DNA of 64,000 bases from Arthrobacter alpinus. Lineage in GTDB: Bacteria > Actinomycetota > Actinomycetes > Actinomycetales > Micrococcaceae. A program made the translations under genes and the position numbers. Location: assembly GCF_900105965.1 (NCBI RefSeq), contig NZ_FNTV01000001.1, forward strand, positions 124,001 through 188,000. The letters run 5' to 3'. The notes below the pieces were generated by a model. The model did not search any database, was not told where the DNA came from, and saw nothing but the letters and a program-made list of their open reading frames with translations. Below, in pieces: positions 1 through 64,000 of this stretch (positions within the stretch are counted from its first letter, which is position 1; each line of letters begins with the position of its first letter).

Positions 1-486
1 GCTGCCATCAACCCCGGAAACTCCGGCGGTGCGCTGGTCAATGCCAATGGTGAAATCATCGGCGTCAACGTGGCCATTGCCTCAACCGGCAGTTCGTCAG
101 GTTCCAGCAGCCAAAGCGGCAACATTGGCGTTGGCTTCTCCATCCCGATGGATCACGCCAAGCGGGTTGCTGAGGAAATCATCAAGAATGGCGTTGCCAG
201 CCACGGACAGCTTGGTGTTTCTGTTGGCGGAACCAGCTCCACAGGTTCCAGCAGCACCTTCTCCACTGGTGCCACAGTTGCCTCGGTAACTTCGGGCAGT
301 GCTGCGGACAAGGCAGGCCTGAAGAAGGGCGACGTCATTACGAAACTCGGCAGCCGGAGCATTAGCGACCCCGCCGATCTGACGGCCGCCGTTCGGGAAC
401 AGGCCGGCGGAGCCACCGTACCGGTCACCTTTACCCGCAGCGGCAAGGAACAGTCGGTAGACGTCACACTGGATACCATGAAGTAA
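1..486 (+). CDS. HtrA/DegP-type serine protease, C-terminal part (5' partial)
   Basis: The reading frame is open from base 1, so the start lies outside the window and 161 residues are visible. The fragment begins with the GNSGG block that carries the catalytic serine of trypsin-like HtrA proteases (Ser at fragment residue 8), followed by the last strands of the protease core (GEIIGVNVA, GFSIPMD). A PDZ domain fills about residues 75-158 (AGLKKGDVI is its recognisable loop). Two Ser/Gly/Thr-rich stretches, at about residues 28-39 and 79-90, make one loop in the protease core and the linker to PDZ. Family members are usually membrane-anchored by an N-terminal helix and degrade or chaperone misfolded envelope proteins; the anchor cannot be seen here. 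A strong hairpin follows the stop codon. Confidence 0.92.
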   Translation, partial: AAINPGNSGGALVNANGEIIGVNVAIASTGSSSGSSSQSGNIGVGFSIPMDHAKRVAEEIIKNGVASHGQLGVSVGGTSSTGSSSTFSTGATVASVTSGSAADKAGLKKGDVITKLGSRSISDPADLTAAVREQAGGATVPVTFTRSGKEQSVDVTLDTMK

Positions 487-528
487 ATTCCGCTGCTGGC
501 CGGCCACCCGGTCATATTTTGGAAGCAC

Positions 529-574
529 GAAGCCCCATCCGTTGCCACCAGGGCGGCCGGATGGGGCTTCTTCT
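529..574. terminator. Hairpin terminator between the htrA-like gene and the leftward FtsX gene
   Basis: A perfect 13-bp stem pairs 529-541 (GAAGCCCCATCCG) with 558-570 (CGGATGGGGCTTC) around a 16-base loop and is followed by TTCT. It lies between two convergent genes and could stop transcription from the htrA side, and from the FtsX side given the symmetric stem. No long U-tract is present. Confidence 0.75.
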
Positions 575-612
575 GTGTAACCGTTCCTGGCCGTGAGGAG
601 CCCCAAGTGTCT

Positions 613-1968
613 TTAGGCCTCGCGGAGAGCAGCACTGAGCACCGGTCCGGAGGCGGCCAAGCCGGTCCAAACCAGTGCGATGCCGCCGGCAAGTACGCCG
701 GCAATCACGAGCAAGGACAAGGGCGCAAAGATCATCGCCAGGCCCGTTAGGGGAAACAAGAGGATGCCGGCCAGGCCCGCGGAACCGATCGTGACAACAA
801 GTACGGGCCACATCACGGCCCGCTTGCGTGCGGCCTCCATGACGGAGCGAGGCATGCCGAGCCGGTCCAGGCTCACATACAGCTCACGACGGTCAAGGAT
901 GGCGGCGGCCTGATTCACGCCCGCGCTGGAAGCCACGAGCAGGAATGACGCCACCACGGTAATTAGCACACCCGTGCGCATATCGTTGAAGAGGGATTCA
1001 TCTGCGGTGTTTTGGGCTTCTCCGGCGGAGTTCAGCAGAGCAAGTCCCGTGCCTGCAACCACGGCTATGAAACTTGTCATCGACAAGGAGCTGACCTGTC
1101 GCCATGCGGCCTTGGGGGACTCCAAAATGGTTCGGGCCGCCAGCAGCTTCGTGGGGGTTTGGGCCTTGCGCAGCCCTCGGCCCGCCAGCCACTTCAAGAC
1201 ATAGGGGCCCATGAGGTTCAACACGGCCAGGCCGCCCGCAAAGCTGGCGCACAGGATCACGATCATGATGGCTGCAGATCCGCTGGCGGTAAGGCCTGTC
1301 ATCAGGGCATAAAGCACCGCGGCGGCGCCGATCCCGAGGACTACGCGAAGCCAGTGTACGGTGGGTGCCTTTTGCCGTGTACGAACCCCCAAGGGTGAGA
1401 GCACCACAAGGCGTAGGCCAAGGGCGGCGCTGACGGCAGCCAACAGCACCAAGGCGGCCGCGGCAATTACGAGGACGCCAACCGGAAGCCACAAGGTTGC
1501 CAGCCCCAGGGCCTGGCCCTGAAACTCAATCAATGCCACGGCGGGCAGGGCAGCAGCGTAGATGACGATTCCAGCGATCACACCCGTGATCGCCACGAGC
1601 GTGGATTCAACAACAGTCAAGACAGATACCAGGGCAGGAGTGCCACCCAGCAGCCGTAGCGTGGACAGCCGCTCGTCACGACGCCGAGCCGAGAGTCTTG
1701 CCGCGGATCCGCCCAGGGTCAGCATGGGCAGGACCATGAGCGATACCGCAAACGCCGCCAACATTTGATAGGTCCCCGTGATCCCCGAGTCGTCCTGTGA
1801 TGCGGCATCCGTGAAGAAGCTCATGGCGCCGGCCAGCACGATCAACATCAGGGCCGTCACCATGGCAAAAGCTACGGCAGGCAGCACAATGACAGCTTTG
1901 CTTCCCGGTGCCGGCCGGGACATCATCCAAAGGATGGAAAACGTGGATTTCACGGTCGGCCCATCCAT
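613..1968 (-). CDS. FtsX-like ABC transporter permease
   Basis: A 451-residue integral membrane protein with about ten hydrophobic segments. The first (about residues 23-50) is followed by a loop and several helices, then the pattern repeats in the C-terminal half, the duplicated layout of the MacB/FtsX/LolE permease superfamily. It is the membrane partner of the ATPase gene immediately upstream; the start lies 19 bases inside that gene's 3' end, so the two are translationally coupled. Such pairs are mechanotransmission exporters acting on peptides, antibiotics or lipoproteins rather than importers, and no substrate-binding protein is present. The substrate cannot be read from the sequence. 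Confidence 0.85.
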   Translation of the reverse strand: MDGPTVKSTFSILWMMSRPAPGSKAVIVLPAVAFAMVTALMLIVLAGAMSFFTDAASQDDSGITGTYQMLAAFAVSLMVLPMLTLGGSAARLSARRRDERLSTLRLLGGTPALVSVLTVVESTLVAITGVIAGIVIYAAALPAVALIEFQGQALGLATLWLPVGVLVIAAAALVLLAAVSAALGLRLVVLSPLGVRTRQKAPTVHWLRVVLGIGAAAVLYALMTGLTASGSAAIMIVILCASFAGGLAVLNLMGPYVLKWLAGRGLRKAQTPTKLLAARTILESPKAAWRQVSSLSMTSFIAVVAGTGLALLNSAGEAQNTADESLFNDMRTGVLITVVASFLLVASSAGVNQAAAILDRRELYVSLDRLGMPRSVMEAARKRAVMWPVLVVTIGSAGLAGILLFPLTGLAMIFAPLSLLVIAGVLAGGIALVWTGLAASGPVLSAALREA

Positions 1969-2756
1969 TCCTGGCCCATCGAAGGATGGGCGGCCAGCGG
2001 GCTGGCGGGATGCTGCATGTAGGTGGTTCCCAGGGGCACAGTTGGCTGGCCGAAGGGGATGACTGCCGCGGCACCTGCCTGGGACGACGGTGCTTGGGAC
2101 AATACGCCGTCGGCCATGGTCAGTGTACGACTGCAGCGGGAAGCAACAGTTGGATCGTGAGTCACCAGGACCAGCGTGTTGCCGCGCCCTGCAGTGGCGT
2201 TCAGGAGAGCGCTCATAACCTCGGCGGAGGTCGTGGAATCGAGGGCTCCGGTGGGTTCATCGGCGAACACTATGCGTGCGCCAGTTACCTGGGAGCGGGC
2301 AATGGCGACGCGCTGGGCTTGGCCGCCGGAAAGCTCACCAATGCGGCGGTTCTCCATACCGGCGAGGCCGAGTTGGGCAAGCCAAGCCGCTGATTGCGCT
2401 TCTGCGTCCCGGCGCGAGACACCGTTAAGCATCAGTGCCAGAGCCACGTTCTCGATGGCCGTCAGCTCGGGAATCAACAACCCTGATTGGAACACAAAGC
2501 CAAAGGCCTCACGGCGCAGCTTGGAACGTGAGGTCTCGTTGAGCGCCGTCACATCGGTGCCGGCGTAATTCACACTGCCGGAATCGGGGGTGGTGATCCC
2601 GGCCAAGACGTGCAGGAGAGTAGTTTTACCTGATCCGGAGGCGCCCATGATGGCCACGGACTCGCCGGGGTGGATATCTAGATCCACGTTGTTCAAGGCG
2701 ATGCCCGCACCGTAGCGCTTGGACAGGGAGCGTGCGCTCAGAAGTGATGAAGTCAT
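1950..2756 (-). CDS. ABC transporter ATP-binding protein, MacB/LolD type
   Basis: A 268-residue ATPase with every nucleotide-binding-domain motif: Walker A GASGSGKTT (about residues 37-45), Q-loop FQSGLL, signature LSGGQ, Walker B IVFADEPTG and the switch histidine in VTHD. The fold and the pairing with an FtsX-type permease place it in the MacB/LolD group. The ATG at 2756 was chosen because it begins the conserved domain; the frame stays open to 2828 but that extension is not family-like. No Shine-Dalgarno precedes 2756, while CATAGT sits at -12 to -7, so a leaderless transcript is possible. The C-terminal 40 or so residues beyond the domain are proline-rich and unassigned. Confidence 0.88.
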   Translation of the reverse strand: MTSSLLSARSLSKRYGAGIALNNVDLDIHPGESVAIMGASGSGKTTLLHVLAGITTPDSGSVNYAGTDVTALNETSRSKLRREAFGFVFQSGLLIPELTAIENVALALMLNGVSRRDAEAQSAAWLAQLGLAGMENRRIGELSGGQAQRVAIARSQVTGARIVFADEPTGALDSTTSAEVMSALLNATAGRGNTLVLVTHDPTVASRCSRTLTMADGVLSQAPSSQAGAAAVIPFGQPTVPLGTTYMQHPASPLAAHPSMGQEWMGRP

Positions 2757-2768
2757 AGTTCTACTATG
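2754..2768 (-). promoter_or_regulatory. Palindrome and -10-like box at the ABC ATPase start codon
   Basis: CATAGT-TCT-ACTATG is a perfect 6-3-6 inverted repeat overlapping the start codon of the ABC ATPase. On the minus strand its upstream arm, CATAGT, occupies -12 to -7 relative to the A of ATG, the place of a -10 hexamer if transcription starts at the ATG. No convincing -35 box is present. The rest of 2769-3028 holds no gene and must contain the promoter of the rightward etf genes, where I see no clear hexamer pair. Confidence 0.4.
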
Positions 2769-3028
2769 CCGTTGTGACCAGAGTGGAAACATCGGGCTAC
2801 AGGCTGAAAGTGGGGAAGAGGCGTCCACCCGGGGGAGGAGAGAATCATGGCCCGCATTGCCGCAGAGCCTGCCCGTGTTCGCTTGGAGTAAAGAATGGTC
2901 CCGGGAAATTTCAGCGACGGCCGCAACGAACTAAGCTGTTGGGGTAGGCCAAGGGCGAACCAGCGGCGCCCGCCCCGACAAGGGGAAGGACGCCGCTCAA
3001 CCATCCGTCCATGACACAAAGGACAGCA

Positions 3029-3835
3029 GTGGAAAACTCAGCACTGAACGTTGTCGTACTGGTCAAATATGTGCCAGACGCACAATTTGACCGACACCTC
3101 ACAGGTGATGCTCGCACGCTCGATCGCAGCGAGAGCATCCTTTCCGAACTCGATGAATACGCGCTGGAAGCAGCGCTGGCATTGACCGACGCCCGCGGCG
3201 GCGCCAAAGCCGGCAACACCGTCACGGCGTTGACGCTGGGCCCGGCCGCTGCGGCAGCAGCGGTCAAGAAGTCGCTGCAGATCGGTGCCACTCAGGGCCT
3301 GCACGTCACGGATGACGCGCTCGCCGGCTCCGACGCCTCCGCAACCTCGCTGGCCCTGGCCGCGGCCATCAAGACCCTGGGACCGGTTGATCTGGTTATC
3401 ACCGGCATGGCCTCCACCGATGGTGAAACCTCCATCATCCCGGCGCAGCTGGCAGCCCGGCTGGGCCTGGCCCAGATCACCTTCGCCTCATCCCTTGAAC
3501 TGGATGGCACCACCGTGACGGCTCGCCGCGACGGCGATGATTTCTCCGAGGAAATCCAGGCCTCGCTGCCCGCACTTGTGTCGGTGACCGATCAAGCCAA
3601 TGATCCTCGCTACCCGAACTTCAAGGGCATCCTGGCCGCGAAGAAGAAAAAGGTGACCACGGTGTCCCTGGCGGACCTTGGCTTGGCGTCCACCGCCGTC
3701 GGCCATGCCGGATCCCTGACGCAGGTGACCGCGGCGGCCGAGCGCCCCGCCCGCACCGCCGGCACCATCATCACCGATTCCGGCGATGCCGGCATCCAGC
3801 TCGTAGACTTCCTGGCCGCGCAGAAACTGATCTGA
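3029..3835 (+). CDS. etfB: Electron transfer flavoprotein, beta subunit
   Basis: A 268-residue protein matching EtfB/FixA along its length: the N-terminal strand [14 protein letters not shown] is followed by the Rossmann-like fold that binds AMP, and the motif [14 protein letters not shown] near the middle matches the EtfB signature around the recognition loop. With EtfA it forms the soluble heterodimer that takes electrons from acyl-CoA and other dehydrogenases and passes them toward the quinone pool. GTG 3029 was chosen because AAAGGA lies 5-6 bases upstream; an in-frame ATG at 3011 has no such signal but cannot be excluded. etfA follows after 10 bases, so the two form an operon. Confidence 0.95.
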
Positions 3836-3845
3836 GGAACCATTC

Positions 3846-4814
3846 ATGACTTCAATTGTTGTATACATTGATCAGCTCGATGCGCCCGGCAAGCTTTCCG
3901 CCACCACGCATCAGCTGCTGACCCTGGCCCGCAGCGCCGGGGAGCCCGTGGCCGTTGTGGCTGGCGGCGTCGGCGCCGAGATCCTCGCCGAACTTGGCAC
4001 TTATGGCGTGACTCGTGTGCTGCACTCCGAACAGTCCGAACTGGGCGAGTACCTCGTTGCGCCCAAGGCCGATCTCGTGGCGCAGGCCGCGGCCGCCGTG
4101 TCCGCCAGCGCTGTTTTGGTGGACAACGGCGCAGCCGGCAAGGAAATAGCCGCCCGGGTGGGCGTCACACTGAATGCGGGAGTCATCACGGACGCCGTTT
4201 CGGTGACATACGACGCCGGCACCCTGGTGGCGCACAAATCCGTTCTCGCGGGCTCTTACACGGTGGAGGCGCACGCGACGTCAGCTGTTGCCGTCATCAG
4301 CGTGAAGTCCCACAGTGTGGAAGCTGCCGTCGCCGAGTCGGCCACGAACCCCACTGTTGAAGCCGTAGAGGTGGCGTTTTCCCCGGCCAGCCTGGGCGCC
4401 CGCATCATCTCCCGCACACCGCGTGCGGCCTCTGGCCGTCCGGAACTTGACGATGCGCGCATTGTGGTGGCCGGCGGCCGCGGCGTTGACGGCGATTTCA
4501 CCCCGATCGAAGAGCTCGCGGACGTGTTGGGTGCTGCCGTTGGCGCATCCCGTGCGGCAACCGATGCCGGCTGGATCTCGCATGCGTCACAGGTAGGCCA
4601 GACGGGCAAGAAGGTTTCCCCGCAGCTCTACATCTCCGTGGGTATTTCCGGTGCCATCCAGCAAAAGGCAGGCATGCAGACCTCCAAGCTCATCGTGGCG
4701 GTCAACAAGGATGCCGAATCGCCCATCTTCGAGATTGCCGACTTTGGGATCGTGGGAGACCTGTTCCAGGTACTGCCGCAGGCCGTGGAAGAAATCAAGA
4801 AGCGCCGGGCGTAG
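3846..4814 (+). CDS. etfA: Electron transfer flavoprotein, alpha subunit
   Basis: A 322-residue EtfA/FixB protein. The C-terminal FAD domain is clear: [10 protein letters not shown] opens it at about residue 207, followed by [11 protein letters not shown], the [14 protein letters not shown] segment that contacts the flavin, GISGAIQQ and [20 protein letters not shown]. The N-terminal half is the weaker conserved alpha/beta domain that packs on EtfB. The gene starts 10 bases after etfB with AGGAAC upstream of the ATG. Actinobacteria keep etfBA a few genes from iscS-mnmA, which matches the order here. A long symmetric hairpin ends the operon. Confidence 0.96.
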
Positions 4815-4824
4815 CTTCCGATTC

Positions 4825-4894
4825 AAAAATGCCGCCGCTCCTGCTTATCGCCGCCGTTGTACGGGCGGCAATAAGCAGGAGCGGCGGCATTTTT
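4825..4894. terminator. Long bidirectional terminator between etfA and the methyltransferase gene
   Basis: An almost perfect inverted repeat: 4825-4848 pairs with 4871-4894 (outer arms AAAAATGCCGCC and GGCGGCATTTTT), with a further GCCGCC/GGCGGC pairing inside it. The A-run on one side and T-run on the other make it a rho-independent terminator in both directions, serving the convergent etfA and methyltransferase genes. Confidence 0.95.
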
Positions 4895-4908
4895 CGTTGA
4901 CTGAAGCT

Positions 4909-5712
4909 TTAGCTTGAAACTGTCCCTGTGGCGATCATGGCGTCTGAGTTCATCTCGACGTGCGGGCCCACCGACTTGATGAACTCGCGGCGGACCCGGG
5001 CGATGGCGTCGGGGTCGCGGGGGAGCAGCGTTCGCCACCCGCTGCCCATGACCAGGTTCCATGCCATGGCGTCATCCACTGCCAAGGTGAGCGGATGCGT
5101 GGCCACCGAGACGTTTTCCAGTCCACGGGCCTTGAGCCAGATGGTCAAGGAGTCAACCGTTGCCACGCGTGACATGTTTAGGTTGGGCAGCGGAACCACA
5201 CCGGCCAGCCGGGGACGTTCCTTGACAGCTGCTTCAAGAATGCGCCCGGCGAAGGGTTCCAGCGCTCCTTCGATCCAGGTACTGGCGACAAAGCGGCCGC
5301 CGGGGCGCAGCATGGAGGTTAGGTGCTCAACGCCGGCTTCCATGTCTGCGAAGAAGAACATGCTGTAGGAACACAGCACGGCGTCGAAGGTGCGGTGTCC
5401 GCGCCACTGCGTGACATCAGCCTCCGTCAAGGTAGTGTTCAGGATGCCCCGATCGGCCAGGTTCGCCGCAGCGATGCGCAGCAGGCCGGTGGACAGATCC
5501 ACACCGTCGACAGTCCCTTCCGGGCCTACCGCCAGGGACGCCGGAATCGTGGCAGCACCGGTTCCGCAGCATGCGTCCAGTACTTTCTCGCCAGGCAGCA
5601 GCCCGGCGGCTGCAACAACGTCGCGGCCCATGGGGTCCCAGAGCTTTTCCGACCACGCCTCAAATTGCAGCGCTCCGTCAGTGAACGCCAAACCAGGATC
5701 GCGAGCGGACAT
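4909..5712 (-). CDS. Class I SAM-dependent methyltransferase
   Basis: A 267-residue protein of the class I methyltransferase fold (UbiE/Methyltransf_11/25-like). Motif I is VLDACCGTGAATI at about residues 46-58, followed by an acidic end of strand 2 (VDGVDLS) that would hold the SAM ribose, and FDAVLCSYSMFFF as motif post-I/II. The start at 5712 was chosen over a longer open frame because GGAGG lies 6 bases upstream and the earlier codons are not family-like. The methyl acceptor is unknown; there is no cofactor-biosynthesis neighbour. The gene for TrmL lies 64 bases upstream in the same direction. Confidence 0.85.
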   Translation of the reverse strand: MSARDPGLAFTDGALQFEAWSEKLWDPMGRDVVAAAGLLPGEKVLDACCGTGAATIPASLAVGPEGTVDGVDLSTGLLRIAAANLADRGILNTTLTEADVTQWRGHRTFDAVLCSYSMFFFADMEAGVEHLTSMLRPGGRFVASTWIEGALEPFAGRILEAAVKERPRLAGVVPLPNLNMSRVATVDSLTIWLKARGLENVSVATHPLTLAVDDAMAWNLVMGSGWRTLLPRDPDAIARVRREFIKSVGPHVEMNSDAMIATGTVSS

Positions 5713-5776
5713 GCATACCTCCAGTAGATGAAAAAGTTTCCGGGTGAACTCTGCGTTGGTTCGCCCCCGGAGAGTG

Positions 5777-6250
5777 TTAAGCCTGGATTTGTGCCCCGGC
5801 AAAACCGTTTTGACGCCATGCCTCGAAGACGGCGATCGAGGCCGCATTGGCCAAATTAAGGGACCGCAGGGCGGGCAGCATGGGGAGCCGGACGCGGGCT
5901 GTGACGTGGGGATCTTGTTTGACTTCGAGGGGCAGGCCGTCGGATTCGCGGCCAAACATGAGCACGTCACCGGGTTGGTAGGAGATGTCCGTGTAGTTGC
6001 TTTCACCGTCGGAGGTAAAGGCAAAGACCCGTTCGGGGGCCAGGACTGCCCAAGCGTCCTCGAGGGTTTTGTGCACGGTCACCACGGCCAGATCGTGATA
6101 GTCCAAACCGGCCCGGCGCAACTTGGCGTCGGAGAAGTCAAAGCCAAGAGGTTCCACGAGGTGGAGTTCGGCCCCGGTGATGGCGGCCAAGCGGATGGCG
6201 TTGCCGGTATTGCCGGGGATTTCAGGGGTCATAAATAGGATGCGGAACAC
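5777..6250 (-). CDS. trmL: tRNA (cytidine/uridine-2'-O-)-methyltransferase, TrmL-like SPOUT enzyme
   Basis: A 157-residue protein, the normal size of the single-domain SpoU/TrmL family. It opens with the typical strand and loop TPEIPGNTGNAIRLA (family: xPEIPxNTGNIxRxC), contains the SPOUT knot segment VLMFGRESDGLP and ends with the SLNLANAASIAVFEAWRQ helix. TrmL methylates the ribose of nucleotide 34 in tRNA-Leu isoacceptors in E. coli; here the specificity is inferred from the family. The conserved Cys commonly seen in NTGN-I-x-R-x-C is alanine here, a frequent variation. It is the first gene of a short leftward pair with the methyltransferase. Confidence 0.9.
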   Translation of the reverse strand: MFRILFMTPEIPGNTGNAIRLAAITGAELHLVEPLGFDFSDAKLRRAGLDYHDLAVVTVHKTLEDAWAVLAPERVFAFTSDGESNYTDISYQPGDVLMFGRESDGLPLEVKQDPHVTARVRLPMLPALRSLNLANAASIAVFEAWRQNGFAGAQIQA

Positions 6251-6327
6251 GTCTTTTATCCTACGCCAGCCATTAAGGCACGGTGACCGGACATGCTGGT
6301 CTGCCTTGCCCGGAACAGGGCAAGCTG

Positions 6328-7290
6328 TTAGTACATGCCGCCCAGGAGCCGGTCAAGGACATTCAGGTCAACCACGTTGGGTGAGGGGCCGGACGCCAGA
6401 AATTGCTTGGCTTCACGAACAAAACGGGCGGCGTTGGCCACGTTGACGGTGCTGGATCCGTCCGGTTCGGTTCCGCGGGCGTAGTCGATCACGGGTTCAA
6501 AGGGGTTGCCGGTGCTGCTGTGGACGCAAACCCAGGCCGTCACATTGCACTCAGGGAACAGGTCTTGCAACGCCCGGGCAGCGGGGATGAGCTGCGGGGG
6601 AGCGGCAACCCTGGTTCCGTGGACCAGGACGCTGCCGTCCCAGCGGAACGCGCCGTCGGGAACCAACATGGATCCGATGATCGCAATCCTGTAGCCGGAC
6701 ACCAGCACGTGGTCCATGTAGCCGGTGCCGTGAGGTGCTGTGAGGCCGTTGATGAGCCGGGCAGCTGGAATGCTCGGCAGAACTTGCTGCATGATCAGCT
6801 GCGCGGTCCGGGCCTCACGGGCAAGCCTGGAGGCAGCACCAAAGAGTCCGCGCTTGCGCGGTGCGCCGTGGACCGGTTGTGCCGCAGTGGGCCGGGGCAT
6901 GATCGGGGCTTCACCGGCCGCGAGGTCTTCGTAGGCGGGGAAATAGACGGCGGGATCGCCAGCTGGGCGCCGTTCTTCGGGGGCGCGACGCGTGGTGAAG
7001 GCATCAAAGTCATCCGGAGTGCCATATCCCCGAGGGGCGCTGGCAGGACCAGGTGCGCCGGCGCGACGCTCCCTGCCCACGGAACCATAAGAGCGGTCAT
7101 AGGCTTGCCTGCGCGCAGGATCGGCCAAGACCTCATAGGCTTCGGTGATTTGGCGGAAGAGTGCGGGGTCCCCACCCCTGTCGGGGTGCGTGATCCTCGC
7201 GGCCTTGCGGTACGCGATTTTCACCTCGCGTTCGGAGGCTGTGCGGGCAAGTCCCAGGACTTGGTAATGAGTGAGGTGTTTCTCGCCCAC
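6328..7290 (-). CDS. J-domain protein with an unassigned C-terminal domain
   Basis: A 320-residue protein. Residues 5-68 form a DnaJ domain with the diagnostic HPD in THPDRGGD (about residues 34-41), so it can stimulate an Hsp70. There is no Gly/Phe region, zinc-finger or DnaJ C-terminal domain, so it is not DnaJ itself. After a low-complexity linker (about 70-145) comes a folded domain of about 170 residues with patterns such as YMDHVLVSGYRIAIIGS, FRWDGSVLVHG, and AWVCVHSSTG. The mixed strands and spacing resemble NERD-type nuclease folds, but I cannot confirm catalytic residues. It probably targets DnaK to a particular substrate. It is divergent from the lipid-kinase gene. Confidence 0.75.
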   Translation of the reverse strand: MGEKHLTHYQVLGLARTASEREVKIAYRKAARITHPDRGGDPALFRQITEAYEVLADPARRQAYDRSYGSVGRERRAGAPGPASAPRGYGTPDDFDAFTTRRAPEERRPAGDPAVYFPAYEDLAAGEAPIMPRPTAAQPVHGAPRKRGLFGAASRLAREARTAQLIMQQVLPSIPAARLINGLTAPHGTGYMDHVLVSGYRIAIIGSMLVPDGAFRWDGSVLVHGTRVAAPPQLIPAARALQDLFPECNVTAWVCVHSSTGNPFEPVIDYARGTEPDGSSTVNVANAARFVREAKQFLASGPSPNVVDLNVLDRLLGGMY

Positions 7291-7408
7291 AAGGGACCTT
7301 TCGCTAGCCAGGCTGTGCAGGAATTCATTCTAGCGGCCGCAACTGACTGTTTTATCTGAGCGGAAATCCCCCAGCGAAGGCGCCCGCGCTGTCATACTTT
7401 CACTTGCC

Positions 7409-8362
7409 ATGAACACGATCCCGCGCACTTCCATCGAACCCGCAGCAGGCACAGCACTGTCCATTGCCGTGGCCATCAATCCGCGTGCGGCCTTTGGCGG
7501 AAAAGGTGCCTCCTCGCCCACGCGGACCGGGGATATGGTGGTGGCGCGCCTGCGTGAAGCCGGACATCACATCAGCGAGCTGCGCCGCGGCGATTACCTC
7601 GCCCTAAAACGAGCGGTCGACGCCGAGATCGCCGCAGGTGCCCAGGCCCTGGTCGTTGTGGGTGGGGACGGCATGGTCCACCTCGGGGTCAACGCCGTGG
7701 CCCACAAGAACGTCCCCCTGGGCATCATCCCGGCAGGCACCGGCAACGACGCCGCCCGCGGACTGGGCCTTGAGCTGAACAACCCGGGCGCCGCCGTCGA
7801 GCATTTCCTAAGGTGCTGCCACGGCGGGCCCCGCATCCTGGATCTAGGCCGGATTGATCGAGCAGGACAGGAGCCGGTTTGGTTCATGGGCGCGCTCTCG
7901 GCCGGCTTCGATGCCCTGGTCAACGAGCGCGCCAACACGTGGCGTTGGCCGCGCGGACCCATGCGCTACAACCTGGCGATCCTGCGCGAACTGGCCGTTT
8001 TGAGGCCGCTGAACTATTCGCTGGTGGTGGATGGCCAGGCCGGCAAGCAGCAGGCCGTACTGATTTCCATCTCCAACGGCACCTCCATAGGTGGTGGCAT
8101 GTTGATCACCCCGAAGGCCAAATACGACGACGGCCTGCTGGATATGTTTGTTGTCTCCCCCGTGTCGCGGACCAGGTTCCTGCGAATTTACCCGCTGGTC
8201 TTCTCCGGACGGCACGCCGGCCGCCCGGAGGTCAGGATTAGGCAGGTGTCTGAGGTCATCATTGACGCGCCCGGACTCATTGCGTACGCGGACGGCGAGC
8301 GAATCGGGCCACTACCGGCGACCGTCGCGGCGGATCCAGGTGCGGCACTGCTGTGGGGTTAG
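7409..8362 (+). CDS. Diacylglycerol/lipid kinase family protein
   Basis: A 317-residue protein with the DAGK catalytic fold (YegS/DgkB/BmrU group). The nucleotide-binding motif GGDGMVHLGVN lies at about residues 88-98 and is followed by LGIIPAGTGNDAARGLG, the second diagnostic motif. The C-terminal half has the beta-sandwich with NGTSIGGGMLITPKAKYDDGLLD. Family members phosphorylate diacylglycerol, sphingoid bases or other lipids at the membrane face. The start has no strong Shine-Dalgarno; MNTIPRTS is chosen as the only reasonable ATG before the fold. It is divergent from the J-domain gene. Confidence 0.88.
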   Translation: MNTIPRTSIEPAAGTALSIAVAINPRAAFGGKGASSPTRTGDMVVARLREAGHHISELRRGDYLALKRAVDAEIAAGAQALVVVGGDGMVHLGVNAVAHKNVPLGIIPAGTGNDAARGLGLELNNPGAAVEHFLRCCHGGPRILDLGRIDRAGQEPVWFMGALSAGFDALVNERANTWRWPRGPMRYNLAILRELAVLRPLNYSLVVDGQAGKQQAVLISISNGTSIGGGMLITPKAKYDDGLLDMFVVSPVSRTRFLRIYPLVFSGRHAGRPEVRIRQVSEVIIDAPGLIAYADGERIGPLPATVAADPGAALLWG

Positions 8363-8412
8363 TGTTGCGCTGCTGTGGCAGGATGCTCGCGCGGATCGGT
8401 AGAGTGGATCGT

Positions 8413-9144
8413 GTGAATCAACACAGGGGGTCCAAGGGGCCGGCAGCCGTCGTGGCGCTGACCGTTTCATTGGCCATCTCTTTGACTGGTTCCCTGACGG
8501 GCTGCAGTATTTCCGTTCCTTCTCCCACCGCGCCAACGGCCGAGAATTCTGCCCCAGCGACCACCTACGCGCCGCCCACTGTTGTGGCCGGCCATGACGC
8601 CGCCAAGGTGGCCGCCGCACCCATGACCTTTGAAGCAGGGAACACCTTGTCCGCTGGCGTGGCCGTCGGGTTTAGCGATGTCCTGGGCCAACCATCGCAG
8701 GATTATTCAACAACGCCGGCACCCGCGGAGTGGACGCTGGTCAAAGACAAGGTGGCCGGCCAGACGCAGTACAAGAATGCTGCGGGCTGCCAGGTTGCCT
8801 ATTGGACCACCGTCAATCAGGGACCGCTCATCACGGCCGGAGATGACAAGGCCTCCACCGTGAAGTTGATGAAGTATCTGATTCCCTCAGTGATCGCCGA
8901 GTCTCTGGGTGAAGCCAAGTTGCCGTGGGTGGCGGAGGCAGGAAAACCGGGGCCCGGCATCACCTTCCTTGGGTTCTCCACAAAGGCTGGCAAGGATGTC
9001 ATGGCCAGCACCGTGTGGGGGCGCATGCTCGGAACGGCCAATACCTCTTTGCTGGTGAGCTTGGCGTGCCCCACCGATGAATTGCTTGCCGCAACGACGC
9101 CGGCGGTCATGGCGAAATTGTCGGTCGCACCGCCGTCGAGCTAG
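8413..9144 (+). CDS. Putative secreted lipoprotein of unknown function
   Basis: A 243-residue protein with a lipoprotein signal peptide: basic start (NQHRGSKG), a hydrophobic run and the lipobox LTGC with Cys31. A Thr/Pro/Ala-rich tether (about 35-60) leads to a mature domain of about 180 residues that I do not recognise. GTG 8413 was chosen because it gives a normal signal-peptide length and GAGTGG lies just upstream; GTG 8404 or ATG 8353 would also be in frame. The mature part has two cysteines (about residues 125 and 218) that could form a disulfide outside the cell. Its 3' end overlaps the tail of the convergent reductase gene by 4 bases. Confidence 0.75.
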   Translation: MNQHRGSKGPAAVVALTVSLAISLTGSLTGCSISVPSPTAPTAENSAPATTYAPPTVVAGHDAAKVAAAPMTFEAGNTLSAGVAVGFSDVLGQPSQDYSTTPAPAEWTLVKDKVAGQTQYKNAAGCQVAYWTTVNQGPLITAGDDKASTVKLMKYLIPSVIAESLGEAKLPWVAEAGKPGPGITFLGFSTKAGKDVMASTVWGRMLGTANTSLLVSLACPTDELLAATTPAVMAKLSVAPPSS

Positions 9145-9914
9145 CCGACAGGGCGCACGTAGCGCAGGAACAGCATGGACTCGGCTTTGAGGATTCTCGT
9201 CAGTTCCATGGTGCTGGTGGCAGCTGAGGTTTCGGGGCCGTGGGCGATTCTGCCAGCCCGGCCGCTGACGAGGAGCGGTGAGACAGTGAGATTTAGTTCG
9301 TCGACTTTTCCGGCGGCCGCAAAGGTGCCCAGCAAAGTGGGGCCGCCCTCGGAATGGATGCGCTGATAGTTCCGTGCGGCCAGGACTGAAATGACCAGCT
9401 CCGGGTCCAGCACGTCAGTGCCGACCGTGATGATTTCGGCGACCTCGGCGAGCGCCGCAACGTGATCCGGTTCGGAAGCGGTGAGTGCCGACTCCAGGGT
9501 CAGGATCAGTGGCCGGACGGGGGCCTGGGTAAACACCTCGAGCGCCGGGTCAAGATTGAGCGAGCCCGAGACGATAGCTACGGGTGGATGTGCGGCCAAC
9601 CAGTTCTCAAGGCGCCATTGCTGTGCCGCCGCACTCAGGAGTTCTCCGCCGTAGCCTTCGGCCCTGATCGTTGCAGCGCCCACAAGGATGACGTCGGCGC
9701 TTTGGCGAAGCAGGGAGAACACGCGCAGGTCCCACGCGTTGCCCAACTTTCCCGATAGTCCGTCCAAGGTGGCCGCACCGTCAAGGCTGGAGATGAAGTC
9801 AAAGCTCACCCAGGGACGCCCGGCCATGCGGTGTTCAGAGGGGGGTGCCAGTAGTTCCTGGTCCAGGTCGGCACCGGACAACAGGGCGGGGCGGGGGAAA
9901 AGTCTCTCGATCAT
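9141..9914 (-). CDS. RibD C-terminal-domain reductase, Rv2671-like (possible alternative dihydrofolate reductase)
   Basis: A 257-residue single-domain protein of the RibD_C/DHFR fold. It begins after a short N-terminal segment with FDFISSLDGAATLDG (about residues 39-53), then LLRQSADVILVGAATIRAEGYGG, which binds NADPH, and IHSEGGPTLLGTFAAAGKVDELNLTVSP near the C terminus, quoted here in two family-standard blocks. There is no deaminase domain, so it is not a bifunctional RibD. The pattern matches, from memory, M. tuberculosis Rv2671, reported as a functional dihydrofolate reductase analogue. It is the last gene of the leftward folE cluster, 10 bases after the FolP2-like gene, which favours a pterin or folate substrate over riboflavin. 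Confidence 0.85.
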   Translation of the reverse strand: MIERLFPRPALLSGADLDQELLAPPSEHRMAGRPWVSFDFISSLDGAATLDGLSGKLGNAWDLRVFSLLRQSADVILVGAATIRAEGYGGELLSAAAQQWRLENWLAAHPPVAIVSGSLNLDPALEVFTQAPVRPLILTLESALTASEPDHVAALAEVAEIITVGTDVLDPELVISVLAARNYQRIHSEGGPTLLGTFAAAGKVDELNLTVSPLLVSGRAGRIAHGPETSAATSTMELTRILKAESMLFLRYVRPVG

Positions 9915-9924
9915 GGTGTGGTCC

Positions 9925-10890
9925 TTAACCGTTGCTGCGGTTCGGGTGGGCGGGCTCGTTAAGATCTCCCATGTTGTGTTTGAGATAGGCCGGTTCCCGC
10001 CAGCCCAGGGTTGTCTCGGTCATGCGAATGGCAGAGTTGGCCGAGGCGATATTGTGCATGCGCAGGATCCGGGCACCGCCCAGAATGCAGATCACCCCGG
10101 TGGCCAGCGAACCTTCAAGCCGCTCATGCTTGGCTTGGTTGAGGGATTCGCCAATGAAGTCCTTGTTGGACACAGCCGCCAGGGCGGGGAAGCCCAGGCC
10201 GGCAATCTCGTTGAAGCGACGGGTGATCTCCAAGGTGTGCAGGGTGTTCTTGTTGAGGTCATGGCCAGGATCGATGATGATCTTCTCGGCTGGCACACCC
10301 AGGGAGATGGCGAGGTTCACCTTCTCGGCCAGGAACGCGGCAACCTCGGTGACAACGTCGTCGTAGTGCGGCCGTGGGTAGACCGTTCGGGGCTTGGCCA
10401 GCGAGTGGGTGATGACCAGATGCGCGCCATGCTCCGCCACCACGGAGGCGATCTCCGGATTTGCCAATCCTGTGGTGTCGTTGATTACGTGGGCGCCTGC
10501 TGCGATGCTGCGGGCCGCAACCTCTGGGAGGAACGTGTCCACCGAGATGATCACATCGCTGGCGGCCGCCACGGCAGCGATGACCGGCACCACCCGGTCA
10601 CTTTCCTCGTCAGCGCTCAGCGCGGGCCCGGGCGCAAACGGCACCCCGCCAATATCAACCCAATCGGCACCGTCCTTCACGGCCGCAAGCGAAGCCGAGA
10701 CCGCAGCATCAAGGGCAAAGGTGGCTCCGCCGTCATAGAAGGAATCCGGTGTGCGGTTAATAATGGCCATGAGCGCCACCTGACGGCTGAAGTCGATGGT
10801 GCGTGGCCCAAACTGGTGGACCGGGTGAATCAGTGGCGGCGCATAGAACGGGGAAGTAACTGCGGGGGAAGTCCTCATACCCACCATCAA
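9925..10890 (-). CDS. Dihydropteroate synthase paralogue, FolP2-like
   Basis: A 321-residue TIM-barrel protein of the DHPS family. The pterin loop reads AIINRTPDSFYDG (residues 42-54; canonical enzymes have NVTPDSF), DIGG (79-82) is present but followed by VPFAPG where ESTRPG is usual, ISVDT (115-119) and INDTTG (136-141) are kept, SRK is replaced by SNK (241-243), and the final MRxHD reads LRMHN (276-280). These changes match, as I recall, mycobacterial FolP2, which was reported not to have DHPS activity. It may therefore bind a pterin without the standard condensation. Its ATG overlaps the upstream oxidoreductase stop by 4 bases; the reductase follows after 10 bases. Confidence 0.85.
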   Translation of the reverse strand: MMVGMRTSPAVTSPFYAPPLIHPVHQFGPRTIDFSRQVALMAIINRTPDSFYDGGATFALDAAVSASLAAVKDGADWVDIGGVPFAPGPALSADEESDRVVPVIAAVAAASDVIISVDTFLPEVAARSIAAGAHVINDTTGLANPEIASVVAEHGAHLVITHSLAKPRTVYPRPHYDDVVTEVAAFLAEKVNLAISLGVPAEKIIIDPGHDLNKNTLHTLEITRRFNEIAGLGFPALAAVSNKDFIGESLNQAKHERLEGSLATGVICILGGARILRMHNIASANSAIRMTETTLGWREPAYLKHNMGDLNEPAHPNRSNG

Positions 10891-12143
10891 ATAGCCTCGA
10901 GAGGGGTTTGCGGGTCAGCCAGCTTATGCGTGTCGATGATTCGCTGGGAGGAGATCAGCTCCTTGATGGCGTCCTGGACATCCCAGATATTTACATTCAT
11001 GCCCGCTACCAGACGGCCATCCAGCAGCCAGAATGCGATGAATTCACGCTTTTCGAGGCTGCCACGAATAACCAGCTGGGCATCCTTGGTCAAGGCGCCG
11101 AAACCGGAATATTCCATGCCCAGATCAAACTGGTCGGTGTAAAAATACGGGATGTCATCGAGGACGGCATCCTGACCCAGCATTGACCGCGCAGCAACCT
11201 TACCGCCGGCAATCGCGTTGGCCCAGTGCTCCGAACGCGCCAAGGCGCCGGTGATCGGATGCATCGCATTGGCCACGTCGCCAGCGGCAAACACATCCGG
11301 CTCGGACGTTTGCAGCCCCGCCGTGACCTCGATGCCATTGTTGATCGTAAGCCCAGCCCCTTGAGCCAGGGCGATATTGGGCACCACGCCCACGGCCACA
11401 ATGACAATATCGGCCGGCAGGCTCACACCTGTGGTCGTGAGTACGTGCGTCACAGCGCCGTTGCCGCCCTGGATTTCCGCGGCGCTCGCCGGGAGGAGAA
11501 ACGTCACGCCCGCCTCCTTGTGCCGGTCCATGAAAACTGTGCCCAGCGTGGTTCCAATCGCGGCGGACAAGGGCACATCTTCCAGACCCAGCAAGGTCAC
11601 GTGGTTACCCAATTCGGTGGCCGTGGCAGCGATTTCCATGCCAATCCAGCCCGAGCCAATCATGACAACGTGGTGGCCACCACCGGCAAGCTTCAATTTC
11701 AACGCCACGCTGTCGGCCTTGGTGCGGAAAGTGCAGACACCGTCAAGGTCGACGCCGGACAGCGGAATTCGGCGCGGCGCAGCACCTGTGGCGATGAGTG
11801 CCTTGGCATACGGGAGGGTGGTCCCGTTGTCGAGGGTGACGGTGTGCCCCGTCGGATCCAGGGCTGTTGCGGCCACGCCCGTCAAGAGCGTGACGTTATT
11901 CTCGTCGTACCAGTGGGCAAGGAGGGGCAGAAGAGCCTCGTCATCCTCCTTGCCTGCCAGAAATCCCTTGGACAGCGGCGGGCGCTGGTATGGAACCTCA
12001 GCTTCCGCCGCGACGATCGTGACGGCTCCGCCATACCCTTGCTTTCGCAGGGCTTCGGCCGCGGTGGCGGCAGTGAGCCCGCCACCAATAATGACCATGC
12101 CAGCGGCTGGGGAAGTGGCGGGAGTGTTGAGTGAGGCATTCAT
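10887..12143 (-). CDS. FAD-dependent oxidoreductase, ferredoxin-reductase type
   Basis: A 418-residue flavoprotein of the BphA4/rhodocoxin-reductase family. The N-terminal FAD-binding GGG motif is at residues 20-22 (VIIGGGLTAATAAEALR), followed by RPPLSKGFLAG, which is diagnostic of this family. A second dinucleotide fold for NAD(P)H lies at about 150-185 (MIGSGWIGMEIAATATELG), then FAAGDVANAMHP (FAD ribityl contact) and the C-terminal SEHWANAI and PYFYTDQFD segments. It would pass electrons from NAD(P)H to a ferredoxin or another acceptor; no ferredoxin gene lies in the cluster. It sits between folE (98 bases upstream) and the FolP2-like gene (4-base overlap), suggesting a redox role in the same pathway. 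Confidence 0.92.
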   Translation of the reverse strand: MNASLNTPATSPAAGMVIIGGGLTAATAAEALRKQGYGGAVTIVAAEAEVPYQRPPLSKGFLAGKEDDEALLPLLAHWYDENNVTLLTGVAATALDPTGHTVTLDNGTTLPYAKALIATGAAPRRIPLSGVDLDGVCTFRTKADSVALKLKLAGGGHHVVMIGSGWIGMEIAATATELGNHVTLLGLEDVPLSAAIGTTLGTVFMDRHKEAGVTFLLPASAAEIQGGNGAVTHVLTTTGVSLPADIVIVAVGVVPNIALAQGAGLTINNGIEVTAGLQTSEPDVFAAGDVANAMHPITGALARSEHWANAIAGGKVAARSMLGQDAVLDDIPYFYTDQFDLGMEYSGFGALTKDAQLVIRGSLEKREFIAFWLLDGRLVAGMNVNIWDVQDAIKELISSQRIIDTHKLADPQTPLEAI

Positions 12144-12241
12144 GATCGAAACTCTTTCCGGTGGAAAATTGTGTCTCTGTTTATGAACTTGTGGCTGGAC
12201 TGGCCGGCCGTCTCCGCAGGCTGTGCCCTGGCGCAGACGTG

Positions 12242-12844
12242 TCAGTGCGGGAACTGCTCACGCAAGGGGCCGGCGTCAGACAGCAGACCGGTAAAGACCG
12301 AGGTGCGGGTCAATGTCCCGGCCGTCTGAACGCCTCGCAGCGACATGCACATGTGCTCGGCCTCCATGACGACACCAACGCCGCGTGGGGACAGGGTGTC
12401 CTCGAGCCAGTTCGCGAGTTGCTGCGTAAGCCGTTCCTGAACCTGCAGATCGCGGGCGAACAATTCCACGCCGCGGGCCAGCTTGGACAGGCCAAAGAGT
12501 CGCTCGCCGGGCAAATAGCCCACATGGGCCACGCCACGGAACGGCAGCAGGTGGTGCTGGCAGAGGGAATTGAAAGGGATGTCCTTGACCAACACCAGGC
12601 CCTGATAACCGTCGTCGTTGGGGAAAGTGGTCCACGACGTCTCACGCGGGGTGAGCATCTGGGCATAGGCGGCTGCCACGCGTCGGGGAGTGTCACGCAA
12701 ATGCGGATCGTTGTCATCGCGGCCCAGCGCTCGAAGCAGCTCAGCGACGGCTGCCTGCGCGCGGGGGAGATCAATCGGGGAATCCCCGGTTAGCGGATCC
12801 TCGAAGTCGAGCAGCTCCGGCGGTGGTGCACTGGAGATAGACAT
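12242..12844 (-). CDS. folE: GTP cyclohydrolase I
   Basis: A 200-residue FolE, close to the usual bacterial length. Zinc ligands Cys95 and His98 (SLCQHH) and Cys166 (AEHMCMSLRG) correspond to E. coli Cys110, His113 and Cys181, and LTRTSVFTG is the conserved C-terminal block. It opens GTP to 7,8-dihydroneopterin triphosphate, the first step of folate and other pterins. It leads a leftward cluster with a flavoprotein, a FolP2-like protein and an Rv2671-like reductase, but without folB or folK, so this is probably not the housekeeping folate operon. AAAGGTG lies upstream of the ATG, and the promoter is straddled by a perfect inverted repeat, so it is probably repressed by the divergent regulator. 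Confidence 0.96.
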   Translation of the reverse strand: MSISSAPPPELLDFEDPLTGDSPIDLPRAQAAVAELLRALGRDDNDPHLRDTPRRVAAAYAQMLTPRETSWTTFPNDDGYQGLVLVKDIPFNSLCQHHLLPFRGVAHVGYLPGERLFGLSKLARGVELFARDLQVQERLTQQLANWLEDTLSPRGVGVVMEAEHMCMSLRGVQTAGTLTRTSVFTGLLSDAGPLREQFPH

Positions 12845-12854
12845 GGTCGCACCT

Positions 12855-12883
12855 TTCTAAAGCTTGTATTATTGACTTTAGAA
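12855..12883. promoter_or_regulatory. Perfect inverted repeat, candidate operator of the folE cluster
   Basis: TTCTAAAG (12855-12862) and CTTTAGAA (12876-12883) are perfect reverse complements separated by 13 bases, so their centres lie 21 bp, two helical turns, apart. The arms flank the predicted folE -10 box. The likely binder is the regulator encoded divergently at 13035. Confidence 0.7.
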
Positions 12884-12895
12884 GCGCAGACTCAA
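12866..12895 (-). promoter_or_regulatory. Predicted folE promoter
   Basis: On the minus strand TTGAGT (12895-12890) and TAATAC (12871-12866) are separated by 18 bases and resemble sigma-70 -35 and -10 boxes. The -10 box falls between the two arms of the inverted repeat, so a bound repressor would exclude RNA polymerase. Confidence 0.55.
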
Positions 12896-13034
12896 AGCGT
12901 CAAGCACGGACGAAACAATTCTCCGCATGAAGCGCCGATGCAGAGAGGACTAGGTCAACAGCCATGAAACAGCCATCCCCCAGCCGCCGAACGGGCCTGG
13001 CGCAAGGCTCGACGACGGCCAGTGCCTGAGTGCC

Positions 13035-13667
13035 GTGGCGTCCCTGGGTGATCCGGTGCGTAAGCGATTGTTTGAGTTGGTGCGTCTCTCGGACCATGCA
13101 CTGAGCCGAGATGACTGCGCCCAAGAGCTTGACCTGCCCAAGAGCACGGTCCGAGTCCACCTTGACCGCTTGGTGCACGAACAGCTTTTGCTGGTGGAGT
13201 TTCGCAAGGTCGGGGAGCGAACAGGCCCCGGCTCCGGCCGTCCCACCAAGTTGTATACCGCCGCGCGCCATGAGGTCGGTGCCTCCGTGCCGCCGAGACA
13301 CTACGACCTGGTCGCGCAATTGCTTGCGGCTGCCGTTCACCGCTCAATTGACGGACCGGTGGGCATTGAGCAAGCCTTGGCGGAGGTGGCCCGTGATGAA
13401 GGCAGGCGTCTGGGGGAGCAGTCCGGGAGCATTCACGAGCTCCTAGTCAGTACCGGCTACGATCCCCAACCTGATGGTGAGGGCGGCACCGTCATGGCCA
13501 ACTGCCCCTTCCACAGGCTCTCGCTGGAGCATGCGGGTGTGGTGTGTTCACTCAACGGGGCGCTGCTTCGTGGCGCCCTTGACGGATGTGGCGATTCACG
13601 CCATGACCTCGCACCGGATCCCGAAGTTTCCCACTGCTGTGCCCGGCTGATTCAAAAGGAACTTTAA
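13035..13667 (+). CDS. Winged-helix regulator with SufR-like C-terminal cysteines
   Basis: A 210-residue protein. Residues 1-75 form a winged helix of the ArsR/COG2345 type (LSRDDCAQELDLPKSTVRVH is the recognition region). The C-terminal third carries Cys157 (NCPFHRL), Cys171, Cys185 and Cys201-Cys202, spaced 13, 13 and 15 residues apart, close to the C-x12-C-x13-C-x14-C iron-sulfur ligands known for SufR. It is therefore probably an Fe-S-sensing repressor. Start is uncertain: GTG 13035 is the only standard start codon in frame, but the frame is open back to about 12950 and would code for a plausible N-terminal extension. It is divergent from the folE cluster, whose promoter carries an inverted repeat. 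Confidence 0.82.
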   Translation: MASLGDPVRKRLFELVRLSDHALSRDDCAQELDLPKSTVRVHLDRLVHEQLLLVEFRKVGERTGPGSGRPTKLYTAARHEVGASVPPRHYDLVAQLLAAAVHRSIDGPVGIEQALAEVARDEGRRLGEQSGSIHELLVSTGYDPQPDGEGGTVMANCPFHRLSLEHAGVVCSLNGALLRGALDGCGDSRHDLAPDPEVSHCCARLIQKEL

Positions 13668-13671
13668 GCAG

Positions 13672-13705
13672 TTCCGGCGGCCACCGTGAGAGGTGACCGC
13701 CGGAA
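13672..13705. terminator. Hairpin between convergent regulator and subtilase genes
   Basis: TTCCGGCGG-x-CAC and GTG-x-CCGCCGGAA form a 12-bp stem with one mismatch around an 8-base loop. There is no T-run, but the position between two convergent stop codons fits a bidirectional terminator. Confidence 0.65.
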
Positions 13706-13723
13706 ATAGTGGGAACTGAAGAC

Positions 13724-15223
13724 TTAGAGGACTGCCTGCAAGGCGTCCACAATGCCCTCACCGTAGTAGCTGTTGTTACGCACGGAACCGGTGCATTCGG
13801 AGCCGGTGGGTGTCGCCGAAGGCATGCACACGTGATCCTCGGATTGCTTGCGCAGCTCGGAGATCAACTGATTGGGCTTCCACCCTGGGTGTGCGGACTT
13901 CATCAGGGCCAGCACGCCGGCAACCTGTGGTGAAGCCATTGAGGTGCCGCTGAGCAGACCGTAGGTGTTGTTCGGCAGCGTGGACAGGATGCGGGATCCG
14001 GGCGCCGCTACGTCAATCACGTTCAGGCCGCGGTTGGAGAAGGAGGAGAGCTTTCCGGCTTGATCCGTGGAAGCCACGGTCACCACGCCTTCCATCTCGG
14101 TGGGAATGTCCTTGCAACCATTGTTGATCTGGCGCTCAATACCGGCCACGTCGTTCGGGCTGACGTTATCGGTGGTCTTGTTAGCCAGGTCGTAAGAGGC
14201 ATTTCCGGCAGCGGCCGCGTGAACAACGCCCTGCTTTGTTGACCACTTCACGGCACGCTCAACGGCGTCGAGGACTGCCTTCTGATCGGGCTGATCGCCG
14301 CACCAGAACTGCATGGGGTCAATGTAGTAGCTGTTGTTGGTGACATCCATGCCCTTCATGCCCGCCCACATGAAGCCGCAGATGGCGTATTCCGGATAGA
14401 TCGAACCGGCGTCGTTGACCACCTTCACCGAAGCCATCCGCGCGTTGGGTGCCACGCCGACAATGCCAACACCGTTGCGGGCCGCGCCGATGATCCCGGC
14501 GACATGGGTTCCATGGGATGACGTGGTGGGGAACCAGCCTGTGGGCGAGGTGTCCGGCCGTCCGGCATCGGTGCAGTTGACCGAGTTGGCAACGTCAATA
14601 TTGGCCGCAAGGTCCGGGTGGTTCGGATCGATGCCGCTGTCCAAAACGCCAACCAGGACATCGGGTGAACCGTCTGTGATTTGGTGCGCCTGGTCTGACT
14701 TGATCTGAACCTGGCTCCACTGCTCGCCTTCGCGCGGATCTGCTGCAGCGCCGTCGAACGTGGCGTCTCCGTAGAGCAGATCGGTGTTGGCAAGTTGCTT
14801 GCTGCGCAGGGCCGGGGCCTTCTGCCACGGGGTGGCAATGCCGTCGGGGGTACCCTCGGCCACGGTGATGGTGCGGGTTGCGCCCACCGACTCCACGGCT
14901 GATTTTCCGAACTTCAGGACGTCCTTGCGGAAGTTGGCTCGATCCGATTGAACAATGACCACACCGATCTCGGGCCATTGCTGGACCGCGACGCCGCCGG
15001 CTGCCTCAACGGCCTTCACCGCGTCCTTGGTCTTGTTGGCGTTGGCGGCCTTTGCGTTGACCACGTAGCTCATAAGTTGGCCGTCTGCTGCGGGAAATTC
15101 AACGGGTGTGGACTGGTTGGCCGGCGGCGCGGCCATGGCGCTGCCGCCGATCAATGTGGTTGCAGCCAGGGCCACTGCGCACAGGGCAGCAGCCGTGGTG
15201 CGGCGGAAAAATGCTTTGTGCAT
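13724..15223 (-). CDS. Secreted subtilisin-family (S8) serine protease
   Basis: A 499-residue subtilase. Residues 1-31 are a Sec signal peptide (FRRTT start, hydrophobic core, AMAA cleavage region), followed by a propeptide of roughly 120 residues. The catalytic triad is visible: Asp195 in VGVLDSGIDPNHPDL, His237 in SHGTHVAG and Ser428 in SGTSMASP; Asn341 (AAGN) is the oxyanion-hole residue. Four to six cysteines in the mature domain (around 217, 282, 308, 370 and near the C terminus) suggest disulfides and extracellular action. A general scavenging role is likely; no inhibitor or dedicated exporter lies beside it. It is divergent from the cysteine desulfurase gene. Confidence 0.95.
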   Translation of the reverse strand: MHKAFFRRTTAAALCAVALAATTLIGGSAMAAPPANQSTPVEFPAADGQLMSYVVNAKAANANKTKDAVKAVEAAGGVAVQQWPEIGVVIVQSDRANFRKDVLKFGKSAVESVGATRTITVAEGTPDGIATPWQKAPALRSKQLANTDLLYGDATFDGAAADPREGEQWSQVQIKSDQAHQITDGSPDVLVGVLDSGIDPNHPDLAANIDVANSVNCTDAGRPDTSPTGWFPTTSSHGTHVAGIIGAARNGVGIVGVAPNARMASVKVVNDAGSIYPEYAICGFMWAGMKGMDVTNNSYYIDPMQFWCGDQPDQKAVLDAVERAVKWSTKQGVVHAAAAGNASYDLANKTTDNVSPNDVAGIERQINNGCKDIPTEMEGVVTVASTDQAGKLSSFSNRGLNVIDVAAPGSRILSTLPNNTYGLLSGTSMASPQVAGVLALMKSAHPGWKPNQLISELRKQSEDHVCMPSATPTGSECTGSVRNNSYYGEGIVDALQAVL

Positions 15224-15318
15224 GGGTTAATCCCCCCGGGATCATTGTGTGATGTGGGACACCCCGATCCTGCCATTGAGGGCAGATGTTGACAAGCTCG
15301 ATGCCGTAGAATTGAGCT

Positions 15319-16539
15319 GTGCCCGTGTATCTAGATCACGCGGCGACCACGCCTATTTCGGCCCCGGCCCTCGCCGCACTCACCTCCGTTATTGCCCATA
15401 GCGGCAATCCGTCGTCCCTGCATGGTGCCGGCCGCCGTGCCCGTGCCACGGTGGAAGCTTCGCGCGAGACGTTGGCGCAGGCCGCTGGCGCCCACCCCAC
15501 CGAGGTCATATTCACCTCCGGCGGAACCGAGGCGGACAACCTTGCCGTCAAGGGCCTTTTTTGGTCCCGCAATGCCGCCGATCCTGCACGTACCCGTATC
15601 TTGGTCTCCAGTGTGGAGCATGCGGCGGTGCAGGACACCGTCGAATGGCTGGATAAGCACGAGGGCGCCGAGGCGATCTGGCTGCCCGTCGACGCCGCCG
15701 GAATCCTTGACCTGGCCGCACTGGAAAATGAATTGGCCGACGGCGGAGCCGACTCGGTCGCACTTCTCACCTGCATGTGGGCCAACAACGAAGTCGGAAC
15801 TGTCCAGCCCATCGCCGAGATCGTGACCCTTGCGAGCCGTTATGGCATCCCCGTCCACTCCGACGCCGTCCAGGCCTTCGGCTCCATCCCAGTGAACTTC
15901 AAGGAATCCGGTCTGGCTGCGATGTCCATCAGCGGGCACAAGATCGGCGGACCTGTTGGCGTTGGGGCGCTGCTACTGGGCCGCGCCGTGAAGCTAACGC
16001 CGGTGCAGCACGGAGGCGGGCAGGAACGCTCTGTTCGCTCCGGCACCTTGGACACCGCCGGCATTGCAGCCTTCGCAGCAGCCGCCCAAGACGTCACCAG
16101 CAACCTTGCCTCGGAGCATGCCAGAATTTCCGGGCTCCGTGACGCCATCATCGCCGCAGTTCGCGAATTGGTTCCCGAAGCCGTCCTCCGCGGCGTCGAC
16201 CCGGCCGGCAACCCGGACGGTCGTCTTCCTGGCAACGCCCATTTCACCTTCCCCGGCTGCGAGGGAGATTCCCTCCTGTTCTTGCTGGACATGGCTGGCA
16301 TTGAATCCTCCACAGGTTCCGCTTGCACCGCCGGAGTGCCCCGCCCTTCCCACGTCCTCTTGGCCATGGGACTGGACGAAGACACGGCACGTGGCGCACA
16401 ACGCTTTAGTTTGGGGCATACATCCAGCGAGAAAGACGTTGAAGCCTTTGTGGCCGCGTTGCCGCAAGCACACGCGCGCGCAAAAGCAGCTGGCATGGCC
16501 GGGCATCAATCGTCCATCCAAACCGCGAGCACACAGTAG
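15319..16539 (+). CDS. iscS: Cysteine desulfurase, IscS/NifS family
   Basis: A 406-residue PLP enzyme. It opens with YLDHAATTP, the family hallmark; His101 (SVEHAAV) stacks on PLP, Lys208 in SISGHKIGG forms the Schiff base and Cys336 in [10 protein letters not shown] carries the persulfide. The active-site loop is the short group-I (IscS) type. The start is GTG at 15319. It is followed after 125 bases by mnmA, as in Mycobacterium, so its main job here is probably sulfur supply to tRNA 2-thiolation; no iscU or fdx lies nearby and Fe-S assembly is probably done by a suf operon elsewhere. Confidence 0.94.
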
Positions 16540-16547
16540 TTTCGGTC

Positions 16548-16584
16548 CGGGGGTGCCAGAGCCTCCGCCTGACAGGGACCCCCG
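16548..16584 (+). promoter_or_regulatory. Weak hairpin between iscS and mnmA
   Basis: CGGGGGT (16548-16554) and ACCCCCG (16578-16584) can pair across a 23-base loop. A T-run (TTTTTTT) occurs some 50 bases later, just before the mnmA Shine-Dalgarno. It could tune read-through from iscS to mnmA, but the distance argues against a simple terminator. Confidence 0.3.
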
Positions 16585-16664
16585 CTTCGCGGACGCCCGA
16601 AGCCGCTGCCGTTGCGGTTGGCAACGCACGACTTGATTTTTTTGTTTCAACTGAAAGGTACGTA

Positions 16665-17804
16665 ATGCGAGTATTGGCCGCAATGAGTGGTGGAGTTGAC
16701 TCTGCCGTCGCCGCAGCCCGCGCGGTGGATGCCGGGCACGACGTCGTCGGCGTTCACCTGGCGCTCTCCCGCATGCCCGGAACCCTGCGCACCGGCAGCC
16801 GTGGCTGTTGCACCGTGGAGGATTCCAATGACGCGTGGCGAGCCTGCGATCTGCTTGGCATTCCGTACTACGTGTGGGACTTCTCCGAACGGTTCAAGGA
16901 GGATGTGGTCCAGGACTTCATCGACGAATACGCCGCGGGACGCACACCCAATCCGTGCATGCGCTGCAATGAGCGGATCAAGTTTGCGGCCCTGCTGGAG
17001 AAGGCCATCGCCCTGGGCTTCGACGCCGTCTGCACGGGCCACTATGCCAAGGTCATCACCGACACCGACGGCAACCCGGAGCTGCACCGCGCCGCTGACT
17101 GGGCCAAGGACCAGAGCTACGTGTTGGGTGTGTTGACCCATGAGCAGCTCAAGCACTCCATGTTCCCGCTGGCCGACACGCCGTCCAAGGCTGAGGTTCG
17201 CGCCGAGGCGGAAGCCCGCGGCCTGTCGGTGGCCAAGAAGCCCGACAGCCACGACATCTGCTTCATTCCCGACGGTGACACGGCGGGTTGGTTGGCCGAG
17301 AAGATTGAGATGACCGACGGCGAGATCGTCGACGAAAGCGGCGCACGCGTTGGCGGGCATACGGGCTCCAACCAGTTCACGGTGGGCCAGCGCCGCGGCC
17401 TGAAGCTCGGCACCCCGGCAGCCGACGGCAAGCCACGCTTTGTGTTGGAGATTCGCCCCAAGGAAAACAAGGTCATCGTCGGCCCGCACGCACTGTTGGC
17501 CATCGACGAGATCAAGGGCATCAAGGTCTCTTGGGCCGGGTTGCCCATCGCCGAGGTCGCCACCGGTGCCGAGTTCGACTGCTACGCCCAGGTCCGTGCG
17601 CACGGCGACCCCGTCCCGGCACGCGCATATGTCACGGAGGCAACGGACGACGGTGTTTCCCGCCAGCTCCTCAATGTCACCTTGGTGGAGCCGCTGCGCG
17701 GCGTGGCGCCCGGACAGACCATCGTCTTGTACCAGGGATCCCGCGTACTCGGGCAGGCAACGATCGACACGGCACGTTCCCTGGCACGCCCCGAACTCCC
17801 GTAA
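16665..17804 (+). CDS. mnmA: tRNA-specific 2-thiouridylase
   Basis: A 379-residue MnmA. The PP-loop SGGVDSAV is at residues 8-15. Catalytic cysteines are Cys101 in NPCMRCN and Cys199 in HDICFIPDG, matching E. coli Cys102 and Cys199; the motif GHYAKV and the C-terminal beta-barrel ([15 protein letters not shown]-like end) complete the fold. It activates U34 of tRNA-Glu, -Gln and -Lys with ATP and inserts sulfur delivered from the desulfurase encoded just upstream. AAAGGT lies 5-6 bases before the ATG. A 15-bp terminator follows the stop codon immediately. Confidence 0.97.
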
Positions 17805-17808
17805 CTAG

Positions 17809-17877
17809 ACGCCGCACCACCTTCTGGGCTTGTTGTAAACGCCCCGGCGCAAAGGTGGTGCGGCGTTTGTGTTTTTT
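17809..17877 (+). terminator. Rho-independent terminator of the iscS-mnmA unit
   Basis: A perfect 15-bp stem (17809-17823 with 17852-17866; arms ACGCCGCACCACCTT and AAGGTGGTGCGGCGT) is followed by TTGTGTTTTTT. Confidence 0.93.
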
Positions 17878-17975
17878 GGCCCGAAGGCGGTGCGGTCAAG
17901 ACACATCAGCGCAGCGCTTGTGGGGCAGGCGTAAACTTCCAGTACAGGTGACTTGGCTCACGGAAGGTTTACATC

Positions 17976-18593
17976 ATGCCCCCGCACACAATTCCCAATC
18001 CACTCCAATTTCTCGGCAATGCACTTAATCAGTGCTCTGAAGTTATTAGCTCCATTGCTGCAAGCCAGGCAACCTGGCCAACCCCTTGTGCAGATTGGAG
18101 CGTTCAAGACCTCCTGCATCACCTGGTGGTCCAGGATTTGCATAACTACACCGTGATGGCCCGCGGTCACCATATTGACCCGATGGCATCGACGGCAACA
18201 GTGGGTGCGGACTGGTCAACGCGATTCAGCGATGGTGCAGCCCTGCTGATGCGAGCCTGGTCAACCGCTGATCTCAGTGCCCAGGTTGCCCTGCCTGGTG
18301 GGGGGGAGGCGCCACTGCGCAGCCGCATCGGTCTGCAAATCGCCGAGTTCACCGTTCACTCATGGGACTTGGCCAAAGCTACCGGTGTGCCCGTCATCTT
18401 GGATCCGGTGCTGGCCGATCAATCACTGGCATGGTCCCAGCGCATGATGAAACCCGAATATCGAGGTCTTGATCGCGGCATTGGCCCGGAGGTTCAGGTG
18501 CCCCTCGCCTCGGACGCCTACACCAAGCTCGCCGGGTGGTTTGGGCGCAATCCGCATTTCCAGCCTGGACCGCGTGCGGCATCACTTAGATAA
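17976..18593 (+). CDS. DinB/mycothiol-dependent-enzyme superfamily protein (TIGR03086-like)
   Basis: A 205-residue protein with the N-terminal four-helix pattern of the MDMPI/DinB superfamily: CADWSVQDLLHHLVVQDLHN (about residues 38-57) carries the first metal-binding histidines, and LQIAEFTVHSWDLAKATG (about 119-136) carries the third in FTVHSWDLA, typical of actinobacterial TIGR03086 proteins. Such proteins bind a divalent metal and several use mycothiol as a cofactor; the reaction of this one is unknown. It stands alone between a terminator and the importer operon. Confidence 0.8.
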   Translation: MPPHTIPNPLQFLGNALNQCSEVISSIAASQATWPTPCADWSVQDLLHHLVVQDLHNYTVMARGHHIDPMASTATVGADWSTRFSDGAALLMRAWSTADLSAQVALPGGGEAPLRSRIGLQIAEFTVHSWDLAKATGVPVILDPVLADQSLAWSQRMMKPEYRGLDRGIGPEVQVPLASDAYTKLAGWFGRNPHFQPGPRAASLR

Positions 18594-18670
18594 TTGGCGG
18601 GTGCGTCGTGTACCCGTTGGTAACCTTCTGGTTGCAACTTGGCGATTGATGCAGGCCGGTGCGTGGAAGT

Positions 18671-18691
18671 CTGATAGATATTGACTATCAG
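18671..18691. promoter_or_regulatory. Inverted repeat upstream of the ABC importer operon
   Basis: CTGATAG and CTATCAG form a perfect 7-7-7 inverted repeat 68 bases upstream of the substrate-binding protein start. TTGACT, a fair -35 box, overlaps its right half. It is a candidate operator; no regulator gene is adjacent. Confidence 0.5.
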
Positions 18692-18758
18692 GCGCGTGTT
18701 TTGGATCACAACATGGTGTGTTTTCCACTACATGCAACGCACAAGAGAAAGTTTGCTG

Positions 18759-20393
18759 ATGGCTAAGAATATGTTTGGGTTCAAGTCGGTTATTGCCCTC
18801 GCGGGCGTCTCCGTCTTGGCCATGACCGCATGCACGGGCCCCGCAGGCGACGGCGGTACCGAAAGCGGTGGCGCCACAGGCGCACCGGTTGTTGTTGGTA
18901 CGACCGACAAGACCACCTTTCTGGATCCGGCTGGTTCCTACGACAACGGTTCCTTCATGGTCATGAACCAGATCTACCCGTTTGTGCTGAACTCAGCACC
19001 GGGCAGCGCCGATCCCAAGCCGGACATTGCCGAGTCGGCCGAGTTCACTTCACCCACCGAATACACGGTCAAGCTCAAGGCCGGATTGAAGTGGGCCAAC
19101 GGCACGGAACTCGATTCCAAGGACGTGAAATTCTCTTTCGATCGTCAGCTCAAGATCAACGACCCCAAGGGCCCGGCCTCACTCTTGGGCAACCTGGCCA
19201 GCGTTGAGGCCCCCGATGCCACCACTGTGGTCTTCAAGCTCAAGGTTGGCAACGACCAGACATTCCTGCAGGTACTGACAAGCCCGGCAGGGCCCATCGT
19301 TGACGATTCGGTTTTCAGCGCCGATGCCGTCACCACGGATGAAGACATTGTCGCGGGAAAATCCTTCGCAGGACAGTTCACGATTGATTCGTTCAAGAAG
19401 AACGAGCTCATCTCCTTCAAGAAATACCCGGATTACAAGGGCCTGTTGGGTGCGCCCAAGTCGGATTCTGTCACCATCAAGTACTACGCAGATTCCAACA
19501 ACCTGAAACTGGACGTTCAGAAGGGCAACATCGACGTCGCATGGCGCAGCCTGACCGCAACTGACATCGACAGCCTCAAGTCCGACAAGAACGTCAAGGT
19601 AGATGTGGGACCCGGTGGCGAGATCCGCTACATTGTCTTCAACTTCGACACCATGCCGTTTGGCACCAAGACCGAAAACGCTGACGCAGCCAAGTCGCTG
19701 GCAGTACGCCAGGCAATGGCGAACTCCATTGACCGGGCCAAGATTGCAGACCAGGTCTACAAGGGCACCTATCTGCCGCTGTACTCGCCGGTCCCCGCCG
19801 GATTCACCGGAGCCATTGAGCCGCTGAAGGCCGAATACGGTGACGGCAATGGCGCACCAGATGTTGCCAAGGCAACCAAGGCGCTGGCCGATGCCGGTGT
19901 GGAAACACCCGTAACCCTTGACCTGCAGTACAATCCGGATCACTACGGCTCCTCTTCAGGTGATGAGTATGCCGCAATCAAGGCACAACTGGAAGCAACC
20001 AAGCTGTTCAAGGTGAACCTGCAGTCCACCGAATGGGTTTCCTACTCGGATCAGCGTGTCAAGGATGTGTACCCCATGTACCAGTTGGGTTGGTTCCCCG
20101 ACTACTCCGATGCCGATAACTACCTGACACCGTTCTTCAGCAAGAACAACTTCCTGAGCAACCACTACGACAACCCCGATGTCCAAAAGATGATCACCGA
20201 CCAGGTGACCACAACAGACGCTGCGGCCCGTACCAAGTTGCTCGAAGAGATTCAGACGGCCGAAGCCAAGGACCTCTCCACCCTGCCGTTGCTGCAGGGA
20301 GCCCAGGTTGCTGTTTCCAGCGTCAGTGTCAAAGGCACGGCGGACACCCTGGATGCATCGTTCAAGTTCCGTTTGGGCGTTTTGTCCAAGTAA
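18759..20393 (+). CDS. ABC transporter substrate-binding lipoprotein, family 5
   Basis: A 544-residue extracellular solute-binding protein of family 5 (DppA/OppA). A lipoprotein signal ends at Cys25 (LAMTAC) and a Gly/Ser linker follows. Family features include TDKTTFLDPAGSYDN, the ESAEFTSPTEYTVKLKAGLKW block, KFSFDRQ and VRQAMANSIDR. The start at 18759 was chosen because AGAGAAAG lies 8 bases upstream and it gives a normal signal peptide; the frame is open to 18681. It captures oligopeptides or a similar solute for the two permeases and the double ATPase that follow. An attenuator-like hairpin separates it from the permease, usual where the binding protein is needed in excess. Confidence 0.94.
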   Translation: MAKNMFGFKSVIALAGVSVLAMTACTGPAGDGGTESGGATGAPVVVGTTDKTTFLDPAGSYDNGSFMVMNQIYPFVLNSAPGSADPKPDIAESAEFTSPTEYTVKLKAGLKWANGTELDSKDVKFSFDRQLKINDPKGPASLLGNLASVEAPDATTVVFKLKVGNDQTFLQVLTSPAGPIVDDSVFSADAVTTDEDIVAGKSFAGQFTIDSFKKNELISFKKYPDYKGLLGAPKSDSVTIKYYADSNNLKLDVQKGNIDVAWRSLTATDIDSLKSDKNVKVDVGPGGEIRYIVFNFDTMPFGTKTENADAAKSLAVRQAMANSIDRAKIADQVYKGTYLPLYSPVPAGFTGAIEPLKAEYGDGNGAPDVAKATKALADAGVETPVTLDLQYNPDHYGSSSGDEYAAIKAQLEATKLFKVNLQSTEWVSYSDQRVKDVYPMYQLGWFPDYSDADNYLTPFFSKNNFLSNHYDNPDVQKMITDQVTTTDAAARTKLLEEIQTAEAKDLSTLPLLQGAQVAVSSVSVKGTADTLDASFKFRLGVLSK

Positions 20394-20431
20394 TGCCGCC
20401 CGGCACTACATCAGGACATACACGGAATCTG

Positions 20432-20476
20432 GCAAAAAGGCGGGGCTTTCTTCCAAAGGATGCCCCGCCTTTTTGC
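20432..20476 (+). terminator. Intra-operon attenuator hairpin after the binding-protein gene
   Basis: GCAAAAAGGCGGGGC (20432-20446) pairs perfectly with GCCCCGCCTTTTTGC (20462-20476). The T5 run lies inside the 3' arm, giving a rho-independent structure 38 bases after the stop. Permease, permease and ATPase genes follow in the same direction, so partial read-through is probable. Confidence 0.8.
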
Positions 20477-20525
20477 ACGGTCCCAAGACGCACCCAAGAG
20501 AATGCAACAAGAGAAATAGGCGCAC

Positions 20526-21617
20526 ATGACCGCATTGATTGACCTGCCGGTGGAAGACCCCGCCGCTCGGGTGCCCAAACGCAAGAACAAGTCCGGCGGC
20601 AGCCTGGGCAAATACCTTGCCATCCGCTTTGTTTTGATTTTCCCCACGATCTTCATCCTCGTCACCATGGTGTTCTTCCTGATGCGGCTCACCGGCGATC
20701 CCATTTCGGCGGCGCTAGGGGACAGGCTCCCGCCCGACCAACTGGCCATCCGAGTTCACGAGGCCGGCTATGACAGGCCACTTTTCGTCCAGTATCTGGA
20801 GTACCTCGGCCAAATTGCCACCGGCAATTTTGGGCGCACCATCTCCGACAATCTCTTGATCTCGGACATGCTGGCCAGCTACGGCACTGCCACTTTGGAA
20901 CTGGCAATCAACTCCCTGGTTGTGGCCCTGGCGATCGGAATCCCGGTGGGCATGTTGGCCGCTTACAAGCGGGACAAGTGGCAAGATGCCATCTCCCGCG
21001 TACTTGCCATTGCCTTTTACGCAACACCCGTGTTTTTTGCCGGGCTGCTGCTGAAGCTGGTTTTCGCTGTCTGGTTGGGCTGGTTGCCCGTGGCCGGACG
21101 CGCCTACATCACCACCGAAATCGCCATGACGCAACTCGAGGCGCCCACCGGAATCTACTGGCTGGATGCGTTGCGCAGTGGCAATATGAACGCTTTTTGG
21201 GACGTTGTCCAACACTCGATTCTGCCCGCTGTAGCCCTCGGTCTGCTCACCGCCGGGATCTTCCTGCGCCTGGTCCGCACCAATGTGATTGGCACACTGA
21301 GCAAGGACTATGTTGAGGCCGGGCGTTCACGCGGTGTCAGCGAATACCGCCTCCTGACCAAGCATGCCTACAAGCCGGCGTTGATTCCCATCATCACTGT
21401 CATGGGCCTGCAGATCGCGCTATTGCTCGGTGGCGCCGTCCTGACCGAGACAACCTTTGAATGGAAAGGGCTCGGATTCCAGCTGGCTCACTACCTGACT
21501 GCGCGTGACTTTGTTGCTGTGCAAGGCATCGTGGCATTGCTCGCCGTTATTGTGGCCTTCACCAACTTCATAGTTGATGTCATCGCAGCACTGATCGACC
21601 CGAGGGTGAGGTACTAA
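20526..21617 (+). CDS. ABC transporter permease, DppB type
   Basis: A 363-residue permease of the DppB/OppB family. A cytoplasmic N-terminal tail precedes the first helix (about 36-59, ending VFFLMRLTGDP, the family landmark), and five further helices follow. The EAA loop reads DYVEAGRSRGVSEYRLLTKH (about residues 260-279), which docks with the ATPase. The first transmembrane helix and the GDP motif distinguish it from the DppC partner. It starts after the attenuator and ends 2 bases before the next permease. Confidence 0.95.
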   Translation: MTALIDLPVEDPAARVPKRKNKSGGSLGKYLAIRFVLIFPTIFILVTMVFFLMRLTGDPISAALGDRLPPDQLAIRVHEAGYDRPLFVQYLEYLGQIATGNFGRTISDNLLISDMLASYGTATLELAINSLVVALAIGIPVGMLAAYKRDKWQDAISRVLAIAFYATPVFFAGLLLKLVFAVWLGWLPVAGRAYITTEIAMTQLEAPTGIYWLDALRSGNMNAFWDVVQHSILPAVALGLLTAGIFLRLVRTNVIGTLSKDYVEAGRSRGVSEYRLLTKHAYKPALIPIITVMGLQIALLLGGAVLTETTFEWKGLGFQLAHYLTARDFVAVQGIVALLAVIVAFTNFIVDVIAALIDPRVRY

Positions 21618-21619
21618 CC

Positions 21620-22582
21620 ATGGAGACGAAGAAGTCGCTGTTTAGCCGCCTGCCCATCGTTTCCCAGCTCAAGAAAAGCATGGGACTCCAACGCGGAATG
21701 CTCGTGGCCGGCATCGTCATGACCCTGATTTTCCTGTTGACCGCAGCCCTTGCCCCGTTGCTTGCGCCCTACAGCGCAAGCGAACGCTTCGATGCAACTC
21801 AGGCACCGCCGTCGTCCGACCACCTCTGGGGAACCACAGCGGGAGGTTACGATGTCTTCTCCCGCACCATCTGGGGCGCCCAAACCGCGTTCTTGGTGAT
21901 TGTGGTGGCCGTGGCCCTCTCAATCTTCCTTGGCGTCATCCTTGGCTTGCTCTCCGGATACATTGGAGGGTGGCTCGACCGGATCCTGGTGGTCGTGGCC
22001 GATGCCATCTACGCCTTTCCCACGTTGTTGTTGGCAATGGTGATGTCCATTGCCATCAGCCAGGGACGCTCCGACATGTGGTCGGGTATCTTCTCCGCGG
22101 CGATCTCCATCACCGTCGTATTCATCCCGCAGTACTTCCGCGTGATCCGGGCCGAAACCATCCGCCTGAAGGCTGAACCATTTGTGGAATCGGCCATTGT
22201 GGTGGGTGCCTCGAGCGTGCGGATCATGGCCAGGCACATCTACAAGAATGCCACTCGTACGCTGCCCCTGATCTTCACACTCAATGCCTCCGAGGCCATC
22301 TTGACGTTGGCGGGCCTGGGATTCCTGGGCTTTGGCATTGAGCCATCATCGGCCGCTGAATGGGGTTACGACCTCAACCATGCACAGTCCGATGCCACCT
22401 CCGGAATTTGGTGGACGGGTGTGTTCCCTGGTGCTGCGATCGTGCTCACGGTGCTGGGCCTGACCCTTTTGGGCGAATCCATGAATGACCTCAACGATCC
22501 GCGGCTTCGCGGGCGCAAACGGGTGCAGAAAAAGGCCCGCAAAAACAACGGCAAGAACAAGAAGGAGTTGGTGGACGCATGA
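21620..22582 (+). CDS. ABC transporter permease, DppC type
   Basis: A 320-residue permease with about six helices. A short cytoplasmic N terminus precedes helix 1, then the periplasmic-side HLWGTTAGGYDVFSRTIWG block of DppC proteins. The EAA loop is PFVESAIVVGASSVRIMARHI (given here from about residue 189). The C terminus is strongly basic (KKARKNNGKNKK). It overlaps the ATPase gene by 4 bases, which indicates translational coupling. Confidence 0.95.
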   Translation: METKKSLFSRLPIVSQLKKSMGLQRGMLVAGIVMTLIFLLTAALAPLLAPYSASERFDATQAPPSSDHLWGTTAGGYDVFSRTIWGAQTAFLVIVVAVALSIFLGVILGLLSGYIGGWLDRILVVVADAIYAFPTLLLAMVMSIAISQGRSDMWSGIFSAAISITVVFIPQYFRVIRAETIRLKAEPFVESAIVVGASSVRIMARHIYKNATRTLPLIFTLNASEAILTLAGLGFLGFGIEPSSAAEWGYDLNHAQSDATSGIWWTGVFPGAAIVLTVLGLTLLGESMNDLNDPRLRGRKRVQKKARKNNGKNKKELVDA

Positions 22583-24297
22583 GCCACTCCACAGAAAACA
22601 AGGGCACCGCACCCAAGGGTGAGGCCATGCCTCGGCCGGTCCTTGACATTGCAGACTTGAAAATAACGTTTGCGACCGATCAAGGGGATGTCGAGGCCGT
22701 CAAGGATGTCTCCTTTGCCGTAGCACCGGGCGAGATCGTGGCCATCGTGGGCGAGTCCGGCTCTGGCAAAACCGTCACGGCCAAGGCCATTTTGGGGTTG
22801 TTGCCGGAGACTGCACAGAGCAGTGGCGCCGTGGTGATCAGCGGCAACAACGTCATCACTGTCAGCCCGCGCCAGCTGCGCCAGATTCGTGGCCGGGATG
22901 TGGCCATGGTGTTCCAAGAGCCATCCACCGCGTTGAATCCTGTCTATACGGTGGGTTGGCAGATCGCCGAGGGGCTGCGTGCCCACCGGCCCGAAGGCAA
23001 GCGCGTGGGCAGGAAGGAAGCACGCAAGCTGGCCATCGAGGCGCTGGCCAAGGTGGGCATCCCGGATCCTGAAAAACGGGTTGACTACTACCCCCACCAG
23101 TTCTCCGGTGGACAGAAACAACGTGTTGTCATCGCCGCAGCCCTGGCCCTGAACCCGGGCCTGATTGTGGCCGATGAACCCACCACTGCCCTTGACGTCA
23201 CAGTGCAGGCCGAGATCCTGGAACTGCTGCGGGACCTGCGCGATCGCTACGGCACCTCGATTGTACTGATCACGCACAACATGGGGGTCGTGGCCGACCT
23301 CGCTGACCGCGTAGTTGTCATGTTTGCCGGTGACGTGGTGGAGGAAGCCACCGCCGAGGTGCTCTTTGCGGCGCCGAAGCAGGACTACACGAAGAAGTTG
23401 TTGGCCGCAGTGCCGCACCTGGGCCGCAATTCGGCCTCGGCTGGTTTCACTGGGCGTGCATTCCAGGACAAGGAAGTTCTTGTCCGGGCCACGGATCTTG
23501 AAATTGAGTACCCTGGCCGCTTGGGCAGCCCGGCTTTCAAGGCCGTGGACAAGGTCTCCTTCACCATTGGTGCCGGTGAGGTGTTTGGGTTGGTGGGTGA
23601 ATCGGGTTCGGGCAAAACCACCATTGGCCGTGCCATCGCGGGGCTGAACCGTACAACGGGTGGTTCCTTGAACGTGCTGGGGTACGAGATGCTCAACTAC
23701 AAGGAGCGCACCTTCCGGCCCCTGCGCAAGGACATTGGCTTCGTGTTCCAGGATCCCGCGGCTTCCTTCAATCCGCACCTGACCATTGGCGAGTGTGTGG
23801 CCGAGCCCCTGCTCATCCATACGGATTTGTCGAGGGCGGCGGTCATTAAAAAGGTGGAGGATCTGCTGGAATCGGTGCAGCTGCCGCGTGCCTATGCAAA
23901 GCGGTTCCCGCATGAGCTCTCGGGCGGGCAACGCCAGCGCGCCTCCCTTGCCCGGGGTCTGGCGCTGGATCCCAAGCTCCTTATCGCGGATGAACCTACC
24001 TCGGCCCTTGACGTCTCAGTTCAGGCCAAGGTGCTTGAACTCTTCCGAGAGATCCAGACCGAGCTTGGCTTCGCAGCCCTGTTCATCAGCCACGATCTGG
24101 CCGTCGTGGACATTTTGGCACAGTGGGTTGGGGTGCTTTACAAGGGAAAAATGGTGGAGCAGGGCATTGGCAACGAGATCATGGGCAATCCGAAGGACGC
24201 CTACACCCAGCGCCTGATCGCCTCGCTGCCTGTGCCCAACCCTGCCGAGCAGGCGCAGCGGCGGGCCGCCCACCAAGCCTTGATTGCGGCAAAGTAG
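22579..24297 (+). CDS. Dual ABC ATPase, DppD-DppF fusion
   Basis: A 572-residue protein with two complete nucleotide-binding domains. Domain 1 (about residues 15-265) has GESGSGKTVTAK, FSGGQKQRV and VADEPTTALDV; domain 2 (about 295-545) has GESGSGKTTIGRA, LSGGQRQRAS and IADEPTSALDV. In most family-5 importers these are separate DppD and DppF subunits, so one chain here supplies both sites. The oligopeptide-type C-terminal extension is visible after each domain (NPKDAYTQRLIASLP in the second). Start ATG overlaps the preceding permease stop. It powers import by the system encoded upstream. Confidence 0.95.
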   Translation: MSHSTENKGTAPKGEAMPRPVLDIADLKITFATDQGDVEAVKDVSFAVAPGEIVAIVGESGSGKTVTAKAILGLLPETAQSSGAVVISGNNVITVSPRQLRQIRGRDVAMVFQEPSTALNPVYTVGWQIAEGLRAHRPEGKRVGRKEARKLAIEALAKVGIPDPEKRVDYYPHQFSGGQKQRVVIAAALALNPGLIVADEPTTALDVTVQAEILELLRDLRDRYGTSIVLITHNMGVVADLADRVVVMFAGDVVEEATAEVLFAAPKQDYTKKLLAAVPHLGRNSASAGFTGRAFQDKEVLVRATDLEIEYPGRLGSPAFKAVDKVSFTIGAGEVFGLVGESGSGKTTIGRAIAGLNRTTGGSLNVLGYEMLNYKERTFRPLRKDIGFVFQDPAASFNPHLTIGECVAEPLLIHTDLSRAAVIKKVEDLLESVQLPRAYAKRFPHELSGGQRQRASLARGLALDPKLLIADEPTSALDVSVQAKVLELFREIQTELGFAALFISHDLAVVDILAQWVGVLYKGKMVEQGIGNEIMGNPKDAYTQRLIASLPVPNPAEQAQRRAAHQALIAAK

Positions 24298-24323
24298 GCA
24301 AAAGTTAAGAGCAGCGCACTTGG

Positions 24324-24369
24324 GCGGTGCCCGGCGTGGACAGGAGTTTTGTCCGCCCCGTGCACCGCC
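24324..24369 (+). other. Stem-loop between the importer operon and the chorismate mutase gene
   Basis: GGCGGTGC (24324-24331) pairs with GCACCGCC (24362-24369), and inside it GGAC/GTCC and GGC/GCC pair again with small bulges. There is no T-run, so it is either a weak terminator for the importer operon or a structured leader for the chorismate mutase gene, whose ATG lies 12 bases downstream. Confidence 0.4.
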
Positions 24370-24381
24370 TAAACTGTCCCT

Positions 24382-24843
24382 ATGACCGAACCGAGCCAAA
24401 CGCAGCATTTGTCCATCGAAGACTTTGATCCGGCCGCCAGTTCCCTCTCTGGTTCAGTAGATCCGGCCGTCATGGCCGAGCTCCTGTCCATCCGCTCAAG
24501 CATCGACAACTTCGATGCGACGCTTGTTTATCTGTTGGCCGAACGGTTCAAGGCAACCCAGCGCGTGGGTATCCTCAAGGCCAAGCACCAGCTGCCGCCG
24601 GGTGACCCCAACCGCGAGAAGGCACAGATTCAGCGCCTTCGTGCCCTCGCCGAATCGGCCAACCTGGACCCTGCATTCGCGGAAAAGTTCCTGAACTTCA
24701 TCATCAGCGAGGTCATTCACCACCACCAAGCTATTTCGGAGAGCCACTCTGCCGTGGCGGCCACGGGCGTGGTTCCCGTGGTGAGCCTTGATGGTCAGGG
24801 CTTTGTGGCTCAAACGGACGACGGCGGCACCCAGACCAAGTGA
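24382..24843 (+). CDS. Chorismate mutase, AroQ type
   Basis: A 153-residue cytoplasmic protein. Residues 33-110 form the three-helix AroQ fold: the first helix LLSIRSSIDNFDATLVYLLA carries the conserved Arg, RFKATQRVGILKAKHQLPPGD includes the active-site Lys, and the second and third helices follow (REKAQIQRLRALAESANLD, EKFLNFIISEVIHHH). It converts chorismate to prephenate, toward Phe and Tyr. The N-terminal 30 residues and the C-terminal 35 are outside the domain. The ATG at 24382 lacks a strong Shine-Dalgarno. The stop overlaps the GTG of the MetE-like gene by 4 bases. Confidence 0.9.
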   Translation: MTEPSQTQHLSIEDFDPAASSLSGSVDPAVMAELLSIRSSIDNFDATLVYLLAERFKATQRVGILKAKHQLPPGDPNREKAQIQRLRALAESANLDPAFAEKFLNFIISEVIHHHQAISESHSAVAATGVVPVVSLDGQGFVAQTDDGGTQTK

Positions 24844-25958
24844 GCGCCTCACCCAACGTTTCTCCCCAACAAGTCACCGTTACCTCCCTTGGGGCTTGGC
24901 CAGGCACTGATCCTGTCGAGGCGGCCAAGGTTTCCCTGGGCCTGTTGACCAGTCCCCATCTGCCGTGTCTGGCGGAGCTCCCCGCCCGCGGGGTTGGCTC
25001 GGATGCCGTGGGCCGCACCGCCTCACTGCTTCTTGAACTCCCCGTTGACGTTCAACCGTATGGTTGGCGGTTTGTTGACCGGTCCGGTCACGACCACCGC
25101 CGGGCCGTTTCGGCGCTGTCCACAGACGTCAACGTTCTTGCCGACGTTGCCGGTGCCGGTGACATCACTCCGGCCGAGTTGAAAGTTCAGGTCATGGGGC
25201 CCGTGTCTCTCGCGGCGGCCATTCACCTTCACTACGGTGAGCGTGCCTTGCGAGATCACGGAGCCCGCCGCGACATCGCCCAATCTTTGGCGGCCGGACT
25301 GGCCGTGCACGCGCAGAAGGTGCAGGCGGCAGTGCCTGGTTCGGCCCTCATCTTGCAGATTGATGAACCAAGCGCAGCCCCAGCCCTCGCTGGCACCATT
25401 CCCACGGCGTCCGGTTACCGAACCTTGCGATCCATCCCGGCCTCGGAACTGCGCACTACATGGAGCACGCTGGTGGCGGCGGCCCGCGAAGCCGGCTTCG
25501 CCCAAATTGCGATCAACCTGGCCCCGGCCGAATCCCTTGGTGCGTCCGCGTCCGTGACCGGCGGGCCTGGATCCGACGACGTGAAGTCTGCCGAGGCTAG
25601 GGCGTGGCGCAAGGCCTTGGAAACCGCGCTTGAATCCGGCGTCGACGCGGTGGCTCTTCCGCTGAACGAGCTGGATACGGGGCATTGGGAAATGCTGGCC
25701 AGCGCCATTGAGTCCGGCCTTGGCGTGTGGGCTGGTACGGTACCGGGGCGCAGCGGGGCAGTGCCGCCGTCGTACTCCATTTTGGCGGAACGAATCATGC
25801 GTCCTTGGCGTGGTTTGGGGCTGGGTGAAACCTTGTTGAACCAGCTGCGGATCACTCCCGAGACATCACTTGCCGGGGTATCGCCCCAGGAGGCGCGGAC
25901 GGTTCTGAATCGCGCCCTCGAGGTGGCCGAAAGATTGAGCGAGATTCGTTACCTTTAG
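24840..25958 (+). CDS. MetE C-terminal-domain-like protein without the zinc ligands
   Basis: A 372-residue protein of the cobalamin-independent methionine synthase C-terminal-domain family, about half the length of MetE. Family features are LGAWPGTDPVEAAK at the start, VMGPVSLAAAIHLHYG, LILQIDEPSAAPALA and ALPLNELDTGHWEMLASAI. The zinc site is missing: the His-x-Cys region reads IAINLAP, and the final NPDCG-like block reads ITPETSLAG, so no Cys is available. Catalysis as a canonical methionine synthase is therefore unlikely. Its GTG overlaps the chorismate mutase stop. A similar orphan protein lies near ligA in Mycobacterium (Rv3015c, from memory). Confidence 0.8.
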   Translation: MSASPNVSPQQVTVTSLGAWPGTDPVEAAKVSLGLLTSPHLPCLAELPARGVGSDAVGRTASLLLELPVDVQPYGWRFVDRSGHDHRRAVSALSTDVNVLADVAGAGDITPAELKVQVMGPVSLAAAIHLHYGERALRDHGARRDIAQSLAAGLAVHAQKVQAAVPGSALILQIDEPSAAPALAGTIPTASGYRTLRSIPASELRTTWSTLVAAAREAGFAQIAINLAPAESLGASASVTGGPGSDDVKSAEARAWRKALETALESGVDAVALPLNELDTGHWEMLASAIESGLGVWAGTVPGRSGAVPPSYSILAERIMRPWRGLGLGETLLNQLRITPETSLAGVSPQEARTVLNRALEVAERLSEIRYL

Positions 25959-26026
25959 TTGGCCTGTGATTAATTCTCGCACCCTATGATTGCCTTCTAA
26001 CGGTCTGAACAAGGGGGATCTGGGGC

Positions 26027-26926
26027 ATGGTTCGAGGCAGTATTTTACGGGTGCTTGTGACGGTTGCGGCGATTTCTGTTGGCGTGGTGGGCATGGGACC
26101 GAGTGGGGCACTGCCGCGAACGGGCGGGATCTCCATTGCGGATGCGGCGCCAGAAGCCACTCCCACAGCCTCGGCTGCCCCCACCATTGCCGACCGCAAT
26201 GCCGTGCCCGACGGCGGCCGGGCCCAGGCTGGGGACCCCAAGGACGAGGTCACCACGATTTGGGACCTTCCTGCCGGCTCGCTGATCTTGAACCCGGTGT
26301 CTGGGCGGCAGGAAGTCATCGACCCCGAGATTGCCCGCTCTGCCGTGCTGATTGGCGATTCGCAGTCCGCTGGCGCCCTTGGCGTCAAGCCGGCCGACAC
26401 GTGGGTGGAACGGGGCTTGTCCGCACGCGGCTACAAGGTGCAGTTCATGGGAGCAGGGGGTATCGGGTTCACGGCCACCACGTCCTGGGCCAGCAACTAC
26501 CCGGACTCGCTGGAGAGCGGCAAAATGATCCTTCCGTACGGCAACCCCGCGCTCGTAGTAGTCCAAGGTGGAGGTAACGACGCCTCAGCAGGTGCCAGTG
26601 ATGCGGCGATCCTCTCCAATGCCGAGAGGCTGCTGCGTGCGTTGAAGGCCAGCTACCCGGAGTCAAAATTCTTATTCATTGGCACGCTCGCCCGCGGCAA
26701 TCATGCCGGCGGACGGCGCACCGAGGTGGATACTTTGCTGGCCGGATTTGCCCAACGCAATGGCGTCCCCTTCGTTAGCGCTGGAGACTGGCTGACCCGG
26801 TACGGCATGACCAACAAGATGGCCGACGGCGTTCACCTCACTGCCAGCGGCCACAAGGAACTCTCCCAGGTCCTCGCCTCGGAACTGAAGGCGCTCGGCT
26901 TGCAGGGGCCCAACCTGACCCGTTGA
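26027..26926 (+). CDS. Secreted SGNH/GDSL-type hydrolase
   Basis: A 299-residue protein with an N-terminal signal peptide or anchor (residues 7-24 hydrophobic) and an Ala/Pro-rich linker to about residue 100. The hydrolase core shows block I as LIGDSQSAGALG with nucleophile Ser112, block II Gly in GAGGIGF, block III as GGGNDASAGA with the oxyanion Asn, and block V as DGVHLTASGH with the Asp-His pair. Enzymes of this class are esterases or acetyl-transferring and de-acetylating enzymes acting on cell-wall polymers. Substrate unknown. It stands alone, convergent with the DUF58 gene. Confidence 0.85.
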   Translation: MVRGSILRVLVTVAAISVGVVGMGPSGALPRTGGISIADAAPEATPTASAAPTIADRNAVPDGGRAQAGDPKDEVTTIWDLPAGSLILNPVSGRQEVIDPEIARSAVLIGDSQSAGALGVKPADTWVERGLSARGYKVQFMGAGGIGFTATTSWASNYPDSLESGKMILPYGNPALVVVQGGGNDASAGASDAAILSNAERLLRALKASYPESKFLFIGTLARGNHAGGRRTEVDTLLAGFAQRNGVPFVSAGDWLTRYGMTNKMADGVHLTASGHKELSQVLASELKALGLQGPNLTR

Positions 26927-26960
26927 GCCATGGCGAGAGCACGCCTGCCCGCGGCGGGTC

Positions 26961-28253
26961 TTAGAGGCGTCCGGCTGCTTTGAGCCTGATATACATGTCA
27001 GCAAGTTGTGGGGGGAGTTCCAGCGGCGCAGCGTCAACCACTTCCACCCCCTTTTGCTTGAGGATGGCTGTAATGGCGGCCCGGCGATTGAGAGCGTGTT
27101 CGGCGGCCGCCGCTCGGTACACCGATGTGGTGGAGCTGCGGTCCAACCGGGCTTGATCGACGGCGGGATCGCGTACGGCCGCCACGACCACAACATGCTT
27201 CTGTGCCAGGTTCGTTGCCAAGGGGATCAACCCTTCCTCGGCCGCGCCTGCATCGAGGGAAGTTACCAAAACCACTAGCGCACGGTGCGCCGTGACGGAG
27301 CGGATCTGCCCGGACACGGCTTGGGTGTTGAGCTCGATCAGTTCAGGTTGAAGTGGCGCGAGTGCCTGCACCATGGCGTTGAGCATATTGCCCTTGCCGG
27401 TGGAGGAAACCTTGGCTCGGACCCGGCGGTCATAGGCGATCAAGCTAACTCGGTCACCTCCACGTTCGGCTAGCACCGCCAGTAACAAGGAGGCTTCAAT
27501 CCCGGAGTCCAGTGCGGTTTCGTCGTCAATGCGGGAGGCCGAGGTGCGTGAGGAATCCAGGACAATGACTACACGACGGTCGCGTTCGGGACGCCACGTG
27601 CGCACCACAACATCGCGCCGTCGAGCCGTGGCGCGCCAGTCAATGGAGCGGACGTCGTCGCCGCGAACATAGTCGCGCAAGGAATCGAATTCCGTGCCGG
27701 CTCCACGGATCTGCACGGCAGCCCGGCCGTCGAGTTCACGCAATTTGCGCAGCTTGGAAGGGAGATGACGCTTGGAATGGAACGGTGGCAGGACCCGCAG
27801 CGTGCCGGGGGAGGCAATGCTGCTTTGCCGGGCCACCATGCCGAGAGGGCCAAAGGATCTGATCGTGACATGGTGTGTCAGGAGGTCCCCGCGCCGCGTC
27901 GGTGCCAGCCCAATCGTCAGCGCAGCCCGTTCGCCGGGGCGAATGGACACCGCTTGCAGGGCGTTCGCCGCGCCGGCCGAGGGCTGCCACCCATCCCTGA
28001 TCCTTCCTCGCAGGGGCCGGCGGGATTCATTGGCAAGATGCAGCACCGCCGAACTAGCCTCACCCAGACGGACCCCGGTCGGGAGCGTGCGGCGCACGGC
28101 AACCGTCCGTGGCGAGGCGGCCAGAACCAAATCAAAGACTGTGGCGAGGACCAGCACGCCGAGTGCCAGCAGCCACGTCAGGGCTCCGGGCAGGGCAATG
28201 ATGGGCACCAGCGCCGCCAGTGCCAAATAAAAGAACCTGCCCGAAATTGCCAT
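26961..28253 (-). CDS. DUF58 domain protein (vWA-like partner of MoxR)
   Basis: A 430-residue protein. Two hydrophobic helices occupy about residues 5-45 (FYLALAALVPIIALPGALTW), a beta-rich region follows, and the DUF58 signature RSIDWRATARRRDVVVRTW (about residues 208-226) leads into a von Willebrand A-like fold with VVIVLDSSRTSAS as the MIDAS-like segment. The ATG at 28253 was chosen because it begins the first membrane helix; the frame is open to 28460 but overlaps moxR. It is the last gene of a five-gene leftward operon, 34 bases after moxR. MoxR and DUF58 proteins act together as a chaperone-like assembly at the membrane. Confidence 0.9.
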   Translation of the reverse strand: MAISGRFFYLALAALVPIIALPGALTWLLALGVLVLATVFDLVLAASPRTVAVRRTLPTGVRLGEASSAVLHLANESRRPLRGRIRDGWQPSAGAANALQAVSIRPGERAALTIGLAPTRRGDLLTHHVTIRSFGPLGMVARQSSIASPGTLRVLPPFHSKRHLPSKLRKLRELDGRAAVQIRGAGTEFDSLRDYVRGDDVRSIDWRATARRRDVVVRTWRPERDRRVVIVLDSSRTSASRIDDETALDSGIEASLLLAVLAERGGDRVSLIAYDRRVRAKVSSTGKGNMLNAMVQALAPLQPELIELNTQAVSGQIRSVTAHRALVVLVTSLDAGAAEEGLIPLATNLAQKHVVVVAAVRDPAVDQARLDRSSTTSVYRAAAAEHALNRRAAITAILKQKGVEVVDAAPLELPPQLADMYIRLKAAGRL

Positions 28254-28287
28254 AGTTTTGTGCGTCCGTTGTCGAAAAATCGGTGAA

Positions 28288-29325
28288 TCAGCGGGGAACC
28301 GGCACAGTGGCCAAGATGGATTGGAGAATGCCGTCCACGGCAACTCCGTCCATCTCGGCCTCGGGCCGCAGGGCAACCCTGTGCCGCAGCGTTGGCAATG
28401 CCAATGCCTTGATGTCATCAGGAGTGACGAAGGTGCGTCCCGAGAGCCAGGCATAGGCACGGGCGGACTTCAGGATGGCCGTGGCACCGCGAGGTGAGAC
28501 ACCCAGCTGGAACGATGGCGCCGTGCGGGTTGCGCGGACAAGGTCTACAACGTAGGCCAGAATTTCTCCAGCCACGGCTACTTGCGCAACTTCCATGCGG
28601 GCTTGGGCGAGCTCGGTGGCGCCGGCCACGGGTCGTACCCCAGCCGCGTGCAGATCCTGCGGATCAAAGCCCAGGCTGTGCCGGCGGATGACCTCAATCT
28701 CTTCATCGCGGCTGGGCAGGTCCATGGTGAGTTTGAGGAGGAAACGGTCAAGTTGAGCCTCGGGAAGCGGGTAGGTGCCTTCGTATTCCACGGGGTTTTG
28801 GGTTGCGGCCACCATGAAGGGAGCTGGCAGCCGGCGCGAAACCCCGTCCACCGAAACCTGGTGTTCCTCCATTGCCTCCAGCAGGGAAGCCTGGGTTTTC
28901 GGCGGGGTTCGATTGATCTCGTCGGCCAACAGAATGTTGGTGAAGACGGGCCCTTCGCGGAAGGTGAATTCCCGGGTGCTGGAATCGTAGATCAATGAGC
29001 CCGTAACATCGCCGGGCATCAGGTCCGGGGTGAACTGTACGCGCTTGGTGTCAAGGCTAAGAGCCGTTGACAGGGCCCGAACCAGGAGCGTTTTTGCCAC
29101 GCCGGGGACACCTTCCAGGAGGACGTGCCCACCCGCCAAGAGGGCAATGAGCAGCCCCGTGACGGTTGCCTCCTGGCCCACAACGGCCTTGGCTACTTCG
29201 CCCCGCACAGCGAACAAGGCCCGCGCCGAAGGGCTGGCCGCCGGGTGCTGAGAGTGGCTTTGAACGTCGACAGCTGCTTCACGCATGGGGGTCGACGTCT
29301 CGAATTCTGGGTGGGGCAGGCTCAT
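28288..29325 (-). CDS. MoxR-family AAA+ ATPase
   Basis: A 345-residue AAA+ protein. Walker A is GVPGVAKT in HVLLEGVPGVAKTLLVRALS (about residues 72-91), Walker B is ILLADEINRTPPKTQ, sensor 1 is AATQNP and the arginine-finger region is LPEAQLDRFLLK. The first 40 residues are a variable extension. MoxR proteins are thought to remodel or insert cofactors into vWA-domain partners, here the DUF58 protein encoded next. The ATG overlaps the stop of the DUF4350 gene by 4 bases. Confidence 0.95.
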   Translation of the reverse strand: MSLPHPEFETSTPMREAAVDVQSHSQHPAASPSARALFAVRGEVAKAVVGQEATVTGLLIALLAGGHVLLEGVPGVAKTLLVRALSTALSLDTKRVQFTPDLMPGDVTGSLIYDSSTREFTFREGPVFTNILLADEINRTPPKTQASLLEAMEEHQVSVDGVSRRLPAPFMVAATQNPVEYEGTYPLPEAQLDRFLLKLTMDLPSRDEEIEVIRRHSLGFDPQDLHAAGVRPVAGATELAQARMEVAQVAVAGEILAYVVDLVRATRTAPSFQLGVSPRGATAILKSARAYAWLSGRTFVTPDDIKALALPTLRHRVALRPEAEMDGVAVDGILQSILATVPVPR

Positions 29326-30578
29326 CGCTGTGCCACTTCTTCCTCTAGGGCCGTGAGTGCAACGGCCATGGACAACATTTCTTGTTCGGTGCGCGGCTCT
29401 GGGCCGAGCAGTAAATCATGCACGTGCAGTTGGCTGCGCCCCGTTGCGGCAGCCGTGGCGTCCACCACCGCTGCCGGATCGGCCGTAACTCCCAGCCTCA
29501 GGGCGTGCGCCAAACGGGTCAAGGTGGCGCGCCGCAAGGTGTGCGATGCAGTGCCCACGGCCCGCGCATCCTGATACAACCTGGCTCGTCCCGTCAAAGT
29601 TTCCGAAGCCCTGACGATGACCGGCAGCGGCTCGGTGACCAACGGCCCGTTGCGCCTTCCCTTCCACAGCATGCCAAGCACGGCCGTCAATAACAGCCAC
29701 GACGACGCCGGGAAAATCCAGTCAGGCGTCAATTCGGCCAGTGACGGGGCCTTCTCGGCCACGGGAATATCCTTCACCGAGACCGTGTACCACAGCAGAT
29801 TTGGTTTGCCGCCCAGCAGCCTGAAGACGAGGGCCGCATTGCCGCCATTGGCTAAATTCTGATTAATGACGACGCCGGGATTTCCTAAGGCGGCGACCTC
29901 GCCAGTGCTATTGAAGGCAAGCTGTCCAGCGGTGCCAGAACCCGCGATGAAGCAGGTTTGGGCGCCCTTGTACAGATTGATGGGAAGGCTCACCGGGGCC
30001 AGCGCACCGAGAGCGGGGGACCCGCCGTCGAGCGTCCCGGCAGCGGCGGCATCCAGGTTGGCGCACCCTGCCGCAACGGACTCTGTTGCTTTGACGGTTC
30101 CGGCACTGGCCAGCTCAGGGCTGAGCCTGACGGCCGTCAGGGGAGCGGGGGAAATGGCAACCAAGCTGCCCCTGGCATCCTGGACGGTACCGGAGAGTTC
30201 GGCCGCCTGATCGGGTGAGAGCAGGTTGTGGGGATCGTAAAACAATACGGTGCTGGTACCGATGCCGTTGGCCGTGACGGCTTCGGTGGTACTTGCCAGT
30301 GAATCCGTTGCCGTGACGTTCACACCTTGTTGACGCAGCACCTCGGCCGCCGCCCGGGCCCCGACGGGAGCCGGATTCGTGATGGAAAGCGTGCCCGTGG
30401 ACTGGTTGCCGGCATTAGCCAGAATCAACCCAAGGATCGAGAGGACCACAAAGACGGCTAAGCAGATGAGCCAAAATCGGCCTTTTCGCAACACCCGGCC
30501 GACTCGTTGCGAGGTGCTGGCCTGATCAGCACGAAAGACGGGGGCCTGCGGTGTTGGCGGGGAGGATGCGGTGGTCAC
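29322..30578 (-). CDS. DUF4350 domain membrane protein
   Basis: A 418-residue protein. A cytoplasmic N-terminal tail ends in a transmembrane helix (about residues 33-54, LAVFVVLSILGLILANAG), an extracellular region follows, and a second helix at about 287-303 (WIFPASSWLLLTAVLGMLW) returns to the cytoplasm. The extracellular part has the DUF4350 fold with STVLFYDPHNLLSPDQAAEL and the C-terminal SHTLRRATLTRLAHALRLG segment. Two cysteines (about 169 and 211) may form a disulfide outside. It lies between DUF4129 and moxR genes with 4-base overlaps on both sides, the usual actinobacterial arrangement. Function unknown. Confidence 0.85.
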   Translation of the reverse strand: MTTASSPPTPQAPVFRADQASTSQRVGRVLRKGRFWLICLAVFVVLSILGLILANAGNQSTGTLSITNPAPVGARAAAEVLRQQGVNVTATDSLASTTEAVTANGIGTSTVLFYDPHNLLSPDQAAELSGTVQDARGSLVAISPAPLTAVRLSPELASAGTVKATESVAAGCANLDAAAAGTLDGGSPALGALAPVSLPINLYKGAQTCFIAGSGTAGQLAFNSTGEVAALGNPGVVINQNLANGGNAALVFRLLGGKPNLLWYTVSVKDIPVAEKAPSLAELTPDWIFPASSWLLLTAVLGMLWKGRRNGPLVTEPLPVIVRASETLTGRARLYQDARAVGTASHTLRRATLTRLAHALRLGVTADPAAVVDATAAATGRSQLHVHDLLLGPEPRTEQEMLSMAVALTALEEEVAQR

Positions 30579-31285
30579 GACTGCACCGCCAGTGAGTCAG
30601 CTGCGTAGCGGGGCTTGCTCGCTGCGACGGCTTGATCCGTGGCCATGAGGTGGCCATACATGGCTGGGGTTGGCGGTGCATGTCCATAGCGGACGGCATT
30701 GAAGATTTCGGCACTGTGGTGCAGCGCTTCACCGTGGGCCGGAAATGCTCGCTCAAGTTCTACAGCGATTTCCATGGCCGTTCTGCCTACCGCAGGCAGG
30801 CTCACATCGCGTTCCTCGGCGGCGCGAACCATGGCGCGGAACTGCTCGCTGACGGCCGTGTGGAAGTCTCCCGACGCGGCGGCGGCCCTGGCCATGGCAC
30901 GGTGTTGTTCGGCCGAAAGCATGAGCCCACCTTCGAAGACGTTCTCGGGCGTGGCGCTCCTGCGGTTGAGCCGGGGCCGGATGATGACGATGATCGCCGC
31001 AATGGCCAGGAGCACCACGCCAACGGCAATGGCTAGGGCAATATTGCCGTTGGGGGCGCTGACGTTGTTGAAGAGTTCATCAAGGGCACTTTTGATCAGG
31101 GCACCAATCTGCTCCGCAAGCCCCGGCTTGGCATCCTGGTAGACCTTGTTGGCCAGCTCTTCCTGGGCCCATTGCCTGGCTTCGTCTGCACCAGGGACAA
31201 CCGGGACATCGAAAGACAGGCTCACAGAAGTGTTGGCGATGAGTCGGCCAGGCAGGGTTGCCAGGATGATCAGCGGAGACGCCAT
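30575..31285 (-). CDS. DUF4129 domain membrane protein
   Basis: A 236-residue protein. An N-terminal segment (about 1-30) precedes an extracellular region, one transmembrane helix at about 85-107 (IALAIAVGVVLLAIAAIIVII), then a cytoplasmic DUF4129 domain: AVSEQFRAMVRAAEERDV, GRTAMEIAVELERAFPAHGE and FNAVRYGHAPPTPAMYGHL. It overlaps the DUF4350 gene by 4 bases and starts 11 bases after the upstream membrane-protein gene. In related operons it accompanies MoxR and DUF58 proteins, sometimes fused to transglutaminase domains; here it is not. Confidence 0.85.
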   Translation of the reverse strand: MASPLIILATLPGRLIANTSVSLSFDVPVVPGADEARQWAQEELANKVYQDAKPGLAEQIGALIKSALDELFNNVSAPNGNIALAIAVGVVLLAIAAIIVIIRPRLNRRSATPENVFEGGLMLSAEQHRAMARAAAASGDFHTAVSEQFRAMVRAAEERDVSLPAVGRTAMEIAVELERAFPAHGEALHHSAEIFNAVRYGHAPPTPAMYGHLMATDQAVAASKPRYAADSLAVQS

Positions 31286-31296
31286 GGAATTCCGGC

Positions 31297-32601
31297 CTAC
31301 TGCCCGTAGTTTCCGGGCTGCTGGGCGGCGGGAACAGGGGAGCCGGGGATTCCGCCGTCGTCCTTGCCCGTCTCTGATTCCTTGAGCAAGGCGATGTCGA
31401 AGCCGTCGCGGCGCATTCGCAGGTCCACATAGATCAGGGACATGACACCTGTCTGGAAGGCCAACGTGACGGCTCCAACCAATGCCCCGATCAGGCTGGC
31501 AATGCCCTGAGCAATGAAGACCGCGTTGGCCATTTGTGCGGGATCAGGCTCGGTGCCAAACATGAGCGGCACCAGGAAACTGGCCAGCATGCTCACGGGT
31601 GTCGTGATGACCGAGCCAATGACGCCGGCAATGATGGCGGCCAACATGGAGATACCGAAGGTCCGCCACCAGTTGTTGCGGGTCAGGATCCAGGATCGCT
31701 TGATGCCGGTGATCGGACCAACGTTTTCCACCACAATTGCGGCCGGGGCCAGCAGCACCTTCGTGCCAATCCAGATGGCCACAGCCACGAAGGGCAGGCT
31801 GATCAAGAGCGAAAGCGCGATGGCGCCGAGCGCGTTTCCACCACTTGCGAACGCGTCCATGCCCACAATCAGTGCCACCACAATGAGGATGTATAAAGCC
31901 ATGGTGACGAAGACGACGCCAGCATACAAGAGGGCTAGCAACAGCAGGGCGCCAATGCGCGGCCTCACCAGACGCCACATCTGGCCGAACGATGTCTTGC
32001 GATTCAACACTGCCCGGAGCACCGGAATGACCAGGGCGCCCTGAAGGATCATCTGGATCACGACGGCGAGGATGCTGGTCAGCAAAAGTGACACCGAGCC
32101 GGACACGAGCCCGCCACTGAGGGAATCCAAGATTTCCGAATCCGGGGTCACGCTGGGGTCCATCGTGAGGAGATCGCCGAAGGCTTGGCCAAAAAATAGG
32201 TACATGACCACCAAAGTGACGGCCGTGGTGGCCAGCTGGAAGATCAGCGCAGAACCAAACATGGCCTTGCCGTTACGCCGTGCCGCTTGAAAGGCGCCGT
32301 CAAGAATTTCGCCCAGTCCCAGCGGCCGCAAGGGAATCACCCCCGGTTTAGGCGGGGCCACGTAGTTGTTGAAGCCGGGCTGGCCATATTGTGGGGCGGG
32401 GTAGCCGGGCTGCGGGTATTGCTGGCCCGGGAGCTGTTGTCCGAACTGCGGAGCGGGGTAGCCGGGCTGCGCGTACTGCCCCCACTGCGGCGGCTGCTGC
32501 GGTGGTAGGGGTGCGGCGTAAGGAGGCTGCGGCGCCGGCGGGGCAGGGGAGTCCTCGCCTTGTGGATCAACTGGTGGTTGCTGCGGTCCCTGCGTCATCA
32601 T
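31297..32601 (-). CDS. Multi-pass membrane protein with a proline/glutamine-rich N terminus
   Basis: A 434-residue protein. Residues 1-85 are rich in Pro, Gln and Tyr, with two near copies of QPGYPAPQ(F/Y)GQ. PLGLGEILDGAFQAARRN (about 94-111) is a conserved landmark, and six or more hydrophobic helices follow, with VENVGPITGIKRSWILTRNN between them. This matches the glycerophosphoryl-diester-phosphodiesterase membrane-domain family (no catalytic domain). AGGGGAG lies upstream of the ATG. It opens the leftward operon with DUF4129, DUF4350, MoxR and DUF58 genes and is divergent from mtrA. The role is unknown; the disordered tail could be a docking region. Confidence 0.8.
   Translation of the reverse strand: MMTQGPQQPPVDPQGEDSPAPPAPQPPYAAPLPPQQPPQWGQYAQPGYPAPQFGQQLPGQQYPQPGYPAPQYGQPGFNNYVAPPKPGVIPLRPLGLGEILDGAFQAARRNGKAMFGSALIFQLATTAVTLVVMYLFFGQAFGDLLTMDPSVTPDSEILDSLSGGLVSGSVSLLLTSILAVVIQMILQGALVIPVLRAVLNRKTSFGQMWRLVRPRIGALLLLALLYAGVVFVTMALYILIVVALIVGMDAFASGGNALGAIALSLLISLPFVAVAIWIGTKVLLAPAAIVVENVGPITGIKRSWILTRNNWWRTFGISMLAAIIAGVIGSVITTPVSMLASFLVPLMFGTEPDPAQMANAVFIAQGIASLIGALVGAVTLAFQTGVMSLIYVDLRMRRDGFDIALLKESETGKDDGGIPGSPVPAAQQPGNYGQ
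32396..32471. repeat. Direct repeat in the proline/glutamine-rich coding segment
   Basis: The 19-base string GCGGGGTAGCCGGGCTGCG occurs at 32396-32414 and 32453-32471, a 57-base (19-codon) period inside the membrane-protein gene. It codes for the repeated QPGYPAP segment. Confidence 0.85.
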
Positions 32602-32627
32602 GCTCCCCTGAAATTGTCCCCCGGAAA

Positions 32628-32648
32628 GACGTTCGCGTCACGAACGTC
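32628..32648. promoter_or_regulatory. Inverted repeat upstream of the membrane-protein operon
   Basis: GACGTTCG-CGTCA-CGAACGTC is a perfect 8-5-8 palindrome 27 bases upstream of the leftward membrane-protein ATG. It is a candidate operator or mRNA leader hairpin. It lies in the 285-base divergent region before mtrA. Confidence 0.5.
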
Positions 32649-32773
32649 GGGTGGTCCGTCCATCAAAGGTACTTACTTCGTGGCCCGGATCCGTTGCAAA
32701 GTTGTTTGCCTACTCCAAACCCTATCGGGAAGAAGCACTTTTGCCGCGTGGCAATCCGGCATTGCGGAAAGTT

Positions 32774-32790
32774 TTGCATCAAGGATGCAA
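32774..32790. promoter_or_regulatory. Inverted repeat upstream of mtrA
   Basis: TTGCATC-AAG-GATGCAA is a perfect 7-3-7 palindrome ending 96 bases before the mtrA start. It may be a protein-binding site in the mtrA promoter. I see no obvious known motif match. Confidence 0.45.
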
Positions 32791-32886
32791 GCCATTGGCG
32801 CCGGAATTGCAAGGAAAAACAAGACAAGGACCGTTCCTTGGAGCGTCGATGGGGACATTGTGCAGCTAATAGGCAAATATAGAACC

Positions 32887-33561
32887 ATGAAGGCACGCAT
32901 TTTAGTTGTTGACGATGACGAGGCACTGGCCGAGATGATCGGCATCGTGCTCCGCAATGACGGGTTCGATCCCGTTTTTTGTGGTGACGGAGCTAAGGCA
33001 TTCGAGGTTTTTCAAGCCAACAAGCCGGACCTGGTCCTGCTTGATCTCATGCTGCCCGGAATGGACGGCATTGAGATTTGCCGCCTGATCCGTGCCGAGT
33101 CCGATGTTCCCATCGTGATGCTGACGGCCAAGTCGGACACCTCTGACGTTGTTCGTGGGCTCGAATCCGGTGCCGACGACTACGTTGCCAAGCCCTTCAA
33201 GCCTGCCGAGCTCGTGGCCCGTGTCCGGGCCCGTTTGCGTCCGGGCGACGTCAAGCCGCCGGAAACCCTGGTCATCGGTGAGATCACCATCGATGTTGCC
33301 GGACATTCCATTCGCCGCGCCGGTGAGAAGATCTCCCTGACACCCCTCGAGTTTGACCTCCTGGTGGCGTTGGCCCGCAAGCCATGGCAGGTATTTTCCC
33401 GCGAACTGCTGCTGGAGCAGGTGTGGGGCTACCGCCACGCCGCCGACACTCGGCTGGTCAACGTCCACGTCCAGCGCCTTCGCTCCAAGATTGAACGCGA
33501 TCCCGAGGCTCCCGAAGTAGTTTTGACCGTTCGCGGCGTCGGCTACAAGGCTGGGTCATAG
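32887..33561 (+). CDS. mtrA: Response regulator MtrA
   Basis: A 224-residue OmpR/PhoB-class regulator. The receiver (1-118) has the acidic pocket VVDDDE (about 7-12), phosphoacceptor Asp53 in LVLLDLMLPGMDG and Lys in YVAKPFKP. The C-terminal winged helix (about 128-222) ends LTVRGVGYKAG. ATG 32887 (MKARILVVDDD) is the canonical start; a longer open frame from 32560 is not family-like. MtrA controls cell division, cell-wall hydrolase and osmotic genes in actinobacteria and is essential in mycobacteria. It is followed after 34 bases by its kinase mtrB and then lpqB, the conserved three-gene unit. Confidence 0.96.
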   Translation: MKARILVVDDDEALAEMIGIVLRNDGFDPVFCGDGAKAFEVFQANKPDLVLLDLMLPGMDGIEICRLIRAESDVPIVMLTAKSDTSDVVRGLESGADDYVAKPFKPAELVARVRARLRPGDVKPPETLVIGEITIDVAGHSIRRAGEKISLTPLEFDLLVALARKPWQVFSRELLLEQVWGYRHAADTRLVNVHVQRLRSKIERDPEAPEVVLTVRGVGYKAGS

Positions 33562-33595
33562 CCCCGGCCAGCGGCCCGGTGGCGGTGAATGTTCC

Positions 33596-35569
33596 ATGAG
33601 CCAGGACCCTTCAACCAAGGACGACGGCGTCAGCAACCCTCCCGCTGACACCCCGGGTGACACTGAAACCCCGGCAGGCGCCGGGGGAGTGCAGGATGCT
33701 GCCGCGGATCTGGCACCCACCGAACCCCCTCCAGCCCACAACATCGCGGAGCTGGCCCTCGCCAAAGCTGGACAGGCGTTGGCAGCGGCGGGGCGTACGA
33801 TCCTTCGTCTGGCCGGCACGTTTCGCCGATCCTGGTCCAGACGTTGGCGCACCTCGCTCCAATTCCGCACGGTTGTCACCACTCTCTTGATTGCGTCGGT
33901 GGCGGTGGTGGGTGTTGGTGGATATCTGGCCGGCCAAATCTCCAACGGATTGTTCAAGGAACGGCTCATTCAAGCCCAACATGAATCCGCGCGTGGTGCC
34001 ACCCAGGTTCAGGAGAGTTTCTCCAACGCAAGCGTGAGCGACCAGCCGCGAGTTTCAACGTACGTGCGCGACACGCTGAAACTGCTCGAAGTTGGCGGCA
34101 CGGATGACAACCGCAAGTACTTGATGCTCATCATTCCGGGCCAAAACAGCAGGCTTGCCGTCAGCTCATCAGATTCTGGCGGTGTCACCTCCGCCATCAT
34201 TCCCGATGAATTGCGTGAAGCTGTTCAAGGTGATGCGGACGGCCAGTTCTGGCAGTCGATCGCTTTGCCCACGGGCAGTGAAGGTGTCCATCCGGCAGTT
34301 GTTGTGGGCAGCCAGGTGGAATTGCTCAACACCAACTACGAGCTCTACATGATCTATGACCTCAACGGGGCCCAGACCACCCTGAACTATATCCAGTCGG
34401 TACTGTGGCTGGTCGGTGGCATCCTGCTGATTCTGATCGGTGTCATCATTTGGTACGTCACCCGGACCGTTGTGAACCCTGTGAGCCAGGCGGCGGCCGT
34501 GTCGGAGAAACTAGCCGCCGGTGAGCTCGAGGAACGCATGGTTGTCAGCGGCGAGGACGAGATGGCAAGGCTTGCCACCTCGTTCAATAAGATGGCCACC
34601 TCCCTGCAGGACCAAATTACGGCGTTGGCATCGCTGTCCGAGATGCAGCAGCGCTTTGTCTCGGACGTCTCCCACGAACTGCGGACCCCGCTAACAACTG
34701 TGCGCATGGCGGCAGAGGTCCTCTTTGACGCCCGCGATGACTTTGACCCCATCAACAAGCGCTCCTCCGAGCTGCTCTTCCACCAGGTTGAACGCTTTGA
34801 GCTGCTCCTGGCCGACCTTCTGGAAATCTCACGCTTCGACGCCGGAGTGGCTGACCTGGATGCAGAATCACTGGATATCTTCTCCGTGATCCATTCCGTG
34901 ATCGACGGAGCCCTGCCCGTGGCGGAGGCCAATTCCTCCGAGTTGTCGGTTGTCACACGCCTGCGGAACCACAAATGCGTAGTGGAAATGGACTCCCGGC
35001 GTGTGGACCGAATTTTGCGCAACCTGGTCCTGAACGCCCTTGAACACAGCGAAGGAAAACCGGTAAAAATCTTTGTCTCGGCTGACGACACAGCTGTTGC
35101 GGTCGCCGTTCGAGACTACGGAGTTGGCATGTCGCCTTCGTCCCTGGAACACGTTTTCTTTCGCTTCTGGCGCGCAGATACAGCACGTGCCCGGACCACG
35201 GGCGGCAGTGGGTTGGGGCTCTCGATCGCCATGGAGGACGCCAAGCTGCATGACGGCTGGCTTGAGGCGTGGGGCAGCCCCGGCGAGGGCTCGTGCTTCC
35301 GTTTGACCCTGCCAAGGCGTCAGGGAATAGTTTTGGACCATTCCCCGGTTCCACTTCCACCAGATGGTGGACATGCCGGCAGCTCAGCGTCGCTATCCAC
35401 CGGGCCTGTCATGACGAATACCGGCTCCATAGGTGTTGTGGGGGCCTTGGGCGGACTGAAGGGTTCGGCCATGGTGGAATCCACTGGCGGCCCATCGAAG
35501 AAGGCCATCGAAAGCAAGGCCACCGAGAATAGTTCTGAGGGCACTAGTACGGAGAAGGTGGAACGGTGA
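33596..35569 (+). CDS. mtrB: Sensor histidine kinase MtrB
   Basis: A 657-residue membrane kinase. A long acidic/proline-rich cytoplasmic tail precedes helix 1 (about 93-113), an extracellular sensor region runs to helix 2 (about 268-288), and HAMP follows (about 289-341). His360 in SDVSHELRTPL is the phosphoacceptor; the ATPase domain carries NLVLNALEHS (N box), DYGVGM (G1) and GGSGLGLSIAMEDA (G2). The C-terminal 90 residues past the kinase are disordered. It phosphorylates MtrA. Its last codons overlap the GTG of lpqB by 4 bases, so the two are coupled. Confidence 0.95.
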   Translation: MSQDPSTKDDGVSNPPADTPGDTETPAGAGGVQDAAADLAPTEPPPAHNIAELALAKAGQALAAAGRTILRLAGTFRRSWSRRWRTSLQFRTVVTTLLIASVAVVGVGGYLAGQISNGLFKERLIQAQHESARGATQVQESFSNASVSDQPRVSTYVRDTLKLLEVGGTDDNRKYLMLIIPGQNSRLAVSSSDSGGVTSAIIPDELREAVQGDADGQFWQSIALPTGSEGVHPAVVVGSQVELLNTNYELYMIYDLNGAQTTLNYIQSVLWLVGGILLILIGVIIWYVTRTVVNPVSQAAAVSEKLAAGELEERMVVSGEDEMARLATSFNKMATSLQDQITALASLSEMQQRFVSDVSHELRTPLTTVRMAAEVLFDARDDFDPINKRSSELLFHQVERFELLLADLLEISRFDAGVADLDAESLDIFSVIHSVIDGALPVAEANSSELSVVTRLRNHKCVVEMDSRRVDRILRNLVLNALEHSEGKPVKIFVSADDTAVAVAVRDYGVGMSPSSLEHVFFRFWRADTARARTTGGSGLGLSIAMEDAKLHDGWLEAWGSPGEGSCFRLTLPRRQGIVLDHSPVPLPPDGGHAGSSASLSTGPVMTNTGSIGVVGALGGLKGSAMVESTGGPSKKAIESKATENSSEGTSTEKVER

Positions 35570-37326
35570 GCAGTCCTGTGAGGACAAGGCATCCGCGTCG
35601 TCTCGCACAGGGCGTGCGGCGGAACTGGGCGGTCCTCGCCGCGGTGATGGCCGCCGTCGTTCTTTTGGCGATTTCAGGCTGTGCCGTCATCCCGACACAC
35701 GGCTCCGTGGGTAAGAGCGATCCGCTGACTCCACGCAACAATGAGGTCAATGTTGGTTTCCAGCAATTCGCACCCGTGGCCGGGTCCTCGCCGGAGAACA
35801 TTATTCGTGGATTCATCGATTCGGGCACGGGCCTCAGCGATGACTTTCAGTATGCGCGGCAGTATCTAACACCAGGGCTGGCGCAGTCGTGGGCCCCAGA
35901 CAAACGCACCCTGGTCTACAAGGACACCTTCTCGGTGGTGCCCGGACGTGAAAAGGATACTTTTGTCCTCAAGTTCAGCGTGGTCTCCAGCGTAGACGCC
36001 ACGGGCGTTTTGACACCGGCCAAGGACTCAGCCACTGAAAGCGTTGCCGTGAAGATGGTTCAGGTAGATGGTGAGTGGCGCATCTCTGAAACGCCCGACG
36101 GCGTCATCCTCACCGAAGCAACCTTCCAGACGCTTTTCAGCCCCTTCTCCCTCTACTTTTACGATCCCACCTTCACCTACGGTGTGCCGGATGTACGTTG
36201 GTTGGCTGGCCGGTCATCGCGCACGGCCACGGCCATTGTGAAGGCGATGTTGGCCGGGCCCGCGCCTTACTTGCAAGGCGCTGTCGTGAGCGCTTTCCCG
36301 AACGGCATCGCCTTGGAACGAGATTCGGTTCCCGTCAATGAAGGGGGTGTGGCGAAGGTGGGGTTAACGGCCCAAGCCTTGTTGGAGACCAGCGTCAAAC
36401 AACGCAGGCAAATGCAGGCGCAACTGCTCGTGACACTGCAAAAGAGCCTCAATACGGTGACGGAAGTACAATTCCTGGCTGATGACCGTGAGGTGGACAT
36501 GGGAGGACCGGCCGATTCCATCCCGCCCATTACGATCGACAACACTGTCCCGTCCACGCAAGTTGCCTTGGCTAAAAATGAGCTGGTCACCTTTGATGGC
36601 AGCAAAATCTCGGCCATAGCAGGCATGCCCTCAGTTGCAGATTTACTTCCGTCGGTTCCGGCGATTTCTTATTCTGGCAACGTCTTCGCCTTCCGCTCGG
36701 GAGCTGGCAACCAAATCTATTCGGTACGGCCCGAGCAGGTACCGGTTCTAGCCATTTCAGGTGTGGGATTGACCCCGCCGTCCTTTGCCCCTAACGGCTG
36801 GTTGTGGTCGGCGGCTGGCGACGGCTCCGGCATGATTATCGCCGTCAACCCGGACGACGGTGGCGCCATGGGCAAACCGGTGGTGATGAGCGTTCCGTGG
36901 CTGGTCGGGCAGGAAGTGACCTCCCTGCGAATCTCCCGCGACGGCTCACGGGCACTGGTGGTATCGCACGCCAACGGAGTGACATTGGTCAGTGTCACCG
37001 GCATCTTGAAAACCGCGGATACACCTAAGGAGCTCACAGTGCCGCTAAGCCTGAGCCACTCTGGCTCGCCGGTTCTTGGGCTGTGGGTGGGCGAGTCCAG
37101 TGTTGCCGTCACTGCCACCTCGGCCACGGAGAACGTGAGCATCGAAATTCTGGATTTGGCGCTCGAACCAGTGGGGTTGGAGGCCCTGCCCGGGATCGAA
37201 TGGATCAGTGCCAGCACCGGGCTGCGCAACGTCCACGCACAAACCGCAACTCAGTACTATTCGAATACTTCATCATCATGGGAAGTAGTCGCCAAGGATC
37301 TGAGACAGGCTTCCTTCGCGGGCTAG
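35566..37326 (+). CDS. lpqB: Lipoprotein LpqB
   Basis: A 586-residue lipoprotein with an N-terminal basic stretch (RTRHPRRLAQGVRR), a hydrophobic core and lipobox AISGC with Cys39. A GerMN-like domain lies at about residues 190-330 (VKAMLAGPAPYLQGAVVSAF is its start) and a beta-propeller-like LpqB domain fills the rest (PNGWLWSAAGDGSGMIIAV, SRDGSRALVVS). LpqB binds the extracellular part of MtrB and tunes MtrAB signalling in actinobacteria. Start is GTG 35566, overlapping mtrB. It completes the mtrAB-lpqB unit. Confidence 0.95.
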   Translation: MSSPVRTRHPRRLAQGVRRNWAVLAAVMAAVVLLAISGCAVIPTHGSVGKSDPLTPRNNEVNVGFQQFAPVAGSSPENIIRGFIDSGTGLSDDFQYARQYLTPGLAQSWAPDKRTLVYKDTFSVVPGREKDTFVLKFSVVSSVDATGVLTPAKDSATESVAVKMVQVDGEWRISETPDGVILTEATFQTLFSPFSLYFYDPTFTYGVPDVRWLAGRSSRTATAIVKAMLAGPAPYLQGAVVSAFPNGIALERDSVPVNEGGVAKVGLTAQALLETSVKQRRQMQAQLLVTLQKSLNTVTEVQFLADDREVDMGGPADSIPPITIDNTVPSTQVALAKNELVTFDGSKISAIAGMPSVADLLPSVPAISYSGNVFAFRSGAGNQIYSVRPEQVPVLAISGVGLTPPSFAPNGWLWSAAGDGSGMIIAVNPDDGGAMGKPVVMSVPWLVGQEVTSLRISRDGSRALVVSHANGVTLVSVTGILKTADTPKELTVPLSLSHSGSPVLGLWVGESSVAVTATSATENVSIEILDLALEPVGLEALPGIEWISASTGLRNVHAQTATQYYSNTSSSWEVVAKDLRQASFAG

Positions 37327-37415
37327 TTCCTCCACAGGATTAGCCAAGCATCACGCAGTGCCCAGCTACCCGGGAGGCACTGGTGAGCGTCGCCGGTTAA
37401 AGCCAAGATGAACTC

Positions 37416-38333
37416 ATGGACACTCATTTTGGGGACGCGCAGCAAGCGGCATCGCCGCAGCGGCGCCACAGGGCTCAAGCAAAGGCCCGCGGGTTGCGGC
37501 TTTGGAACTGGGGTGAGGCTGCCTGGCGCGACTTCATGAATCTCCTCCTGCCGGCAGATTGCGCGGTGTGCGGCAAGGAAGACCACGCCATCTGCCCGGA
37601 ATGCTCCGCCGTGCTGCGTCGGCAAACACGGTATCCCTTTCGAGCCGAAGGTGCAGCCGATGCCTTGGTAGGAGTATTGGGGCAGACCCACCTGCCTGTC
37701 GTGGCTGCAGGAAACTATCGAGACGCCCTCTCGGCGAGCCTGCTGGCCTACAAGAATCACGGCCGCACCGAGCTGAAAGCACAACTGTGCCGTTGCCTGG
37801 CCCGGGCCATGAGCGCAGCCATGGAGCTGGCGCCAATCCCGCCCAACGAGCCGGTTTTGCTAGTACCTGTTCCCAGCACGGGCAGTGGCTGGCGTAGGCG
37901 CGGTTATGACCCTGTGGCCATGATGTTGCGGGCACTGACTCGTGAGGGCCGGGCGCCGGCTGGAATGACGATCACGCCGATGCTTTCCATCCGCGCCAAG
38001 CTGCCGTGGCATAGGCGTCATCAGAAGGGCCTGGGGAGGGAAGCGCGGCGGAAAAACGTTCGTAACACAATGCGAATCAGAGTAAATTACCTCCGTACTT
38101 TTCGGCCATCAGCGAACCCCGCCGGGCGTCTTGTTGTGCTGGTTGACGACGTCCTCACCACCGGGTCCACCCTTCGTGAAGCCGCAAAAACACTGGAAGA
38201 ATCGGGGTTTACAGTGTGTGCCGCAGTGGTTCTGGCGGCCACTCGGGCACCCGATCGCGGACACGAAAAAGTTGTCGCGGAAGGACTCGCCGAAAATTAT
38301 TTCCCGCAAAAGATGAATAAAGCGATGCAGTGA
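37416..38333 (+). CDS. ComF-family phosphoribosyltransferase-like protein
   Basis: A 305-residue ComFC-type protein. A zinc-ribbon-like region reads ADCAVCGKEDHAICPEC (about residues 47-63), and the PRTase fold ends with the PRPP-loop VVLVDDVLTTGSTLREA (about 243-259). GGWRRRGYDP-like sequence (SGWRRRGYDPVAMMLRAL) precedes RAKLPWHRRHQKGLGREAR. In naturally competent bacteria ComFC aids uptake of single-stranded DNA; here competence genes are not in view, and the place between lpqB and hpf is a conserved actinobacterial position. The N-terminal 30 residues are basic and not part of the fold. Confidence 0.88.
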   Translation: MDTHFGDAQQAASPQRRHRAQAKARGLRLWNWGEAAWRDFMNLLLPADCAVCGKEDHAICPECSAVLRRQTRYPFRAEGAADALVGVLGQTHLPVVAAGNYRDALSASLLAYKNHGRTELKAQLCRCLARAMSAAMELAPIPPNEPVLLVPVPSTGSGWRRRGYDPVAMMLRALTREGRAPAGMTITPMLSIRAKLPWHRRHQKGLGREARRKNVRNTMRIRVNYLRTFRPSANPAGRLVVLVDDVLTTGSTLREAAKTLEESGFTVCAAVVLAATRAPDRGHEKVVAEGLAENYFPQKMNKAMQ

Positions 38334-38447
38334 ACTAACGTGAGTAAACGGGTACCTCTAGTAAGAGGAAACCACCCGTCGGCGGTCAGGAATACTGCAC
38401 CATTTGTTAGCCGGCCGCCGTGTCACCGAAGATATTTGGAGGGCACC

Positions 38448-39146
38448 ATGGAGTTCATGATCACGGGTCGCAACTTGAGCGTTTCGGACCGATTCCGCGA
38501 ATACGCTGGCGAAAAGCTCACGAAGATCGAACAGCTGGCCAACAAGGTTCAGCGTGTTGATGTGAAGGTTTCCAAGGAGAGCAAGGCTCGCACAGCAGAC
38601 ACTCCGCTCACGGTTGAGCTGACGGTTCTGGGCCGGGGTCCGGTGATCCGCGCTGAGGCTGCCGCCGCGGACAAGTTTGCCGCATTTGATCTGGCCTACG
38701 GGAAGCTGCTCGAACGGCTCCGGAGGGCAAAGGACAAGAAGAAGGTCCACCACGGCCGGCATGCACCAGTCGCCGTCAACGCCGCAACGGGTTCACTGCC
38801 CACGGTGAGCAGCACTGAGCCGATCTACGCGCAGAGCACTCCTGAGGCCCCGGCTGAGGAAAAGTCGCCATACGACATCGAGAATGACATCCCCGCCGGC
38901 GATTCACCAGTGTTGATCCGTCACAAGGTGTTCCCGGCCACCGCGTTGTCCCTGGATGACGCCGTGGACAACATGGAGATGGTGGGGCACGATTTCTACC
39001 TCTTTATCGATTCAGCCACCGGCATTCCCTCTGTGGTTTACCGCCGCAAGGGCTGGACATATGGTGTGATCTCCCTCAACGAGAATGCAGATGTTGCCGA
39101 GGAAATCTCAGCCTACCGTTCGGCAGATGAGCCCGCCCGCGTCTAA
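38448..39146 (+). CDS. hpf: Ribosome hibernation-promoting factor, long form
   Basis: A 232-residue long HPF/YfiA protein. The N-terminal domain (1-105, MEFMITGRNLSVSDRFREYA) has the beta-alpha-beta-beta-beta-alpha fold that binds the ribosomal decoding region; a Pro/Ser linker follows; the C-terminal domain (about 165-232, VIRHKVFPATALSLDDAVDNM-like, YRRKGWTYGVISLNEN) dimerises and joins two 70S ribosomes into 100S particles. ATG 38448 was chosen because GGAGG lies 6 bases upstream; the open frame to 38340 is not family-like. It lies between comF and secA as in Mycobacterium. Confidence 0.95.
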   Translation: MEFMITGRNLSVSDRFREYAGEKLTKIEQLANKVQRVDVKVSKESKARTADTPLTVELTVLGRGPVIRAEAAAADKFAAFDLAYGKLLERLRRAKDKKKVHHGRHAPVAVNAATGSLPTVSSTEPIYAQSTPEAPAEEKSPYDIENDIPAGDSPVLIRHKVFPATALSLDDAVDNMEMVGHDFYLFIDSATGIPSVVYRRKGWTYGVISLNENADVAEEISAYRSADEPARV

Positions 39147-39233
39147 GGCGCGCTCGGCTATAAAACGCTATGAAGCATTGAGATAAACGAGACGCCGTAA
39201 AAAGCAGTAAAAACTAGTCAAGGGAACTACGCA

Positions 39234-40445
39234 ATGAATGCACGGCTGAGCCTGCACCAGGCACGCCGCATTGCACTCAATTCCCAAGGGCTGGCGAAAG
39301 TCCGGTCCACGGAACCCGTCACAGCACGGGCCGTGGGCCGGACTTTTGCGCAACTGCAATTAGTTCAGATTGACTCGGTCAACATCATTTCCCGAAGTCA
39401 CTTCCTGCCCTTCTTTGCACGGCTGGGAAACTATGACCGAACGATTCTGTCAACCATGGCCGGAACGGCACCGCGAAAAATGATGGAGTACTGGGCCCAC
39501 GAGGCCAGCTTCATTCGCCCCGTTCACTTCCACGACCTTAGGGTCTGGCAAAGTCGCACGTGGGTGGGGTCGGACAGACTCGAAGCTACCCTTCGAGAAG
39601 ATCTTGAGACGCAGATCCTGGAATTGCTTGCCAGCAGCCGGCCCTTGACAGCCCGTGAAGTCAAGGCCCGCATTGGGCATGAGGAACACAACAACAAGGA
39701 CGAGTGGGGCTGGAACTGGAGCGCAGTCAAACGAACCCTCGAGGGGCTCTTTGAAAAGGGCATTGTTGGCGCAGCCTCACGCAACGATCAATTTGAACGC
39801 AAGTATTCCCTGGTGGAGAAGGTCCTTCCACCAGGGGTTCGGATCGATGTCGATGACAACCCGAATAAAGAAGAGGCCATGGAACGGCTTATCGAGGCCT
39901 CAGCGCTTGCCCATGGCATCGGAACGGTGCGTTGTTTTGCTGACTATTTCCGTATGCCCGTGCGCGAGAGTGCAGCAGCCGTAGCCAAGCTGGTCAACAG
40001 GGGCGTACTCAACCCTGTTGCGGTCACCGGCTGGACAGGGGAAGCGTATGTCCACAACAAGGCAGCAGTCCCGCGGCACGCTCATGGCAGGGCCCTGCTG
40101 AGCCCCTTTGATTCGCTCGTTTTTGAACGGCGGCGGCTGGAGCAGCTCTTTGATTTTCACTACCGCCTGGAAATTTATACGCCCGCCGAGAAGCGCAAAT
40201 ACGGATATTACGTGCTTCCTTTTCTGCTGGGCGAGAACATCGTGGCTCGAGTGGATTTGAAAGCGGATCGGCAGGCGGGCAAGCTATTGGTGCGCGGCGC
40301 CTACCGTGAGCCCGATGCGCCCTCGCACACCGCCGTCGAACTCGCCGGGGAACTGGCGCTTATGGCGCAATGGCTGGGGCTGGGGGACGTGGTCGTACAG
40401 GCCAACGGCGACCTGGCGCCTGAGCTGGCCTCGGCATTGGGGTAG
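39234..40445 (+). CDS. YcaQ/AlkX-type winged-helix DNA glycosylase
   Basis: A 403-residue protein of the HTH_42 (COG3214) family. The glycosylase landmark QxD appears as Gln45-Ile46-Asp47 (LVQIDSVNIISRSH), and the second landmark is MMEYWAHEASFI. Three winged-helix modules make up the fold (family knowledge); ALAHGIGTVRCFADYFRM and DSLVFERRRLEQLFDF lie in the C-terminal half. YcaQ of E. coli unhooks interstrand DNA crosslinks and excises bulky N7-alkylguanine; the QxD version is the crosslink-active class. It stands alone between hpf and secA, with no toxin biosynthesis gene beside it, so housekeeping repair rather than self-resistance is likely. Confidence 0.85.
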   Translation: MNARLSLHQARRIALNSQGLAKVRSTEPVTARAVGRTFAQLQLVQIDSVNIISRSHFLPFFARLGNYDRTILSTMAGTAPRKMMEYWAHEASFIRPVHFHDLRVWQSRTWVGSDRLEATLREDLETQILELLASSRPLTAREVKARIGHEEHNNKDEWGWNWSAVKRTLEGLFEKGIVGAASRNDQFERKYSLVEKVLPPGVRIDVDDNPNKEEAMERLIEASALAHGIGTVRCFADYFRMPVRESAAAVAKLVNRGVLNPVAVTGWTGEAYVHNKAAVPRHAHGRALLSPFDSLVFERRRLEQLFDFHYRLEIYTPAEKRKYGYYVLPFLLGENIVARVDLKADRQAGKLLVRGAYREPDAPSHTAVELAGELALMAQWLGLGDVVVQANGDLAPELASALG

Positions 40446-40566
40446 TGAAATCAAGCCCGGGCAACACGTACTCAGAACAAACACAGGGAACTGGCGGGAA
40501 GCGCCGTGTCTTCTCCCGTAGACTGAACACGCCACTTTTAGGCAGCAATAGATTGGGAGCAATTTC

Positions 40567-43347
40567 GTGCCATCACTTCTTGAGCGGGTCCTTCGCACAG
40601 GCGATCGCAAGACGCTTAAACGACTCAATGTCCTTGCCGATGCTATCGACTCATTGGAGGACTCTTTTCAGACCTTCACGGACGCCGAACTGCGTGAAGA
40701 AACGGACAAGCTCAAAGCCCGCCACGCCGATGGTGAGACCTTGGACGATCTCCTCCCGGAGGCGTTTGCCGCAGTTCGCGAAGCATCCTCGCGTACCCTG
40801 GGCCTGCGTCACTTCCGTGTCCAGCTCATGGGCGGCGCCGCCTTGCACTTGGGCAACATTGCTGAAATGAAGACGGGTGAAGGTAAGACCCTGGTGGCCA
40901 CGGCTCCGGCTTACCTGAACTCGCTGACCGGCAAGGGTGTTCACATCGTTACTGTGAACGACTACTTGGCGCAGTACCAGTCCGATCTTATGGGCCGCGT
41001 ATTCCGCTTCCTGGGCCAGAGCAGCGGCTGCATCATTTCCAATCAGGACCCGTCCGTGCGTCGTGCCCAGTACGCCTCCGACATCACCTACGGCACGAAC
41101 AACGAATTTGGCTTCGACTACTTGCGCGACAACATGGCGTGGAGCAAGGACGAGCTGGTTCAGCGCGGACACAACTTTGCCATCGTCGATGAAGTTGACT
41201 CGATCCTCATCGATGAAGCCCGTACCCCATTGATTATTTCCGGCCCGGCTTCCGGGGATGCCAACCGCTGGTACGGCGAGTTCGCCAAGGTGGTTCTGCG
41301 CCTCAACAACGACGAAGACTACGAGGTCGATGAGAAGAAGCGCACCGTAGGTGTCCTGGAAGAGGGTATTGAAAAGGTTGAGGACTACCTCGGGATCTCC
41401 AACCTGTACGAGTCCGCCAATACTCCGCTGATCGGTTTCTTGAACAACGCCATCAAGGCCAAGGAACTGTTCAAGCGCGACAAGGACTACGTCATCATGG
41501 ACGGCGAAGTTCTCATTGTTGACGAGCACACCGGACGTATTCTTGCCGGCCGCCGCTACAACGAAGGCATGCACCAGGCCATCGAAGCCAAGGAAGGTGT
41601 TGAGATCAAGGCCGAGAACCAGACCTTGGCCACGGTGACCTTGCAGAACTACTTCCGCCTGTACGAGAAGCTCTCGGGCATGACCGGTACCGCGGAGACC
41701 GAAGCCAGCGAATTCATGGGAACTTATTCCCTCGGTGTTGTTCCCATCCCCACGAACAAGCCCATGCTCCGTGTTGACCAGTCTGACCTGGTCTACAAGA
41801 ACGAGGTGGTCAAGTTCGACGCCGTCGTTGCCGACATTGCCGAACGCCACGAGACCGGTCAGCCGGTTCTGGTGGGTACAACGAGCGTTGAGAAGAGCGA
41901 GTACCTCTCCAAGAAGTTGGCCGAGGCAGGCGTCAAGCACGAAGTTTTGAACGCTAAGAACCACGCCCGTGAAGCCGCCATCGTGGCCCAAGCCGGTCGC
42001 CGCGGCGCCGTCACGGTTGCTACCAACATGGCCGGCCGTGGAACTGACATCATGCTCGGCGGCAATGCCGAGTTCAATGCCGTGGCAGCCTTGACCGCGC
42101 GTGGACTTGATCCGGTAGACACCCCTGAAGAGTACGAGGCCGCATGGCATGAAGCTTTTGAGGAAGCCAAGCTGGCTGTCAAGGATGAGCACGAGGCCGT
42201 TCTGGAGGCCGGTGGCCTGTACGTGTTGGGTACCGAACGCCATGAATCCCGCCGCATTGACAACCAGCTCCGTGGCCGCTCCGGCCGTCAGGGTGACCCG
42301 GGCGAATCCCGCTTCTACCTGTCGCTGACGGATGATCTGATGCGTTTGTTCAACTCCGGTGCCGCAGAGCGCCTCATGTCACGCTCAGCGATGCCCGACG
42401 ATGTTGCCTTGGAATCCAAACTGGTCTCCAAGGCTATTGCCTCGGCACAGGGACAGGTTGAGGGCCGCAACGCTGAACAGCGCAAGAATGTTTTGAAGTA
42501 CGACGACGTCCTGAACCGTCAGCGCGAAGCCATCTATGGCGACCGCCGGCACATCCTTGAAGGCGACGATCTTCATGAGAAGGTCCAGCACTTCCTCGAG
42601 GACACCGTCAATGAGATTATTGACGCCGCTGTCAGCAACGGAAATACGGGGGAGTGGGACTTCTCAACGCTCTGGAACAACCTGCGCACCATCTACCCGG
42701 TCACCGTGACGGTTGACGAAATCGCCGAGGAAGTTGGCGGAGAGGGCCGCATCACCGCCGAAACGCTCAAGACTGAGCTGCTCTCCGATGCCAAGGTTGC
42801 TTACCAGGAACGCGAAGCCGCGCTCGGGTCTTCAACGATGCGTGAACTTGAACGCCGCGTTGTCCTCTCCGTGGTGGGTCGCAAATGGCAGGAGCACCTC
42901 TACGAGATGGACTACCTCAAGGAAGGCATCGGCCTGCGCGCCATGGCCCAGCGAGATCCCCTCGTTGAATACCAGCGTGAAGGCTACGAGATGTTCCAGG
43001 CCATGATGGCCGGCATCCGCGAGGAAAGCGTGGGCTTCCTGTTCAACCTTGAAGTTCAGGTGGAGAACGCGCCGGAGACTGCTGTTGGTGTCGTCGCCGA
43101 CGCGCCGTCGGCTCTCATGGACCGGGTGTCCAAAGATGCTGGGACCGCCGACGAACATGCCGATCATGACCATGCTCCGCGCATCACTGCGCCCGGGCTG
43201 GAAGCTCCTGCCAAGCCGGCGCAGCTGCAGTTCACTGCTCCTGACGCGCAGGGGCAAGCCGAAACTCACGTAGAACGACGCAGCAACAGCGACGGCCTAC
43301 CGCCGTCGGCCAAGCGTCCTGCCAACAAGAAGAAGAAAAAACGCTAA
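40567..43347 (+). CDS. secA: Preprotein translocase ATPase SecA
   Basis: A 926-residue SecA. Walker A is MKTGEGKTL (about residues 101-109), the DEAD-like box is [16 protein letters not shown], the preprotein-crosslinking domain follows, and the second helicase lobe has [17 protein letters not shown] and [22 protein letters not shown] (arginine fingers). The helical scaffold and wing domains are complete. The C-terminal tail ends in a lysine-rich stretch and lacks the CxCx8CH zinc domain used by E. coli SecA to bind SecB. Start is GTG 40567. It drives Sec-dependent export. A strong terminator follows. Confidence 0.98.
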
Positions 43348-43376
43348 GCTCACGCTTACTTAGCTGCGGGCAGCAT

Positions 43377-43437
43377 AAAAACGCCGTTGTTTGTTCAGAT
43401 ATGCCAAGGCATGTCGGAACAAACAACGGCATTTTTA
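43377..43437. terminator. Bidirectional terminator after secA
   Basis: GCCGTTGTTTGTTC (43383-43396) pairs perfectly with GAACAAACAACGGC (43417-43430), flanked by AAAAA on the left and ATTTTT on the right. It serves secA and the convergent Rv3235-family gene. Confidence 0.93.
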
Positions 43438-43463
43438 CGCCCGGATTGATTCAAGCTTTTCGC

Positions 43464-44033
43464 CTACCCAATCTGCAGGGCCGTGACTTTCCACAGGCCC
43501 TTGTTCAGTTCGAATCGCATGGCGATGGCCCTGAAACGTGTCTTGTCAGCAATGACGACTGAGGTTTCAAAGATTCCCGGAGCCACGGCGCTGCAATGGA
43601 CCGAATGAACCACGGGTTGGTGATGCAGCGTCCTCAGATTCCCGTTGGTTTCAGGGCTGTGACGCCTCTTCTCGGCCTTGCAGGCATCGGCATGTAAGCG
43701 CGCCCGTGTGGTCAATGCACTCATGCATACGCTGTCCAGCCAACGCGAGAGCTGCTGAACTGACCTGACCCCACTGAGAACTTCCAGCGCAGCCTGAGCG
43801 ATCTTTGAGGACATGGCGGCCACCACTTCTCGCTCAGCGGCCTCCGGGTGGAGGTACGGGACACCTCCGGGGGTTTGTGCGCCCTGCCGCGTTGAGCGCT
43901 CCTCCCTGCTGGGCATCTTAACTACGGTAGCCCCGGTTTGCTCCGTGTCTTCGGTACCCTCAATGCGGCGTGGAACGGAGCGGACCACCAAAAGAGGTGG
44001 ACGAAACTGTTCAGACATGGCTGCTGTGCTCAT
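43464..44033 (-). CDS. Rv3235-family protein
   Basis: A 189-residue protein. The N-terminal 65 residues are polar and probably disordered; residues about 70-189 hold the conserved part, with QAALEVLSGVRSVQQLSRWL and ending MRFELNKGLWKVTALQIG, the pattern of Rv3235-family proteins found downstream of secA in actinobacteria. AAGGAG lies 6 bases before the ATG. Function is unknown. It is the last gene of a leftward pair, 83 bases after the LysM gene. The C-terminal region looks like a small beta-alpha fold without catalytic motifs. Confidence 0.8.
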   Translation of the reverse strand: MSTAAMSEQFRPPLLVVRSVPRRIEGTEDTEQTGATVVKMPSREERSTRQGAQTPGGVPYLHPEAAEREVVAAMSSKIAQAALEVLSGVRSVQQLSRWLDSVCMSALTTRARLHADACKAEKRRHSPETNGNLRTLHHQPVVHSVHCSAVAPGIFETSVVIADKTRFRAIAMRFELNKGLWKVTALQIG

Positions 44034-44116
44034 GGTGTGCTCCTTCGCACTGGGTCACCTGGTGGAGGGGCACTTGAGTGCCCGGATTCTGGAATTGATG
44101 GATAGAAACTCTTCAA

Positions 44117-44971
44117 CTACGGCCCGGTGGGGGCATGCAGCACCTGGCCCGGGAGTATGAAATTCGGATCGGGCCCTATGGTCTCGCGGTTTGCCTGATA
44201 CCAGCGCGGCCAGGCGAGGGCCACATCAACGTCGCTGGAGAATGGGCCAAGTGAGGCAGCAACTATGTTCCATAGGTTGTCTCCGCTTTTGACCACCACG
44301 TCGGTTTCGGCATCGCCTGCTTGGGAGTCTTTACGCGGAGTATTTGCGGGTGCACTCTCCTGCGCTACGGCCTGCTCCGCCGGAGTTGTTCGCACGGGTG
44401 GACGCACCAACACACCTGGATCCGTAGCGACACTCCGTGGTATCCACGCAGGCTCAACGGCTTCCGGCGCTTCCGGCGGAAGAACATTCTGGCCGCCAAT
44501 GCCTTGGCCGCTGCCCTGACTGGTATCACCTTGTTCTGGTGGCGCGGAAGCATTCGGCACGGCTGGCGCCGTTGACACGGTGCCCGGGTGCCAGCTTGGA
44601 TCCGTCCCGGCCGACGGCGCGGCCTGTGCCAGCTGTGCAGCTATCAGGTTTATCCCCAACACTGCGATAACAATCCTGCGCATGAACGCCGGAGAACATG
44701 ATCCCGTGAACGCGGCAACCCTTGCCGCACCTAGCTGTTGAGCTACAGCGGAAATCAAGGCACAAGAAATGGCCAGAATCCACCAGCACAGCAGGGCAAT
44801 TCCCGCGCCGGCACTTCCCACGCCCATCAATTCCGGCAGATCCATTGGTTGCGCAGCTTCGATGCTGGACCAGCGGAGCCTCAGGAGTGAAACTCCGCTG
44901 AAGACGAGCGATCCGCCGAGCAGCAAGATTGCCCCTGTCATCGCAAGGTCCGCGAAATTTTGCCGTTTCAC
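44117..44971 (-). CDS. Membrane-anchored LysM domain protein
   Basis: A 284-residue protein. Three hydrophobic helices lie in the N-terminal half (about 8-30, 49-72 and 88-109), then a Pro/Ala/Ser-rich extracytoplasmic stretch, then a single C-terminal LysM-like domain (about 225-282) beginning VVVKSGDNLWNIVAASLG. LysM binds N-acetylglucosamine in peptidoglycan, so the protein probably links the membrane to the wall. The GTG at 44971 was chosen because AAGGAGAT lies 3-4 bases upstream; an open frame to 45196 exists but lacks such a signal. It is divergent from the hypothetical gene at 45145. Confidence 0.82.
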   Translation of the reverse strand: MKRQNFADLAMTGAILLLGGSLVFSGVSLLRLRWSSIEAAQPMDLPELMGVGSAGAGIALLCWWILAISCALISAVAQQLGAARVAAFTGSCSPAFMRRIVIAVLGINLIAAQLAQAAPSAGTDPSWHPGTVSTAPAVPNASAPPEQGDTSQGSGQGIGGQNVLPPEAPEAVEPAWIPRSVATDPGVLVRPPVRTTPAEQAVAQESAPANTPRKDSQAGDAETDVVVKSGDNLWNIVAASLGPFSSDVDVALAWPRWYQANRETIGPDPNFILPGQVLHAPTGP

Positions 44972-45144
44972 CGAGATCTCCTTTGAACTCGTTTGGCACT
45001 CTTTGGCATCTTTAAAATGCATAGAACTTATTTTGAACCCATCAATGCTCTTGTGTCCATAGCTCGGGGAAGATTGTGGACAACGGAGCACGGCGCAGTG
45101 CTGGATGTGTTGACGCGATGCCCTCAGGGGTTTAACGTGGCGCC

Positions 45145-45705
45145 ATGCGATGGGAGCTGCTTTTTGGGGATCTTGAAACCCAACTGCATGCCGCAACGCA
45201 GCAGGATTTGGAACAGCGCATCAATGAACTTGCCCGGGTTGAATTGGCTCAGGCCACGTTTGCGGAGGTCTTGCGAGGTTCCTTGGATCGGCAACTTTCG
45301 GTCATCATGTGCAACGGAAGCGCCTTCCATGGCGAGGTGCAACGGGTGGAGCACCACTGGATGTTATTGGGCGAGGGCAGCCGTTCGGCACTCATACCGT
45401 TGGCCAAAATTCTGCGTGTGCAAGGTACCGGCACGCAGCGGGTTGGCGTGTCGTCGAAGATCCCGTACACCTTGCAGGCCGCACTTCGGGTGCTGGCGCG
45501 CAACAGGTCCGCCGTTGTTTTGGGCCTGGAAGGGAACCAGCCGGCAACACTGCGCGGAGTGCTGGATCAAGTAGGTGCAGATTATCTGCAGATGATGCAA
45601 ATGGCCGATGGCGTGGGCCGGGATCGCGGCAACACGCAGGGAATCGTTGTGGTTCCATTGGCGGGGGTGGTCTCGATAGCATCAGCCTCAGACAATGAAT
45701 TCTGA
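45145..45705 (+). CDS. Conserved hypothetical protein, possible SH3/Sm-like barrel
   Basis: I do not recognise this 186-residue protein. A polar helical N terminus (about 8-45, rich in Gln, Glu and Leu) is followed by a strand-rich region (LSVIMCNGSAFHGEVQRVEHH, ALIPLAKILRVQG) and then a second one (AVVLGLEGNQPATLRGVLDQV, IVVVPLAGVVSIASA). The two similar regions suggest two small beta-barrel repeats of SH3 or Sm-like type, an inference from pattern only. No signal peptide or membrane helix is present. It lies between the LysM gene (divergent) and the small HTH gene (convergent) in the group described at 43464-48461. Confidence 0.65.
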   Translation: MRWELLFGDLETQLHAATQQDLEQRINELARVELAQATFAEVLRGSLDRQLSVIMCNGSAFHGEVQRVEHHWMLLGEGSRSALIPLAKILRVQGTGTQRVGVSSKIPYTLQAALRVLARNRSAVVLGLEGNQPATLRGVLDQVGADYLQMMQMADGVGRDRGNTQGIVVVPLAGVVSIASASDNEF

Positions 45706-45779
45706 CGCTGGGGCCGAGACTGCGTACCTGGGAATCGGGGTTGTCGGAACCGGCGCAGCCTCCAGGATCCTCGCAGGGG

Positions 45780-46001
45780 CTAGTTGCGTGGCTCGGCGTT
45801 CTCTGCTGAAAGCAGCATGGCGCGGGCGGCCGCATGGCGGTCATCGATGAACTGCTCAAATTTCGTGGCGTCCACGCGCCACTGTCCACGGCCACCAATT
45901 TGGAATGCAGGCAATTCGCCGCTGTGCACCAGTGCGTAGCATGCGGCAGCGGAGATCTGCAGCTGTTCGGCAACATCGGCCAGAGTAAGGAATCGAGGCA
46001 T
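45780..46001 (-). CDS. Small excisionase-like (MerR-type) HTH protein
   Basis: A 73-residue protein made of one HTH_17 winged-helix domain: FLTLADVAEQLQISAAACYA gives the helix-turn-helix and GGRGQWRVDATKFEQFIDD the wing and last helix. Such proteins act as directionality factors of integrases or as small regulators. No integrase, att site or phage gene lies nearby, so regulation of the neighbouring group is more likely. The start has only a moderate signal (AAGAGG about 12 bases upstream). It faces right toward the SAF gene across a 196-base promoter region. Confidence 0.8.
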   Translation of the reverse strand: MPRFLTLADVAEQLQISAAACYALVHSGELPAFQIGGRGQWRVDATKFEQFIDDRHAAARAMLLSAENAEPRN

Positions 46002-46197
46002 GCAACCATTATCGCCTCTTTTGATCGTGGTTGGCGAGGTTCGCAGTTGTTATCCACAGAATTCAGGTCATTTTTGTGGAGGGGGTTTCGTGGAGCCCGG
46101 ATCGACGGTAGAAATGGTACACGGAAGCAATTCTCGTCACGTTCACTCGATGCCGGTCGGCTCCATGTGGTGGCGAGTTCCCTGAGGGGGAGGAACT

Positions 46198-46839
46198 ATG
46201 GCTGTGGATGAATATGCACCGGCGCCTCGAATGCGCAAGCCATCATGGAAGGACCCGCGGCTGCTCATCGGCATCCTTATGGTTCTGGCCTCGGCAGCGG
46301 GTGTAGTGGCTCTTGTGGGAAGCGCAGGGAAGACTGTGCCAATGTATGCGGCGAAGAATGCCCTGGTGGTTGGACAGAAAATTACACCGGAATCCTTCAC
46401 GGTTGTTCAGGTGCAACTTGGCGAGGTAGGCGGCAAGTACATGGATCCGGCGGAAGTGCTGGGGGATAACTCAGTGGCCGTCCGAATGGTGCCCAAAGGC
46501 GAGTTGGTGTCTCGCTCGAGCATTGGGCAAACGGACGCCCTGGATCGCAAACCTGTTTCCGTCAAGGTGGACGAGCCGCTACCGAAGGAAGTTCTCGTTG
46601 GTACCTACGTTGATGTGTGGGTTGCCTTGCCCGATGAACGCAATGGTTTTCAGGCTCCCGTGCTAATGCTCCCCGGTGCCGAAGTTGCAGCTCTCAATGT
46701 TGCCAATTCCTCCCTGGGATCGGGCAAGAACACACAACTCATGGTCCTGGTTTCTGACACGCAGATGCCAAAATTCCTTGGCGCTGTCGCCAATCAGGCC
46801 AAAGTCTCCGTTGTATGGAATCCAGGGGCGATCCCGTGA
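46198..46839 (+). CDS. SAF-domain membrane protein (CpaB/RcpC-like)
   Basis: A 213-residue protein with one N-terminal transmembrane helix (about residues 20-41, LLIGILMVLASAAGVVALVG) and an extracytoplasmic SAF domain (about 50-115: VPMYAAKNALVVGQKITPES, AVRMVPKGELVSRSSIG). CpaB/RcpC proteins of this kind stabilise the secretin or outer ring of Tad/Flp pili; in this Gram-positive context the wall-facing role is unknown. AGGGGGAGG lies 5 bases before the ATG. The stop overlaps the GTG of the ATPase gene by 4 bases, so the two are co-translated. Confidence 0.82.
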   Translation: MAVDEYAPAPRMRKPSWKDPRLLIGILMVLASAAGVVALVGSAGKTVPMYAAKNALVVGQKITPESFTVVQVQLGEVGGKYMDPAEVLGDNSVAVRMVPKGELVSRSSIGQTDALDRKPVSVKVDEPLPKEVLVGTYVDVWVALPDERNGFQAPVLMLPGAEVAALNVANSSLGSGKNTQLMVLVSDTQMPKFLGAVANQAKVSVVWNPGAIP

Positions 46840-48461
46840 CCACGTTGACGGTTGTTTCGGTGGGCGATACGCCGCTGAACGTCATTGACCAACTTGCCCG
46901 TACCCACGGCAACATACAAGTTGTGCGGCGCTGCCCGGAATTATCGGAACTTCTTGCAGCCTGTCAGAGCGGCTTGGCCCAGGTTGCTGTCGTTTCTGCG
47001 TTCGGCGCGGAGCTGACTGCCACGCTCATAGATCGCCTCACTGCTGTGGGCGTCATTGTGGTGGCCATTGCGGGATCACCCGAGGAAGCCCAACGCCTCC
47101 GGAGCGCCGGGGCCACGACCGTCCCCGAGCACGTCACCGCGGAGGGCCTCGGTGAGGTGATCCGCGCGGCGGTAGCCGGACGGCGACACACGGGATCCGG
47201 AGGGTATTCTGTTCCCGCCACATACAACCGCGCCGCCCACGACTCGGCCGCCGCGTACGAGGGCGAACCGGCCGCAAGAGACGATGCCAGCGCGGTCACC
47301 GGCGCGGAGGCAAACTCTCTTGACCCACCCCACCTGTCGGCCGCACCCACGCCCAGTTTGTCCGAGGAACGCTGGGAACCAAACGAATCCGGAGAATCGG
47401 AGCCGTTCAAGTCAGGTGGCGACGGACAGAAGATCACGCGCCAGCGACTCAAAGGAACTTCGCCATCCGGCCCGCTGCCCGGTTTGGGGATCCGGACCAA
47501 AATCGCAGCTCGACTACGTCTTCCAGGCAGTCATGTTCGGCAACGGATTCCAGCCAAGGCAGCTACAGGCCGGACCGTCGAGCCGCCCATCGGCGGTGCC
47601 GGCAGAGGCGCCGTTGTGGCGATCTGGGGCCCCATCGGATCGCCCGGACGAACCACTGTAGCCATCAACCTTGCGGCCGAACAAGCAGCTGCAGGCCGCA
47701 AGGTCATGCTGATCGACGCGGATACCTACGGTGCCAGCGTTGCCGCCGCCTTGGGATTACTGGATGAGGCGGCCTCCTTTGCGCAGGCGTGCAGGGCGGC
47801 TGATCAGGGAGGGCTCGGTCCTGTGCACTTGGCCAAGACGGCAACGCAGGTGGTCTTTGATGGGGGTACGTTTTCGCTGTTGACCGGTTTGACGAGGGCT
47901 GACCGTTGGCCCGAACTACGGGCAGCCGCCGTTGAACGTGTTATCGATGCAGCGCGTGAACTTGTGGATCTGGTGATTGTGGATTGTGGGTTTGCGCTGG
48001 AAAACGATGAAGAGCTCAGCTACGACACCGTGGCACCACGGCGGAACGCGGCCACGTTGGCGGCACTTGGGCGCGCGGACTTGGTGTACGCAGTAGGAAA
48101 TAGTGACCCTCTTGGTATTCCGCGCCTCATCCGGGGACTGGACGAGTTGGGTCGCGCCTGCCCCGGGAGGAGCGTTCTCGTGGTGGTGAACAAGGTGCGG
48201 CGGAAGGCGGTGGGTGGAGCCCCAGAGCGGGCTCTGATACAGGCATGGGAACGGTTTGGGCCGGCGGAAACCATCAGCCATTTCCTGCCTTGGGATCCGG
48301 AATTGACAGACAAAGCCATGCTCGAAGGGCGGCTTCTGCGTGAGCTTTCTCCGGACGCCCCACTTAGCTTGGCGATCCGCGCCATGAGTTGTGCAGGTGA
48401 CCAGCAAAATCCAACAATCCCTGTAACAAAAGCCACAACAAGGGTTGATGTTCGGGGTTAG
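46836..48461 (+). CDS. ParA/CpaE-like ATPase with an atypical P-loop
   Basis: A 541-residue protein. Residues 1-115 look like a receiver-like alpha/beta domain (TLTVVSVGDTPLNVIDQLAR, and GVIVVAIAGSPEEAQRLRS), as in CpaE/TadZ. A long low-complexity linker (about 117-255) follows. The C-terminal ATPase domain begins VVAIWGPIGSPGRTTVAINL; the P-loop has Arg272 where Lys is invariant in ParA/MinD, and the signature Lys of the deviant Walker A is also missing. Walker A' appears as VMLIDADTYG and a later VIVDCGFALE is Walker B-like. GTG 46836 overlaps the SAF stop. A TadZ-like role in localising an envelope machine is plausible but no TadA, TadB or pilin gene is present. Confidence 0.8.
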   Translation: MTTLTVVSVGDTPLNVIDQLARTHGNIQVVRRCPELSELLAACQSGLAQVAVVSAFGAELTATLIDRLTAVGVIVVAIAGSPEEAQRLRSAGATTVPEHVTAEGLGEVIRAAVAGRRHTGSGGYSVPATYNRAAHDSAAAYEGEPAARDDASAVTGAEANSLDPPHLSAAPTPSLSEERWEPNESGESEPFKSGGDGQKITRQRLKGTSPSGPLPGLGIRTKIAARLRLPGSHVRQRIPAKAATGRTVEPPIGGAGRGAVVAIWGPIGSPGRTTVAINLAAEQAAAGRKVMLIDADTYGASVAAALGLLDEAASFAQACRAADQGGLGPVHLAKTATQVVFDGGTFSLLTGLTRADRWPELRAAAVERVIDAARELVDLVIVDCGFALENDEELSYDTVAPRRNAATLAALGRADLVYAVGNSDPLGIPRLIRGLDELGRACPGRSVLVVVNKVRRKAVGGAPERALIQAWERFGPAETISHFLPWDPELTDKAMLEGRLLRELSPDAPLSLAIRAMSCAGDQQNPTIPVTKATTRVDVRG

Positions 48462-48520
48462 GCTCAGGTGTACTGCTCGCAATGAAGCGAACTTTTTCTC
48501 TTGACGGAGGCGTTATTTTC

Positions 48521-51500
48521 ATGTCATCGAACTCACCCAGCCACGAATCGGCCTTGGACCAAGCCAAGTTTGGTGGCGAGGGGTTCCTTGCGGACTATTT
48601 TGTGCAACTCTCCCAGGAAGACGCGGCACTTTACGACTCGGATATCCTGAACGCACGGGCCTACTCGCACCAGTTGCTGGCTATGACCCGAACTCCGGGC
48701 CAGGCCAACATGGAAATCCTAGACGAACCCGACGCCAGCATGGTTTACATCATCACCGATGACATGCCGTTTTTGGTTGACTCTGTCAGTGCGGAGTTGG
48801 TCCGACAAAACCAAGGAATCCATCTCGTCACCCACCCTGTTTTCGTCGTTTCCAGGGACAAGGCAAGCAACCGACTGACCCGGGTGACCAGGGTTCCCTC
48901 TCATGCAGGCGTGGCAAGTGGTGATACTTCGGCGATGCCGAACATTGCCCATCTCCTGGGCGACGGCGACAATGCATCCTTCCTGGAATCATGGATTGCC
49001 ATTGAAATTACCAAGATCGGCGATGAGGCCAAGGCAGAACTCCTGGCCGGGCTGGACCGAGTTCTGAGCAACGTCCGCGCTGCGGTTGAGGACTGGCCGG
49101 CCATGCGGGAGAAGGCTTTGAGCCGGGCGGAAATTCTGGCAACTGTCCTTTCCGGGGAGTCTCTCGTTGACCTTCGCGAGGCAGAAGATCTGCTGCACTG
49201 GATGGAGGCCGACAACTTCACCTTCCTCGGCTACCGTGAGTACGACCTCGACAAGCGCGACGGCGAAGACGTCCTGGTCAACCGTGAAGGCAGCGGTTTG
49301 GGTATTCTCCGTGACGGCTCCAGCCACCCAACGGTGCAGCACCTCACTGTCACTGGACAACGCAAGGCACGTGAAAAGCGCGTTCTGGTCATCACCAAGG
49401 CCAACTCCCGTTCCACCGTTCACAGAGGCGCCTACCTGGACTATATCGGGGTCAAGTCCTTTGATTCCCAGGGCAATGTCAACGGCGAACAGCGTTTCAT
49501 CGGCCTGTTTTCTTCGGCCGTCTACACAGGTTCGGTCCGCAATATTCCGGTGGTGCGGGAAAAGGTGAACGAGGTACTTCGGCACTTTGGCTTCCCTCCC
49601 AATTCACATTCGGGCAAGGATCTTTTTGCCGTCCTGGAGACGTACCCGCGCGATGAGTTGTTTCAGATCGAGGTCTCGGATCTGATCGAGATTGCCTCCG
49701 GCATCTTGCGCTTGGCCGAAAGGCGTCGTACCCGGTTGTTCCTGCGGCCAGATATTTATGGCAGGTTCATGTCCGCGCTGGTTTACATACCGCGAGATCG
49801 GTACACCACCGCCGTGCGTCACCGCATCGAGGAAGAGCTCATGCGAACCTTCGACGGCGTCTCGATCGACTTTGAGGCGCGCATGAGTGAATCGGCCCTG
49901 GCTAGGTTGTTCTTCCGCATCCGGCTGTCCAAAAATCACTCCTTGCCAGCCGATCTGCAGGTAGCGGAACTGGAAGAGCGCCTGGTACGGGCGGCGCGAT
50001 CGTGGCCCGAAGGCATTGCTCAGGTGCTCCGGGATTCTCAGTCTCAGGATCATGCAGAAATCCTTGTGGCCAAATGGTCGGAGGCCTTTCCTGCAAGTTA
50101 CCGGGTCGACTTTGAAGTTGAAGACGCGCTGGCGGATATTGCCCGTTTTGAGGACTTTGACGACAAGTACAAGACTGCGACAGCTGACGGAAAGACTCCC
50201 GGACAGTGCGCGCCAGGCATGCATGTTTACGTGCCCGCCGGGCACGGGATGGAGTTGGAGGAGGACGCACGAGTCAAGCTCTACATGGCCCACCCGAAGA
50301 GCTTGACGCAGATTTTGCCGTTCTTCCACAACCTTGGGTTGGAAGTCATCGATGAACGTCCCTTCGAAATTGAAACTGCTGACAAGCGTGACTTCTTCCT
50401 TTACGATCTTGGCCTGAAATACCCCGCTGGCGTGGATCCGCTGGCCACCGCCGGGCTTTTGGCTGAGGCGTTTGGCGCTGCGATCACGGGACTGAGCGAA
50501 TCTGACAACTTTGACCGCTTGGTCTTGACAGAGGGCATGGCATGGCGCCAGATTGTCATTCTGCGTGCCTACGCCAAGTACATGCGCCAGATGGGCAACA
50601 CAAACTCTTTCGGCTTCATTGCCAACACCTTGCTGCAGAACGTTGCGGTCACGCGAGGCCTCGTTGAGCTGTTTGAGGCTCGCTTTGACCCGTCGGTTGG
50701 CGATTCTGCACGCCCCGCACTCTTGGCGGATGTTCAGCTGAGACTCAATGAGGCGCTGGAAAACGTCCCAACCCTGGACGCCGACCGAATTTTGCGTACC
50801 TTCGCGAATCTGGTGGATTCAACGTTGCGAACCAACCATTACCGCGGCCGCGAATTCCTCAGCCTGAAGCTGAACCCGGCCGGAATCGTGGGCCTGCCGG
50901 CACCGGTCCCAATGTTTGAAATTTGGGTCTACTCTCCGTGTGTTGAGGGCACGCATCTGCGGTTTGGCAAGGTTGCTCGCGGCGGTCTTCGGTGGTCGGA
51001 CCGACGCGAAGACTTCCGCACGGAAGTGCTTGGACTAGTCAAGGCACAAACGGTCAAGAATGCAGTGATTGTTCCAACCGGAGCCAAGGGCGGGTTCTTC
51101 CCCAAGGCACTTCCGAACCCCGCCGTTGACCGCGGCGCCTGGATGGCCGAGGGGCAGGCGAGTTACAAGACGTTCATCAGGGGACTGCTGGATGTCACGG
51201 ACAACCTCGTTGCCACCCCCGATGGTGAGGTGGTGGTGCCACCGGAAAATGTGGTGCGGCACGATGCTGATGACACATACCTTGTGGTTGCTGCAGATAA
51301 GGGGACGGCGTCCTTCTCCGACACTGCCAATGCGATCTCGGCCGAGTATGGCTTCTGGTTGGGCGATGCTTTCGCGTCCGGCGGTTCGGTGGGGTATGAC
51401 CACAAGGTCATGGGCATTACCGCTCGCGGCGCGTGGGAGTCCGTGAAGCGCCACTTTAGCGAGTTCGACGTCGACACGCAGACGCAGGAGTTCACGGCGG

Positions 51501-53395
51501 TTGGTGTGGGGGACATGTCCGGGGACGTGTTCGGCAATGGCCTGCTGAGGACCCGTCACGTGCGGCTGGTTGCGGCCTTCGACCACCGGGATATTTTCCT
51601 TGACCCGAACCCGGTTGCCGGCCCGGCATTTGACGAGCGGCAGCGGTTGTATGATCTGCCGCGTTCGTCCTGGCAGGACTACAACCAGGACCTCATTAGC
51701 CGCGGTGGTGGCGTTTTTTCGCGATCATTGAAGTCGATTCCGATCTCTCCCGAAGTGGGATTGGCGTTGGGGCTGCCCGAGGGCACCGTGAAGCTCAGCC
51801 CGCCGGAACTGCTCAAGGCTGTGCTGCTGGCGCCGACGGATCTGTTGTACAACGGCGGTATTGGCACCTACATCAAGGCGCGCTCGGAAAGTAACCTCGC
51901 GGTAGGGGACAAGGCCAACGATTCCATCCGCGTCGACGGCGCCGACCTGCGCGTGAAGGTTATTGGCGAGGGTGGAAACCTGGGAATGACTCAGCGCGGA
52001 CGCGTGGAAGCCGCGCTTAACGGTGTCATTGTGAACACCGATGCCATCGATAATTCTGCCGGCGTGGACTGTTCAGACCACGAGGTCAACATCAAGATCT
52101 TTGTTGACCGCATGGTGGCCGCAGGCAAGCTGGACGCCGGTGAACGAACCGAATTTTTGATGTCCATGACCGATGAAATCGGGCACCTGGTTCTAGAGGA
52201 CAACATTGAGCAGAACATTCTCCTGCTCAATGACCGGCAGCACGTGGTGGAGTGGACTCCCAGCCATGAACGATTCATGGATTGGTTGGAAGAACATGCC
52301 GATCTGAACCGTGAACTTGAAGCGCTCCCCAGCAACACTGAACTGCAGGAACGTGTGGCTGCAGGCCAAGGGCTCACATCCCCGGAACTATCCGTTCTGC
52401 TGGCCTACGCCAAGATGGAATTGGCCAAGGTTCTCAGCAGTAGTGATTTGGCCAGCGACCCCTGGTTCAAGGCAACACTGCGGAGCTACTTCCCGGCAGC
52501 CGTCGCCCAGCGCTTTGACGAAGAGCTCGACACACATCCGCTGCGCAAGGAGATCATTGCAACGGTCGTAGCCAATGACATGGTTAACCTGGGCGGAATC
52601 ACCTTTGCCTTCAGGGCCATGGAGGAGTCTTCGGCAAGCGAGGTCACCATTGCCAAGGCATTCATAGCACTGCACGAGATCTTCGATTTCGCATCCATGC
52701 GGTCGGCACTGCGAGAACTGCCGCCGTCGTTCCCCACCGAACAGTGGTGCCAGGTACACCTGGATATGCGTCGACTGTTGGACCGCGCCGTACGGTGGCT
52801 TGTCAATGAAGGCATCGGCAACCAGAGCGTTGAAGACGTCATCAACCGCTTCAAGCCGGTTGTGAGTACATTGGGCACTCGCATGGGTGATTTCTTCCAG
52901 GGCGTCGATGTGGCTCGCGTTGCCACGTGGTACAGCCGGGCCACGGCCTTCAATATGCCGTTGACGCTGGGACACCGCTGGGCCGAGATGTATGAAACAT
53001 ACCCGCTCCTGGACATCGCCGTGGTTAGCGAATCACTGAAAGAGACGCAAAGTGATGTGGCAAGCGTGTACTACGCGCTATACGACCGCTACGGAGTAGA
53101 TGCACTTCTTGAACGCATCACGGCGTTGCCCCGCAACGACCGGTGGCAGGCCCTGGCACGGGCTGCGCTGCGCGACGACCTCTACGCGACCACGGCGGAC
53201 ATGACTCGCAATGTCATGGACAGCACCGAAGCAGGCGGCGATCCAATGGATCGGATCATGGCGTGGGAGCTGGCGAACCAGGAGCAGCTCACACGCGCTG
53301 TCAAGATGTTTGCCGAGGTCAATGAGCTTGAACGAGACGACATGGCCTCTTTGTCGGTAGCATTGAGGCTCTTGCGTTCAATCGTGCGGCGTTAA
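48521..53395 (+). CDS. gdh: NAD-dependent glutamate dehydrogenase, large (about 180 kDa) class
   Basis: A 1624-residue single-chain NAD-glutamate dehydrogenase. The N-terminal half (about 1-700) contains ACT-like regulatory repeats (e.g. VYIITDDMPFLVDSVSAEL, NFTFLGYREYDL). The catalytic core starts at about residue 800; FGKVARGGLRWSDRREDFRT and VIVPTGAKGGFFPKALP include the glutamate-binding and catalytic Lys, and VGDKANDSIRVDGADLRVKV-type and GEGGNLGMTQ segments bind NAD. It converts glutamate to 2-oxoglutarate. GGAGG lies 10 bases before ATG 48521, chosen over an ATG at 48482. Actinobacterial relatives are inhibited by the FHA protein GarA/OdhI. Confidence 0.97.
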   Translation: MSSNSPSHESALDQAKFGGEGFLADYFVQLSQEDAALYDSDILNARAYSHQLLAMTRTPGQANMEILDEPDASMVYIITDDMPFLVDSVSAELVRQNQGIHLVTHPVFVVSRDKASNRLTRVTRVPSHAGVASGDTSAMPNIAHLLGDGDNASFLESWIAIEITKIGDEAKAELLAGLDRVLSNVRAAVEDWPAMREKALSRAEILATVLSGESLVDLREAEDLLHWMEADNFTFLGYREYDLDKRDGEDVLVNREGSGLGILRDGSSHPTVQHLTVTGQRKAREKRVLVITKANSRSTVHRGAYLDYIGVKSFDSQGNVNGEQRFIGLFSSAVYTGSVRNIPVVREKVNEVLRHFGFPPNSHSGKDLFAVLETYPRDELFQIEVSDLIEIASGILRLAERRRTRLFLRPDIYGRFMSALVYIPRDRYTTAVRHRIEEELMRTFDGVSIDFEARMSESALARLFFRIRLSKNHSLPADLQVAELEERLVRAARSWPEGIAQVLRDSQSQDHAEILVAKWSEAFPASYRVDFEVEDALADIARFEDFDDKYKTATADGKTPGQCAPGMHVYVPAGHGMELEEDARVKLYMAHPKSLTQILPFFHNLGLEVIDERPFEIETADKRDFFLYDLGLKYPAGVDPLATAGLLAEAFGAAITGLSESDNFDRLVLTEGMAWRQIVILRAYAKYMRQMGNTNSFGFIANTLLQNVAVTRGLVELFEARFDPSVGDSARPALLADVQLRLNEALENVPTLDADRILRTFANLVDSTLRTNHYRGREFLSLKLNPAGIVGLPAPVPMFEIWVYSPCVEGTHLRFGKVARGGLRWSDRREDFRTEVLGLVKAQTVKNAVIVPTGAKGGFFPKALPNPAVDRGAWMAEGQASYKTFIRGLLDVTDNLVATPDGEVVVPPENVVRHDADDTYLVVAADKGTASFSDTANAISAEYGFWLGDAFASGGSVGYDHKVMGITARGAWESVKRHFSEFDVDTQTQEFTAVGVGDMSGDVFGNGLLRTRHVRLVAAFDHRDIFLDPNPVAGPAFDERQRLYDLPRSSWQDYNQDLISRGGGVFSRSLKSIPISPEVGLALGLPEGTVKLSPPELLKAVLLAPTDLLYNGGIGTYIKARSESNLAVGDKANDSIRVDGADLRVKVIGEGGNLGMTQRGRVEAALNGVIVNTDAIDNSAGVDCSDHEVNIKIFVDRMVAAGKLDAGERTEFLMSMTDEIGHLVLEDNIEQNILLLNDRQHVVEWTPSHERFMDWLEEHADLNRELEALPSNTELQERVAAGQGLTSPELSVLLAYAKMELAKVLSSSDLASDPWFKATLRSYFPAAVAQRFDEELDTHPLRKEIIATVVANDMVNLGGITFAFRAMEESSASEVTIAKAFIALHEIFDFASMRSALRELPPSFPTEQWCQVHLDMRRLLDRAVRWLVNEGIGNQSVEDVINRFKPVVSTLGTRMGDFFQGVDVARVATWYSRATAFNMPLTLGHRWAEMYETYPLLDIAVVSESLKETQSDVASVYYALYDRYGVDALLERITALPRNDRWQALARAALRDDLYATTADMTRNVMDSTEAGGDPMDRIMAWELANQEQLTRAVKMFAEVNELERDDMASLSVALRLLRSIVRR

Positions 53396-53498
53396 AGCGT
53401 TACGGCAATTGTGCGGTTGCGGCATAAAAGCTGCAACTATTGTGGTTGGTGCCTGCCGAGGTTCGGCGGGCACCGCCACCCATCTTTTAAGGAGCCCC

Positions 53499-54977
53499 AT
53501 GGCAATCTTTGGCGACATGATTCGGGAACGGTCAGGATTGGGCCCGGGCGACGCCGAATGGCTGCACCTGCTGGTGGGGGATTGGCAGATGATCGCTGAT
53601 CTTTCCTTTGCTGACCTGGTCCTATGGTTCCCCACCGCCGAGGATGACGGCTTCGTGGCCATCGCGCACGTGCGTCCGTCCACGTCCCACACCATGTTCC
53701 ATGCGGATTTTGTGGGGGAGCGGATCCAGCCCGAACTTGAGCCGCTTGTGGAGATGGCTTGGAAGAGCCAGAACATTGAGCGTTCGCATGAAACCAAGAT
53801 CTGGAACACGGACATGGCTATGCGGGTTGAAGCCATTCCCATGGTTCGCAACGGGGCCACGCTGGCCGTCATCACCACTCATATGGATCTCTCCAGTTCA
53901 CGGATGCCCTCGCGGCTGGAGCTGACCTACCGTCAGTGTGCCTTTGACTTGTTGAAAATGGGCACCTTGGGGCTCTGGCCTGACTTTGCTTCCCCCACAG
54001 GGTCGCGCCGTGGTGCACCCCGTGTTGGCGACGGGCTGTTGCGGTTGGACGTTGACGGGATCGTTCAGTACGCCAGTCCAAACGGTGTCTCCGCGTTCCG
54101 GCGCCTGGGCGACGGCGAGTCTCTGGAAGGCCGCTCGCTGGCCGAGCTCACTACGCGGCTCCTCAAGGATCGCCGCATGGTGGATGAATCACTGCCCCTG
54201 GTGGTGACCGGCCGGATGCCGTGGCGCACCGAAATTGAATCACGGGGCGTTAGCTTGTCGCTGCGCGCCATCCCGTTGCGCGACAGCACCGAGCGATTTG
54301 GCGCGTTGGTTCTTTGCCGCGATGTGTCTGAGCTCCGTCGCCGGGAACAAGAACTGGTCACCAAGGATGCAACCATTCGCGAGATCCACCACCGTGTGAA
54401 GAACAACCTTCAAACGGTAGCGGCGTTGCTTCGGATGCAATCGCGCCGAATGCACAGTGAGGAAGGCAAGCTCGGGCTCGAGCAGGCCATGCGCCGTGTG
54501 GCAACGATTGCCTTGGTTCACGAAACACTGTCCCAGGGCCTGGCCCAGAATGTTGACTTCGATGAGTTGATTGACCGGCAATTCCGTCTTTCGGCCGAGG
54601 TGGCTTCCCCCTCGCAGCGGGTACGCACAGAAAAGGAAGGTGCCTTTGAAGAGTTGCCCAGCGACTTCGCAACCCCACTGGCCCTGGTGATTAACGAATT
54701 GGTGACCAACGCCGTCGAGCATGGTTTGCAGGATCGTGAGGGAACAGTTTGGCTGACAGCCAACCGGTTCAAGACTGCCGCCGGCGATGACGCGTTGACT
54801 GTTCGGATCGCTGACGACGGCGTGGGGCTGCCCGAGGGTCACATTGCCGAAGGATTGGGATTGCAGATTGTGCGGACGCTAGTCACGAGTGAATTGGGCG
54901 GCACGATTGATTGGTCACCACGGGAGGGCGGCGGCACAGTGGTGGAGTTGCAGATGACGCTGATCAGCCGGAATTAG
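53499..54977 (+). CDS. pdtaS: Cytosolic sensor histidine kinase PdtaS
   Basis: A 492-residue kinase without membrane helices. An N-terminal GAF-type domain (about 1-150) precedes a PAS domain (about 176-285, LRLDVDGIVQYASPNGVSAF). The HisKA_2 dimerisation region is EIHHRVKNNLQTVAALLRM (from about 295), where His297 or His298 is phosphorylated, and the HATPase domain has NELVTNAVEHG, DDGVGLP and GLGLQIV. It phosphorylates the ANTAR-domain regulator PdtaR, whose gene is not in the window. AAGGAG lies 4 bases before ATG 53499; the open frame to 53409 has no such signal. The neighbour whiB1 is convergent, as in Mycobacterium. Confidence 0.93.
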   Translation: MAIFGDMIRERSGLGPGDAEWLHLLVGDWQMIADLSFADLVLWFPTAEDDGFVAIAHVRPSTSHTMFHADFVGERIQPELEPLVEMAWKSQNIERSHETKIWNTDMAMRVEAIPMVRNGATLAVITTHMDLSSSRMPSRLELTYRQCAFDLLKMGTLGLWPDFASPTGSRRGAPRVGDGLLRLDVDGIVQYASPNGVSAFRRLGDGESLEGRSLAELTTRLLKDRRMVDESLPLVVTGRMPWRTEIESRGVSLSLRAIPLRDSTERFGALVLCRDVSELRRREQELVTKDATIREIHHRVKNNLQTVAALLRMQSRRMHSEEGKLGLEQAMRRVATIALVHETLSQGLAQNVDFDELIDRQFRLSAEVASPSQRVRTEKEGAFEELPSDFATPLALVINELVTNAVEHGLQDREGTVWLTANRFKTAAGDDALTVRIADDGVGLPEGHIAEGLGLQIVRTLVTSELGGTIDWSPREGGGTVVELQMTLISRN

Positions 54978-54995
54978 CCCCTCATGGTTAGACAA

Positions 54996-55040
54996 CAAAG
55001 GTCTCAACAAACTCGGCAATCGAGATTGTTGAGACCTTTG
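54996..55040. terminator. Hairpin between pdtaS and whiB1
   Basis: CAAAGGTCTCAACAA (54996-55010) pairs perfectly with TTGTTGAGACCTTTG (55026-55040) around a 15-base loop. It has no extended T-run but lies between convergent genes and probably ends both transcripts. Confidence 0.75.
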
Positions 55041-55055
55041 TGAATCAGGAGCTGA

Positions 55056-55304
55056 TTAGCTGGCGCGGCGGGCGCGAGCTGCACGGCGCTTCATGGCGCG
55101 GCGCTCGTCTTCGCTCAAGCCACCCCAGACGCCTGCATCCTGTCCTGATTCGATGGCCCACTTCAAGCAGGTATCGATCACGGGGCAGCGACGGCAAACG
55201 CTCTTCGCTTCCTCGATTTGCAGAAGGGCAGGGCCGGTGTTTCCCACAGGGAAGAACAATTCCGGGTCCTTATCAAGGCAGGCTGCGCGACTACGCCAGT
55301 CCAT
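55056..55304 (-). CDS. whiB1: WhiB-family Fe-S transcription factor, WhiB1 type
   Basis: An 82-residue WhiB protein. Cys9, Cys37, Cys40 and Cys46 (CRRCPVIDTC) hold the [4Fe-4S] cluster, GVWGG at 58-62 is the beta-turn, and the basic C terminus (RRAMKRRAARARR) binds DNA or sigma factor. The MDWRS...DPELFFPVGNTGPA start matches WhiB1. ATG 55304 was taken on family grounds although AAGGAG is 12 bases away; a GTG at 55313 is 3 bases from it, so start choice is open. WhiB1 is essential in mycobacteria, binds NO through its cluster and represses or activates with sigma A. A CRP-type site lies upstream. Confidence 0.95.
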   Translation of the reverse strand: MDWRSRAACLDKDPELFFPVGNTGPALLQIEEAKSVCRRCPVIDTCLKWAIESGQDAGVWGGLSEDERRAMKRRAARARRAS

Positions 55305-55341
55305 GCTGATCACTCACTCCTTAGTAAAACAAATGACATCT

Positions 55342-55357
55342 TGTGAAATTTTTCACT
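55342..55357. promoter_or_regulatory. CRP/Fnr-family binding site upstream of whiB1
   Basis: TGTGA-AATTTT-TCACT matches the CRP consensus TGTGA-N6-TCACA at 9 of 10 positions and is centred about 45 bases upstream of the whiB1 ATG. M. tuberculosis whiB1 is controlled by the CRP protein Rv3676 and cAMP, so the same control is likely here. Confidence 0.7.
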
Positions 55358-55371
55358 TTGTGCCACATAAG

Positions 55372-55396
55372 AAAAGGCCCTGTTTGGGCCCCTTTT
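55372..55396 (-). promoter_or_regulatory. Bulged hairpin upstream of whiB1
   Basis: On the minus strand AAAAGG and CCTTTT arms with a GGGCCC/GGGCC core form a hairpin with a two-base bulge, followed by CTTA. It lies about 70 bases before the whiB1 start and upstream of the CRP site. It could be a leader structure or a weak terminator; 55397-55538 beyond it is AT-rich and shows no gene. Confidence 0.3.
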
Positions 55397-55538
55397 GGTC
55401 ATTGAGTTAAGCGTGTCATGTTAACTCTGTGTAAACAAGGGGTAAGGATGGAATTATTAGCGTATAACCATGAGCGATACATCACAATGGTTCGCTGCCA
55501 TATGACTGCTATGCAGCAATTTCCGATAGGGTGCTGAT

Positions 55539-56045
55539 GTGCACAAGGAACCCGATAACTCCACTGATACGCCCCAGCCTAAGAAACCCCATCCAGTCGC
55601 CGAAGGGGTCGACGTGACCGTTACGTTGGATGCGTTGCGCCGGCCACTTGGGGTCTATGTTGTCTCGGGCGTTGTTGGTCTTGAGGCACTTGCCTTAGGA
55701 ATCGTGGCGGTGTGGGCCATCGTCTCGGCCGTTGCCGCGCCGATGTTTTCGGCTGCCAGCGGGATCTTCCTTATCATCCTCATTGCCGCTTTGGCAGCTG
55801 GTCTGGCGGCAGTGGCCATCAATGTGTTCAAGGGCATGCGCTGGACGCGATCGGCGGCCTTTGTTTGGCAATTGCTCATGGTGGCGTTGGCCGTTCCTGC
55901 TTTGCTTGAGGGCAACGTCCTGTTGGGTCTGGTGATGCTCCTCCCTGCAGTGGCGGCAGCCTACTATCTCTTCACCCCCACAGTTGTGGCATATTCGCAG
56001 CGAACCGGCAGTGATAGTGGCGGTACAGGAACAGCAGTGCTGTAG
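55539..56045 (+). CDS. Small four-helix membrane protein of unknown function
   Basis: A 168-residue protein. A polar N terminus (about 1-35, PQPKKPHPVAEG) is followed by four hydrophobic helices (about 39-62, 65-88, 105-120 and 126-146: GVYVVSGVVGLEALALGIVAV, FLIILIAALAAGLAAVAINV, FVWQLLMVALAVPALLEG, LLGLVMLLPAVAAAYYLF). Start is GTG 55539 with a GATAGGG-like signal upstream. The pattern is common in Micrococcales hypothetical proteins. No motif tells its function. It is divergent from whiB1 and convergent with the broken FtsK gene. Confidence 0.7.
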   Translation: MHKEPDNSTDTPQPKKPHPVAEGVDVTVTLDALRRPLGVYVVSGVVGLEALALGIVAVWAIVSAVAAPMFSAASGIFLIILIAALAAGLAAVAINVFKGMRWTRSAAFVWQLLMVALAVPALLEGNVLLGLVMLLPAVAAAYYLFTPTVVAYSQRTGSDSGGTGTAVL

Positions 56046-56104
56046 TTCAGTCTTTCGTTCTGCCACGGAGGTTCCCTTCATGGCGGCACGTTGGTTCCCT
56101 TCAC

Positions 56105-59100
56105 CTAGATTGGGCACCTTTCCGTCTGGTAGGCCTCGGTCAAAGGGAATTGAAACCACACACGGCTGCCGCGGTTAAGCAGAACACCACGTCCCGGCGG
56201 CTCCGCGCCCATCGTGTCCAAGCGCACCCCGAAGAGGTCGGCGTCGGCTGGGCGTTGTGGCGCCAGGACAATGCCTTGCTGTGCCGCCCGGAGCCCCCAC
56301 TCAAGAGGGAGTGTTGACAGGCCCGGTCCGGGGTACGGGAATGCGGCCACAAGAACTGCTCCCGAAGCCAGCGCTCGAGTTGCTCTGTCCAACACAGGGT
56401 CCGGTGCCGCTGTCGCATCGTCAAGGTAAACAATTTGAGCCGGCTCGCCTTCACCCGAGGCCAACTCGTGGCCGTTTAGTATTTCCATTGCCTGAAGGAA
56501 ACAAGATTTCCCGGATCCAGGTAGCCCAACGACGGGCAGAACAGTTCCTGCGGTGACGGCGATTCTTACTAATTGTTCTCCGTCACCACCAAGGCCCACA
56601 AGAAGTGACGGCGGCCTGTTGCGGCCCGGCGCGGCGCTTGTCTCTGGGATTTGACCGGTGGACCGATGTGGGCCGCACTTCATGAAATCTTGGAGTTGGG
56701 CCATGCTGAGGCTGCGTGCCAATGGTCTGACCCTGAGGACGCCTTCGGCGCGGCTTCCTGCCATGGTGGGGTTAGCCGTTACGGCCAGGTCCAGCCTTCC
56801 GAGTTGTGCAACGTGCATGGCCCCTGAGTCTTCTTGACGTGACAGGGATTGGCGTGGCGCACTCTGAAGCGACTGGTGCTGTCCAGATGCGAGCTGGGTA
56901 TCGATGGGCCCGGCAATGGCCGCCCGCCCTGGGACGGGGGTGAAGTGGGGTAGACGCGGCCAGAGCATGGTGGATTCGCTGCTGCTGCCGTGGGTGAGAT
57001 AGATCCTGTTGGGAATGGAGGCCAAAAAGGGAGCTGTGATCAGTTCCCGCGCTCCTGAGATCATCACAGCAAGGTTCTCCTTGCCGAATCTGATCAGCTC
57101 AGCGACGGCATCCTCTGCATCGTGCCACGGACTCGAGCGAAAAGCCGTTGCCCAACGGCCCCAATCGGAAATGCCCAAGACAAAGCTGCGGTCAGGGTGA
57201 GACCGGACGGTCTCAGCCAGTCTTTGGACCAGGTGGGCGGCAGGCCGCAGATCCTCTGGCGTTATGTAGGCACCCGCGAATTCGCTGGCGGAGCTGATCT
57301 TCAGGGACCCATCCCCGTCCAGGAGATAGAGCAGTCTAGTGCCCAAGCTGGTCGACTCGGAGTTGGCTGAAAGCAGCTGCCACGCCAGCAAGGCCATGGC
57401 GTTGGCGGTTTCTGATGGAGTTCCGAACAGGGCGATATGGGAGTGGGTCCCGGGGTTCCACCGAAGCGGCCGCAGGCATTGTTCTTGGGGGACATCCACC
57501 GTGCCCAACCTCACCTCACCCGCGGCATTCCCACCAGCTTCCCCATTCACGGACGTGTTACCGAGGAGTTCTCCCTCTGCAGGCAGCTCAGGCGCCACAA
57601 CGGCTGGAGCACTCGGCGACAGGCCGCATGATGCAGCGTCGCGCCAACTCTGGATGAGGAGGTTCGCGACCGCAGTGGCATCGCTTTCAAGGAAATCCTT
57701 CAGCACATCCGCACTCAGTTCGCCGGTCAATCGTTCCGTAGTGAGCTCGACAGTGGGCACCACCTCCTCAGCTTTAGGCGGTAATCGCAACGTAGCGCTT
57801 TGGAACTCTTCAGGAGGCGATCCAGCCCTACTGAAAAAGGCGCGGCCAGGCGTACCAACGCTGATGTTTTCGGCAACGCCAGTGCCGATGACGTCCGTTG
57901 AATCGAAGGCGGACTGCACTCGCAAACAGATGGAGCTCGTGACGTTGGCCCGGATATCGGCGTTCACGGCCCCTTGCGGACGTTGGGTGGCCAGAACCAG
58001 ATGGATTCCTAGGGACCGGCCCACCGCAGCGATGCGCATCAACTCGGCCATGGCATCGGGAAACTGATCCACCAAGACCCTGAATTCGTCAACGACAATG
58101 ATGAGGTGGGTCATCGAATGACAGCCGGGTGAAGGCCCAGAAGGACCGATCATCTTTCGGAATGCCTGGCTGTCCGTGGCCTCCACGCTGGCCAGAGCGC
58201 TCTCGCGGCGTCGGATCTCCGCTCGTAGGGAGGTCAGAGTTCGATCCATGCCGTGCCCGCCGAGATCGGTGATAAGCGAGGTGGTGTGGGGCAATTTGGC
58301 CCAGGACGCCCAGTCCCGCACCACCCTTGAAGTCGATGAGCACAAATTGGAGATCGGCGGGGGAGTGCGCAGCGGCGAGACTGCCCACAAGCGTGCGCAG
58401 GATCTCTGACTTGCCGGAGCCTGTGGTTCCTCCAATGAGGAGGTGTGGCCCATCTCGCAAGAAATCAAACATGACAGGACCAGTGGCCGACACTCCCAAT
58501 TGAACCGGACGCAGTGGTCCTCGGGTGTTTTGGTGCCACTCGTGCACTATGGCGGATATGGAACTTTTTTCCGGCAGGGGAAGCGTGTTGAAGTGCATGG
58601 TGCGGGCAGGAGCGGCTTCTGAGGAGGTGCTGACGCTGCTTTGCAATGCCCGACGGCGGGCATAGTCGTCAAACACGGAGGCAGGGACACCATCAGGAAC
58701 AAAGCCCAGCCCGTTGAAGGTTCCGAGTATCTGATTCCCTGCGGCCCACAGCGTTACCATCGTCGTTGCAGTTCCGCCAGGGGTGTTCGTAGCGTCAATG
58801 ACCCCGTTGGCCGCAGACGTGCCTGCCCTCATTGATCCTGACGGATTGGTGGCGAGGGGAACGGATTCGTTGCTGCTACTCTCTGGCGGATTTGGGCGTC
58901 GCAGCGAGAAATGAATGGCCCGAAGGCCGGGCAGGGAAGCCGCGAGGCTGGATACGGGCTCGTTGACGGCCACGAGTACGACGCCGGGGGTGGTGTCATC
59001 GGCTCTCTGTAGATGTTGTGCGATGGTACTCGAGGCTGCTGCTGCCGACGATACCAATACTGTGTGGGGCAGAAATCTTGCCGCCAAGGGTATGGCGTCC

Positions 59101-60374
59101 GCGGGCCCCAGCAAAACTACAGGAACGCGAGCAGCGTCCAGCTGCATGAGAACAAAGTGGAGCAAGGCAAGGACGGGCGTGGACGGACCACTGATGGTGG
59201 TGGGCACACATCCCAACAAACTTGCCAGGGGCAGTGATGGCAACGCCGGGGGGATGAACGATGCATCATCTGGCGCAACGGAAAGAGCCGCAGCTTGTGT
59301 CCCCGTGCCCAGACGTATGGCGAGGCCGGATGAGGGTCGCGCTGCCACAGGATGCCAACTCGGTGGATTGTCCGCGTTGGAGCGTGTCGCGAGCAGCAAT
59401 GATGCCGCATCGGGAAAGGTTGACGCTCGCCGTTGCCAGTCGTGGCCTACCGCGGCAGAGACAGCAGCACGGAATGCCTTCCTCCGCTTCGAACCGCCCA
59501 CCAGGGGTATGAGCACAGTCACGGCGCCCATGGCGGAAAACGCAAGGAACATCCACGAGCCCGTGAGCAACGCCAGCCCAACCCCCAATACCAAGGGCAA
59601 TGTCCCAGCGATGATCATGGCCATGCGGTTGCGCACGGAGCCGGAATCACACTTAACCATCAGAGGCTCCAACGCTGCAGGATCAAGGAGACCCATCGTG
59701 CCGTCGGGACGACGAACTGCCTGTACCAAACCGGCAACCGGCAGCCGGAGGTCCAAGACAGTGGATCCGCAGTGAATCTCTTCCCCCACCACAAGAACTT
59801 TTGTGCCCTTGAATGGTTCGGCGTCCGCCGATGGGGAATTCTCCGCATGGCGAACCCTAAAACCGGTGGATCCTTGTGCCTGAGCCAGGGTGATGTGTTG
59901 GGAGCCAACACACAAAGTGCCGTGGAGTCTGGAAAGGGCTGGGTCGGGAACCCTAATGCTGCATCTCCCTCGCCCAAGGATGTAGTTGCCACGGTGCAGG
60001 GCAAACACAGTGCCGGCCCCCGGCCCCGCACTAATGCACAAGAAGGCAGCGATGCCCTCGGGAAAACCAAGGGCATTGCTTCCAGAGGGGGCGGCTTCGG
60101 GCTGTTCCCCATCCCGTTTGCCGGATGGGGAAATGTCCGGCCTCGCCACGAGAACCGCTCCATTGATCAGAGGTGCTGTACCCGCTTGTAAGTGGTCGAG
60201 TCTTTCGCCGCCGACAAAAAAGCAGCAGTCCGCCCAGCGCTCAGCCAAGACATGGTGAAGTGAGCGTCCAGAACAGGCAGAAGCTTGCGCTCCGGAGTTC
60301 CACATAATAGAGAGCTCCGTAGGCGGAAAAGGCTCAACACCAATCCCGGGCACTACCGTTATCTCTAATAACAT
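56105..60374 (-). pseudogene. FHA-FtsK/SpoIIIE (EccC/YukB-like) ATPase gene broken by a one-base insertion
   Basis: Two frames encode the halves of one protein. The 5' half (60374 to about 58297) starts after AGGAGG and has an FHA domain (about residues 135-225, YILGRGRCSIRVPDPALSRL), two membrane helices (about 250-295) and the first ATPase up to VLIDFKGGAGLGVLGQ, with Walker A GGTTGSGKSE. The 3' half (about 58296-56105, other frame) continues LPHTTSLITDLGGHG with Walker B IIVVDEF, a second ATPase with a degenerate P-loop and a third with GLPGSGKS. Removing one A of CCAAATTG restores the expected protein of about 1420 residues. The family drives type VII (WXG100) secretion. No WXG100 gene lies nearby. 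Confidence 0.85.
58295..58297 (-). other. Frameshift position in the EccC-like gene
   Basis: In the plus strand the run TTT (AAA in the coding strand) has one base too many. Before it the frame reads LIDFKGGAGLGVLGQ; deleting one base makes it continue QLPHTTSLITD, the expected FtsK sequence. Confidence 0.8.
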
Positions 60375-60561
60375 GGCACCTCCTGCCCCCGACTTCTAGC
60401 TATTTCACGAGCCTAGGCGCGCCGAGGAAGCTGGTGAGTGCCGGCGTCGTACTTTGTGGGAAAGCAGCTAGGCAGGCAGCAGTGTGGAGGAACGTTTAGG
60501 CCGAAAGGCTGTGAGGGCGGCCACGTGGGAACTTGCCATCGATAACGTTCAGGTAACCTAA

Positions 60562-63809
<3,248 letters not shown>

Positions 63810-63815
63810 CCCCAG

Positions 63816-64000
63816 ATGACGCAAACGAACAGTGAGCTGGTCCGCCCCGGAGTTAGCGGCGGACTGGCAGACGTGGTGCGGGCTCGGTTCCTGTTAAGGC
63901 TTTTGGTCCGCAAGGAACTGAAAGTCCGTTATCGCGGATCTGTTTTGGGCTTGTTGTGGTCCTATGTAAAGCCCGGAGTTCAGTTCGTGGTTTTCTACGT
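63816..64000 (+). CDS. Polysaccharide ABC exporter permease, Wzm type (3' partial)
   Basis: The first 61 residues are visible; the frame runs off the window. RARFLLRLLVRKELKVRYRG followed by SVLGLLWSYVKPGVQFVVFY is the N terminus of ABC-2/Wzm permeases, including the conserved RY-x-GS-LG-x-LW segment and the start of the first helix. With an ATPase (Wzt, expected downstream) it would export the galactofuran polymer made by the two upstream genes. It starts 6 bases after the transferase stop, so it is in the same operon. Confidence 0.9.
   Translation, partial: MTQTNSELVRPGVSGGLADVVRARFLLRLLVRKELKVRYRGSVLGLLWSYVKPGVQFVVFY

Follow-up and report, generated by a model that had tools for sequence, protein, structure and literature searches.

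We analysed a window of 64,000 nucleotides of the Arthrobacter alpinus genome (positions 124,001 to 188,000 of contig NZ_FNTV01000001.1), in which four genes of one orientation face a divergent regulator gene, here called REG. The locus comprises the following features, in window coordinates:

9141-9914, minus strand: RibDC, an Rv2671-like reductase of the RibD C-terminal-domain type (PF01872, 87 bits), last gene of the putative operon
9925-10890, minus strand: FolP2-type paralogue of dihydropteroate synthase (DHPS) (PF00809, 214 bits)
10887-12143, minus strand: FdR, a ferredoxin-reductase-type NAD(P)H flavoprotein (PF07992 and PF14759)
12242-12844, minus strand: FolE, predicted accessory GTP cyclohydrolase I (PF01227, 195 bits), first gene of the putative operon
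12855-12883, no strand assigned: operator candidate TTCTAAAGCTTGTATTATTGACTTTAGAA, an inverted repeat
12903-12875, minus strand: putative folE promoter TTGACG-N17-TAAAGT, sigma-70-like, with its -10 box inside an operator arm
13035-13667, plus strand: REG, divergent regulator with a predicted ArsR-type winged helix and a C-terminal domain with cysteines

All four proteins exceed the Pfam cut-offs of the families to which the first-pass annotation had assigned them (GTP_cyclohydroI, Pyr_redox_2 plus Reductase_C, Pterin_bind/DHPS and RibD_C), and the single direction, the 10-base gap between RibDC and FolP2 (9915-9924), the 4-base overlap between FolP2 and FdR (10887-10890) and the promoter upstream of folE that it had described are all present. 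A simple scan of the operon strand revealed no terminator-like sites between the four genes; the gap between FolE and FdR, at 98 bases, counts against reading the set as an accessory pterin operon. On balance, the layout supports an operon-like pterin/folate set, folE-FdR-folP2-ribDC, with a divergent REG.

The genome also encodes an ftsH-folE-folP-folB-folK operon (L062, about C1:3571094-3575673) and a DHFR gene, and the module is therefore accessory. It had been argued from the missing folB and folK that this is not the housekeeping folate operon, and a second folE-folP-folB-folK operon was to be sought; that operon is present, complete and away from the module, and neither folB nor folK is found among the seven neighbouring genes scanned (4909-17804), so that the argument stands. 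The complete second operon rules out the module as the sole folate pathway. Likewise, RibDC as the sole DHFR is ruled out, given that DHFR is found in all 80 genomes of the family sample. A search of the genome for an aromatic amino acid hydroxylase (PF00351), a potential user of tetrahydropterin, gave no match, which counts against the accessory-pterin reading.

By sequence, the solved structure nearest to FolP2 is 2vp8, 'dihydropteroate synthase 2' (E 1e-56). The protein scores above the NCBIfam DHPS model TIGR01496 (248.4 vs 162.6 bits), a model that is silent on catalysis, and falls short of the models for Sul1 to Sul4 (153.8 vs 600 bits for Sul4; Sul3, Sul1 and Sul2 lower). We compared 88 FolP2 proteins, each at least 50% identical to the window protein, with 21 canonical DHPS, using the numbering and residue roles of E. 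coli DHPS. The loop-2 S-T-R, F190 and R220 are replaced in 88/88, and N45, N137, D207, K243, R277 and H279 are kept in as many; D118 is kept in 84, with E in the other 4, and F85, D211, L212 and N242 are present throughout. Thus, the altered catalytic residues noticed in the window protein are a property of the whole set, in which the presumed pABA and pyrophosphate residues are changed and those for pterin largely retained. The window protein itself, with the pterin residues kept and S-T-R, F190 and R220 replaced, resembles the mycobacterial FolP2, Rv1207, in which loop 2 is also changed and which supplies the nearest solved DHPS-like sequence (2vp8). We infer that FolP2 binds a pterin but acts with an acceptor or a chemistry other than pABA coupling. 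An Rv1207-related gene on a Tsukamurella plasmid (one record) adjoins glucosyl-3-phosphoglycerate synthase rather than ribDC or folE.

RibDC consists of the RibD_C domain alone, and its nearest PDB relative by sequence is Rv2671 (4xrb, E 7.6e-42), so that we class it as an Rv2671-like reductase; it matches the NCBIfam PRK14059 models below their cut-offs (at best 182.8 of 226 bits). Rv2671-like reductases are not known to have a settled natural substrate. Rv2671 has been described as a DHFR, and the available part of that report mentions no folP2 neighbour for it (PMC12855090). The folP2-ribDC pair occurs in 41/80 genomes of the family sample, where RibDC lies within 1.6 kb of 41 of the 47 second-type Pterin_bind matches (picked by score, with 6 long MetH-like matches left out). 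Among the FolP2-based loci (L063-L142, the best 80 of at least 580 confirmed matches), ribDC lies directly downstream of folP2 in 65; in this count, L133 is truncated where its contig ends, and the RibDC match of L092 and of L102 is close by without being directly downstream. Some 14 loci without ribDC directly downstream fall outside the Micrococcales. In 36 of the same best 80 loci, the searched stretch holds ribDC but no folE, FdR or REG, although 5 of these have a contig end less than 5 kb upstream and one (L099) has REG, DoxX and FdR pieces farther up. Since 36 loci are ribDC-only and 14 lack ribDC directly downstream, the four genes do not form an obligate set. Judged from these neighbourhoods, the conserved core is folP2-ribDC, with folE, FdR and REG as an add-on.

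FolE carries the Cys, His and Cys metal ligands and the conserved motifs of GTP cyclohydrolase I, and is thus predicted to be such an enzyme; it falls just under the NCBIfam folE equivalog TIGR00063 (173.4 of 181.6 bits) and exceeds two subfamily cut-offs. C95, H98, H164 and C166 are conserved in 21/21 REG-linked and 21/21 housekeeping FolE, and H97 in 20/21 of the REG-linked proteins; the roles we attach to these residues are presumed. The PDB sequences nearest to FdR are 3lxd, putidaredoxin reductase and BphA4. In a midpoint-rooted tree, in which long branches (L093, L125 and others) are possibly misplaced, the accessory FolE separates from the housekeeping FolE. In Curtobacterium and Frigoribacterium, by comparison, the sole folE lies in folE-folP2-ribDC, and the ftsH-folP-folB-folK operon lacks one, in 5/5 genomes checked in each respect (completeness not given). 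FolE has apparently joined folP2-ribDC twice, from different stock. Mapping the REG-module label onto the FolP2 tree requires 10 changes, 8 of them forced by starred branches; the label covers the remnant loci L040, L042, L061, L099 and L100, and some loci scored as bare end close upstream. The adjacency of folP2 and ribDC in Micrococcales, together with the separate joining of FolE, would suggest that both act on the same pterin pool.

The same add-on was traced from the regulator, in 27 loci (L035-L061; E 2.6e-26 or better) taken from 50 rows after exclusion of the row for the window itself and of 22 with weaker matches. In 24 of the 27, DoxX, folE, FdR, folP2 or ribDC lies on the divergent side of REG; L043, L057 and L060 have no partner gene there, which counts against the accessory-pterin reading. 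REG-folE-FdR is seen, too, alongside a DoxX-like membrane protein in loci that lack folP2. An exchange of FolE-FdR for DoxX at one site was considered and withdrawn, because DoxX, folE and FdR occur together in L053. Our partner table covers 49 loci, with the two rows of L099 counted once, L040 counted as having FolE on a 46-residue piece, and the REG match of L100 being a contig-end piece. In the family sample, a second FolE is present in 7/80 genomes, in 7/7 cases within about 1.3 kb of a REG homologue. The arrangement recurs in relatives and is therefore not due to chance, so that the co-occurrence expected by the first-pass annotation is borne out for FolE and REG, with the qualification that the unit is composite and its core is folP2-ribDC.

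The N-terminal part of REG matches HTH_20 just below the Pfam cut-off (24.9 of 27 bits), and its homologues extend about 10 or more residues ahead of the position of the window's GTG start. The C-terminal cysteines that had led to its description as SufR-like are there (C157, C171, C185, C201 and C202, four of them invariant among homologues), and REG shares with SufR an ArsR-like helix-turn-helix; the gene divergent from REG, however, is folE. SufR has the pattern C-X12-C-X13-C-X14-C, from which the C-X13-C-X13-C-X15-CC of REG differs, and the third 'SufR-like' cysteine is found in 16/22 aligned REG sequences. Against the NCBIfam SufR model TIGR02702, REG scores 12.3 bits (cut-off 178.8), and of 25 REG-type sequences, 3 reach E<=1 (best E 0.0038). 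By this model and by its cysteine spacing, REG is not classed as a SufR; Fe-S binding by REG is possible. The C-terminal part was modelled alone because the whole-model fold search covered mainly the winged helix, and the model resembles, with low to middling strength, a fold of the V4R/H-NOX/TRAPP type. Hence, REG is predicted to combine an ArsR-type winged helix with a sensor-like domain of V4R/H-NOX-like fold.

The -10 box of folE shares bases with the inverted repeat TTCTAAA-N15-TTTAGAA. The arms of this repeat are exact in 18/39 REG loci and have at most two mismatches in 26/39; in 15/39, of both FolE and DoxX type, the -10 box lies in an operator arm in the same layout. In 13/39, there are three or more mismatches, and 8 of these loci are from Microbacteriaceae, including full-module loci, which counts against the accessory-pterin reading. 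The exact repeat at N15 spacing has one copy in the genome, at the module. Tolerating two mismatches at this spacing yields two genome sites (one exact), and a reversed control pattern yields 6, so that the second site is noise and a wider REG regulon with operators of N15 spacing was rejected. From the conservation and position of the repeat, we infer that REG binds the candidate operator and represses folE-FdR-folP2-ribDC.

Taken together, we favour, with modest confidence, reading the locus as an accessory pterin operon under local repression, the product of which would most likely be a reduced non-folate pterin. REG, bound to TTCTAAA-N15-TTTAGAA over the folE -10 box, would shut off the four genes until a signal altering its cysteine-bearing domain (loss of a metal or Fe-S cluster, thiol oxidation, NO or another ligand) releases it. 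The accessory FolE, its activity judged from sequence, would then raise dihydroneopterin triphosphate, and the housekeeping FolB and FolK would supply hydroxymethyl-dihydropterin pyrophosphate, which FolP2 would use in a reaction, or with an acceptor, that departs from pABA coupling. RibDC, as a DHFR-like NADPH reductase, would make the tetrahydro form, and FdR might keep the product reduced or feed electrons; the resulting pterin would serve under redox or Fe-S/heme stress.

An unlikely, if substantial, alternative is that the module reinforces ordinary folate synthesis or bypasses antifolates, with FolE lifting flux, FolP2 acting as a poorly inhibited DHPS and RibDC as a spare DHFR, such that folate is restored upon oxidation or under drugs or natural antifolates. 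Deletion of folP2 raises the sensitivity of M. tuberculosis H37Ra to sulfamethoxazole, as it does, by citation in the same paper, in M. smegmatis (PMC7809127), a phenotype that could also fit a role in ordinary folate supply; the description of Rv2671, the nearest PDB sequence to RibDC, as a DHFR and the score of FolP2 above the DHPS cut-off point the same way. By contrast, an E. coli folP mutant is not complemented by folP2 of M. leprae, a gene that was proposed for another pathway, its role being left open in that 2007 comparative study (PMC1971073); the parts of the literature consulted give no reaction for FolP2, and its score falls short of the Sul models. Because the pABA and pyrophosphate residues are changed in 88/88 FolP2 and a DHFR is present in 80/80 genomes, and with a canonical DHPS already in the genome, such a bypass appears less likely than a modified pterin. 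The accessory pterin/folate route put forward in the first-pass annotation is accordingly retained as an accessory set, with the antifolate variant demoted.

Less probable still is target replacement under an Fe-S or heme poison such as NO, cyanide or sulfide, in which REG would respond and FolE, FdR and, elsewhere, DoxX would be spare or protective copies involved in no new pterin chemistry. Three Rhodococcus plasmid islands, found through REG or FolE and hence not an unbiased sample, carry REG, DoxX, folE and an FdR relative amid duplicate genes for aconitase, ctaD, fdxA and transaldolase, some adding glutamate synthase, SdhB, truncated haemoglobin, catalase or carbonic anhydrase genes; the weak V4R/H-NOX-like resemblance and four invariant cysteines of REG also speak for this reading. 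Yet a scan of genes around the window revealed no such duplicates, the exact N15 operator occurs once in the genome, a literature search for a cyanide link found nothing usable, and neither the folP2-ribDC pair nor the Curtobacterium folE arrangement would be explained. It is very improbable that REG-folE-FdR and folP2-ribDC are separate units side by side by chance: the 36 ribDC-only loci and the DoxX-folE-FdR sets without folP2 would agree with this, but joining or loss has recurred on the FolP2 tree, strand and order are the same, and another FolE has been joined in Curtobacterium and Frigoribacterium, all of which argues against it.

A search of the open-access literature, beyond which most subscription papers lie, found no paper on this gene combination. 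The light-inducible folM-folE-folX operon of Pseudomonas mendocina, in the class II LitR region, likewise combines a regulated FolE with a pterin reductase, the dihydromonapterin reductase FolM, but is described with LitR and the epimerase FolX (PMC9758184). The four genes of the module encode instead FolE, FdR, FolP2 and RibDC, with an ArsR-type REG, no FolX and a reductase of the RibD-C type where the Pseudomonas operon has FolM. Rhodobacter folE2 is another GTP cyclohydrolase gene, induced by oxidative damage in the RpoE-dependent singlet-oxygen response; it is under sigma-factor control, whereas the module has REG, and the available part of the paper mentions no FolP2 or RibDC partner (PMC7074977).

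A broader proposal, at this stage speculative and rather unlikely, is that FolP2 and Rv2671-like proteins form the core of an undescribed actinomycetotal pterin pathway, with a non-pABA acceptor, reduction by RibDC to a new tetrahydropterin cofactor and, as a switch, a repressor of ArsR/V4R-like make that senses redox state or a ligand. The module offers a useful lead on FolP2: folP2 and Rv2671-like genes, both tied to the mycobacterial antifolate response, may share an assayable two-enzyme reaction, and the local operator with REG would provide a handle for inducing the folP2-ribDC pathway. Here, then, is a soil bacterium with a second, probably switchable folate-like gene set that recurs in many of its relatives and may make a different pterin.

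All five genes that the first-pass annotation had proposed for this locus were found at the positions it gave, with four enzyme genes on one strand and REG, an ArsR-type regulator, on the other:

8353–9144: 263-residue protein without a Pfam or NCBIfam match, adjoining the operon
9141–9914, minus strand: RibDC, a RibD_C protein (PF01872); nearest solved relative by sequence, Rv2671
9925–10890, minus strand: FolP2 (PF00809), a dihydropteroate synthase (DHPS) paralogue; nearest solved relative by sequence, 2vp8, 'dihydropteroate synthase 2'
10887–12143, minus strand: FdR, a ferredoxin-reductase-type flavoprotein (PF07992 and PF14759); nearest by sequence, 3lxd and the putidaredoxin reductase-/BphA4-type reductases
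12242–12844, minus strand: FolE (PF01227)
13035–13667, plus strand: REG, divergent from the other four genes
13724–15223: subtilase, just past REG

folE and FdR are 98 bases apart, FdR and folP2 overlap by 4 bases, and 10 bases separate folP2 from ribDC; the four genes would be co-transcribed. Relatives of the 263-residue protein occur at some other REG loci, the subtilase has a mycosin-like match under the cut-off, and the other scanned outside neighbours are a lipid kinase, a NifS-type cysteine desulfurase, MnmA, a DnaJ-domain protein and a methyltransferase-like protein. Aligned REG relatives begin about 10 or more residues ahead of the GTG start point in the window; upstream of this GTG, the reading frame continues without any ATG, GTG or TTG as far as a TAG at 12951, and the ATG at 12964 is out of frame, so that the REG start (12951–13037) appears shortened or unusual.

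The operon is accessory, as the first-pass annotation had inferred: a complete ftsH-folE-folP-folB-folK operon lies elsewhere in the 4.62-Mb genome (2 contigs), which also encodes DHFR. This operon holds both the second FolE and the second Pterin_bind protein of the genome, and FolB, HPPK and FtsH domains were detected there. Among 80 genomes of one family, Micrococcaceae judging by the closest named proteins (the family sample), DHFR is present in all and FolE in 78, with two FolE in 7; by coordinates, no more than about 1.3 kb separates the start of each of the 7 extra FolE from a REG homologue. In a midpoint-rooted tree of 55 FolE sequences, which carries a long-branch warning, the 21 housekeeping FolE make up one side of a 99/91 branch, and the 21 REG-linked FolE lie beyond a 100/99 branch together with three plasmid rows and L100, a FolP2 locus. 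All 21 REG-linked FolE retain the metal-ligand residues.

Comparison of 88 FolP2 with 21 canonical DHPS revealed a consistent residue pattern. Pterin-site positions (E. coli numbering) are retained, namely N45, N137, D207, K243, R277 and H279 in 88/88 and D118 in 84/88. All 88 carry F at the position of the loop-2 threonine, D at G189, L at F190 and N at R220, with P, K or A at the loop-2 serine and A, S, G or K at the loop-2 arginine. Because of this pattern, pterin binding is likely kept, with altered handling of pABA and pyrophosphate. M. leprae folP2 is reported not to complement E. coli folP, and the second folP of high-GC Gram-positives was described as clustering with cell-wall genes and acting in a different pathway (PMC1971073); H37Ra without FolP2 is more sensitive to sulfamethoxazole, as is M. 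smegmatis according to work cited there (PMC7809127); and Rv2671 has been described as a DHFR (PMC12855090).

FolP2 and RibDC form a recurrent pair. In the family sample, RibDC lies within 1.6 kb of 41 of the 47 second-type Pterin_bind hits (the exceptions being in G003, G005, G011, G042, G065 and G066), and 8 of 50 RibDC hits lack such a neighbour. One genome, G065, carries a further Pterin_bind gene near a second DHFR gene (G065:C18:1169-2924), possibly an antifolate-related pair; similar extra genes occur in G003, G005 and G011. Among the 80 best-matching FolP2 loci of at least 580, a same-strand RibDC lies directly 3′ of FolP2 in 65; of the other 15, 14 belong to Streptosporangiaceae, Thermomonosporaceae and Micromonosporaceae, and one, L133, is truncated at its contig end. 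The pair stands alone within the searched stretch at 36 of the 80 loci (at 5, the sequence upstream is shorter than 5 kb, and L099 has REG, DoxX and FdR pieces further up), is part of folE-FdR-folP2-ribDC with divergent REG at 10, adjoins another FolE at 9 and FdR only at 8; L088 has the set without FdR, and L100 the set without divergent REG.

Mapping the REG-module label onto the FolP2 tree requires 10 changes, 8 of them forced by starred branches; thus, gain or loss of the add-on of folE, FdR and REG has occurred many times. Decaying modules were observed at L040 (8217–8354; folE reduced to a 46-residue piece), L061 (REG and FdR truncated) and L099 (3955–6478; FdR in pieces). Curtobacterium and Frigoribacterium place a different FolE ahead of folP2-ribDC, one that falls on the housekeeping side of the FolE tree (9 rows including one Glaciihabitans MAG, 100/100), so the pair appears to have acquired FolE on at least two occasions. 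In all 5 genomes checked, out of eight such Curtobacterium/Frigoribacterium loci, this is the sole FolE match, and folE is missing from the other folate operon, ftsH-folP-folB-folK; thus, one FolE must serve both. The Glaciihabitans MAG, a sixth record, likewise has one FolE, and no complete canonical operon could be recovered from it.

REG itself has other partners. At 24 of the 27 loci sampled through REG alone, the divergent side carries DoxX (named from a Pfam match under the cut-off, 21.3 of 23.6 bits, and plasmid annotation), folE, FdR, folP2 or ribDC: DoxX alone at 15, folE-FdR-folP2-ribDC at 5 (folE being a fragment at L040), DoxX-folE-FdR at 2, and FdR-folP2-ribDC and folP2-ribDC at one each. 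None of these genes is divergent of REG at L043, L057 and L060. Beyond the family, DoxX-folE-FdR also faces REG on the Nocardioides plasmid pNOCA01, folE-FdR in Nonomuraea and DoxX-folE-folP2-ribDC in Homoserinimonas. On Rhodococcus plasmids, REG faces DoxX-folE, with an FdR relative (42–43%) about 3 kb off on the opposite strand, amid spare genes for aconitase, cytochrome oxidase subunit I, ferredoxin and transaldolase; some islands add glutamate synthase, succinate dehydrogenase Fe-S subunit, truncated haemoglobin, catalase or carbonic anhydrase. By inference, this gene company points to redox or Fe-S/heme stress as the REG signal. This island, with its duplicate genes for central metabolism and stress, is conserved across the 36 kb read in L149, L151 and L152, which hold three, three and two REG-like regulators, respectively. 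Other accessory folE contexts include a Rhizobium tropici plasmid, with folE directly 5′ of a cryptochrome/photolyase gene (L178, 5941–8104); an NRPS/PKS cluster on a Streptomyces californicus plasmid holds folE and a 6-carboxytetrahydropterin synthase gene (L176, 6956–14425).

The region that separates REG from the nearest gene on its divergent side contains an inverted repeat, TTCTAAA-N15/16-TTTAGAA, exact at 18 of 39 REG loci, including both folE-type and DoxX-type ones, and with at most 2 mismatches at 26, for which 0 of 100 Markov-shuffled copies per locus matched as well. The remaining 13 have at least 3 mismatches; 8 of them are Microbacteriaceae, with full-module loci among these 8. 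A genome-wide search of the N15 spacing found one exact copy. At 15/39 loci, TTGAC-N17/18-TAAAnT lies on the operon strand with its -10 box inside an arm of the repeat: upstream of folE in the window (TTGACG-17-TAAAGT), L035–L038, L040 and L063–L065, of FdR in L042, and of DoxX in L045, L046, L048, L051 and L058; it is absent from ten other DoxX loci. A candidate operator over the -10 box fits repression by REG.

Precedents are found in Pseudomonas mendocina, whose folM-folE-folX operon is light-induced, and in folE2 of the Rhodobacter singlet-oxygen response; the window operon differs from these in its regulator, RibD-type reductase and FolP2. A search of open-access papers found no description of the REG-folE-FdR-folP2-ribDC combination. 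The best-supported reading of the locus is a repressible accessory pterin branch, in which FolE would raise pterin supply, FolP2 and RibDC would form the specific two-enzyme part and FdR would act as a redox helper, each reaction and the product being putative.
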